34,067 nucleotides of DNA from Nitrosopumilaceae archaeon (lineage in GTDB: Archaea > Thermoproteota > Nitrososphaeria > Nitrososphaerales > Nitrosopumilaceae): positions 1 to 34,067 of the forward strand of contig JASHNR010000013.1 of NCBI GenBank assembly GCA_030041535.1. Reading direction: 5' to 3'. The position numbers were made by a program, and so were the translations under genes. The first letter of the stretch is position 1, and each line of letters opens with the position of its first letter. The notes under the pieces are model-generated. The model had not been told where the DNA came from. It made no database searches and saw nothing but the letters and a program-made list of their open reading frames with translations. Positions 1 to 34,067 of this stretch are shown piece by piece.

Positions 1-225
1 GTTGAAACAAAGACTGAAGCGTTTGAATTGATTGGGCAAGCCTTCGGTTCGGTAGATTTCTTCTTTGATGCTCTAGAAGATCAGCGCCTTGCACTAAAAT
101 TCTATGCACAATCCATAATGGAACAAGGTATACAATCTTGGTTCAAAGGAATTTTTCTATTGGCAGTATCTGCACAGGCAAAAGAATGGGCCAGAAAATT
201 CAAGCTTGAGTACTTTAGGTCTTAG
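1..225 (+). CDS. 3' end of an unidentified protein gene (truncated by window edge)
   Basis: Frame 1 is open from the first base to a TAG at 223-225, giving 74 residues with no stop, so the true start probably lies upstream of the window. The TTG at 28 is only an internal possibility. The visible part is amphipathic and probably helical, with aromatic-rich patches (VDFFFDAL, QSWFKGIFLL) and a charged C-terminus ending KLEYFRS. I recognise no catalytic motif or family. It lies upstream of and codirectional with the ribosomal protein S8e gene, but 223 bases separate them and S8e has its own TATA-like box, so they are probably separate transcripts. Confidence 0.5.
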   Translation, partial: VETKTEAFELIGQAFGSVDFFFDALEDQRLALKFYAQSIMEQGIQSWFKGIFLLAVSAQAKEWARKFKLEYFRS

Positions 226-417
226 GAAAGAAGAATAATCGCAATTATTAGATGAAAATTAGAACGACTAGACAACTTTTAGAAACTACTGAAATGATCC
301 AACGAATAATTTGCAGTTCTGAAAAGGCGAATATTTGAAGGGGAGTCAAGAATAACGATTCATGCACGGCTTCCATATTTTCATAATTTCAAAATAATTA
401 ATGCCTTCAATCGCACG

Positions 418-426
418 TTTAATATT
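418..426 (+). promoter_or_regulatory. TATA-like box for rps8e
   Basis: TTTAATATT centred near 422 lies about 27 bases before the ATG at 449. This is the distance expected from an archaeal TATA box to the transcription start, so the mRNA would begin at or next to the ATG. It supports the 449 start over the in-frame ATG at 401, which lies upstream of this box. Confidence 0.5.
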
Positions 427-448
427 AGAGTTATTTTATTGTCTGCTT

Positions 449-829
449 ATGAAGAAATCTGTGGAGAATCTTGCTACAAGTAAGATAACCGGAGGCAGAA
501 GATATCCTCTTAGAACTAGAAGAAAGTACGAAATTGACAGATATTCAGTTGAGGCAATTCTAGGTCCTCATGTTACCATCACAAGAAAAGTTCGAGGCTA
601 CAACAGAAAGACTTCACTTAAGACTACAGATTTTGTAAATCTAGCTGTTCCAGATGGAAAAGTAAAGAGAGTAAAAATACTCAAAGTTCTAAAAAATCCA
701 ACAAGTACTGATTATGAAAGGCGTGGTGTAATTTCAAAGGGCGCAATCTTGGAAACAGATGATGGGCACTGCAGAGTAGTTTCAAGGCCAGGCCAAGACG
801 GTGCAGTAAATGCAATTTTGATAAAGTGA
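449..829 (+). CDS. rps8e: 30S ribosomal protein S8e
   Basis: Component of the archaeal and eukaryotic small ribosomal subunit, with no bacterial counterpart. The family signature is clear: an early KITGGRR segment, the basic RTRRKYEIDR region, the GYNRKTSLK segment and the conserved C-terminal motif VSRPGQDGAVNA. From the ATG at 449 the protein is 126 residues, the usual size for archaeal S8e. The frame is open to an ATG at 401, but the extra 16 residues are hydrophobic, unlike the family, and would precede the TATA-like box. It is followed 7 bases later by srp19 and then gar1 and tfb, an information-processing block. Identity is secure; only the start is inferred. Confidence 0.93.
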   Translation: MKKSVENLATSKITGGRRYPLRTRRKYEIDRYSVEAILGPHVTITRKVRGYNRKTSLKTTDFVNLAVPDGKVKRVKILKVLKNPTSTDYERRGVISKGAILETDDGHCRVVSRPGQDGAVNAILIK

Positions 830-836
830 TTACAAA

Positions 837-1136
837 ATGAAAGATTACGAACATGTCGTAATCTGGTTGGATTATTTCAACAAGACACTTCCAAAAAAAA
901 TGGGCCGACGGGTATCACGTGAAAAAAGTATTTTCGATCCCTCGCTCAAAGAATTAATAGATGCGTCCAAGGCAGCTGGGTTTGAGCCAACAGAGACTAA
1001 CGAGCAAGTAAGATTCCCAAGAAGACCATACGTCAGGTCAGGCTACATTGTACTTTCAAAGGTACAACCAAAGGCCAAAATAATTTCTGCAATTTCAGAC
1101 AAGATGGTATCACGAAGAGCTAAACAGACCAAGTAA
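837..1136 (+). CDS. srp19: Signal recognition particle 19 kDa protein (SRP19)
   Basis: Binds the tips of helices 6 and 8 of 7S RNA and helps load SRP54 during assembly of the signal recognition particle. The 99-residue product has the family layout: an early hydrophobic strand with VIWLDYFN, the GRRVSREKS segment that contacts RNA, the EPTETNEQVRFPRRPYVRSG stretch, and a basic C-terminal tail. The length fits archaeal SRP19. The ATG at 837 lies 7 bases after the S8e stop, so cotranscription is likely. The 7S RNA gene is not in this window. Confidence 0.92.
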   Translation: MKDYEHVVIWLDYFNKTLPKKMGRRVSREKSIFDPSLKELIDASKAAGFEPTETNEQVRFPRRPYVRSGYIVLSKVQPKAKIISAISDKMVSRRAKQTK

Positions 1137-1210
1137 ACAGCTATTCTAGCTTGTAGCTAAAGTAATTTTGACAGAACTCTATTGATAACAGTAGTAGGTT
1201 GATTCACTAA

Positions 1211-1480
1211 TTGCAGGAGGTAGGCGAAGTATTGCATTTAGCAAATAGCGGTAGAGTCTTGATTAGACTTTCTAAACCGTTACATGACGGCCAGATCGTA
1301 GTAGATAATTCTGGGACCAAAGTCGCCAAAGTTTCTGAAATGATAGGTCCGGTTGATGCGCCGTATGCATCCGCGATTCCGCTTACCAACAATATCAAGA
1401 GACACATCGGACAGCATGTTTACGTCGTTGAAGAATCTCCTGCGATGAAACCAAAAAGATTCAGAGGAAATAGAAAATGA
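1211..1480 (+). CDS. gar1: H/ACA ribonucleoprotein subunit Gar1
   Basis: Gar1 is the H/ACA RNP subunit that contacts the pseudouridine synthase Cbf5 and helps substrate turnover in guide-RNA-directed pseudouridylation. The 89-residue product has the six-stranded Gar1 barrel pattern: VGEVLHLANSGRVLIR near the start, then VAKVSEMIGPVDAPYAS with the conserved GPV, and a basic RFRGNRK tail. The start is a TTG at 1211. The family begins close to VGEVLH, which supports this start even though an AGGAGGT string lies just inside the coding region. The last codons overlap the tfb ATG by four bases, so the two genes are translationally coupled. Confidence 0.88.
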   Translation: MQEVGEVLHLANSGRVLIRLSKPLHDGQIVVDNSGTKVAKVSEMIGPVDAPYASAIPLTNNIKRHIGQHVYVVEESPAMKPKRFRGNRK

Positions 1481-2436
1481 ACATGACAGAACTACAGACA
1501 AATTGCCCAGAATGTCGATCATCTTTAGTTGATGACATTCATAGTGGAGAAAAAATTTGTTCTGGCTGCGGACTGGTAGCAATGGAGCAAATGTCAGATT
1601 ACGGTCCAGAGTCAAGATCAACGAATCCAGAAGAAAAAATGAAAACTGCAAGAGCAACCGGTCAGACAACTTATGCACAACATGACCTTGGAATTAGAAC
1701 AGAGATAGCACTAGGAACCAAAGACTTTAGCGGAAAAACAATTTCAAGCGACATGGCACTTCAGATGTACAACCTAAGAAAGTGGCAGACAAGAATCAGA
1801 GTTGCCTCTCCAAGAGAGAGACGACTTGCAAACATACTCTCAAAGATAGGAGAGACTTGCCAGTCACTGGCGCTATCAAGAAACGTAATTGAGACTGCGT
1901 CAATAATATACAGAAACTTTGACGGTCAAACAGAGGCAAAAGGAAAATCTGTTGCCTGCATGTCAGCTGCAACCATTTACATGGCATGCAAGCAGTGCGA
2001 TGTTGTAAGATCACTAGATGAAATTTGCTCTGCAACTGGAAGTACAAAAGACGAAAAAATGAACGTAAAACTGACTGCAAAATATTACAGAATGCTCGTG
2101 ATGGAGCTTGGATCAAAGACAGCACCAGTAGTAACCCTTGAAAAATACATATCAAAGATTGCAAATCTTGCAAAACTTGATGTACGTGTAGAAAGACTCG
2201 CTGCTGAGATTGCAGAAAAGACAGAAGACCACAACCTAGCAGACGGAAAGGCACCAAACGGCCTTGCTGCTGCCTATCTCTACATAGCCTCAACACTACT
2301 TGGACAAAGTGTCCTCCAAAGAGATGTTTCAAGCGTTGCAGGAATTACCGAGGTTACTATACGAAACAGATGCAAGGAAATTCTGACTGCATACAAGATC
2401 AAGGTTATCCTAAAACCAGCGTTAGCCAGAAACTAA
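1477..2436 (+). CDS. tfb: Transcription initiation factor IIB (TFB)
   Basis: Bridges TBP-bound promoter DNA and RNA polymerase. In order it has an N-terminal zinc ribbon with Cys10, Cys13, Cys28 and Cys31, a B-reader/linker region around residues 40-90, and two cyclin-like repeats (about 105-205 and 210-310) ending in a helix-turn-helix region with EVTIRNRCKEI that would contact the BRE. The length of 319 residues is typical. The start overlaps the end of gar1 as ATGA; a second in-frame ATG two codons later is equally plausible. Thaumarchaea usually carry several TFB paralogues, so this may be one of a set. A T-rich stretch follows the stop. Confidence 0.95.
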   Translation: MNMTELQTNCPECRSSLVDDIHSGEKICSGCGLVAMEQMSDYGPESRSTNPEEKMKTARATGQTTYAQHDLGIRTEIALGTKDFSGKTISSDMALQMYNLRKWQTRIRVASPRERRLANILSKIGETCQSLALSRNVIETASIIYRNFDGQTEAKGKSVACMSAATIYMACKQCDVVRSLDEICSATGSTKDEKMNVKLTAKYYRMLVMELGSKTAPVVTLEKYISKIANLAKLDVRVERLAAEIAEKTEDHNLADGKAPNGLAAAYLYIASTLLGQSVLQRDVSSVAGITEVTIRNRCKEILTAYKIKVILKPALARN

Positions 2437-2437
2437 C

Positions 2438-2462
2438 CCCTTCCTTTTTGTTTTTGTCTTTT
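2438..2462 (+). terminator. T-rich transcription terminator after tfb
   Basis: Directly after the tfb stop codon, runs of T interrupted by single G and C bases fit an archaeal T-tract terminator. No stem-loop is needed or seen. The position at the end of the rps8e-srp19-gar1-tfb block supports the call. Confidence 0.4.
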
Positions 2463-2617
2463 ACTATATCACTACATTCATGAAATCAGGAACCATGTAT
2501 AGTTATCATATTTTACCTCAAGTCATGACACTCTTGATTATTACAAAGTCATAGAATGACAATCTAGAAATCATGGCCAGATCATAGGTGTGGTTAGCTT
2601 GATCTAATTTTTTGTTG

Positions 2618-2627
2618 GATTATATAT
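2618..2627 (+). promoter_or_regulatory. TATA box for sufC
   Basis: A TTATATATC match centred about 29 bases before the sufC ATG at 2652. It predicts a nearly leaderless sufC transcript that is independent of the distant suf operon. Confidence 0.55.
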
Positions 2628-2651
2628 CGAAATCAAGTTGGTAGATACAAG

Positions 2652-3440
2652 ATGGCAGTACTTGAAATCAAAGATCTTCATGCTCAAAGAGAAGGTAAGG
2701 AGATACTCAAAGGAGTAAATCTCAAGACAGGTCCAGGAGAGGTCCATGCAATAATGGGTCCAAACGGATCAGGGAAAAGTACTCTAGCTTATACAATTTT
2801 AGGTCATCCAAAATACGAGGTGACAAGTGGCGATATTCTCTTGGATGGGGAGAGCATCCTTGGTATGTCTGCGGATGAAAGATCAAAGAAAGGATTGTTC
2901 TTGGCATTTCAATACCCAACAGAGGTCGCAGGCGTCGGATATTCACATTTTCTAAGAACTGCTTACAATGCATTGAGCAAATCACTTGGAGACCAGAACC
3001 GTGAAGTCTTTTTGACAGTAAGAGAATTTCAAAACTATCTAAAAAAGAATCTTGATCAGGTAGGACTCAGACATGATTTCCTGTCAAGATACCTAAATGA
3101 GGGATTCTCAGGCGGTGAAAAGAAGAGGTCTGAAGTTTTGCAGATGGCAGTACTGCAACCAAAGATATCAATTCTAGACGAACCTGATTCTGGATTGGAT
3201 ATTGATGCAGTACAGGCAGTTGCAAAGGCAATAAGCCAAGTCTCAAGAAAGGACGCAACTGTTATAGTCATTACCCATTATGCAAGAATTCTTAAGTTCT
3301 TGGACAAGCTTGATTACGTGCATGTCATGGCACAGGGAAAGATGATAAAAGAAGGTCCAAAGGGACTTGCAGACGAGTTGGAACAAAAAGGATACGCGTG
3401 GCTAGGAATTCAGGATGCTACCGAACAACCAGCTTCCTAA
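2652..3440 (+). CDS. sufC: SufC, Fe-S cluster assembly ABC-type ATPase
   Basis: Cytosolic ATPase that drives the SufB-SufD scaffold during Fe-S cluster assembly. All nucleotide-binding elements are present: Walker A GPNGSGKS at 36-43, the Q-loop in FQYPTEV around 87, the ABC signature FSGGEKKR at 152-159, Walker B ending LDEPDSGLD around 175-183, and the H-loop in ITHYARIL. The length of 262 residues is typical for SufC, and the SufC-type signature and the DSGLD D-loop separate it from transport ATPases. It stands alone here with its own promoter, while sufB, sufD, sufS and sufU lie about 20 kb away on the other strand. Cotranscription is therefore impossible and stoichiometry must be set by separate promoters. 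Confidence 0.96.
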   Translation: MAVLEIKDLHAQREGKEILKGVNLKTGPGEVHAIMGPNGSGKSTLAYTILGHPKYEVTSGDILLDGESILGMSADERSKKGLFLAFQYPTEVAGVGYSHFLRTAYNALSKSLGDQNREVFLTVREFQNYLKKNLDQVGLRHDFLSRYLNEGFSGGEKKRSEVLQMAVLQPKISILDEPDSGLDIDAVQAVAKAISQVSRKDATVIVITHYARILKFLDKLDYVHVMAQGKMIKEGPKGLADELEQKGYAWLGIQDATEQPAS

Positions 3441-3486
3441 CGGTACCAAATTTACTTCCCAAAAAGACAATACAAGTATCTAGATT

Positions 3487-3922
3487 TCAAGTCATGGACT
3501 TTATTTCATCTTTGAATTCTTGAGTAATGTCTTCTGGTTTTATATCATGATCCACTACAATATTGTCTTGAGCCTTGTAAGATTATAGACATAGAGCATG
3601 AACTGATAAGACAATTCCCCAGATATCCTACAAGACTTGCAAGTTCCCTGCATTTTGCATAGACTCTATCTTTGTCCCACTCTGGATGAATAACATGTAG
3701 AATCTGGTGCAGACAAATTAGCATGACAAGGTTTTGATATTCGTATGGAGGATCCTCAAGAATATAGTGAACGCAAATCACATTGTGAGAATCGTTTTTT
3801 TCAAGACTGCCAAAGTAATGATGAAAGTCATGACGTACCGCTAGTGCAAATGTTACATCATTAGACAGATCACAATAGTGATTTCTAATTATCATTTTTG
3901 CATCATAAAGTCTATGAGACAT
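3487..3922 (-). pseudogene. Unidentified small gene with two single-base frameshifts near its 3' end
   Basis: The frame from the ATG at 3922 is coherent for about 100 residues (for example YEYQNLVMLICLHQILHVIH), then at 3617-3620 a run of four G on the coding strand shifts it. In the next frame the text continues sensibly as GELSYQFMLYVYNLT, until a second shift near 3576 moves it into the third frame, which reads AQDNIVVDHDIKPEDITQEF and ends at a TGA at 3487-3489. Adding one G at each of the two G runs restores one 145-residue protein. Without repair the product would end at 3545 with a cysteine- and serine-rich tail unlike the rest. The gene starts 13 bases after the CbiX-like gene on the same strand, so it was probably cotranscribed with it. 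I recognise no family. Either the gene is decaying or the sequence has two base-call errors. Confidence 0.6.
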
Positions 3923-3935
3923 CCATTCAGTGGAT

Positions 3936-4805
3936 TCAGATTTGTTTATGCATGGTTTTTTCTACTTCGCATATTCTCTCCTGTACAAGCTGAATAATTT
4001 TTGGATCTGCACCGATATGTTCTGTTATGACAATTTCTTCAATATTGGATGAATCCACTGCAGGCTCTAGATCTTCATATATGTCGTGCTTGACGTGTGC
4101 ACCTTTGTGCAAAAAATATAAAACAACAACCAGCATTTTTGCTCCGTTTATTTGACATAGTCTGAATCCTTGGCTAATATTGGGTTGTTCTATCTCCAAA
4201 AAACAATGCAGGACATTTCTGTAACTATTTTTAATTCCATCTGTAACGTACTTTATGGCAGTCTGTGCATTTGGATCCTTGCTTCCATGCCCAATAATTA
4301 AGACATCAATTTCGTTTTTTGGTGTTTTGATAGAGTTTTTTTCAAGTGCATTTTCTATTCTCTGTTGCACAAGATTAATCATGGTTTTATGCAAATTCAA
4401 AAGCCTTGTCACAACAAATTTTGTAGGAGTATTTTTTTGTAGAGACATTACTTTTGTGATCGCCATCTTGACTTTTTTTCCAGGATATAGAAAATATGGA
4501 ACTATGATCAGAACATCAAGTGTGTATTCCAGGGCACATCTAACTCCGTCTTCAATGTATGGTGGCACTACCTCTAAAAAACAATACCCGACATAGTCAT
4601 ATCCACCTTGAGATTTAATAAAATTACAGATATGGGCCAACTCGTCTTTGACTTCTTGTTCTCTGCTGCCCCTGTCAATTAACAGGATTCCACGCTTCAA
4701 TTCATGACTCCCAAAAAACATTCGGCATACCAACAGGTGATATCCTGCATCTTGACAGATCTGAAAATACTTTGGTCCGGGTGGGAAAACTTGCAGAAAT
4801 GCCAA
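3936..4805 (-). CDS. cbiX: Two-domain CbiX-like sirohydrochlorin chelatase
   Basis: CbiX and SirB enzymes insert cobalt or ferrous iron into sirohydrochlorin, for cobalamin or siroheme. The protein has two tandem CbiX-type domains (about 38-155 and 165-285). The C-terminal domain keeps both metal-binding histidines, His173 in IIGHGSKDP and His237 in HKGAHVKHDI. The N-terminal domain has Asp44 in LLIDRGSRE and Lys111 in YPGKKVKMAI at the equivalent places, so only the second half should bind metal classically. The reading frame opens at a TTG (4805), about 40 bases after a TATA-like box; an in-frame ATG at 4721 starts closer to the usual family N-terminus and is the alternative. Iron versus cobalt specificity cannot be read from sequence. 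No other chelatase candidate is visible in the window, so it may serve the siroheme/heme genes as well as cobalamin. Confidence 0.85.
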   Translation of the reverse strand: MAFLQVFPPGPKYFQICQDAGYHLLVCRMFFGSHELKRGILLIDRGSREQEVKDELAHICNFIKSQGGYDYVGYCFLEVVPPYIEDGVRCALEYTLDVLIIVPYFLYPGKKVKMAITKVMSLQKNTPTKFVVTRLLNLHKTMINLVQQRIENALEKNSIKTPKNEIDVLIIGHGSKDPNAQTAIKYVTDGIKNSYRNVLHCFLEIEQPNISQGFRLCQINGAKMLVVVLYFLHKGAHVKHDIYEDLEPAVDSSNIEEIVITEHIGADPKIIQLVQERICEVEKTMHKQI

Positions 4806-4841
4806 GATACAAGTTATCCACGTCTGATTACAAATTCTATT

Positions 4842-4850
4842 GTTTTTAAA
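4842..4850 (-). promoter_or_regulatory. TATA-like box for the CbiX-like gene
   Basis: Read on the minus strand this is TTTAAAAAC, centred near 4846, predicting transcription from about 4820. That is 15 bases before the TTG at 4805, or about 100 bases before the ATG at 4721. It is partly covered by the nested palindrome at 4848-4871. Confidence 0.4.
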
Positions 4851-4871
4851 CTATTGGATAGTTTATCCAAT
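4848..4871. promoter_or_regulatory. Nested palindromes, putative operator of the CbiX-like gene
   Basis: Two perfect inverted repeats share bases. AAACTAT-TGG-ATAGTTT spans 4848-4864 and ATTGGATA-GTT-TATCCAAT spans 4853-4871. A further TATCC half-site lies at 4815-4819. The position next to and partly over the TATA-like box fits a binding site for a dimeric repressor. Which regulator binds is unknown. Confidence 0.4.
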
Positions 4872-5212
4872 ATTGATCCATTTTTGATTACATGGCTCCG
4901 AATTTTAATTAAACATCAATAATTATTTTAATTAAAAAATTATGTTCTAGGCGTAATGCAGAATTTGAGTATCAGATAAAACCACTTTGTTGATGTACAA
5001 CATTCTATCACTACCCTCGAAATCTATTGATATTGATGGAGTTTGGTAGAACCAATTTTCTAAAATAAAGTTGTTAAGTTTTTAATTCTGATCACAAACT
5101 AGTGTCAAGTTAATTCGTTTTGACAAAAAATAACGAAATTAGGCAAAATTCATGCGTAGTTTAAAAGAATTCAGGTAAACGATGGGCGGATAATTAAAAA
5201 AAGACAATAACG

Positions 5213-5413
5213 GTGTCTAAAATTTCTTACACATCAAAAGAAACACCTTCCTTAACAATATTGCACATGTCACAAGAGAACCAACCAAACATATTCTATG
5301 CAAACTGTATGAAATACTTTGAATCATTGAGAAAACAGGGAAAGCAAGACTTTGCTTTTGAAGACGAATTTTTCTATACAATGCCTGCAATATCGGAAAA
5401 ACTTGTAAATTGA
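5213..5413 (+). CDS. Small hypothetical protein
   Basis: A 66-residue ORF starting with GTG. It has no cysteine pair, membrane segment or motif that I recognise. The second half is acidic and aromatic (RKQGKQDFAFEDEFFYTMP), which looks like real protein rather than chance translation. An AT-rich box at 5191-5198 lies about 20 bases before the GTG, compatible with a leaderless message; the ATG at 5267 is an alternative start. It ends 73 bases before the tRNA gene. Function unknown, and a chance ORF cannot be excluded. Confidence 0.45.
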   Translation: MSKISYTSKETPSLTILHMSQENQPNIFYANCMKYFESLRKQGKQDFAFEDEFFYTMPAISEKLVN

Positions 5414-5456
5414 AAAATAAGACAAGTTATTAAAATTCGAAAACCCGCAGTTTCAG

Positions 5457-5464
5457 TTTATATA
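5457..5464 (+). promoter_or_regulatory. TATA box for tRNA-Leu
   Basis: TTTATATA, centred about 26 bases before the first base of the tRNA at 5487. This is the canonical spacing for an archaeal promoter. Confidence 0.7.
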
Positions 5465-5486
5465 TTCAGCGCTTAAATCTCTCGTT

Positions 5487-5586
5487 GCAGAGGTATCGAA
5501 GCCCGGCCAACCGAGAAGGACTCAAGATCATGGCATAGGAAATCCTTTCCCTTAGGGGTTCGGGGGTTCAAATCCCTCCCTCTGCA
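5487..5586 (+). tRNA. tRNA-Leu(CAA) with a 15-nt intron
   Basis: The acceptor arm GCAGAGG (5487-5493) pairs with CCTCTGC (5579-5585), followed by discriminator A5586. The anticodon stem AAGGA (5516-5520) pairs with TCCTT (5543-5547), and the loop CTCAAGA carries anticodon CAA at 5523-5525, decoding UUG. A 15-base intron at 5527-5541 interrupts the loop after position 37, the standard archaeal site cut by the splicing endonuclease. The long variable arm (about 5548-5560, CCC/GGG stem) is typical of leucine tRNAs. The T arm is GGGGG-TTCAAAT-CCCTC. CCA is not encoded. A T-rich tract starts at 5589 and probably terminates transcription. Confidence 0.93.
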
Positions 5587-5612
5587 CCTTCCTTGCTTTT
5601 TTTGCTCTTCTC
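5587..5612 (+). terminator. T-rich terminator after tRNA-Leu
   Basis: After the discriminator base the sequence is pyrimidine-rich and includes a run of seven T (5597-5603), fitting archaeal termination on U-rich RNA. Confidence 0.4.
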
Positions 5613-5723
5613 TGCCTCTGTTTACGGTTTGGCTCATCAAATCCTCGGTGATTTTCACCCATGATTACTTATGATAGCCTTTATTAGAAAATTTTTCGAT
5701 GTAATAACACCAAGGAAAATAAT

Positions 5724-6938
5724 ATGATGAACCACAATCTACCAGGACCAAATTCAAGACGTATCATAAATACAATGAAAAAATATGCGTATGATTCTAC
5801 ATTCGTCTATCCTCTAGTCATTGCAAACGGCCATGATTGTGTCATTGAAGACCCAGATGGCAACAAGTTCTTAGATTTTACTTCTAACATAGGGGCATGC
5901 CCCATAGGATATTCCCATCCTGATGTTATGGAAGTACTGGCAGAATATTCCACAAATGGCACACACAAGATTGCAGGTCAGGACTTTTACTCCAAGGAAC
6001 ATGCAGATCTTGCTGAAACGGTATCAACAATACTACCACGAAATTTTAAGACATTTTTTATCAACAGTGGTGCAGAGGCAGTAGAGAATGCGATAAAGAT
6101 TGCATATAGAAAGATGGGACCACTGCCTGGCATATCATGTCTTGGCGCATTTCATGGCAGAACGCTTGGGGCACTTAGCTTTACATCTAGCAAACCAGTA
6201 CACAAGTACAACTTTCCAGAACTTCCAGTCAAAAGGATCAAGTTCTGCATAAAAGATGACGATTCTGAGATTGATTCGGCGGAATCTTTGCTCAAAGAAA
6301 ACAAGATAGCATTCATTCTAACCGAGGTTGTTCAAGGCGAGGGTGGATATTATGTTGCAAGCAAAAAATTCATCAAAAACCTGAGAAGATGTGCCACGCG
6401 ATATGGTGTGCCACTGATTTTAGACGAAGTGCAATCAGGCATTGGACATACAGGCAAGTGGTGGGCCTTTGAGCATTATGGAGTAACACCGGATATCATG
6501 AGTACCGCCAAGGCGTTACAGGTAGGAGCTACAATGTACAACAAGAAATTTGAGCCAGCCGATAGGTCAGCTTTGTCTAGCACTTGGGGAGGAGGCAGCA
6601 GAATAGACATGGCGATGGGAGCAAGAACCATCAAGGTCATAAAACGTGACAGGTTGTTAGAAAATGCAACCAAGATGGGTAACCTTCTAAGGAGAGGATT
6701 GCAGGAACTTGTAGGCAAAAAAGGAGTTACTGATGTGAGAGGACTAGGTCTTATGATTGGCCTAGAGTTTGACACCAGATCACGCAGAGAGAAAATGTTG
6801 GCCAAATTGTTCAGAAATGGCCTTCTCACACTTGGTGCAGGTCAGAAATCCCTGAGAATAATACCGCCCCTTGTAATAACAAAAGATCAGATAGAGCAAG
6901 GCTTGTCCATAATGAATCAAGTCTTGTCAAGAGACTGA
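5724..6938 (+). CDS. Class III aminotransferase (4-aminobutyrate/acetylornithine type)
   Basis: PLP-dependent fold-type I aminotransferase of the ornithine/GABA group, 404 residues. Visible family features are the NSGAEAVENAIKIA segment that binds the cofactor phosphate (about 114-127), FHGRTLGAL (143-151), the acidic E-VVQGEGGYY segment (201-210), the cofactor-binding Asp in LILDEVQSGIG (231-241), and the Schiff-base Lys263 in STAKALQ. Many homologues are named 4-aminobutyrate aminotransferase, but the substrate cannot be told from the sequence; 4-aminobutyrate, acetylornithine and other omega-amino acids are possible. It stands alone, convergent with the acyl-CoA dehydrogenase. The next codon is also ATG (5727). 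Confidence 0.88.
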   Translation: MMNHNLPGPNSRRIINTMKKYAYDSTFVYPLVIANGHDCVIEDPDGNKFLDFTSNIGACPIGYSHPDVMEVLAEYSTNGTHKIAGQDFYSKEHADLAETVSTILPRNFKTFFINSGAEAVENAIKIAYRKMGPLPGISCLGAFHGRTLGALSFTSSKPVHKYNFPELPVKRIKFCIKDDDSEIDSAESLLKENKIAFILTEVVQGEGGYYVASKKFIKNLRRCATRYGVPLILDEVQSGIGHTGKWWAFEHYGVTPDIMSTAKALQVGATMYNKKFEPADRSALSSTWGGGSRIDMAMGARTIKVIKRDRLLENATKMGNLLRRGLQELVGKKGVTDVRGLGLMIGLEFDTRSRREKMLAKLFRNGLLTLGAGQKSLRIIPPLVITKDQIEQGLSIMNQVLSRD

Positions 6939-7060
6939 GATTTTACTCAAAATCTTGCCATATTTTCCACTGAAAACGCACATGTATGTTGAAATGATGT
7001 ACTGACCAAATTCTTTCTTCATACAATACAGAGAATCTCCGACTAATCTTGCCAAAAACA

Positions 7061-7136
7061 GCTCATTTTTCATGCGTAATTTTGACCCTATTGGCTCATT
7101 TTTTAGGCACTACCTTCTGCCAAGAGCTCATTTTTT
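7061..7136. repeat. Three spaced copies of GCTCATTTTT
   Basis: Copies begin at 7061, 7094 and 7126, at steps of 33 and 32 bases. The first and third are preceded by related GCCAA-containing sequence. They lie in the 210-base space between the convergent aminotransferase and acyl-CoA dehydrogenase genes. The T runs could also act as terminators for the aminotransferase. This is probably a small degenerate tandem repeat; there is no sign of CRISPR. Confidence 0.45.
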
Positions 7137-7148
7137 GCCAATTATTCA

Positions 7149-8402
7149 CTAGTAGGCCTGATATTTGTCACCAAGCTCAAGCGAAGCTATCTTTAGTTTC
7201 AGCACCTCGTTTGCACCCTCGTAAATTATGATTGCTCGCGAGTCTAAAAAGTGCCTTGCTACCCTAGTTGTCTTTTGGTATGCAAAAGAGCCAAAGATCT
7301 GGACTGCCCTGTTTGCAGAATCAAAAGCAGCATTGGTAGAATGCAGTTTGGCTATTGCCGCAAGTCTATCTGCCTTTGTCCGTAATACAGAATATTTCCT
7401 GTCTTCACGGTTTAGTTTTTCCTGCCAATTTGGATCATTTTCCTTTAGGTTCTCTACATATTCATGAAGTTTTTGTCTTGCCATGGCAGCTCGGTAAACA
7501 AGCCATCGTGAGCTTTCTACATTTAGTATCATAGATGACAGATGCTCTTGGATTAATTGCTTTTTTGCAAGCGCCGAACCGTGTTGTACTCTTTTTTTCG
7601 AGTATACTAGGGATTCGTCAAGACAGTCTTTCATAACTCCTATCGCACCTGCAGCAACGCTCAGCCTGCCATCTATCAGAGCAGTGTAAGCTATGCTTAG
7701 TCCTTTTCCCTTTGTTCCCAAAAGATTCTTTTTTGGAACAATGCAATTTTCAAATGTGATCTCGGCATTTTTTATGCTCAGCAAGCCCATCTTGTTTTTC
7801 ATTTCTTGTGCATGAAATCCTTTAGAGTCAGTGTCCACAATAAACGCTGAAATTCTTCCATCTGGTCCTCTAGCATATGTAGTCATTACTTTTGCAATGG
7901 TTCCATTTCCTACCCAGTGTTTTTTGCCGTTTAGAATAAAATTATCTCCACTTTCCTCAAATTTTGTAGTCATTGCACCAGGGTCGCTGCCTGCATCGGG
8001 TTCAGTAAGTCCAAACGCCATGATACTCTTTCCTGATATAGTATAAGGAAGATACTGCTTTTTTTGTTCCTCGTTGCCCCAGTTTTGTAAAACCATCTGA
8101 CCTATTGATACATGTGCAGAGAAAAATGTACGTAATGAATTTCCTTCCCTCCCTATCCTTTCGAGTGCAAATACATATGTCAAGATATCATAACCTAGAC
8201 CACCGTATTTTTTTGAGATTGGACATCCAAGCATTCCAATCTTTCCAAACATTGGAACTATCATGTCATTTGATTTTTCTTCAAGATAGCATTTTGTTTC
8301 ATGATCTCTAATGGACTTGCAGGCTTGGTCTACTTGTTCAAGAAAATTTTTTTGCTCGTTAGATACTTCAAAATTCATCTTTGAGATATTAGAGTACGAC
8401 AT
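7149..8402 (-). CDS. Acyl-CoA dehydrogenase
   Basis: FAD-dependent oxidation of an acyl-CoA at the alpha-beta bond. The full three-domain fold is visible over 417 residues: an N-terminal helical domain, the middle beta domain starting with GLTEPDAGSDPGAM (the FAD/substrate motif), and a C-terminal helical domain with the RAVQIFGSFAYQKTTRVARH region. The catalytic glutamate is in IIYEGANEVLKL near the C-terminus. Substrate chain length is not predictable; glutaryl-, butyryl- and isovaleryl-type enzymes share these motifs. The ATG at 8402 has a GGGAG string about 12 bases upstream; a second ATG at 8378 (MNFEVSNEQ) is possible. It follows a 40-residue zinc-finger gene on the same strand by 41 bases, so the two may share a transcript. 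No electron-transfer flavoprotein genes are nearby. Confidence 0.93.
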   Translation of the reverse strand: MSYSNISKMNFEVSNEQKNFLEQVDQACKSIRDHETKCYLEEKSNDMIVPMFGKIGMLGCPISKKYGGLGYDILTYVFALERIGREGNSLRTFFSAHVSIGQMVLQNWGNEEQKKQYLPYTISGKSIMAFGLTEPDAGSDPGAMTTKFEESGDNFILNGKKHWVGNGTIAKVMTTYARGPDGRISAFIVDTDSKGFHAQEMKNKMGLLSIKNAEITFENCIVPKKNLLGTKGKGLSIAYTALIDGRLSVAAGAIGVMKDCLDESLVYSKKRVQHGSALAKKQLIQEHLSSMILNVESSRWLVYRAAMARQKLHEYVENLKENDPNWQEKLNREDRKYSVLRTKADRLAAIAKLHSTNAAFDSANRAVQIFGSFAYQKTTRVARHFLDSRAIIIYEGANEVLKLKIASLELGDKYQAY

Positions 8403-8443
8403 GGATGTACTCCCTAGTCTTGGGCAATAAGATTATCGAAGTC

Positions 8444-8566
8444 TTAGGCTTTTACGAGATCTATCTCTCTGACCGCATGTTTTGATAGATCTACATGCAA
8501 GTCGGCGTGTGATGCATCGGTAAAAACGAGATTGCATCTATAACATTTCCACGCTTTTGAGCTCAT
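8444..8566 (-). CDS. 40-residue C2H2-type zinc-finger protein
   Basis: Short ORF from an ATG at 8566 to a TAA at 8444-8446. It reads MSSKAWKCYRCNLVF, then contains His24 and His30, and ends EIDLVKA. The spacing is Cys8-x2-Cys11-x12-His24-x5-His30, a compact C2H2 zinc finger; His20 is another candidate ligand. Very small zinc-finger proteins are common in thaumarchaea, and their targets are mostly unknown. A good TATA box at 8586-8595 places transcription start at or next to the ATG. It precedes the acyl-CoA dehydrogenase on the same strand. DNA, RNA or protein binding are all possible. Confidence 0.78.
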   Translation of the reverse strand: MSSKAWKCYRCNLVFTDASHADLHVDLSKHAVREIDLVKA

Positions 8567-8585
8567 AGTATCATTATACAATTTT

Positions 8586-8595
8586 TATTTATAAG
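8586..8595 (-). promoter_or_regulatory. TATA box for the small zinc-finger gene
   Basis: On the minus strand this reads CTTATAAATA, centred about 24 bases before the ATG at 8566, predicting a leaderless message. Confidence 0.6.
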
Positions 8596-8734
8596 CATAT
8601 TGAATGATTCATCCATTTTTTACAAAAAGGATATTCTTTCAGCATATTGTTCCATGAAATATAAAAATAACAACGACAAATTCTAAATTTTCAGCCATAT
8701 ACGACTCAGATCGCTTGTAAAACTAGTTTATTTT

Positions 8735-8742
8735 CATATATA
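8735..8742 (+). promoter_or_regulatory. TATA box for the HD hydrolase gene
   Basis: CATATATA is centred about 26 bases before the ATG at 8765. The spacing favours that ATG over the in-frame TTG at 8756. Confidence 0.55.
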
Positions 8743-8764
8743 CAGCAACGTAGATTTGGTTTTA

Positions 8765-9403
8765 ATGAAAAGGGCAAGTTCTATTGAAAAATTAAAAGGG
8801 CAAGTAAAGAAAAAAGTAGGAAAAAACGATCCCGCCCATGATTTTGAGCACATTATGCGAGTTTACAATAATGCCAGAAGACTTGCAAAGATGGAACGAG
8901 TAGACCCAAGACTTGTGTTGGCAGCTGCCCTTTTGCATGACATTGTATCTTACCCAAAATCAGACCCAAGATCCAAAAATTCGTCTGTAGAGAGTGCAAC
9001 AAAGGCAAAACAAATCCTAGCCAAGCACCGCTACACAAGAGAAGAGATAAAAATAATCGCAGACGCAATCCATGACCATAGATTCTCCAAAGGTGCAATA
9101 CCAGAGACAATTGTAGGAAAAATACTGCAGGATGCAGACAGGCTTGACGCAATCGGTGCAATTGGTATTGCAAGGGTATTCTCTGTGGGTGGCGCTGAAA
9201 AAAGACCGTTTTACAACAATGAAGACCCTTTTTGCAAAACTCGCAATCCAGATGACACTAGATGGACTTTGGACCACTTTTACAGAAAGTTGTTACTCTT
9301 AGAGAAAAAAATGAACACAAATAGTGCAAAACTGGAAGCACGAAAAAGAGTCAAAATAATGAAGCAGTTTCTAGATGTGCTCAGAGAAGAGATCTATCCG
9401 TAA
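8765..9403 (+). CDS. HD-domain phosphohydrolase
   Basis: Metal-dependent phosphohydrolase of the HD superfamily (YedJ/YfbR-like fold). The ligand pattern is clear: His25 in PAHDFEHIMRV, the His58-Asp59 pair in LLHDIVSYP, His-x-His in AIHDHRFSK (about 102-104) and Asp in LQDADRLDAIG. The substrate is probably a nucleotide or phosphorylated metabolite, but nothing in the sequence fixes it. The length from the ATG is 212 residues. The frame also allows a TTG start three codons upstream. Its last 10 bases overlap the 3' end of the convergent unknown gene at 9394-9705. Confidence 0.88.
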   Translation: MKRASSIEKLKGQVKKKVGKNDPAHDFEHIMRVYNNARRLAKMERVDPRLVLAAALLHDIVSYPKSDPRSKNSSVESATKAKQILAKHRYTREEIKIIADAIHDHRFSKGAIPETIVGKILQDADRLDAIGAIGIARVFSVGGAEKRPFYNNEDPFCKTRNPDDTRWTLDHFYRKLLLLEKKMNTNSAKLEARKRVKIMKQFLDVLREEIYP

Positions 9404-9705
9404 TCGATGTATCTTTTGAATCTCTTTTCTATTTCTTGATTTCTTCCTTTTAGTATTCGCTCAATTTCATCTTGGTTTCGTATCTTGATGCGTCTTGTCA
9501 TGTCTGTAAACTTTTCATCTTTAGAGTATATGTCAATTAGAGGATTCAATACGGCATAGTATTCTGCAACTTTGTTTCTAAATTCTTCAATGCTTGGTCT
9601 TCTAATCCTGTTTATTCTAAACCATATAGTAGCCCAGCTCGCACCCACAACATGTGGCAATAGGTCAAAAGCCCGGTCTATCTCAAAACTTTCGTCGTCC
9701 CTCAT
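9394..9705 (-). CDS. Hypothetical charged helical protein downstream of hemB
   Basis: A 103-residue, strongly charged and probably helical protein with an internal hydrophobic stretch (LLPHVVGASWATIWFRI) and a C-terminus rich in Arg, Lys and Glu. I recognise no family. Its ATG overlaps the hemB stop as ATGA, so it is translationally coupled to hemB and lies at the end of the precorrin-2 dehydrogenase-hemA-hemB operon. That suggests a role linked to tetrapyrrole synthesis or a simple read-through partner; the sequence does not decide. Its 3' end overlaps the convergent HD gene by 10 bases. Confidence 0.7.
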   Translation of the reverse strand: MRDDESFEIDRAFDLLPHVVGASWATIWFRINRIRRPSIEEFRNKVAEYYAVLNPLIDIYSKDEKFTDMTRRIKIRNQDEIERILKGRNQEIEKRFKRYIDYG

Positions 9706-10682
9706 TTCTCGCCAAGAGCTTTTGCAGCAATCTTTGAGAAATAGGTTACTATCATATCTGCTCCTGCCCTCTTAATTGCAGTCAGAATTTCTAGTGTAAC
9801 CTCTTTTTCATCTATCCAGCTCTGCATTGCAGCAGCTTTTACCAAGGCATATTCCCCTGACACACTGTATGCCGATATTGGTACGTTGAACCTCTGCCTT
9901 GCCGTTGCAATCAAGTCAAGATATGCTAATGCAGGCTTTATCATTATAATGTCTACGCCTTCTGCAATGTCGGTCTCAACTTCCCGCATGGCTTCTTTTG
10001 GGTTGGTATATGGTAATTGGTAGGTCTTTCTGTCTCCAAACTGTGGTGCAGAGTGAGCCATGTCTTTGAACGGAGAATAAAGAGATGACCTGTGTTTTGC
10101 AGAGTGGGACATTATTGCCACATCTGAAAATCCGGCATCATCAAGTGCATGTCTTATTGCCTTTACTTGCCCATCCATCATAGCAGACGGTGATACAACA
10201 TCTGCACCTGCTTGGGCTTGGCTTACAGCTACCTTTGCAAGAGTATCAAGACTAGAATCATTATCAATTTTATCACCTTTTACCAGTCCACAATGTCCTG
10301 AGCTGGTATACTGGCATAGACAGACATCAGACATTATTGCAATCTCGTTGCCAAGATTTTTTCTGATTTCAGAGATTGTTTTTTGTACAATACCATCAGG
10401 AGCAAATGCGGATGTTCCCTTGTCATCTTTGTGGGATGGAATTCCAAAAACCATAATAGCTGGAATCTTTAATTCTGCAATAGAGTTTGCCTCTTCTACC
10501 ACATCTTTTAATGGTAGCCTTTCAAAACCTGGCATCGATTCTCCCTGTAGTTTTGATTTTAGATCTTCTTGCACAAATACCGGACAGATCAAGTCCTTTG
10601 GAGAAAGTCGTACCTCTTCGAGTAGTTCGCGAATCTTGCTAGTCTTTCTTAATCTCCGAAGCCGTACATTAGGATAAGACAT
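9702..10682 (-). CDS. hemB: Delta-aminolevulinic acid dehydratase (porphobilinogen synthase)
   Basis: Condenses two 5-aminolevulinate molecules to porphobilinogen. The zinc-type cysteine cluster is present in DVCLCQYTSSGHCG, with three cysteines, so this is a Zn-dependent form rather than the Mg type. Both active-site lysines are visible: in the segment SPFKDMAHSAP and the Schiff-base lysine in IIMIKPALAYLD. The ATG at 10682 gives MSYPNVRLRRLRKT, the usual family start, and 326 residues; a GTG four codons upstream is unlikely. It lies 31 bases after hemA in one operon, and its stop overlaps the next small gene. Confidence 0.95.
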   Translation of the reverse strand: MSYPNVRLRRLRKTSKIRELLEEVRLSPKDLICPVFVQEDLKSKLQGESMPGFERLPLKDVVEEANSIAELKIPAIMVFGIPSHKDDKGTSAFAPDGIVQKTISEIRKNLGNEIAIMSDVCLCQYTSSGHCGLVKGDKIDNDSSLDTLAKVAVSQAQAGADVVSPSAMMDGQVKAIRHALDDAGFSDVAIMSHSAKHRSSLYSPFKDMAHSAPQFGDRKTYQLPYTNPKEAMREVETDIAEGVDIIMIKPALAYLDLIATARQRFNVPISAYSVSGEYALVKAAAMQSWIDEKEVTLEILTAIKRAGADMIVTYFSKIAAKALGEK

Positions 10683-10713
10683 TACAAAAATCACAAATTC
10701 CTAGCAATATAAT

Positions 10714-11967
10714 TTACTCTTTCTTATAGTCAAAGAGTTTTGTAACAGTTCTAAGAATTTCAGAATCTCCCTGCTCAGATGCCTTTCGGAGATTATTCAT
10801 TGGAACTGAGATAATGCCTTCCACTATAGCTTGCGTGAGTTGGTCAATAATTCTAATTTTTTGTTCATCTGTTTCTCCAAGCATTTGCAAAGCTTTTTTG
10901 AGTTCCTTGACTCGTGCCTGGTCAATTTCCTTGAAGACATTCTTTACTATTGGTTCTACCTCAATTCTCTTCATTGTTGCTTCCATTACTGGTAATTCCT
11001 CGTTAATTATCTTCTCCGCTGATGATACTACACCCATTCTTGTGCGCATGTTCTTGTCCACCATCTCTGCAATCTGATCAAGGTTCATCATTTTTATCTT
11101 CTTTATGGTAGAAACCTTCTCATCAACTGTTCTTGGATTTGAGAGATCCATTATCAACATACCATTTTTGCGCGATTCCATTGCTTCCTTTACTCTATCA
11201 TGTGTGACCAAGAAGTATGGGGCAACGGTTGCGACAAAAAGTACGTCAACAGACTTGAAGTTTGCTATGACTCCTTCAAACTTGAGCGGGTTTCCGCCCA
11301 CAGTTTCTGCAAAAGATTTTGAGCGTTCAAATGTTCGACTTGTTACATTAAAGTCAATTCCACGTTTTTTGAGCGATTTTGCCACAAGGCTTGCGGCTTC
11401 TCCGGTGCCAATCAGAAGAATGTTTTTGGATTTTAGGTCATCGATGTTTTCTTCAGCAAGCTTGACTGCCATGGAACCAATAGAGATACTTCCCTTGCTG
11501 ATTCCCGTTGTGTGTCTTACCCGCGTTCCTACACGGATTGCTTTGTCAAACAAGGTGTTCAGTGCACTACCTGATGCTCGCATCTCTCGTGCTGTACTAA
11601 TTGACTCTTTTATCTGTCCAAGAATCTGCTCTTCTCCAATAACAAGCGAGTCAAGTCCAGAGGTAAGTTTTAGAAGGTGTTGGTATGCTTCAGTTCCCTG
11701 ACTTATCTCCAAATTTTCTTTAAAGGCGTTTTCTTCAAGACCTGATACAGACGCCCATGTCTTTTTTATCTTTTCAATATCTTCATGACTGCCAAACCCA
11801 AATAATTCCACCCTATTGCAAGTTTGTAATAACACACATTCCTGTAGCCCAGAATGTTTTAGGAAAGATTCGTATGCCGAATCAATATTTCTAAATGTAA
11901 ATCTCTCAAGCATGTGTATTGGAGACTTTCTAAAAGTAACTCTAGCGTTGATTACGTTGCTTGTCAG
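10714..11967 (-). CDS. hemA: Glutamyl-tRNA reductase, probable CTG start
   Basis: Reduces glutamyl-tRNA(Glu) to glutamate-1-semialdehyde with NADPH, the first committed step of C5-pathway tetrapyrrole synthesis. The catalytic cysteine is in LLQTCNRVELFG, the NADPH domain has LLIGTGEAASL, and a C-terminal helical dimerisation domain follows. The first in-frame ATG (11913) would remove the first beta strand of the catalytic domain. Upstream of it the frame is open and reads NVINARVTFRKSPIHM, matching the usual N-terminal strand of the family. The only usable initiation codon there is a CTG at 11965-11967, placed as CTGA over the stop of the precorrin-2 dehydrogenase gene, where related genes would be expected to have ATGA. 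I take CTG as the start (417 residues). Identity is certain, the start is inferred. Confidence 0.93.
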   Translation of the reverse strand: MTSNVINARVTFRKSPIHMLERFTFRNIDSAYESFLKHSGLQECVLLQTCNRVELFGFGSHEDIEKIKKTWASVSGLEENAFKENLEISQGTEAYQHLLKLTSGLDSLVIGEEQILGQIKESISTAREMRASGSALNTLFDKAIRVGTRVRHTTGISKGSISIGSMAVKLAEENIDDLKSKNILLIGTGEAASLVAKSLKKRGIDFNVTSRTFERSKSFAETVGGNPLKFEGVIANFKSVDVLFVATVAPYFLVTHDRVKEAMESRKNGMLIMDLSNPRTVDEKVSTIKKIKMMNLDQIAEMVDKNMRTRMGVVSSAEKIINEELPVMEATMKRIEVEPIVKNVFKEIDQARVKELKKALQMLGETDEQKIRIIDQLTQAIVEGIISVPMNNLRKASEQGDSEILRTVTKLFDYKKE

Positions 11968-12617
11968 TTTAGATCACCCAACATCTCGATCACGTGTTTC
12001 TGTGCTTTTTTTAGGTTCCCGTCAGCTATTAATTGTTTGATATGATTGTCATTCATAACACGATAGAGGAATTTTTTGCGCTCAGGAAAAGTAGTGATTT
12101 TCGTCTTTGCTGCTCTTCTGGCAAAGTCTTGCAGTTTTATTTGATAAATGTCCTCTTTTTTGATTAGTTTCTTGAATACCTTTTCTGCCTGCATTCGCAG
12201 TCTGCGGGCCATTGCCGGACTTCGTCCGCCTGTAGATACCGCTATCTGTACAGTATCCTGGATGTTTATGACAGAGCCAAATGCAAAATCACTAACTTCT
12301 GGATCATCTGCAGCATAAGCATAGCATCGCATCTTCTTTGCTTGTTCTACTATCTTTCTGTTCAGATCCCTATCATCCGTAGTTGCAAGCACCGCAAATG
12401 GTTTGTATTTTTTTATAAAATTACCGTTTACGAGTTTTATTTTTTTAAATTCAATCTTTTTTTGTTTGACATACTTGTCTATTTGCCTGTTAGTTGAATC
12501 ACTAATAAGGAGAATCTTACAATCTTGGGTTAGCAACGCGTTAACCTTTTTGAGTCCCTCATTTCCCCCTCCGACGACAATCACTAGATTTCCCTTGAGG
12601 TTTAGATCAATTATCAA
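11964..12617 (-). CDS. Precorrin-2 dehydrogenase (siroheme synthase N-domain type)
   Basis: NAD-dependent oxidation of precorrin-2 to sirohydrochlorin, as in Met8p and the N-terminal part of CysG. The Rossmann start VIVVGGGNEGLKK and the typical STGGRSPAMARRLR motif are both clear. Length is 217 residues, single-module, without the fused methyltransferase of bacterial CysG; the methyltransferase is encoded at 28974-29717. Some family members also act as ferrochelatase, so iron insertion may occur here or in the CbiX-like protein. It starts with TTG at 12617, placed about 28 bases after a TATA box, and overlaps the hemA CTG by four bases. It heads the hemA-hemB operon and is divergent from ahbA-ahbB. 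Confidence 0.9.
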   Translation of the reverse strand: MIIDLNLKGNLVIVVGGGNEGLKKVNALLTQDCKILLISDSTNRQIDKYVKQKKIEFKKIKLVNGNFIKKYKPFAVLATTDDRDLNRKIVEQAKKMRCYAYAADDPEVSDFAFGSVINIQDTVQIAVSTGGRSPAMARRLRMQAEKVFKKLIKKEDIYQIKLQDFARRAAKTKITTFPERKKFLYRVMNDNHIKQLIADGNLKKAQKHVIEMLGDLN

Positions 12618-12639
12618 TGATTCTCGCTTGTCTTTGTAA

Positions 12640-12649
12640 GATATTTATA
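12640..12649 (-). promoter_or_regulatory. TATA box for the precorrin-2 dehydrogenase-hemA-hemB operon
   Basis: Minus-strand TATAAATATC-like sequence centred about 28 bases before the TTG at 12617, predicting a leaderless message that starts at a TTG codon. Confidence 0.55.
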
Positions 12650-12670
12650 GATTCCACGCAAATCTAGGTA

Positions 12671-12683
12671 ACATTTTTAATTG
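12671..12683 (+). promoter_or_regulatory. TATA-like box for ahbA-ahbB
   Basis: ACATTTTTAATTG lies about 30 bases before the ATG at 12708. Together with the minus-strand box at 12640-12649 it makes a compact divergent promoter shared by the two halves of the siroheme pathway. Confidence 0.4.
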
Positions 12684-12707
12684 TAAGCAAGATTTGATGT
12701 GGTATTC

Positions 12708-13721
12708 ATGGACAAGATGGATAAAGAAATTCTAAATGAAATCCAGTGGACATTTCCTCTTGTTCCAAGACCATATTCTGATATTGCAAAGAAATTTCAG
12801 ATTTCAGACGAAGAGTTGATGCAGAGGCTGCGCGCACTCAAAGAAGATGGAATAGTCAGACAACTTAGCGCAATCTTTGATACGCGAAGGCTAGGTTACA
12901 AAAGTGCGTTGGTTGCAATGGCAATTGATGCTGACAAACTTGACAATATTGCAAACCAAGTGAACAAGCATCCCGGCGTCAGTCACAATTATGAAAGAAA
13001 TCACGAATACAATCTGTGGTTTACCCTAGCTGTTCCACCTGGCTCAGACCTGAAATCTGAGATTGACAAGTTTTCAAAGTTACAGGGCATCAACAAAGTC
13101 AGAATGCTTCCAACAATAAAGCTCTTCAAGATTGGCGTAAAGCTTGAGATGGTAGATGAGAAAAAGGCAGAAGTCAAGCCTGTTGAAGAGAAGAAGAAGA
13201 TTCGCGAAGTGAAATTTGTTGCAACCGAAGAGGACAAGAGATACATACGTGAATTGCAAAAAGATCTTGAGATAACTGAGAGGCCATTTTTAAAAGCTGC
13301 ACAGAATCTAGGAATAACAGAGGAACAGGTTCTTGAAAAGGCCAAATATTATGAAGAGATTGGCGTTATGCGTAGATTTGCAGCCATACTGAGGCATAGA
13401 GAAGTAGGTTTTTTGGCAAACGGTATGATAGTGTGGAAGGTACCGGAAGAAAGAATAGAACAGGTCGGAGCACAGTTAGGAGCATTTCCACAAGTAAGTC
13501 ATTGTTATCAGAGACCCGTTTATCCAGACTGGCCCTACAATGTCTTCTCAATGGTTCACTGTAAATCAAATGATGATGCTCAAAAAATTGCACGTGAGAT
13601 CCAAGATCAGATAGATGTACATGATTACAAGATATTATTCAGCTCTCGAGAGTTCAAAAAAACCCGAGTTGAATACTTTGTAGAACACGAGTTCAAGTTA
13701 GAAGAAACAATTACCGTATAA
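12708..13721 (+). CDS. ahbAB: Siroheme decarboxylase, fused AhbA-AhbB
   Basis: In the alternative heme pathway AhbA and AhbB form a heterodimer that decarboxylates siroheme to 12,18-didecarboxysiroheme. Both are Lrp/AsnC-like proteins without regulator function. Here one 337-residue chain carries both. The first half (about 1-150) has a helix-turn-helix region, then VSHNYERNHEYNLWFTLAV; the second (about 180-337) repeats the layout, with VSHCYQRPVYPDWPYNVFS. The halves are joined by a Lys/Glu-rich linker around 150-175. These VSH-x-Y-x-R and NLWFT/WPYN motifs mark siroheme decarboxylases rather than transcription regulators. The start is ATG 12708, with GTG 12699 and ATG 12717 as alternatives. 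It is divergent from the genes that make sirohydrochlorin. Confidence 0.88.
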   Translation: MDKMDKEILNEIQWTFPLVPRPYSDIAKKFQISDEELMQRLRALKEDGIVRQLSAIFDTRRLGYKSALVAMAIDADKLDNIANQVNKHPGVSHNYERNHEYNLWFTLAVPPGSDLKSEIDKFSKLQGINKVRMLPTIKLFKIGVKLEMVDEKKAEVKPVEEKKKIREVKFVATEEDKRYIRELQKDLEITERPFLKAAQNLGITEEQVLEKAKYYEEIGVMRRFAAILRHREVGFLANGMIVWKVPEERIEQVGAQLGAFPQVSHCYQRPVYPDWPYNVFSMVHCKSNDDAQKIAREIQDQIDVHDYKILFSSREFKKTRVEYFVEHEFKLEETITV

Positions 13722-13752
13722 AACCAATACAAAACAAAATACAAAAAAATGC

Positions 13753-14076
13753 TTATGATATTTCTATTTTAGGGCTGAAAGTGGCACTTAGTACTATCTT
13801 TATTTCTCTTACTTTGCTTTTATACATAAAGTATTTTTTACCAGCAGCATTTGTTGCCCCCGAGATGCGAACAAGCCCCATCTTGTGCAACTTTCTAACC
13901 CACCTATACACCTGAGTGAGAGGAATATCGCATGCTGTGCTGATTTCGTATGCAGATTTTGGCGAGTCTATGCTGCATTCAAGTACTTGGATGGCCTGCT
14001 CGTTTGAGATTATCTTCAATATGTCATTGCGTGTGTTTTCTTGGTCCACATACTTGCCCAAAAGAAGTACCTGCAC
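13753..14076 (-). CDS. Winged-helix transcriptional regulator (ArsR-like)
   Basis: A 107-residue protein with an ArsR/MarR-type winged helix: helices around ISNEQAIQVLECSIDSP, the recognition helix region in AYEISTACDIPLTQVYRWVRKL, and a wing around GLVRISG...KKYFMYKSK. There are no cysteine clusters for metal sensing. The start is a GTG, about 20-25 bases downstream of a TTATAT box, so the message may be leaderless. It is convergent with ahbA-ahbB, with 31 bases between. It could control the neighbouring heme or Cld-family operons, but no evidence here shows that. Confidence 0.8.
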   Translation of the reverse strand: MQVLLLGKYVDQENTRNDILKIISNEQAIQVLECSIDSPKSAYEISTACDIPLTQVYRWVRKLHKMGLVRISGATNAAGKKYFMYKSKVREIKIVLSATFSPKIEIS

Positions 14077-14148
14077 AATCTCTTTTTTGTTCTGGCCAAT
14101 ATAACAAGAGAGATTAGAATGTGCTCATGTGCAAATAGTTGCAAACAC

Positions 14149-14679
14149 CTAGTCACTGAACTTAAATGAGATCATGCCAGCATTATAATCGAACTGGACT
14201 TTTTTATCAAGAACATCAGCAAATATCAAATCAAGTACGGTTTTGTGGTATAAAGACCAATTATCGCCAAGATCGTGTTTTACAATAAATGTATGATAAC
14301 CATTTTTTATGTTGTGATTTATCTCAATTGAAGATGCTTTCATCCTCATCTCAAACCATGATAGAAAAGATGTTAGGCTAATGTCTCCCTTCATGAACAG
14401 CGCAATATCTCGAACAACATTCTTCCCTATACGGTTAGCCATATCCATTATCTCATCTTTTGTCATCTTACCGAAGAGTTCAACTATTATTGGCTTGGCA
14501 ATAGGTACCATCCCAACCTTTGATTCAAACATATCCCACTCTACATATCTCTTGAAGATCTGATTGACAAGCGTGTTAAGACTTGTCTCCCTGTGTTCAG
14601 ATTCTTCTCGCAATTTGTTTAGGACTTCTTCATCGATTCGAAATGTCATAGTTGATGTCTTTTTAGTAGCCAAAACCAT
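14149..14679 (-). CDS. Ribbon-helix-helix N-domain protein of unknown function
   Basis: The N-terminus has an Arc/MetJ-type ribbon-helix-helix pattern: the strand TSTMTFRIDEEVL followed by helices with KLREESEHRETSLNTLVNQI. The remaining 120 residues form a separate domain with no recognised motif (ALFMKGDISLTSF, then a C-terminal strand-rich part). The frame is open to an ATG at 14721, but an AAGGAGAT string just upstream of the ATG at 14679 and the start of the ribbon-helix-helix domain favour the shorter 176-residue form. It lies between the ArsR-like gene and the aldo/keto reductase on the same strand. DNA binding is inferred. Confidence 0.75.
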   Translation of the reverse strand: MVLATKKTSTMTFRIDEEVLNKLREESEHRETSLNTLVNQIFKRYVEWDMFESKVGMVPIAKPIIVELFGKMTKDEIMDMANRIGKNVVRDIALFMKGDISLTSFLSWFEMRMKASSIEINHNIKNGYHTFIVKHDLGDNWSLYHKTVLDLIFADVLDKKVQFDYNAGMISFKFSD

Positions 14680-14766
14680 TTTCCATTTTATCTCCTTTTG
14701 TATGTGTAAAGAAGAAAACATTGTTAAAAATACTGGGTAAGATATGATTCAAGAAAGCTTATCTCC

Positions 14767-15765
14767 TCATGCAGTTTGTGCAGATGCCTTGAGTTCATAT
14801 GGAGGCCACTGATTGAAGAGCTCAGTTATCTCTTTCTTATCTGACGCATTAAGATATTTTCCATCAGACATTTGTGAGAACATTGTAATCTCTTCTTCGC
14901 TTACAACAGTAGGAAGCACTGACGAAACTCCATTATGGGATAAGAGAAACTTGATTGCAAGTTCGGTTATGTTCCATCCATATCGTTTTGCAATTGGCAT
15001 CAGTTGGTCAACCTTTTGAAGGGATTGTTTTACCCAATCACCGCTTCTCACAGAACGATGATCCTTTTCGCTAATCTTTGTGTCTGCCGTAACCTTGCCG
15101 GTTAGTATTCCAGAAGCATCAGGCACTCTGACAAGAATGCCCACGTTGTGTTTTTCACCCTGTTCTACCAGTATGTTTCCTGGATTTTGTTCCAAGATGT
15201 TATAGACTGTCTGGACTGCAGTAGTGTTTGTAAGATCCATTGCCTCAAGACCCTCTCTAGTCCATCCAATTGCAGGGCCTAGAGCAATTTGGTAGCTTTT
15301 GACAATGCCTTCTTTTACTTTCTTATCTAGATAATCAAATATCTGCTTGTCTCGAATAGTATTGATCTTAGGATTGTGTAAACCATAGACATCCAGATAG
15401 CCAGTTTGTAGCCTCTCCAGGCTCTTCTGCAAAGCAAATTCAGTAAATTCTGGAGTGAATTTCTGAGGAAGTTCTTTGTGGCCTATCTGTTCATTACTGT
15501 AAATGTCATATCCATATTTGGTAGATATCACAACCTCGTTTCTCATTCCAGAGAAGACTTCACCAATTAGTTGTTCACTCTTTCCTCTTCCATAGATATC
15601 CCCAGTCTCAAAATAATTAATTCCCAAATCATATGCATGTTTTAACAGTCGTTTAGCCTCATCATCCTCAATCTTCTTTCCCCACCAATCAAGACCCAGA
15701 GTCCAGGCTCCAAATCCTATCTCAGAGACCCTTATTCCACTCTTACCAAGTGTCCTGTACTTCAA
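14767..15765 (-). CDS. Aldo/keto reductase
   Basis: NADPH-dependent (beta/alpha)8-barrel oxidoreductase, 332 residues. The catalytic Tyr58 (GDIYGRGKSE), Lys83 (ISTKYGYDI) and His130 (YGLHNPK) of the family tetrad are present. The usual Asp five residues before the Tyr is Glu53 (YFETGDIY), an unusual replacement. The N-terminus MKYRTLGKSGIRVSEIGFG is typical. It starts with TTG overlapping the stop of the DUF1802 gene as TTGA, so it is the last gene of a three-gene operon with the DUF1802 and Cld-family proteins. The physiological substrate is unknown. Confidence 0.92.
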   Translation of the reverse strand: MKYRTLGKSGIRVSEIGFGAWTLGLDWWGKKIEDDEAKRLLKHAYDLGINYFETGDIYGRGKSEQLIGEVFSGMRNEVVISTKYGYDIYSNEQIGHKELPQKFTPEFTEFALQKSLERLQTGYLDVYGLHNPKINTIRDKQIFDYLDKKVKEGIVKSYQIALGPAIGWTREGLEAMDLTNTTAVQTVYNILEQNPGNILVEQGEKHNVGILVRVPDASGILTGKVTADTKISEKDHRSVRSGDWVKQSLQKVDQLMPIAKRYGWNITELAIKFLLSHNGVSSVLPTVVSEEEITMFSQMSDGKYLNASDKKEITELFNQWPPYELKASAQTA

Positions 15766-16310
15766 TTTACAATTCTCCTAAACTCTTCCAATTGTTGTTG
15801 TAATTCTGCATCATTCAAAACAGACTTTCCAGTCTCTGAATTTACATTTAATTCTATCCAAGATTTACATCCGTGGTAATCTGGTAAGACTGGCACCTCA
15901 GTTTCAGGAATCTTGAAAACCTTAAGAAAAACGACCTTCATTGGTTTTGACGGCATCCAGTTCATTCTTTCCACGATATAAGAGTCGCTCCAAATGTGAA
16001 ATGGTGATAGTTGCTCTATTTTTTCAATTGAAGAAATATCACACTCCTCAATTACTTGTGCAATAGAGGTAATTCTGTTGTATCCTTCCTTGGGTTTGCT
16101 TTCTCTTACATCAGCAAGATATCCGTAATATTGCGATTTTAATGATGTGTTGTCCTGATGTTCATAAGTTGGAAACAGTGCAAACTTTGTTGCCTCAACT
16201 CTAAATCCTGACTTGGTCTCAAGAATTCCACCCTTTCTCAATAAGACAGTCTGGTTTCCGTTCTCAAGTGCTTTTACTACAGTTGCCCATTCCTTTAATG
16301 CCTTCATCAT
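15762..16310 (-). CDS. DUF1802 family protein
   Basis: Protein of unknown function. The family pattern is easy to see: ALKEWATVVKALENGNQTVLL at the start, RKGGILE, and LFPTYEHQDN, with a long C-terminal region including FKIPETEVPVLPDYHGCKSW. The ATG at 16310 overlaps the Cld-family stop as ATGA and gives 182 residues. An upstream TTG at 16352 would add residues not found in the family and would overlap the preceding gene by 46 bases. It is the middle gene of a Cld-DUF1802-aldo/keto reductase operon, joined on both sides by four-base overlaps, so a linked function is likely. Confidence in the family is good; the role is unknown. Confidence 0.85.
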   Translation of the reverse strand: MMKALKEWATVVKALENGNQTVLLRKGGILETKSGFRVEATKFALFPTYEHQDNTSLKSQYYGYLADVRESKPKEGYNRITSIAQVIEECDISSIEKIEQLSPFHIWSDSYIVERMNWMPSKPMKVVFLKVFKIPETEVPVLPDYHGCKSWIELNVNSETGKSVLNDAELQQQLEEFRRIVN

Positions 16311-16978
16311 CCAAGACTCCTTATCAGTGAGATAAGGTCTTTTTTCACACAAACTATCATTGGTGTATCAACTTGTACATATTCGCTGACTCGAGTCTCT
16401 CTTAGATCCATTATCAAGTCCTGAAACTTGTCCAAGTTATCAGTTTCAAATGCAAGCATAAAATCTTCATCGTGTATTCCAAAAGAGTATGTTGTGTTCA
16501 AATTTACTTCGGGGTATTTTTGTCCAACTGCAATGTGTTCTGACATCAACTCTTTTCTTTTTTCAAGTGGAAGAAGATACCATCCTCTAGTTTTGATAAA
16601 CGGATATACTATGACATATTTTTTCTGTTCTTCTCCACCAAGCCAGCCGCGCGTTGTTGCGTTTTTTGTATATACTGATGGTCTTGTGCATGAAAGATAA
16701 ACATGTGTTGGAATTATGTATTTTCCAAAAACTGTCAAGTATAATTTTGAGGCTACATCTTGTATCTTCTCAACAGATTCTGATGCAAACCACAACAAGA
16801 ATTCTGCGTCATCTCGTAACCCAAGAGTAGAATATGACCTATAAGGTATTTGTGAATTTTTTAATATGATTTCCACTTCTTTTGCAGACTCATCTTTTGC
16901 AAGGTCAGCCATCCAGCGCCATTTTGGATCAACCTTAAAGAACGAGAAATTAAAAAATGTCCTTGGTTGTTCGCTCAT
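16307..16978 (-). CDS. Chlorite-dismutase-family heme protein (HemQ-like)
   Basis: Ferredoxin-like dimeric heme-binding fold of the Cld/HemQ/DyP superfamily, 223 residues. The YPFIKTRGWYLLP segment (125-137), the proximal heme-ligand His148 in MSEHIAVGQ and TTYSFGIHDEDFMLAFE (162-178) match the family. Chlorite dismutases have an arginine 13 residues after the proximal His and HemQ a glutamine; here that residue is Asn161. Chlorite dismutation is therefore unlikely. Tyr125 matches the tyrosine used by coproheme decarboxylase, but no coproporphyrin-branch genes are present. A heme-binding or heme-processing role is the best inference. The ATG at 16978 is 26 bases after a TATA box, at the head of a three-gene operon. 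Confidence 0.88.
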   Translation of the reverse strand: MSEQPRTFFNFSFFKVDPKWRWMADLAKDESAKEVEIILKNSQIPYRSYSTLGLRDDAEFLLWFASESVEKIQDVASKLYLTVFGKYIIPTHVYLSCTRPSVYTKNATTRGWLGGEEQKKYVIVYPFIKTRGWYLLPLEKRKELMSEHIAVGQKYPEVNLNTTYSFGIHDEDFMLAFETDNLDKFQDLIMDLRETRVSEYVQVDTPMIVCVKKDLISLIRSLG

Positions 16979-16998
16979 GTCGTCTTGATTTATTGATG

Positions 16999-17010
16999 GT
17001 TATTTAAAAT
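16999..17010. promoter_or_regulatory. TATA box between the Cld-family operon and the small membrane gene
   Basis: GTTATTTAAAAT, with a near-symmetric TATTTAAAAT core. It sits 26 bases from the Cld-family ATG (16978, minus strand) and could also serve the plus-strand small membrane protein at 17061. Confidence 0.5.
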
Positions 17011-17060
17011 CTAATCACTGTATTCATGGCTTGCAAATAGGTATCAGCGTTCCCGATAGA

Positions 17061-17201
17061 ATGAATAATATGTTAATTAAAGCACGACCAAGAGTAACCA
17101 AAATGAGTAGGAAAAAAGTATTAACGATTGTATTAGGCTCTATTTTTGGGGCTTTCATAATAACGATGATCGTCATGGTATGGAGCGCATATTCTTCGTG
17201 A
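17061..17201 (+). CDS. Small single-span membrane protein
   Basis: A 46-residue ORF, with a shorter form of 32 residues from the ATG at 17103 (MSRKKVLTIV). A basic N-terminal part is followed by one hydrophobic span (VLTIVLGSIFGAFIITMIV) and a short polar tail MVWSAYSS. The positive-inside rule puts the N-terminus in the cytoplasm. The minus strand is also open here for 61 residues, but its product does not look like a protein. Function unknown. It may use the TATA sequence at 16999-17010. Confidence 0.5.
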   Translation: MNNMLIKARPRVTKMSRKKVLTIVLGSIFGAFIITMIVMVWSAYSS

Positions 17202-17252
17202 TCATGCATCGTTTATTCAGATATTAGAAATAGTTAAAAACAAACCCATTGG

Positions 17253-17645
17253 TTGGATGGTCGGGGATGGGAGATCACCAGTTTTCCAGACATTGTAAAT
17301 AAAATTTTAGCAATAGACGATGCTATGCGTCATGTAGGAATTATAGACAATAAAGGAAAGATAATCCTATCCAAAATGAAGGAAAACAAAATTGCTCTGC
17401 ATAATACAGAGCAAAAGGCTCGTATCTCTTATGACTTGTTTTTGTTAAAACAAATGTTTGATGTATTTGATGAAACTTTAGGAAAAACAAGTATGATACA
17501 TTTAGTGAGGGAGAAAATTCATTTATTGATATTTTACATTTCATATGGACTAATTTATGTAACGTGTGAGCCTAACATGGAACCGTATAAAGTCACAGAG
17601 ATCTCAATTAAAATTCAGGAGATCATTAGTAAGGACATTTACTAA
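17253..17645 (+). CDS. Hypothetical protein, roadblock/DUF6659-like
   Basis: A 130-residue protein with a pattern resembling small thaumarchaeal proteins of roadblock/LC7-like fold: a helix with NKILAIDDAMRHVGII, the turn DNKGKIILSK, a charged helical middle, and a hydrophobic strand pair LLIFYISYGLIYVTCEP before a C-terminal helix. I match it to DUF6659 only from memory of the pattern, so the family is uncertain. The start is TTG 17253 with a TAGTTAAAAA box about 20 bases upstream; no ATG fits before residue 25. It stands alone. Function unknown. Confidence 0.65.
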   Translation: MDGRGWEITSFPDIVNKILAIDDAMRHVGIIDNKGKIILSKMKENKIALHNTEQKARISYDLFLLKQMFDVFDETLGKTSMIHLVREKIHLLIFYISYGLIYVTCEPNMEPYKVTEISIKIQEIISKDIY

Positions 17646-17683
17646 CGTACAATGTTGAGAGATTGTTGATATGCCTTAGCAGA

Positions 17684-17693
17684 TCTTTTATAT
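17684..17693 (+). promoter_or_regulatory. TATA box for the OB-fold gene
   Basis: TCTTTTATAT, about 43 bases before the ATG at 17732, predicting a short leader of about 17 bases. Confidence 0.5.
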
Positions 17694-17731
17694 CAAAACA
17701 CTTATTATTTGAACCCGAAAAATTTTACTAA

Positions 17732-18031
17732 ATGCCAAACATAGGCCAACTCAACAAACCACAAAACAGGTTAGAGCCTGTTGAAGGAGTCATAGGTAGC
17801 ATAAGCGAACCAAGAACTGTAAACCTCAAGACAGGTGGACAGGCCCAAGTTGCAGATGCGATGCTAAAAGATGACACCGGGGAGATCAAGCTTACCTTAT
17901 GGGATGCACAGATCAAGATGGTAAAACAGGGTTCAAAGATCAGAATTGAAAACGGATACATCTCTACATTTAGAGGAGAAAATTCTCTTAACGTAGGCAA
18001 GTACGGTAAACTCGAAGTATTAGAATTCTAG
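17732..18031 (+). CDS. Single-domain OB-fold nucleic-acid-binding protein (RPA/SSB-like)
   Basis: The 99-residue protein is one OB fold of the archaeal RPA/SSB type: VEGVIGSISEPRTVNLKTGG, VADAMLKDDTGEIKLTLWDAQ (the classic D-x-T-G-x-I-x-x-x-x-W segment) and a last part with GSKIRIENGYISTFRG...LNVGKYGKLEV. It probably binds single-stranded DNA or RNA. It has none of the zinc finger or multiple OB folds of full RPA, so it could be an accessory SSB. It is monocistronic and overlaps the convergent membrane-protein gene by four bases. Confidence 0.85.
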   Translation: MPNIGQLNKPQNRLEPVEGVIGSISEPRTVNLKTGGQAQVADAMLKDDTGEIKLTLWDAQIKMVKQGSKIRIENGYISTFRGENSLNVGKYGKLEVLEF

Positions 18032-18633
18032 ATATACCTAGACTGATTCCTGTTCTTTTTCCAATCTATTACGCCAAGTATTATTCCAGCAATAATTGCA
18101 ATTATCCCAATTATCAACATAAAGCCTGCAGCCGCAAGAGGCACGATATTTTGATTAAATGGCGAATTTGGATCAGTTAGCGCCTTTGACTTTTCTGGAT
18201 CCTCTGTAAACATTGCCTCTACTGTTACTGACGCGTTACCCATGTTTTCTACATTGAAGCTATACGTATCCACCTTTGGTATCATGAATGACTTGATGAA
18301 TATTGGCTCTCCTTCTTCAAAAGAACCAAATTTATCACCAAAGATATTGGTAACATTTACTGCAACTTTGTCATCTGGTTTGTAATCTGTCATGTAAAGA
18401 CCCCACATTAATGGAACCTGAGATGATGAAGTAGTATGGGAAAATGTATATGCATTACCAGGATCAATTGTTTCTTTTTCTGATACTTCATCAAACATGT
18501 TTTCTGGTGACGGAAAAAACCCGCCCTTACCAGAATTTATACCCGCTCTTTCCATAACAGAATAAGACATTACAAAAGCAACAGCTATCAGCGCCACACC
18601 TATAATCATTACAATCGGTCCACGTTTTTTCAT
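18028..18633 (-). CDS. Two-span membrane protein with extracytoplasmic domain
   Basis: The 201-residue protein has an N-terminal span after a basic start (PIVMIIGVALIAVAFVMSY, about 6-24) and a C-terminal span (PLAAAGFMLIIGIIAIIAGI, about 167-186) followed by a basic tail KKNRNQSRYI. The 140 residues between are polar and probably beta-rich, outside the membrane. This layout is common in thaumarchaeal surface proteins. I recognise no enzyme motif. It starts one base after the stop of the PAC2 gene and is probably cotranscribed with it. Confidence 0.75.
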   Translation of the reverse strand: MKKRGPIVMIIGVALIAVAFVMSYSVMERAGINSGKGGFFPSPENMFDEVSEKETIDPGNAYTFSHTTSSSQVPLMWGLYMTDYKPDDKVAVNVTNIFGDKFGSFEEGEPIFIKSFMIPKVDTYSFNVENMGNASVTVEAMFTEDPEKSKALTDPNSPFNQNIVPLAAAGFMLIIGIIAIIAGIILGVIDWKKNRNQSRYI

Positions 18634-18634
18634 T

Positions 18635-19411
18635 TCAGCTGATATACCCTAGTCTTCTATCATGCTGTGATATGGGTAGTGATTCCGGCGAGGATCTACC
18701 ACCCATTTGTTCCTCAATTGATTTAACAAGTTGTTCTGTATCTTGTGCCTTTTTTGAAATGCCAACTAGATCTAGTTTGAGGCCAAGCATTTTGGCAAGA
18801 GTTTCAATGACAGCTTTTGATGCCTTTGCATCAACTACATACCCTGAAGTTTCCCCAAGCAGACAAACACCTGTTATGTTCTTTCTCTTTCCCACTCCAA
18901 TTATCAACCCATTCATTCCAGTAATACTTCCACTATTCATTGTATGAATTTCATATTTTGGAAATTCTTTTACTATTTCAGACGAAGTGCTTGTTCCATA
19001 AACCCTTTGAGTTTTTGTAAATGCTCCTGTGATATATGCAGCAAGTGTATAGATCGTCTTCACACCAAGTTTTTCACAAAGCTTGGTTATCTCATCTGCC
19101 ATCTCATACTCGCTTTCTGGGCTAACAGGTTGAGCATCTCCGCTGAGAAGAACAAGATCACATGATTTACTCTTGCAATAGTATAACGTATTTTTCATGA
19201 GGTCTGCAGTGCCATCGAATTGAATCAAGACTTGAGGAGGAAATGATGATGAAAAGATGTTTGCAAATGGAATTCCCTTCAATTCCTCAATTAGATGATC
19301 AACGGCAAGCTTTCCAACATATCCACTTCCCGGCAGACCGCAGATTAGTGAAGGGTTCTTGAGTTTTGGAATCTCGGTTACTTCCACAATGATTCTGTTA
19401 GGAAGCGACAT
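18635..19411 (-). CDS. PAC2 family protein (proteasome assembly chaperone-like)
   Basis: Archaeal member of the PAC2/PbaB family of proteasome assembly chaperones and related ATP-grasp-associated proteins. Features are SLICGLPGSGYVGKLAVDHL near residues 22-41, LVLLSGDAQPVSPESEYEMADEI around 87-109, YTLAAYITGAF, and a C-terminal region with GVCLLGETSGYVVDAKAS. The last 35 residues are Ser- and Gln-rich and probably flexible. The length of 258 residues is typical. The assembly-chaperone role is known for some relatives and only inferred here. It precedes a two-span membrane protein gene by one base. Confidence 0.85.
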   Translation of the reverse strand: MSLPNRIIVEVTEIPKLKNPSLICGLPGSGYVGKLAVDHLIEELKGIPFANIFSSSFPPQVLIQFDGTADLMKNTLYYCKSKSCDLVLLSGDAQPVSPESEYEMADEITKLCEKLGVKTIYTLAAYITGAFTKTQRVYGTSTSSEIVKEFPKYEIHTMNSGSITGMNGLIIGVGKRKNITGVCLLGETSGYVVDAKASKAVIETLAKMLGLKLDLVGISKKAQDTEQLVKSIEEQMGGRSSPESLPISQHDRRLGYIS

Positions 19412-19457
19412 AGCTTACGGAAAAAAAGTTATTCAATATTAATGAAGCGTGGGATTA

Positions 19458-20330
19458 CTATCTTCGTTTTGATTTTGATCTTCGTGCTTTTGCCTTTCTT
19501 TTTGTTATTTTTCTCTTTACTGTCTTTCTCCTTACTACTTTTCTTGCTACCTTTCTTTTTGCCTTTTTAGTTCGTGTATTTGCTCTTCTTGTTTTCTTTC
19601 CCGTAGATTTCTTTGTCTTTTTTTTGACCGCTCTTCGTTTTTTGACTCTTTTTGATTTTCTAGATTTTTTCTTTGCGTTTCTTGCTGCTTTTCTCCTCTG
19701 AGCCATGACCTCTTCCAATCTCTTCTCCACGGATTGCAACGCCTTGGCTGTTTGAGCTTCTCTTTTAATCAAAGATTGAACTCTTGGTCGTAGCACCAAC
19801 TCTGCTTGCTCGCTAGATTTTAGCTGTTCAAGCAATCCAGGTTTAGCATGAGCTTGTTTCTTTAACTGCGAATCAAGCTTTGTTTTTTCCTTTTGTAAAC
19901 TCTCAATTTGTTTGGCAAGTCTGGTCTCTGCCGATTCACGTTCCTTTAATTGCGCATGTAATTCAAGTATCTTTTCATCGATGAATTTTAACCTCTCTTG
20001 TGCAGATGCCTTTTCTTCTGGTCCGCCATACTCACTTTGCTGCTTTGCGCTATCTTGTGCATCTTGTTCATGTCTTAATCGTTCTTCAGCTGCAATCTTG
20101 AGCCTAGATATGCTCTCCTTTTGCGCCATGTATTGATTCAACAGTTGTGCCACATGCCCAATTTGCCTGGCTAAAAATTCATTTTTTCTTACTAAAGATG
20201 CAAGTCCTGACGATGACCTCCTTTTCTTCGAAAGTACCTCTTTTAGATTATTCTCACTTTTTCTGCGTAATTTTGCAACCTCAATTTTCTTTACTTTATA
20301 TGATTTAGTGAGTGTCTCCAAGGATGCCAT
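19458..20330 (-). CDS. Coiled-coil protein with a histone H1-like basic tail
   Basis: A 290-residue protein in two parts. Residues about 1-215 form a long coiled coil rich in Lys, Glu, Gln and Leu, with few breaks. Residues about 222-290 are almost entirely Lys and Arg with Thr, Ala, Val and Ser (for example KKSTGKKTRRANTRTKKAKR), resembling the C-terminal domain of eukaryotic linker histone H1. No enzymatic motif is present. The tail should bind DNA or RNA; the coiled coil would dimerise it. A chromatin-organising or nucleic-acid-bridging role is an inference. It is divergent from the small ORF at 20490. Confidence 0.8.
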   Translation of the reverse strand: MASLETLTKSYKVKKIEVAKLRRKSENNLKEVLSKKRRSSSGLASLVRKNEFLARQIGHVAQLLNQYMAQKESISRLKIAAEERLRHEQDAQDSAKQQSEYGGPEEKASAQERLKFIDEKILELHAQLKERESAETRLAKQIESLQKEKTKLDSQLKKQAHAKPGLLEQLKSSEQAELVLRPRVQSLIKREAQTAKALQSVEKRLEEVMAQRRKAARNAKKKSRKSKRVKKRRAVKKKTKKSTGKKTRRANTRTKKAKRKVARKVVRRKTVKRKITKRKAKARRSKSKRR

Positions 20331-20489
20331 GCGTTCTAGAGCCTTTGTAATCGATTAAGTTTTTGTTATGATCAGGATTTGACATAAGAGTTAATATTTT
20401 TTACATATTTTCTAGATTTTTTCGTAAAATTTTAAACACGATCAGAAATAGAGCAGGTAGATTTTATTTGGCATTAACAGGAAAAATGC

Positions 20490-20801
20490 ATGGAATTTCA
20501 CCCATCACAGATACCCGTTTCTAAAACATTCGAGATTGAAAATGAGACCATGGCACCTGATATTGCAGCTGAAATGGTCAAGTTGGGATTTTCAGCACAG
20601 AAAGGAGGATTCAAAGTAATTATGACTAAAGATAAAGACATAGCAAGAAAAATTGGGTTTACAATTATGAATGAGCTTAACATGGATCTACGAAAGGCAA
20701 AACAAGAGCGCGACGTAAGATATTGGATCTACAGTCATGATCAAGATCATTTTGCAATGGTATTGATAAGCTCGCGGGTGTTAAGTTCCCTGGGTTTCTG
20801 A
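20490..20801 (+). CDS. Hypothetical protein, 103 residues
   Basis: A mixed alpha/beta small protein without recognised motif: an acidic start (FEIENETMAPDIAAEMVKLGF), a central Lys-rich part (FKVIMTKDKDIARKIGF) and a C-terminal RDVRYWIYSHDQDHFAMVL. It starts with ATG and is preceded by an AAAATTTTAAAC box at 20427-20438. It overlaps the convergent PAP2-like gene by 21 bases, a larger overlap than its neighbours show. The reading frame looks coding, but function is unknown. Confidence 0.6.
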   Translation: MEFHPSQIPVSKTFEIENETMAPDIAAEMVKLGFSAQKGGFKVIMTKDKDIARKIGFTIMNELNMDLRKAKQERDVRYWIYSHDQDHFAMVLISSRVLSSLGF

Positions 20802-21482
20802 TTTATCAAAGATAAGCTCGATCTTGAGCTTTTTTGACATTATATCTGCCAACAAGATGCCAAGTACTGCCCCCGCAATGACTGTTGTTGGATATTCCTG
20901 TAGCAGATATAATCTGCTAATTGAGACAAGAATTGGATATAGCCATATCAAGTGCCATCCTTTAGGAAATCTTCTTGATAATGCATATCCCACAATGAAT
21001 GCAAAGATTGTTGTTCGTACTGTGTGACCAGCTGGAAATGTGCCATCTATCTGGCATGGAACTCCAACATCGGCCCCAGATTCTATCGATAAATGCGTTC
21101 CCAGAAACACAAGGTCTGGTTTCTCATATCCTGTGTAGCATCGCATGTATGCTGCAGCTATGGTTCCTATCAACAGCGAAAGAAGAAGTATCAGGCCCAG
21201 GCGCCTGGTCCTTTTCATTATAAAAAGTACTATGGCAACAAATATCGGATACATGACCCAACCAATCTCTGAAAAGATCTGCATAGTAAGATCCACAGTA
21301 GTGTTTCCCGCTAGTTTTTGCAATGAATTTTCAAAGACAGTATCCTGATAGAGCAGAATTTTTGCACTTGCTAGATATACAAGCACAAAAAATGACAATG
21401 TCAGAAGGAAAAATGTTCTACTTCTTACATCAAAAAGCCACTTTTGCAAAGAAAGATCCTCCTTGTATTGACATGTATACAT
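20781..21482 (-). CDS. PAP2-like integral membrane phosphatase family protein
   Basis: The 233-residue protein has about six hydrophobic spans and the PAP2 layout. The central motif keeps the catalytic His in FPAGHTVRT. The other two family motifs have changed. The first reads RCYTGYEKPD instead of K-x6-RP, and the third reads SRLYLLQEYPTT, where the usual His and Asp are Glu and Thr. Lipid phosphatase activity is therefore doubtful and a changed substrate or a non-catalytic role is possible. The start is ATG 21482. Convergent with the small ORF at 20490. Confidence 0.8.
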   Translation of the reverse strand: MYTCQYKEDLSLQKWLFDVRSRTFFLLTLSFFVLVYLASAKILLYQDTVFENSLQKLAGNTTVDLTMQIFSEIGWVMYPIFVAIVLFIMKRTRRLGLILLLSLLIGTIAAAYMRCYTGYEKPDLVFLGTHLSIESGADVGVPCQIDGTFPAGHTVRTTIFAFIVGYALSRRFPKGWHLIWLYPILVSISRLYLLQEYPTTVIAGAVLGILLADIMSKKLKIELIFDKSETQGT

Positions 21483-21559
21483 TGATCGAAAGGGCAGTCC
21501 ATATTAAAATGCCATCAATTATTCTAGAAGATTCTACATGATCCATTACATGACTAAAA

Positions 21560-21568
21560 GATTTTAAC
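21560..21568 (+). promoter_or_regulatory. TATA-like box for pgk
   Basis: GATTTTAAC centred near 21564, 26 bases before the GTG at 21590. It predicts a leaderless pgk message that starts at a GTG. Confidence 0.5.
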
Positions 21569-21589
21569 CAACCCTAAGAAAGGATCGCC

Positions 21590-22798
21590 GTGAGAATCCT
21601 CACTCTTGATGATTTTGATATTAAAGGCAAGACTGTCTTTTTGCGTGTAGACATGAATTGTCCAATAGATCCTGCTACCATGAAGATAATTGAGACAAGT
21701 AGGATCAAGGAGTCTACCGAATCCCTCAAAGATTTGGAGGGGGCAAAGGTTGTGATTGCATCACACCAAGGAAGAGTCGGTAACAAGGATTACACGGGGA
21801 TGGAAAATCATGCCAAAGTTTTAGAACAGATTCTGGGCCGCAAAATAAAATATGTCGAGGATGTCATTGGATCGGCAGCTCAAAATGAAATTAAAAATAT
21901 GAAAGAGGGGGACATAATCTTGCTTGATAACTTGAGACTTTGTGCTGAAGAGAATTATGAGTTCTTGTCTCCTGATGCGTCACAAACTATCATGGTAACT
22001 CGACTCTCCAAATTGTTTGATCTGTGTGTTCTGGATTCTTTTCCAAGTTCGCACCGATCTCATCCATCAATCATAGGATTTGCACATGTTCTTCCTGCAT
22101 GTGCTGGAAGACTAGTAGAACGCGAAGTAAGAAAACTTGATGAGATAATGACTATTACAAAAGGGCCTCATGTTCTAGTCCTTGGAGGATCAAAGGTAAT
22201 TGATAGGCTTGAGGCAATAAAGGAATTGATTCAAAATGGACGAGCTGATCAAGTACTGCTTACTGGTGTAATAGCAAATGTGTTTCTAAGAGCACAGGGA
22301 AGAATCAAGTTTCCACTAGGAATAAAAAGAGAAGATGAGGTTGTACAAAAGGCCCATTCTCTCATAGGAGAATATCCTGATGTCTTTTCGGTTCCAGTAG
22401 ATATTGCAGTAGAAAGAAACGGAAAGAGAGTAGAGATAGATGTTCGTGAGCTTATCAAGGGCGATAACATATTTGACCTAGGTCCAAAGACGGTTGAGTA
22501 TTATCTCAAATCAATACAAGGTGCAGGCACCGTATTCATGAGTGGTCCTGCCGGATTTTTTGAAAACGAGAATTTCAAGTTTGGAACAGAATCTCTTCTC
22601 AGGGGAGTAGCTGACTCTTTTGCCACAACCATAGTAAGTGGAGGTCACTTAACAGCAGCCCTGAAAAGATATGGTCTGGCAGAGAAGATCAACCATATTA
22701 GTACTGCTGGTGGTGCGCTAGTATTGTATTTGACTGGTGCAAAGCTCCCAATGATTCAAGCATTAGAAGAAGCAGCTGTAAGATGCAGAGCTAAATAG
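21590..22798 (+). CDS. pgk: Phosphoglycerate kinase
   Basis: Transfers phosphate between 1,3-bisphosphoglycerate and ADP; in autotrophic thaumarchaea it would run mainly in the gluconeogenic direction. Archaeal PGK features are visible: FLRVDMNCPIDP near the N-terminus, the archaeal version ASHQGRVGN of the SHLGRP loop, the acidic-to-hinge region LVEREVRKLDEI, LVLGGSKVIDRLEAI at the start of the nucleotide domain, MSGPAGFFENENFKFGT, and VSGGHLTAAL followed by STAGGAL, which form the phosphate-binding end. Length 402 residues. The start is GTG 21590. Its 3' end overlaps the convergent zinc-ribbon gene by eight bases. Confidence 0.96.
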   Translation: MRILTLDDFDIKGKTVFLRVDMNCPIDPATMKIIETSRIKESTESLKDLEGAKVVIASHQGRVGNKDYTGMENHAKVLEQILGRKIKYVEDVIGSAAQNEIKNMKEGDIILLDNLRLCAEENYEFLSPDASQTIMVTRLSKLFDLCVLDSFPSSHRSHPSIIGFAHVLPACAGRLVEREVRKLDEIMTITKGPHVLVLGGSKVIDRLEAIKELIQNGRADQVLLTGVIANVFLRAQGRIKFPLGIKREDEVVQKAHSLIGEYPDVFSVPVDIAVERNGKRVEIDVRELIKGDNIFDLGPKTVEYYLKSIQGAGTVFMSGPAGFFENENFKFGTESLLRGVADSFATTIVSGGHLTAALKRYGLAEKINHISTAGGALVLYLTGAKLPMIQALEEAAVRCRAK

Positions 22799-23129
22799 TT
22801 GCCTTGCACTGAGAATTTGGACATACTTGTGGTTCCAGTTTACCCAAGTAAAATTCTTGGTTACAAGACTTGCAGTTATGTTTCTCGATTACATCGAAGA
22901 TCTTAAACCACTGGGTGGTAAAGTTCTGGGCAATAGGCCTTATCAATCCATCATCATGTAGTTGTTTAAAGTATGTCTCCATATCATCTATCGTAAGAGA
23001 GCTGTCAAGTCCATTGCCTTGTAAAAACTCAAAAATCTCATCATTTGTAAACCTAAGATTAGGATCATTGAACTTTTCAAAAATTATTTTTCTTATCTGA
23101 ATAGGTATTGTCACTGTTTGGGTTGTCAA
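22791..23129 (-). CDS. Winged-helix protein with C-terminal zinc ribbon
   Basis: The 112-residue protein has an N-terminal helical/winged-helix part with NDEIFEFLQGNG and MDETYFKQL-like helices, and a C-terminal zinc ribbon with Cys-x2-Cys (HNCKSCNQEF) and Cys-x4-Cys (QVCPNSQCK). It starts one base after the sufU stop and is the last gene of the suf cluster, so it is probably cotranscribed. A regulatory or nucleic-acid-binding role in Fe-S assembly is suggested by position only. Confidence 0.7.
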   Translation of the reverse strand: MTTQTVTIPIQIRKIIFEKFNDPNLRFTNDEIFEFLQGNGLDSSLTIDDMETYFKQLHDDGLIRPIAQNFTTQWFKIFDVIEKHNCKSCNQEFYLGKLEPQVCPNSQCKATI

Positions 23130-23130
23130 G

Positions 23131-23571
23131 TCAATACAGACCCGAAGCTTCTTCTTTTATCTTGTCTGCAGACTCGGTATCCTTGAGCTTCTCTAAAAGA
23201 TAAGAATACAGGCCAGATTTTAGAACCTTAAGCGATAACAATGCGCACTTTATTCTGGCAGGTCCTAGGTCATGCAGACCAAGGTTGTCCAGTATGTCTT
23301 CTTTAGAGAGCTTCTTTACCTCTTCAAAGTTTTTTCCCATGATAAGTTCAGTAAGCATTGAGGCACTGGCTTGGCTTATCGCACATCCTTTTCCTGTGAA
23401 CTTGACGTCTACTACTTTACTTTCCTTTATGTTAAGGTGCATCTCAAGTTCATCTCCACAAAGTGGATTGCTGTCTCTCTGTGCAATATCTGGATTTGTC
23501 AGCTTGCCATAATTTCTTGGATTCCTGTAATAGTCTAGTATGATCTCTCGATAAATGTCCGCGCTACTCAA
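23131..23571 (-). CDS. sufU: SufU-type Fe-S scaffold / sulfur-transfer protein
   Basis: IscU-fold protein that takes sulfur from SufS. The three conserved cysteines are Cys38 (NPLCGDELEM), Cys63 (GKGCAISQAS) and Cys109 (RIKCALLSL); Asp40 next to the first cysteine is also present. The length of 146 residues and a spacing of 24 residues from Cys38 to Cys63 fit SufU. It starts with TTG, overlapping the sufS stop as TTGA. In bacteria such SufU proteins bind zinc and relay sulfur; whether this one is a scaffold or a relay is not shown by sequence. Confidence 0.93.
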   Translation of the reverse strand: MSSADIYREIILDYYRNPRNYGKLTNPDIAQRDSNPLCGDELEMHLNIKESKVVDVKFTGKGCAISQASASMLTELIMGKNFEEVKKLSKEDILDNLGLHDLGPARIKCALLSLKVLKSGLYSYLLEKLKDTESADKIKEEASGLY

Positions 23572-24800
23572 AGTCTAAACAACTCCTTTGCCCTATAGAG
23601 CGACTTGATGAAAACATCTACTTCATCCTTTGTATTATAAATATAAAAGCTTGCGCGAGAAGTAGCAGAAACATCCAGTCTTTCCATTAGCACTTGTGCA
23701 CAATGATGTCCTGAGCGAATGGCAACTCCATCTTCATCAATTATTGTTGCAAGATCATGTGGATGAATATCCCCCAGATTAAATGATATTACACCACCAC
23801 GTTTTGCAACGTCCATTGGTCCGTATAGCTTTATTCCTTTTATCTGAGAAATCTTGTCAAGTGCATATTTTGTTATCTCCATCTCATGTTCGCGTACCTT
23901 ATCCATTCCTATTCTTTCAAGATAGTCAATAGCAGCAGCAAATCCAACCACATCTGCAATATTTGGAGTTCCTGCCTCAAACTTGTAAGGCAGATCGTTC
24001 CATGATGTTTCATACTTGTGGACCTCACGGATCATGTCTCCTCCGCCATTAAATGGAACCATGCCTTCAAGCAATTCTTTTCTTGCCCATAGTATACCAA
24101 CACCGGTTGGCCCTAACATCTTATGGGCAGAGAATGCAAAAAAGTCACAATCTAGTTTTTGTAGATCTACTTTGAGATGTGGAACAGATTGGGCTGCATC
24201 GACTAGTACTCTAACTCCTTTTTTCTTACAACGCCTGATAATTTCTTCAGAGTCAGTTATGGTACCAAGAACATTTGACATCTGACTGAATGCAACAAGT
24301 TTCACTCTGCCAGTTTCCAAATATTTGTCAAGTTGATCAAGCAAGAGTTCGCCATTGTCATCAACTCCGATGTACTCTAATTTTGCACCTTTTTCTTTTG
24401 TCAATAGTTGCCACGGAACAATATTGCTGTGATGCTCATATTCTGTGGTAACTATAATGTCATCTTTGTTAACATTTTGTCGTCCCCAAGTATAAGCGAC
24501 TAGATTTATTGCCTCTGTTGTTCCTCTAACAAAAACTATCTCTTCGCGACTCTTTGCATTGATGAATTTTACAATCTTGTCTCTAGTGTTCTCATATGCC
24601 ATTGTTGCCTCTTCGGCCAATTCGTGAACTGCTCTGTGAATGTTAGAATTATAATTTAGATAATAATTGCTTATAGCGTCAATTACCTGAATTGGCTTTT
24701 GTGTGGTTGCTGCATTATCAAAGTAGATCAAGTCTTTGTCTTTGTGAACTTTACGTTTGAGAATAGGAAAATCTTTTCTAATATTTTCAATTTGTATCAT
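23568..24800 (-). CDS. sufS: Cysteine desulfurase SufS
   Basis: PLP enzyme that releases sulfur from cysteine for Fe-S assembly. The type II desulfurase motifs are present: YFDNAATTQKP near the N-terminus, TEYEHHSNIVPW, the PLP lysine in FSAHKMLGPTGVG, and the catalytic cysteine in RSGHHCAQVLM close to the C-terminus. About 410 residues. A TTG at 24812 extends the frame four codons; I prefer the ATG at 24800 (MIQIENIRKDFPILK). It overlaps sufU by four bases and lies just after the Rieske gene in the operon. Confidence 0.95.
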   Translation of the reverse strand: MIQIENIRKDFPILKRKVHKDKDLIYFDNAATTQKPIQVIDAISNYYLNYNSNIHRAVHELAEEATMAYENTRDKIVKFINAKSREEIVFVRGTTEAINLVAYTWGRQNVNKDDIIVTTEYEHHSNIVPWQLLTKEKGAKLEYIGVDDNGELLLDQLDKYLETGRVKLVAFSQMSNVLGTITDSEEIIRRCKKKGVRVLVDAAQSVPHLKVDLQKLDCDFFAFSAHKMLGPTGVGILWARKELLEGMVPFNGGGDMIREVHKYETSWNDLPYKFEAGTPNIADVVGFAAAIDYLERIGMDKVREHEMEITKYALDKISQIKGIKLYGPMDVAKRGGVISFNLGDIHPHDLATIIDEDGVAIRSGHHCAQVLMERLDVSATSRASFYIYNTKDEVDVFIKSLYRAKELFRL

Positions 24801-24813
24801 GCTTGCTTGCAAA

Positions 24814-25134
24814 TTATTCTACCTCAACATAGATCTCATTTTGTTCTATTTTAACATTGTAGATTTTAAGTGGTATCTCAGCTGGGAGGTTTTGAGGAAC
24901 GCCTGTAGCAAGATTAAATGTTGAGAGATGTAGAGGACATGTAACTCCCTCTTCGGTCAAAATTCCCGTTGCAAGGTCAGCATCTGCATGAGTGCAGATT
25001 CTATCTGTTGCGTAAACTTTTCCGTTAAGATTTGCTAAGAGAATTTTTTTTTCCTTGTAATCGAAATCTAGCATATCTCCTCTTTTCAAATCACTTGTGC
25101 CACATGCTTTGACCCATTCTGACAACACATTCAC
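24814..25134 (-). CDS. Rieske-type [2Fe-2S] ferredoxin in the suf operon
   Basis: Small soluble Rieske protein of 106 residues. The cluster ligands are Cys47 and His49 in RICTHADADL and Cys66 and His69 in VTCPLHLSTF, the NirD/biphenyl-dioxygenase-ferredoxin type. There is no membrane anchor, so it is a cytosolic electron carrier. It starts with GTG overlapping the sufD stop as GTGA. Its place between sufD and sufS suggests it supplies electrons to Fe-S assembly or is a client of it. Confidence 0.92.
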   Translation of the reverse strand: MNVLSEWVKACGTSDLKRGDMLDFDYKEKKILLANLNGKVYATDRICTHADADLATGILTEEGVTCPLHLSTFNLATGVPQNLPAEIPLKIYNVKIEQNEIYVEVE

Positions 25135-26531
25135 CTGTACTTGTAATGGCTCTCAAAGATATCGGTCTCACGATATCTTGTCTCTTCTACTTCGAGTATT
25201 GCTTTGAGTTGTTCATCTGTTTTGATCGTAAGGTCCCTGCCAAGCCATTTTGATTCAATAAGATAGCTTATCCAGGCACGAATTTGGTATGACATTTTTC
25301 TTGACAGAGGTTCAAGAAATCCTTCCACTATGATCTTTTGTGCTCCCGGCTTGTTCAAACATCGAGTTGCAAGATAGAATAACTGTTCCTCATCCATCTG
25401 AGCAACGGAGGCCGAATGCGTTGCCTTTACATCATTTGTTAGTATTTCAAGGCCCGGAATGGAATCAGATTTTGCCCCCTTATCTAATAAGATCGAATGG
25501 CCTGCAAGATATGATTCTGAATGATGTGCATCTTTTTCGATTCTAATCATTCCCTTAAAGAGAGACTTTGAAGTATCTTTGAGAACAGATTTTTCCAAGA
25601 CTCTGCCAATAGTAGAAGGGGCATTATGTATAAGATTAGAAGCCAGATCAAATGATTGATTATTGTTTCCAAACACTACTTCGGTATCATGTGCATTTGC
25701 TCCCGTTCCATTGAGATAGTTATCAACCTTGTATCTTGAAAGATATGAGCCAAACAATCCAAGGTACCAGCTCATTTTGGCATCTTGTGCAATTCTTGCA
25801 TTCCTAGATGAAAAGTTTACTGCATTTTGATCCATTGCTTGCAGTGTCACAAGTTCAAGCTGACTATTTGGGTTAACAGTAACATCGAGAACCTCAAGAT
25901 ATGCCTGTTGCTTGACAGATTTTGGTGCATAAATCTCTTGTACTATGGATGCCTTGCTGTTTTCATCACCCACCACAATGTTCCTAGATATAGCAGACGA
26001 CTGGTCAAGAGAGAGAGAAGATATTATGTGAATTTGTTTTTCTAAAACTAGGTTTCGTGGAACATAGATAAAAATTCCAGAATTGAAAAATGCATTGTTG
26101 AGTGCAACATATTTGTCTCTGTTAGCATCAATTTTTTCAAATGTTTTTCTTATCTTATCTTCATGCTCTCTTATGGCATCTTGGATTGAGCAGACAACTA
26201 GACCCTTTGATTTTAATTCTGAAGGTATGCTTATCTTTGAAATGTTTGTCCCTATCTGAATTATGTTTGGATTGTCTGAAATCTCAGATAGTCTGTCATT
26301 TACAAAGTCAGGTAATGTAGTGTCTGAGCTTAAAGAAAAGGTCACTTGTGACGCATCCATTTTATTGGCATCTGTGTATTTGTTATAAAGTGAAGAAACC
26401 TCAGGCGGGAGTTTCTCATAAATTGAAAACGAATTTTTTCTATAATCTTTTAACCAAGATGGCTCGTTGTTAGCCTCAGAAATTTCATCTAGATGATTTG
26501 CGTCAAGCTTGGACAGGACAAAAGATGACAT
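25131..26531 (-). CDS. sufD: Fe-S cluster assembly protein SufD
   Basis: Right-handed beta-helix partner of SufB in the SufBCD scaffold. 466 residues, with the family C-terminal pattern SDSIPGLEIL...KATHSASVAQMDEEQLFYLATRCL and IVEGFLEPL. It lacks the SufB-type cysteine in the segment that precedes the conserved P-x-LEI strand (HSILLDKGAKSDSIPGLEI), consistent with SufD rather than SufB. The N-terminal 140 residues are more divergent. It follows sufB by 30 bases. Confidence 0.92.
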   Translation of the reverse strand: MSSFVLSKLDANHLDEISEANNEPSWLKDYRKNSFSIYEKLPPEVSSLYNKYTDANKMDASQVTFSLSSDTTLPDFVNDRLSEISDNPNIIQIGTNISKISIPSELKSKGLVVCSIQDAIREHEDKIRKTFEKIDANRDKYVALNNAFFNSGIFIYVPRNLVLEKQIHIISSLSLDQSSAISRNIVVGDENSKASIVQEIYAPKSVKQQAYLEVLDVTVNPNSQLELVTLQAMDQNAVNFSSRNARIAQDAKMSWYLGLFGSYLSRYKVDNYLNGTGANAHDTEVVFGNNNQSFDLASNLIHNAPSTIGRVLEKSVLKDTSKSLFKGMIRIEKDAHHSESYLAGHSILLDKGAKSDSIPGLEILTNDVKATHSASVAQMDEEQLFYLATRCLNKPGAQKIIVEGFLEPLSRKMSYQIRAWISYLIESKWLGRDLTIKTDEQLKAILEVEETRYRETDIFESHYKYR

Positions 26532-26561
26532 ATCTGCTCAGAGTGCTATTGGCAAGTCGGA

Positions 26562-27962
26562 TTAACCGACTGAGCCATCCATTTCAAGTTTTATTAGTCT
26601 ATTGAGCTCAACCGCATATTCCATCGGTAGCTCTTTAGTGAATGGCTCGATGAATCCGTTTACAATGAGAGTAAGTGCTTCTTCTTCTGTGAAACCTCTT
26701 GTCATTAGATAGAATATTTGCTCGTCGCCTATCTTACCTACAGTTGCCTCATGAGTAATTGTTGCGTCTTCTTGGTTAATTTCCATGTAAGGATAAGTGT
26801 CAGTCTTGGATGTATCATCAAGTAAAAGAGCGTCGCATCTTACTGAAGCTTTGACGTTTGTTGCTCCCTTGGCAACATGCAAGAGCCCTCTGTATGTAGT
26901 TCTACCATTGCTCTTGCTTACTGATTTAGATGTGGTTCTAGATGTAGTATATGGAGCAAGATGGACCATTTTTGCACCAGTGTCTTGGTGTTGATTCTTG
27001 CCTGCAAATGCAATTGATAGTGTCTCTCCATGTGCTCTTTGTCCAAGGAGATAAATTCCTGGATATTTCATGGTGACCCTGCTTCCAATGTTACCGTCAA
27101 TCCATTCAACTCTAGCTCCTTCGTATGCATATGCTCTCTTTGTAACCAAGTTGTAAACATCATTACTCCAGTTTTGAATCGTAGTGTATCTCAATTTGGC
27201 ACCTTTCATTGCAATCAATTCAACAACTGCAGAGTGCAGTGATTCTGAGGAGTATACAGGAGCTGTACATCCTTCTATATAATGAACCTCGGCGCCTTCG
27301 TCAGCAATTATCAGTGTTCTTTCAAACTGACCGATATTTTCCTTGTTGATTCTAAAGTACGCTTGTAATGGCAGGTCTACCTTTACGCCCTTTGGAACAT
27401 AGATGAACGATCCACCACTCCAGACAGCACTGTTAAGTGCCGCAAATTTATTATCTTCTGGCGGAATTATTTTACCAAAATACTTCTTGAAAATTTCTGG
27501 ATGTTCTTTTAGAGCAGAGTCAGTATCAAGGAAGAGAACGCCTTTCTTTGCAAGGTCTTCTCTTAGACTGTGATAAACAACCTCAGATTCGTATTGAGCC
27601 CCGACTCCAGCCAAAAACTTCTTTTCGGCCTCTGGAATTCCAAGCTTATCAAATGTTGCCTTTACTTCTGTCGGAACGCTATCCCAGTCTTTTTCTGTCT
27701 TTTCAGAAGCCTTGGCGTAATAGTAGATATTGTTAAAGTCGATAGTTTTGAGATCTGCGCCCCAATTTGGCATGGATTTTTTCATGAAGATATCATATGA
27801 GCGGAGTCTAAAGTCTAGCATCCATTGTGGCTCATCCTTTAGTTTGCTAATCTCTTCAACTACTTCTCTTGATAACCCCTTCTTACTTGTGTAAACATAC
27901 ATCTCAGTAGAGTCTTTGAAATCATATTTTGTATAATCCATATTGAGGTTCTCAGTTGTCAT
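26562..27962 (-). CDS. sufB: Fe-S cluster assembly protein SufB
   Basis: Core scaffold on which the nascent cluster forms with SufC and SufD. 466 residues, with [20 protein letters not shown] and the C-terminal segment [19 protein letters not shown], holding the conserved cysteine used for cluster assembly, then [18 protein letters not shown]. The ATG at 27962 lies about 23 bases after a strong TATA box, so the operon message is leaderless. It heads the operon sufB-sufD-Rieske-sufS-sufU-zinc ribbon. No SufA or SufE gene is present. Confidence 0.96.
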
Positions 27963-28182
27963 GTTTTACATAACTCCGTTATATTATAAAAAAGTTATAC
28001 CCCTCTTCACACATGTACAGCGGAGTAGGCTAAGCTAAATGCATGTAAACTGATACAATATTTGTCTTGACTGGCATCACAATCACCTTAATCTAGTTAA
28101 TGATCTCATTCCAAGATCTTAGAACAACGTTTAAAAAAATCCAAATTTTTCCTGGTAAAGGATTGACATGTTAGAAGATAAG
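27963..28182. other. Intergenic region between the suf and hemL operons
   Basis: 220 bases without a supported gene. It holds the sufB TATA box at its left end and the region after the hemD stop at its right. A GTTTAAAAAAA box near 28130 on the plus strand faces an unsupported 33-codon ORF that runs antisense into hemD. Confidence 0.5.
27981..27990 (-). promoter_or_regulatory. TATA box for the suf operon
   Basis: Minus-strand TTTATAATAT, centred 23 bases before the sufB ATG at 27962. It is one of the best promoter matches in the window. Confidence 0.6.
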
Positions 28183-28977
28183 CTAGCAGAGACAGTTCTT
28201 TATCGCCTCTACTGCACCTGGAACAGTATGAACATCTGCAACTATTGGATGTACTCCAGATTTTTTTAATTCGTCTGCGGTAAATGGACCTATTGCCACA
28301 ACGGTTGTTTTTTCCAGGTTTGCCCTCAATGTGTTTTCATCTGTATCGCCAAGCATAATCTCAAAGAATGCCCTGACAGATGACACACTTGTAAAGACAA
28401 TACCATCTACCTTGCTATTTGAAAACAATTGCTTGAATTCTATCCATTGAGCCAGATCGCTATGAGATTTAACGTCATACAAGTAAACCTCCTTCACTCC
28501 AAGCCCTATCTTCTCAAGAAGCTGAGATAAGAATTCTGTAGATGCTCCGCTTCTTGGTACAATTACTTTTTTTCCTTCTGCATTCAGGCGTGTAAAAACT
28601 TCGCCAACACCTACTGATGAAAACCTTTCAGGAACATGAGCCACTCGGATTCCTTCTGCTTCAAGTGCTGCCTTTGTTTTTGGACCAACTGCAATTACTG
28701 TGGTGTTTGCAACACCTAGCTGCAGCTTTTCATATTTTGAGATCTTTCTAGCAGTATCAAATAGTAGTTTTACAGCCTTTGAGCTCATAAATACAGAAAA
28801 GTCAGGATCTTCTTTCTTTACTGCATCTAGAAATTCATCTACCATTCCCTCTCCTTTGCTGACAAGCTCTATGGTTGGAAGCGATATTGCACGTGCCTTC
28901 TCATCCGTAATTAGGCGGACAAACTCCTCCGAGTCCTCCTTAGAGCGCGTTATTGCTATGACTTTTCCCTGTATCAC
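28183..28977 (-). CDS. hemD: Uroporphyrinogen-III synthase
   Basis: Closes hydroxymethylbilane with inversion of ring D to give uroporphyrinogen III. The family is poorly conserved, but the two-lobed alpha/beta layout is visible: GKVIAITRSKEDSEEFVRLI at the start, the DFSVFMSSKAVKLLFD segment, VIAVGPKTKAALEAEG, VPRSGASTEFL, VDGIVFTSVSSVRAFFE, and VVAIGPFTADELKKSGV. About 264 residues from the GTG at 28977, which overlaps the SUMT stop as GTGA; another GTG three codons upstream is possible. Last gene of the hemL-hemC-SUMT-hemD operon. Confidence 0.92.
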   Translation of the reverse strand: MIQGKVIAITRSKEDSEEFVRLITDEKARAISLPTIELVSKGEGMVDEFLDAVKKEDPDFSVFMSSKAVKLLFDTARKISKYEKLQLGVANTTVIAVGPKTKAALEAEGIRVAHVPERFSSVGVGEVFTRLNAEGKKVIVPRSGASTEFLSQLLEKIGLGVKEVYLYDVKSHSDLAQWIEFKQLFSNSKVDGIVFTSVSSVRAFFEIMLGDTDENTLRANLEKTTVVAIGPFTADELKKSGVHPIVADVHTVPGAVEAIKNCLC

Positions 28978-29717
28978 TTTCTCCACCCTATCTTTTCTGA
29001 AAGAGAGACAACTTTGCCTATTATAATTATAGATGGAGGTCTTATTTTTGATTCACTGACCTTCCTTGCAATATTTGTCAGATTTCCCTTGATCATTTTG
29101 TGTTTATCAGTAGTACCATCCTGAATTACTGCAACAGGAGTATTCTTGTCAAGGCCTCCACTGATCAGACTTTTTGAAATTATCTCAAGTCTTGAAAGCC
29201 CCATCATTATCACTATAGTGTCAACAGATTTGGCTAGCTTTTTCCAGTTTACGGCTCCCTTGGTCTTTTTTGCATCCTCATGACCTGTAACAAACACAAC
29301 AGAAGATGCATAGTCTCTATGGGTTAGAGGTATTCCAGAATATTCTGCAGAACCTATTCCAGAAGTTATTCCTGGAATAATTTCATATTTGATTTTATGT
29401 TCCCTGAGAAATTCTGCTTCTTCTCCTCCTCTTCCAAAAATAAATGGATCCCCTCCCTTTAGTCTGACAACGTTTTTTTTGGTTTTAGCATATTTTACCA
29501 TCAATTCATTTGTCGTATCCTGATGTTTGTAATCGTCACCCACATCTCTTCCAACATACACTCTTTCAGTTCTTTTTGGAATCATATCGATTATTTTCTT
29601 GCTTACCAACCTATCAAACAGGACTACATCAGATGACTTGATTGCTTCAACAGCCTTAAGGGTAATCAACTTAGGATCGCCCGGGCCTGCCCCTACAATG
29701 AAGACTTTACCTTTCAT
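28974..29717 (-). CDS. cobA: Uroporphyrinogen-III C-methyltransferase (SUMT)
   Basis: Methylates uroporphyrinogen III at C2 and C7 with S-adenosylmethionine to make precorrin-2, the branch point to siroheme, heme (Ahb route) and cobalamin. The motifs are VGAGPGDPKLITLKAVEAI, LVSKKIIDMIPK, VRLKGGDPFIFGRGGEEAEF, and PGITSGIGSAEYSGIPLTHRD. 247 residues, single-domain SUMT without fused CysG modules. The ATG at 29717 overlaps the hemC stop as ATGA; the frame is open to an ATG at 29729. Confidence 0.95.
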   Translation of the reverse strand: MKGKVFIVGAGPGDPKLITLKAVEAIKSSDVVLFDRLVSKKIIDMIPKRTERVYVGRDVGDDYKHQDTTNELMVKYAKTKKNVVRLKGGDPFIFGRGGEEAEFLREHKIKYEIIPGITSGIGSAEYSGIPLTHRDYASSVVFVTGHEDAKKTKGAVNWKKLAKSVDTIVIMMGLSRLEIISKSLISGGLDKNTPVAVIQDGTTDKHKMIKGNLTNIARKVSESKIRPPSIIIIGKVVSLSEKIGWRK

Positions 29718-30649
29718 TTTTGATTCCATTCCTCGACCTTTTCTCTCCAGTTCTTTGCCAGCTCTTCTATTCCTTTTGCTGAAAGTTCTGAGGCAATTTG
29801 CCTTCCAAGCTCTTTGGCCTGTGTTGGTTCAGAATCTCTTTTAACTGTGATAAATTTGCTGCCGTCTACAGAATAAACCGTAACACTAAGAGTCAGTTTG
29901 CCTCCATCCTGATCAGCAAGAGCCCCTACTGGGAACCTACATCCCGAGTCTACAAACATCGATAACGAACGTTCAGCTTCAACTGCAGTTCTTGAGACTT
30001 GATCCTCAATTTTTTTTAGTATATCAAGTAATTTGATGTTATCTTTTCTTGCCACTATTGCCAAAGCACCCTGACCTGGAGAGGGTACAAAAATTTCTAC
30101 AGGTAGTATCTCAAATTTCACATCAAGTCCCAATCGTTGTATACCAGCTTGAGCTAAAACTATACCATCAAATTTAGCCTCATCTATTTTTTTGATTCTT
30201 GTTTCTATGTTGCCCCGGATTGGTTTTACTATCAAATCTGGTCTATGCCTTGATATTTGTACTGCTCTTCTCAAGCTGCTTGTGCCAATGACTGCTCCTT
30301 TTTTTATGGCATTCAATGTCTTGCCATCTTTTGATATGAATATGTCATTTGGTGGCTCTCTCTTTGGAATACAGGCAAGTACGAGTTCTTCGGGCAGTTC
30401 TGCCGGAACATCCTTTAAGCTATGTACTGCAAAATCCACTTTTTTTTCAGCAACAGCCCTATCGATCTCTTTTTCAAATATTCCTTTTTGGTTTATAGTA
30501 AAAAGTGGTCTTGCATCTGTGTCTCCTTTTGTTTTTATTGGAACTATCTCAAATTCTGTCTGCTGGACGTTCTTTTTTAGTTCTGAAATCACCCAGTTAG
30601 TTTGAGCTGGAGATAGTTGACTTCCTCTTGCACCTACAAGATATCTCAT
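29714..30649 (-). CDS. hemC: Hydroxymethylbilane synthase (porphobilinogen deaminase)
   Basis: Polymerises four porphobilinogens. The dipyrromethane cofactor attachment residue is Cys237 in VDSGCRFPVGAL. The catalytic Asp80 is in VDFAVHSLKDVPAE, and the substrate-binding arginines are in GTSSLRRAVQ and KPIRGNIETR. 311 residues, typical. The ATG overlaps the hemL stop by four bases. Confidence 0.96.
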   Translation of the reverse strand: MRYLVGARGSQLSPAQTNWVISELKKNVQQTEFEIVPIKTKGDTDARPLFTINQKGIFEKEIDRAVAEKKVDFAVHSLKDVPAELPEELVLACIPKREPPNDIFISKDGKTLNAIKKGAVIGTSSLRRAVQISRHRPDLIVKPIRGNIETRIKKIDEAKFDGIVLAQAGIQRLGLDVKFEILPVEIFVPSPGQGALAIVARKDNIKLLDILKKIEDQVSRTAVEAERSLSMFVDSGCRFPVGALADQDGGKLTLSVTVYSVDGSKFITVKRDSEPTQAKELGRQIASELSAKGIEELAKNWREKVEEWNQK

Positions 30650-31923
30650 TCTTTCACCGTCTTTAACGCTTTTTCGTATGCAATAATTGCCTTTTGCATA
30701 TCTTCATCTGTGTGAGCATATGAAAGGAAAACGGTTTCAAATTGCGATGGTGCTACAAAGATTTCATTCTTTAGTAACCCATTGAATAATTTTTTGAATT
30801 TCATAGCATCAGATGCCTTTGCAGTAGAATAGTCAACCACTTGCTTGTCTGTAAAAAAGATCTGAAACATGGAACTAATGGAATTAATTTGGTGTTGTAT
30901 ATTCATATCAGATGCGAGATCTCCCAGAGTCGATACCAGATTTTTGCAGGCTCGCTCAAGTTTAGGATAAAGTTTGGCTTTGTTCTTATTCATTGTTTTT
31001 ACAGAGGCAAGTGCGGCAGATACGGACACAGGATTGCCAGCATATGTGCTTGCTTGATAGACTTTTCCTTCAGGAGAAAGGATATCCATAATCTCACTTT
31101 TTCCACCAACTGCTGCAATAACAAAGCCATTTCCTAACGCTTTACCAAGAGTGGTGATATCTGGCTCTACAGAATATGATTTCTGAGCCCCTCCAGGGGA
31201 CATTCTAAATCCTGTCACAACTTCGTCAAATATCAAAAGATTGCCATTTTCGGATGTGATTTTTCTTATATCGCTTAGAAAATTTTTTTCAGGTAATACA
31301 AGTCCCATATTTGCAAGAACTGGCTCTACTATTACAGCCGCAACATCTTTTTCTTTTTCTAAAACAGAAGCAAGTTCCTCAGAATTATTATACTGAACAA
31401 CTAGTGTATTCTTGGAAACTTCTTCAAGACTTCCATCAGAAACAGATATTCCCATATGGGCTGCTCCAGACCCTGCCTTTACCAAAACATAATCGTGTGC
31501 ACCATGATAACACCCCTCAAACTTGATGATTTTTTTCTTTTTTGTAAAACCCCTTGCCAGTCTTATAGCAGTCATGGTTGCCTCGCTTCCTGTATTTACT
31601 AGTCGAACTTTTTGCATTGAAGGAAAGTTTTTTGATATCAACTCAGATAATTCCACTTCAAGTTCTGTTGGTGCACAGTAAAGAGTTCCTTTTTTTAGTT
31701 GAGACAAAACGCTAGAAATAATTTCCTCTCGTCTATGACCTAGCAATAATGCACCATATCCATTGCAAAAATCAATGTAATGGTTTCCGTCAACATCCCA
31801 AAGTGAGCTTCCTTGAGCCTTTTTAACAAAGAATGGATAAGGATCATAATATCTAACTGGACTATTAATTCCAGAAGGAATTACTTTCTTTGATCTCAAA
31901 AACAGTCTCTTTGAGTTTGACAT
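30646..31923 (-). CDS. hemL: Glutamate-1-semialdehyde 2,1-aminomutase
   Basis: Class III PLP enzyme that converts glutamate-1-semialdehyde to 5-aminolevulinate, the product taken by hemB. Motifs: IPSGINSPVRYYDPYPFF, LVNTGSEATMTAIRLAR, FEGCYHGAHDYVLVKAGSG, the cofactor-binding LLIFDEVVTGFR, and the Schiff-base Lys261 in TTLGKALGNG. 425 residues, full length. The ATG at 31923 is about 28 bases after a TATA box. It heads the hemL-hemC-SUMT-hemD operon. Confidence 0.96.
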   Translation of the reverse strand: MSNSKRLFLRSKKVIPSGINSPVRYYDPYPFFVKKAQGSSLWDVDGNHYIDFCNGYGALLLGHRREEIISSVLSQLKKGTLYCAPTELEVELSELISKNFPSMQKVRLVNTGSEATMTAIRLARGFTKKKKIIKFEGCYHGAHDYVLVKAGSGAAHMGISVSDGSLEEVSKNTLVVQYNNSEELASVLEKEKDVAAVIVEPVLANMGLVLPEKNFLSDIRKITSENGNLLIFDEVVTGFRMSPGGAQKSYSVEPDITTLGKALGNGFVIAAVGGKSEIMDILSPEGKVYQASTYAGNPVSVSAALASVKTMNKNKAKLYPKLERACKNLVSTLGDLASDMNIQHQINSISSMFQIFFTDKQVVDYSTAKASDAMKFKKLFNGLLKNEIFVAPSQFETVFLSYAHTDEDMQKAIIAYEKALKTVKE

Positions 31924-31945
31924 CCATCTTCAAAAAGACAGATTG

Positions 31946-31956
31946 TCATTATAACC
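31946..31956 (-). promoter_or_regulatory. TATA box for the hemL operon
   Basis: Minus-strand GGTTATAATGA, centred 28 bases before the hemL ATG at 31923. Confidence 0.5.
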
Positions 31957-32095
31957 TATATGGAATAATCATTGACCGCCATTTTAATAGGATAAAGCAG
32001 TATTATGTAATGTATGGATGAGCCTTACAGTCTTTGACAAGTATTGCAAGTCCGAGATTACCAAATCTAATTATTAATATCAGTTTTCCGAGTTT

Positions 32096-32284
32096 TTGAA
32101 ATGGACTAAAATTAAGGAAGGTGACGGAATATTACAACTTAAAGAATCAGCGTTACAAGAAATGGTCGAGGATCACATCTATTCTTTAAGGATCCTTACC
32201 AAACTTGGCAACGCTAGAAGGAACCAACCTGTAAATCTTATCCCAATTAAGCACCCTATCGTTCATGCTAAAGAACAATTGTAA
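32096..32284 (+). CDS. Weak small ORF in an ORF-poor patch
   Basis: A 62-residue frame starting with TTG, about 22 bases after an AATTATTAATAT box. The product is charged and partly helical (SALQEMVEDHIYSLRILTKL), with no recognised motif. Support is the box position and a plausible N-terminal half; the C-terminal half (NQPVNLIPIKHPIVHAKEQL) looks less protein-like. It could be real, a remnant, or chance. Confidence 0.3.
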   Translation: MKWTKIKEGDGILQLKESALQEMVEDHIYSLRILTKLGNARRNQPVNLIPIKHPIVHAKEQL

Positions 32285-32310
32285 ACTAGCCACAACCCCA
32301 CTATACGAAT

Positions 32311-32571
32311 TTGGAGATACTCTATGCATATTTGTTGGATAAAGGGTTGATTAATGGTGAAAAGCGTCATACAGATAGTGGTTGTGCTGTTGTCTTTACC
32401 TCTGATATTACAACAAGAGGAATGGATATTGTTGAATTGATTGTTAATAACTCAATTAATGAATTAGAACCACAGATAAGTGAAGAAATCAAAAAAGAGA
32501 ATATCACACCTGAAAGATTTGAGAAACTTAATGACATATGTCAAAAATATGCTCCCATATTGATGTCGTGA
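32311..32571 (+). CDS. Small protein, possible 5'-truncated remnant of a thaumarchaeal wHTH-like family
   Basis: The 86-residue frame is coherent: YAYLLDKGLING, TSDITTRGMDIVELIVNNSI, then a charged C-terminal helix. It resembles the C-terminal part of small thaumarchaeal winged-helix-like proteins, in which a helix-turn-helix would precede this region; that is my recollection, not a search. The start is TTG, with no TATA box at the expected distance and nothing like a helix-turn-helix upstream in frame. A 5'-truncated gene is therefore plausible. The last residues before the stop are QKYAPILMS. Confidence 0.45.
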   Translation: MEILYAYLLDKGLINGEKRHTDSGCAVVFTSDITTRGMDIVELIVNNSINELEPQISEEIKKENITPERFEKLNDICQKYAPILMS

Positions 32572-32700
32572 TTAAGGTATCAGGAACAATATTCTCAAAC
32601 CTGAGATAAAGTCTAATCCATAAAGTTAGAAGATTAAAAGTGGTTTTACAGTATAATGCCAGATTCATTCCATAAAATATATTTGGATATTTTTTATAGA

Positions 32701-33675
32701 TTACCAAAAATCTGCTTTTTTCAGATAAGCTTCCTGAATGAGCTCTCTTTCCATCATGAATCTGTCCGTGTCTACTGACTTTATTCTAGTGGCAACTTCT
32801 TTAGCTAACTGATATTCCTTTTGCCACTCCTCTATGAGTTTCTCCTCAAATTTTGGATACCTGCGTTCCATATTCAGGATCTTGTTCAGATTGAATTTGA
32901 AATCCACTCCGTGCTCTTCTAGTAATTTGATGGTTGCCTCGCTTGACATGTCAGATTCCATCAGCTCCCTTGGGTAGGTACCTAGCAGGTTTCCAATCTT
33001 TGCCATCTTTTGGGATATGTAATTGAGTTCTCGTAACATTCCAAACTCCTTGTCATTGAAGCCATTGGAACACATGAGGTCAAGGTCCATCTGTATCATA
33101 ACCTGAATACCGTGCGGCACATACGCCTCGTTCTCAATTATGTTGACTGCATTGCTATACTCATTTACAAAGCTGCTGTATCTCAGCGCATTCAGAAGCT
33201 GCATGATGTCAAATTCTAGAGCAACCTTGTACTTTTTGTAATGTGGATAATTCTTTACCACTCCCAATAATGCATTGTCCCAAATGTCCTTTGTTATGTC
33301 CAGATATCCAGATTCTTCCTTACTGAGTTTGGATTTGTCTATCTGTTCTGAGTTAAATGGAATTTTTATCAATTCATTGAAGAGCTTTGTGTTACGCATC
33401 TGCTCATTGTCGACCAAATCATCCAATAGCACTTCCCACAAGGCAAACTCTGTCTTTACCACTGCTAATGAACCCAGATATTTGTGCTCTACTGTTGATA
33501 GCCCAAGGTTCTCAAGCCCCAGAAGAAGCCAGTCAAACATGCTGCTGTCTCTACGGCCTATTTTGCTATACATCTCCACGACGGGCAACATATCCTTGAG
33601 CAACTCCTCATGTTTTGCTACAACTTCTGGCCTCAAAATAGTAGCTGGAAACTTATCCCGAGGGTACCTGTTCAT
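32701..33675 (-). CDS. Candidate class I terpene synthase-like protein
   Basis: A 324-residue, almost all-helical protein. It contains an aspartate-rich motif Asp85-Asp86-x-x-Asp89 (LLDDLVDNE) and, 144 residues later, Asn229-x-x-x-Thr233-x-x-x-Glu237 (IGNLLGTYPRE), which matches the NSE/DTE metal-binding motif of class I terpene synthases. Spacing and length fit bacterial sesqui- and diterpene cyclases. I cannot find the usual pyrophosphate-sensor arginine about 46 residues before the NSE motif, nor a clear C-terminal Arg-Tyr at the usual place (an RRY occurs at 271-273, earlier than usual). So the fold assignment is an inference from two motifs. The ATG is preceded at 10 bases by GAGGTC, a good ribosome-binding site, unlike the leaderless genes nearby. 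No prenyl-diphosphate synthase is adjacent. Confidence 0.5.
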   Translation of the reverse strand: MNRYPRDKFPATILRPEVVAKHEELLKDMLPVVEMYSKIGRRDSSMFDWLLLGLENLGLSTVEHKYLGSLAVVKTEFALWEVLLDDLVDNEQMRNTKLFNELIKIPFNSEQIDKSKLSKEESGYLDITKDIWDNALLGVVKNYPHYKKYKVALEFDIMQLLNALRYSSFVNEYSNAVNIIENEAYVPHGIQVMIQMDLDLMCSNGFNDKEFGMLRELNYISQKMAKIGNLLGTYPRELMESDMSSEATIKLLEEHGVDFKFNLNKILNMERRYPKFEEKLIEEWQKEYQLAKEVATRIKSVDTDRFMMERELIQEAYLKKADFW

Positions 33676-33681
33676 TTAAAA

Positions 33682-33687
33682 GACCTC
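33682..33687 (-). promoter_or_regulatory. Ribosome-binding site of the terpene synthase-like gene
   Basis: Minus-strand GAGGTC, six bases of good match to the 3' end of 16S rRNA, about ten bases before the ATG at 33675. A TATA-like CTTATATTAAAG (33734-33745) further up implies a leader of about 37 bases, so this gene is translated by a Shine-Dalgarno route. Confidence 0.55.
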
Positions 33688-33733
33688 AAAAGAAATTGGT
33701 TGCAAATATGACAAAAATACAGCACCATTTCTT

Positions 33734-33745
33734 TAATATAAGATT
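33734..33745 (-). promoter_or_regulatory. TATA-like box for the terpene synthase-like gene
   Basis: Minus-strand CTTATATTAAAG, about 65 bases before the ATG, giving a leader with room for the Shine-Dalgarno site at 33682-33687. Confidence 0.45.
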
Positions 33746-33818
33746 GATCTTGGTAATCATGGTATACATGTAATTCATGGCTACATATAATGCTTGAATA
33801 CAGGTTTAATCTTATTTG

Positions 33819-33968
33819 ATGGGAAAGATCCTAGGCGCAAGCAAGGTCACCGTGAGATACCAAGTAACCATCCCAGAAGAGGTACGAAAACAGATGAAAA
33901 TCGAGGTAGGACAGACAATAGTATTTACAGAAGAGGGCGGAAAAGTAGTTCTCAAATCTGATTTGTAG
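33819..33968 (+). CDS. AbrB/SpoVT-type DNA-binding protein
   Basis: A 49-residue swapped-hairpin AbrB/MazE-like domain: KVTVRYQVTIPEEVRKQMKI, then VGQTIVFTEEGGKVVLKS, the usual size and order for the family. Such proteins are dimeric DNA-binding regulators or antitoxins. No toxin gene is visible in the remaining 99 bases of the window, so a partner downstream cannot be excluded. An ACATATAATG box lies about 30 bases before the ATG. Confidence 0.85.
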   Translation: MGKILGASKVTVRYQVTIPEEVRKQMKIEVGQTIVFTEEGGKVVLKSDL

Positions 33969-34067
33969 CTCCCAAGTTTTTTAGTTTGGCCTTATCTTGT
34001 ATTATTTTATTAATTGTCCACAACTCAGAAAGTGCAACGTAATCTAAGAACAGTATGACTTGGAAAA
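33969..34067. other. End of window, no gene seen
   Basis: 99 bases after the AbrB-like stop contain T-rich and AT-rich sequence that may hold a terminator and a promoter for a gene outside the window. No ORF is supported. Confidence 0.4.

Follow-up and report, generated by a model that had tools for sequence, protein, structure and literature searches.

A probable class I terpene synthase from a divergent, previously undescribed archaeal family in a Nitrosopumilaceae archaeon

In this study, we believed that the gene at positions 32701-33675 (minus strand) of a 34,067-nucleotide stretch of Nitrosopumilaceae DNA, analysed whole and called the window here, encodes a class I terpene synthase, divergent and probably active, from an archaeal protein family that was previously undescribed; we gave this reading a probability of about three in four. 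The analysis showed the motifs and their invariance, the collinearity with terpene synthases, the gene neighbourhoods, the tree and the presence of prenyl diphosphate synthase genes, whereas the fold, catalysis, substrate, product and role of the family are what we infer from these data. The original prediction had left open a choice between a divergent cyclase and an isoprenoid-synthase-fold protein with another reaction. The former is now the best reading, given that a Natrinema member of the family matched a Pfam terpene synthase model, that the family and terpene synthase profiles were collinear and scored well above shuffled profiles, and that prenyl transferases matched at the Asp-rich motif only.

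The gene is a complete open reading frame, stop codon included, which begins with ATG (33673-33675) and encodes 324 amino acids, as had been predicted; its assignment as a gene for a class I terpene synthase-like protein was based on the reading frame, an alignment of 15 proteins and its relatives. The source genome is 1.83 Mb in size, with 99.86% completeness and 0.38% contamination, its genus contains many sequenced species, and haem-biosynthesis, suf and pgk-type genes were recognised by eye among the translated reading frames of the same contig. Therefore, a misplaced contig is unlikely. The synthase gene is situated on the upstream side of hemL. In the thaumarchaeal contig, hemL lies 2.1 kb from the end (region 30646-34067), and in three relatives of the same genus it lies approximately 1 kb from a contig end; in the comparison of synteny around hemL, several contigs of relatives stopped about 1 kb away. 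A repeat or a hypervariable site upstream of hemL is possible. Upstream of the synthase gene, a divergent reading frame of 49 amino acids (33819..33968, plus strand) encodes a MazE/AbrB-type DNA-binding protein (PF04014, E = 4.4e-09), which is a possible regulator of the synthase gene. A second gene copy, 65% identical, was found on another contig (C49) of the source genome. With no more than 400 bp between each copy and the end of its contig, partners upstream may lie out of sight. Beside the second copy, a divergent reading frame that begins at the contig end looks like a winged-helix regulator.

The family comprised 15 full-length archaeal proteins, of which two were from the source genome, five from Micrarchaeota, two from other Thermoproteota and six from haloarchaeal megaplasmids. 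None of the 24 genomes of the same genus that we examined carried the gene, and among 300 genomes of its phylum the 324-aa protein matched only its own genome. One further profile match among these 300 genomes (L019) was an amidotransferase-like reading frame and was rejected as a chance hit. In the GTDB contig collection, one close relative (64%) was found in a Micrarchaeota metagenome-assembled genome. Profile searches found the gene in six Micrarchaeota genomes, including the one found first and one in which the gene was cut by a contig end, and in two genomes of another Thermoproteota family. The six haloarchaeal genes were found by tblastn of plasmid records, with identities of 25-29% and E-values down to 2e-23. 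No relative was found in the viral contigs and phages searched.

Class I terpene synthases carry an NSE/DTE motif, (N,D)Dxx(S,T)xx(K,R)(D,E), approximately 140 residues downstream of an Asp-rich motif. Both are present in the 324-aa protein where the original prediction had placed them: the Asp-rich motif DDLVD at codons 85-89 (33409..33423, minus strand, counted from the start codon) and the NSE-type motif NLLGTYPRE at codons 229-237 (32965..32991, minus strand), with N229, T233 and E237, and R236 as well. The spacing, said to be like that of bacterial cyclases, was 144 residues, compared with 139 in the Micromonospora homologue of the actinobacterial enzyme Sat1646. In the alignment of the 15 homologues, D85, D86, N229, T233, E237, E240 and D242 were invariant at identities down to 22-30%, position 89 was D or E in every protein, so that the Asp-rich motif reads DDxx[D/E] in all of them, and R236 was kept in 14. 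The second position of the NSE motif was L, V, M or W in the family and D in canonical enzymes. The invariant Asp242 (codon 242, 32950..32952, minus strand), 13 residues after N229, resembles the Asp of the GD motif that follows the NSE motif in the Micromonospora terpene synthase. When the motif pair was written as DDxx[DE], 110-175 residues and Nxxx[ST]xx[KR]E, it occurred in 98 of 200,000 shuffles of the 324-aa protein (about 5 in 10,000), and among the 288 reading frames of at least 250 codons in all the DNA analysed, it was confined to family members. We considered conservation across homologues to be stronger evidence than these shuffle statistics. An unrelated helical protein with a chance resemblance to the motifs would fit the fact that the 324-aa protein as sole query had no match in Pfam, NCBIfam or PDB. 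However, the rarity of the motif pair in shuffles and its invariance in distant homologues, one of them above a Pfam cut-off, make this explanation highly improbable.

The homology to terpene synthases was carried by the haloarchaeal members. The Natrinema protein matched Terpene_syn_C_2 (PF19086) with 24.5 bits against a Pfam cut-off of 23.7 bits, and the aligned residues 80-253 covered both metal-binding motifs. Weaker matches to the same model came from the Halobellus member and two Halorussus members (1e-4 to 7e-3), and a still weaker one from a Micrarchaeota member (0.15); a PF19086 search of the source genome returned no match. Thus, the profile search against terpene synthase families, which had been proposed as a check, bore out the terpene synthase reading through the Natrinema member, but the 324-aa protein itself stayed unmatched. 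A match of one member to PDDEXK_10 (18.1 bits, below the cut-off of 21.2) was regarded as chance.

We compared the family profile by unanchored hhalign with a reference profile built from four canonical terpene synthases and four proteins of the Sat1646/Stt4548 group (PDB alignments and two actinobacterial records). The score was 41.6 over 157 columns with both motifs in register, whereas 100 column shuffles had a mean of 12.8 and did not exceed 20.4, and reversing the profile lowered the score to 13.7; the family profile was about 14 SD above the shuffles. The haloarchaeal subgroup alone also scored 41.6. The thaumarchaeal and Micrarchaeota subgroup alone scored 21.6 over the NSE stretch only, against shuffles of up to 19.0, which is not significant, and the argument for the 324-aa protein consequently runs through its haloarchaeal homologues, with which its kinship is secure from the tblastn matches. 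In searches of the PDB, the sole match of the haloarchaeal profile was Sat1646 (E = 0.28) and that of the Natrinema protein was astellifadiene synthase (E = 1), each with the NSE motif in register and each not significant alone. With a 9-member profile, Mn-transporter chains outranked Sat1646, which came fourth (E = 1.1), and the 15-member profile had no match. AlphaFold2 models made from two sequences only (the 324-aa protein and one relative) had pLDDT values of 43 and 38; they were all-helical with a compatible layout and too poor for cavity geometry, and Foldseek with a model of this low confidence gave no significant fold match.

We also considered a protein of the isoprenoid-synthase fold that carries out another reaction on a prenyl diphosphate, for example prenyl transfer (by chain elongation or by head-to-head coupling) or hydrolysis of the diphosphate. 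In favour of this, the Asp-rich motif is similar to its counterpart in archaeal prenyl diphosphate synthases over 16 aligned columns, and two features of canonical cyclases, the helix-G sensor Arg and the Arg-Tyr pair, are missing. The second metal motif, however, is of the NSE type and not a second DDxxD, profile comparison gave 41.6 over 157 columns for terpene synthases and 20.3 over 16 columns for archaeal prenyl synthases, and ordinary prenyl synthase genes are separately present in each genome tested. The family shares with the archaeal prenyl diphosphate synthases (PF00348) an expected isoprenoid-synthase fold and a similar first Asp-rich motif, but the combination of two DDxxD motifs and profile similarity that marks an E-prenyl diphosphate synthase was not found. 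We therefore judged this alternative unlikely, and the terpene synthase reading is the one followed below.

Sat1646 and Stt4548 (PDB 7e4n and 7e4m; PMC9814573) are class I diterpene synthases of actinobacteria whose substrate is copalyl diphosphate. Sat1646 is reported to carry its pyrophosphate sensor, Arg220, in helix H and not in helix G; its linker is Asn182 and its effector Tyr183 (PMC9814573). Arg220 is three residues before the NSE Asn223, and the position three before N229 in the archaeal family (226) was R in 10, K in 3 and H in 2 of the 15 homologues. Lys226 of the 324-aa protein (codon 226, 32998..33000, minus strand) is thus, by position only, a candidate pyrophosphate sensor in helix H, and K/R226 may serve as in Sat1646 and Stt4548. 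Similarly, H188 and G189 are 41 and 40 residues before N229, as N182 and Y183 are before N223 of Sat1646, and YVPHG (codons 185-189, 33109..33123, minus strand) is a candidate helix G1/2 break with the linker and effector positions, judged from its spacing to N229. The original prediction had described the sensor Arg as missing. This was correct for the helix-G position of the effector triad, where no Arg is found, but K, R or H stands at 226 instead and this basic residue may take the role. The Arg-Tyr motif, also described as missing, was indeed absent: no conserved RY followed the NSE motif in the 15-protein alignment. This pair belongs to canonical bacterial enzymes, and we did not treat it as defining for the whole terpene synthase class.

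Compared with known systems, the family resembles Sat1646 and Stt4548 in the two motifs and their similar spacing, in the basic residue of helix H three before the NSE Asn and in the Asp 13 residues after that Asn. In contrast, the overall identity is approximately 10%, the PDB E-value is the 0.28 given above, and no cytochrome P450 or class II cyclase lies beside the thaumarchaeal gene. With Terpene_syn_C_2, the family shares one member above the curated cut-off over both metal motifs, whereas the 324-aa protein and most members fall below it, and neither a helix-G sensor Arg nor an Arg-Tyr pair is present. Like the non-canonical terpene synthase classes IB-IF (PMC11234867), the family is missed by ordinary sequence searches. 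However, classes IB, IC and ID have been described as proteins without DDxxD/NSE motifs (PMC11234867), and the archaeal family, which keeps both, is set apart from them by these descriptions.

We propose the following mechanism for the enzyme. By homology, D85, D86 and D89 in helix D and N229, T233 and E237 in helix H would hold three Mg ions, and these would bind the substrate, a prenyl diphosphate (geranylgeranyl diphosphate being the most likely one), through its diphosphate group. K/R226 in helix H would sense the diphosphate and help to trigger its departure, and the resulting carbocation would then close into a terpene hydrocarbon or alcohol. Archaeal membranes are built from isoprenoids, and geranylgeranyl diphosphate is made by archaea for lipids. 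Each of the eight genomes tested had prenyl diphosphate synthase genes, and the enzyme should therefore have access to a substrate of the geranylgeranyl diphosphate type.

Most neighbours of the family genes encode sensors and not enzymes that would tailor a terpene. At each of the four Micrarchaeota loci with intact surroundings, the synthase gene was accompanied by a KaiC-like ATPase and two V4R proteins (L003, 7148-10150; L020, 4636-6576; L022, 8631-10539; L023, 3369-6264), and a fifth locus had the V4R pair and the synthase gene on a contig that ended just before them. Gene order and orientation varied among these cassettes, so the genes have stayed together despite rearrangement. The synthase gene of the two other Thermoproteota adjoins, in convergent orientation, a gene whose product, a membrane protein of roughly 615 aa, contains a MEDS domain (L025, 7762-9597; L026, 1258-3117). 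A second region of these membrane proteins is weakly similar to DUF7090/DUF7504/DUF835. Among the haloarchaeal neighbours were HalOD1 proteins, a PAS histidine kinase, a FilR1-type regulator and BAT/HTH_10 regulators with PAS and GAF domains, all of them absent from the Natrinema locus. A Halobellus neighbour labelled "prenyltransferase/squalene oxidase" was considered as a possible class II cyclase partner and rejected, since Pfam matched it best to glycoside hydrolase and lyase toroids. In the source genome, searches with V4R and with a Micrarchaeota KaiC query gave no match, the latter search having been run without a positive control.

PoxR and MopR, two phenol sensors, are among the relatives of V4R, and MEDS is predicted, in a title cited in the same source, to sense simple hydrocarbon derivatives (PMC5847659). 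The linkage to sensor genes in the four intact Micrarchaeota loci, the frequency of regulators elsewhere and the lack of adjoining tailoring enzymes would also suit a non-catalytic, ligand-binding derivative of a terpene synthase that acts as partner or sensor for the KaiC-like, V4R or MEDS proteins. However, the metal ligands are invariant in 15 proteins of four archaeal groups, which is unexpected once catalysis has been lost, and the source genome, without a match to V4R or the KaiC query, carries two motif-intact copies. We considered this derivative slightly less likely than the prenyl diphosphate alternative above. Under the preferred reading of an active terpene synthase, the gene in Micrarchaeota and some other lineages is tied to KaiC-like, V4R and MEDS proteins, and its product, or the production of it, probably takes part in signalling or a regulated response. 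It is a tentative and rather doubtful idea that a terpene signal from the synthase is sensed by its neighbours, that is, by V4R and KaiC-like proteins in Micrarchaeota, MEDS proteins in other Thermoproteota and BAT/HalOD1 proteins in haloarchaea. On this idea, the genes would form a terpene signalling module of archaea, and its synthase would have passed between a thaumarchaeon and a DPANN lineage.

In the phylogenetic tree, both thaumarchaeal copies fell into a clade with three Micrarchaeota (support 100/100), which then grouped with the remaining two Micrarchaeota. The two thaumarchaeal copies did not resolve as sisters, but the fork in question was weak (81/87). Their position within the Micrarchaeota clade is most simply read as lateral transfer, in either direction, between the source thaumarchaeon and Micrarchaeota. 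The thaumarchaeon would thus have exchanged the gene laterally with a branch of the Micrarchaeota and would keep two copies without recognisable sensor partners.

In the literature searched, we found no characterised archaeal class I terpene cyclase, and the sole archaeal terpene claim found there was the prediction of terpene gene clusters in haloarchaea (PMC8600319). If the family is active, terpene cyclisation would occur in at least four archaeal groups, including the small-genome Micrarchaeota, and the archaea that carry the gene may produce a terpene that has so far not been described in them. The repeated linkage to small-molecule sensor genes would then make archaeal chemical signalling testable.
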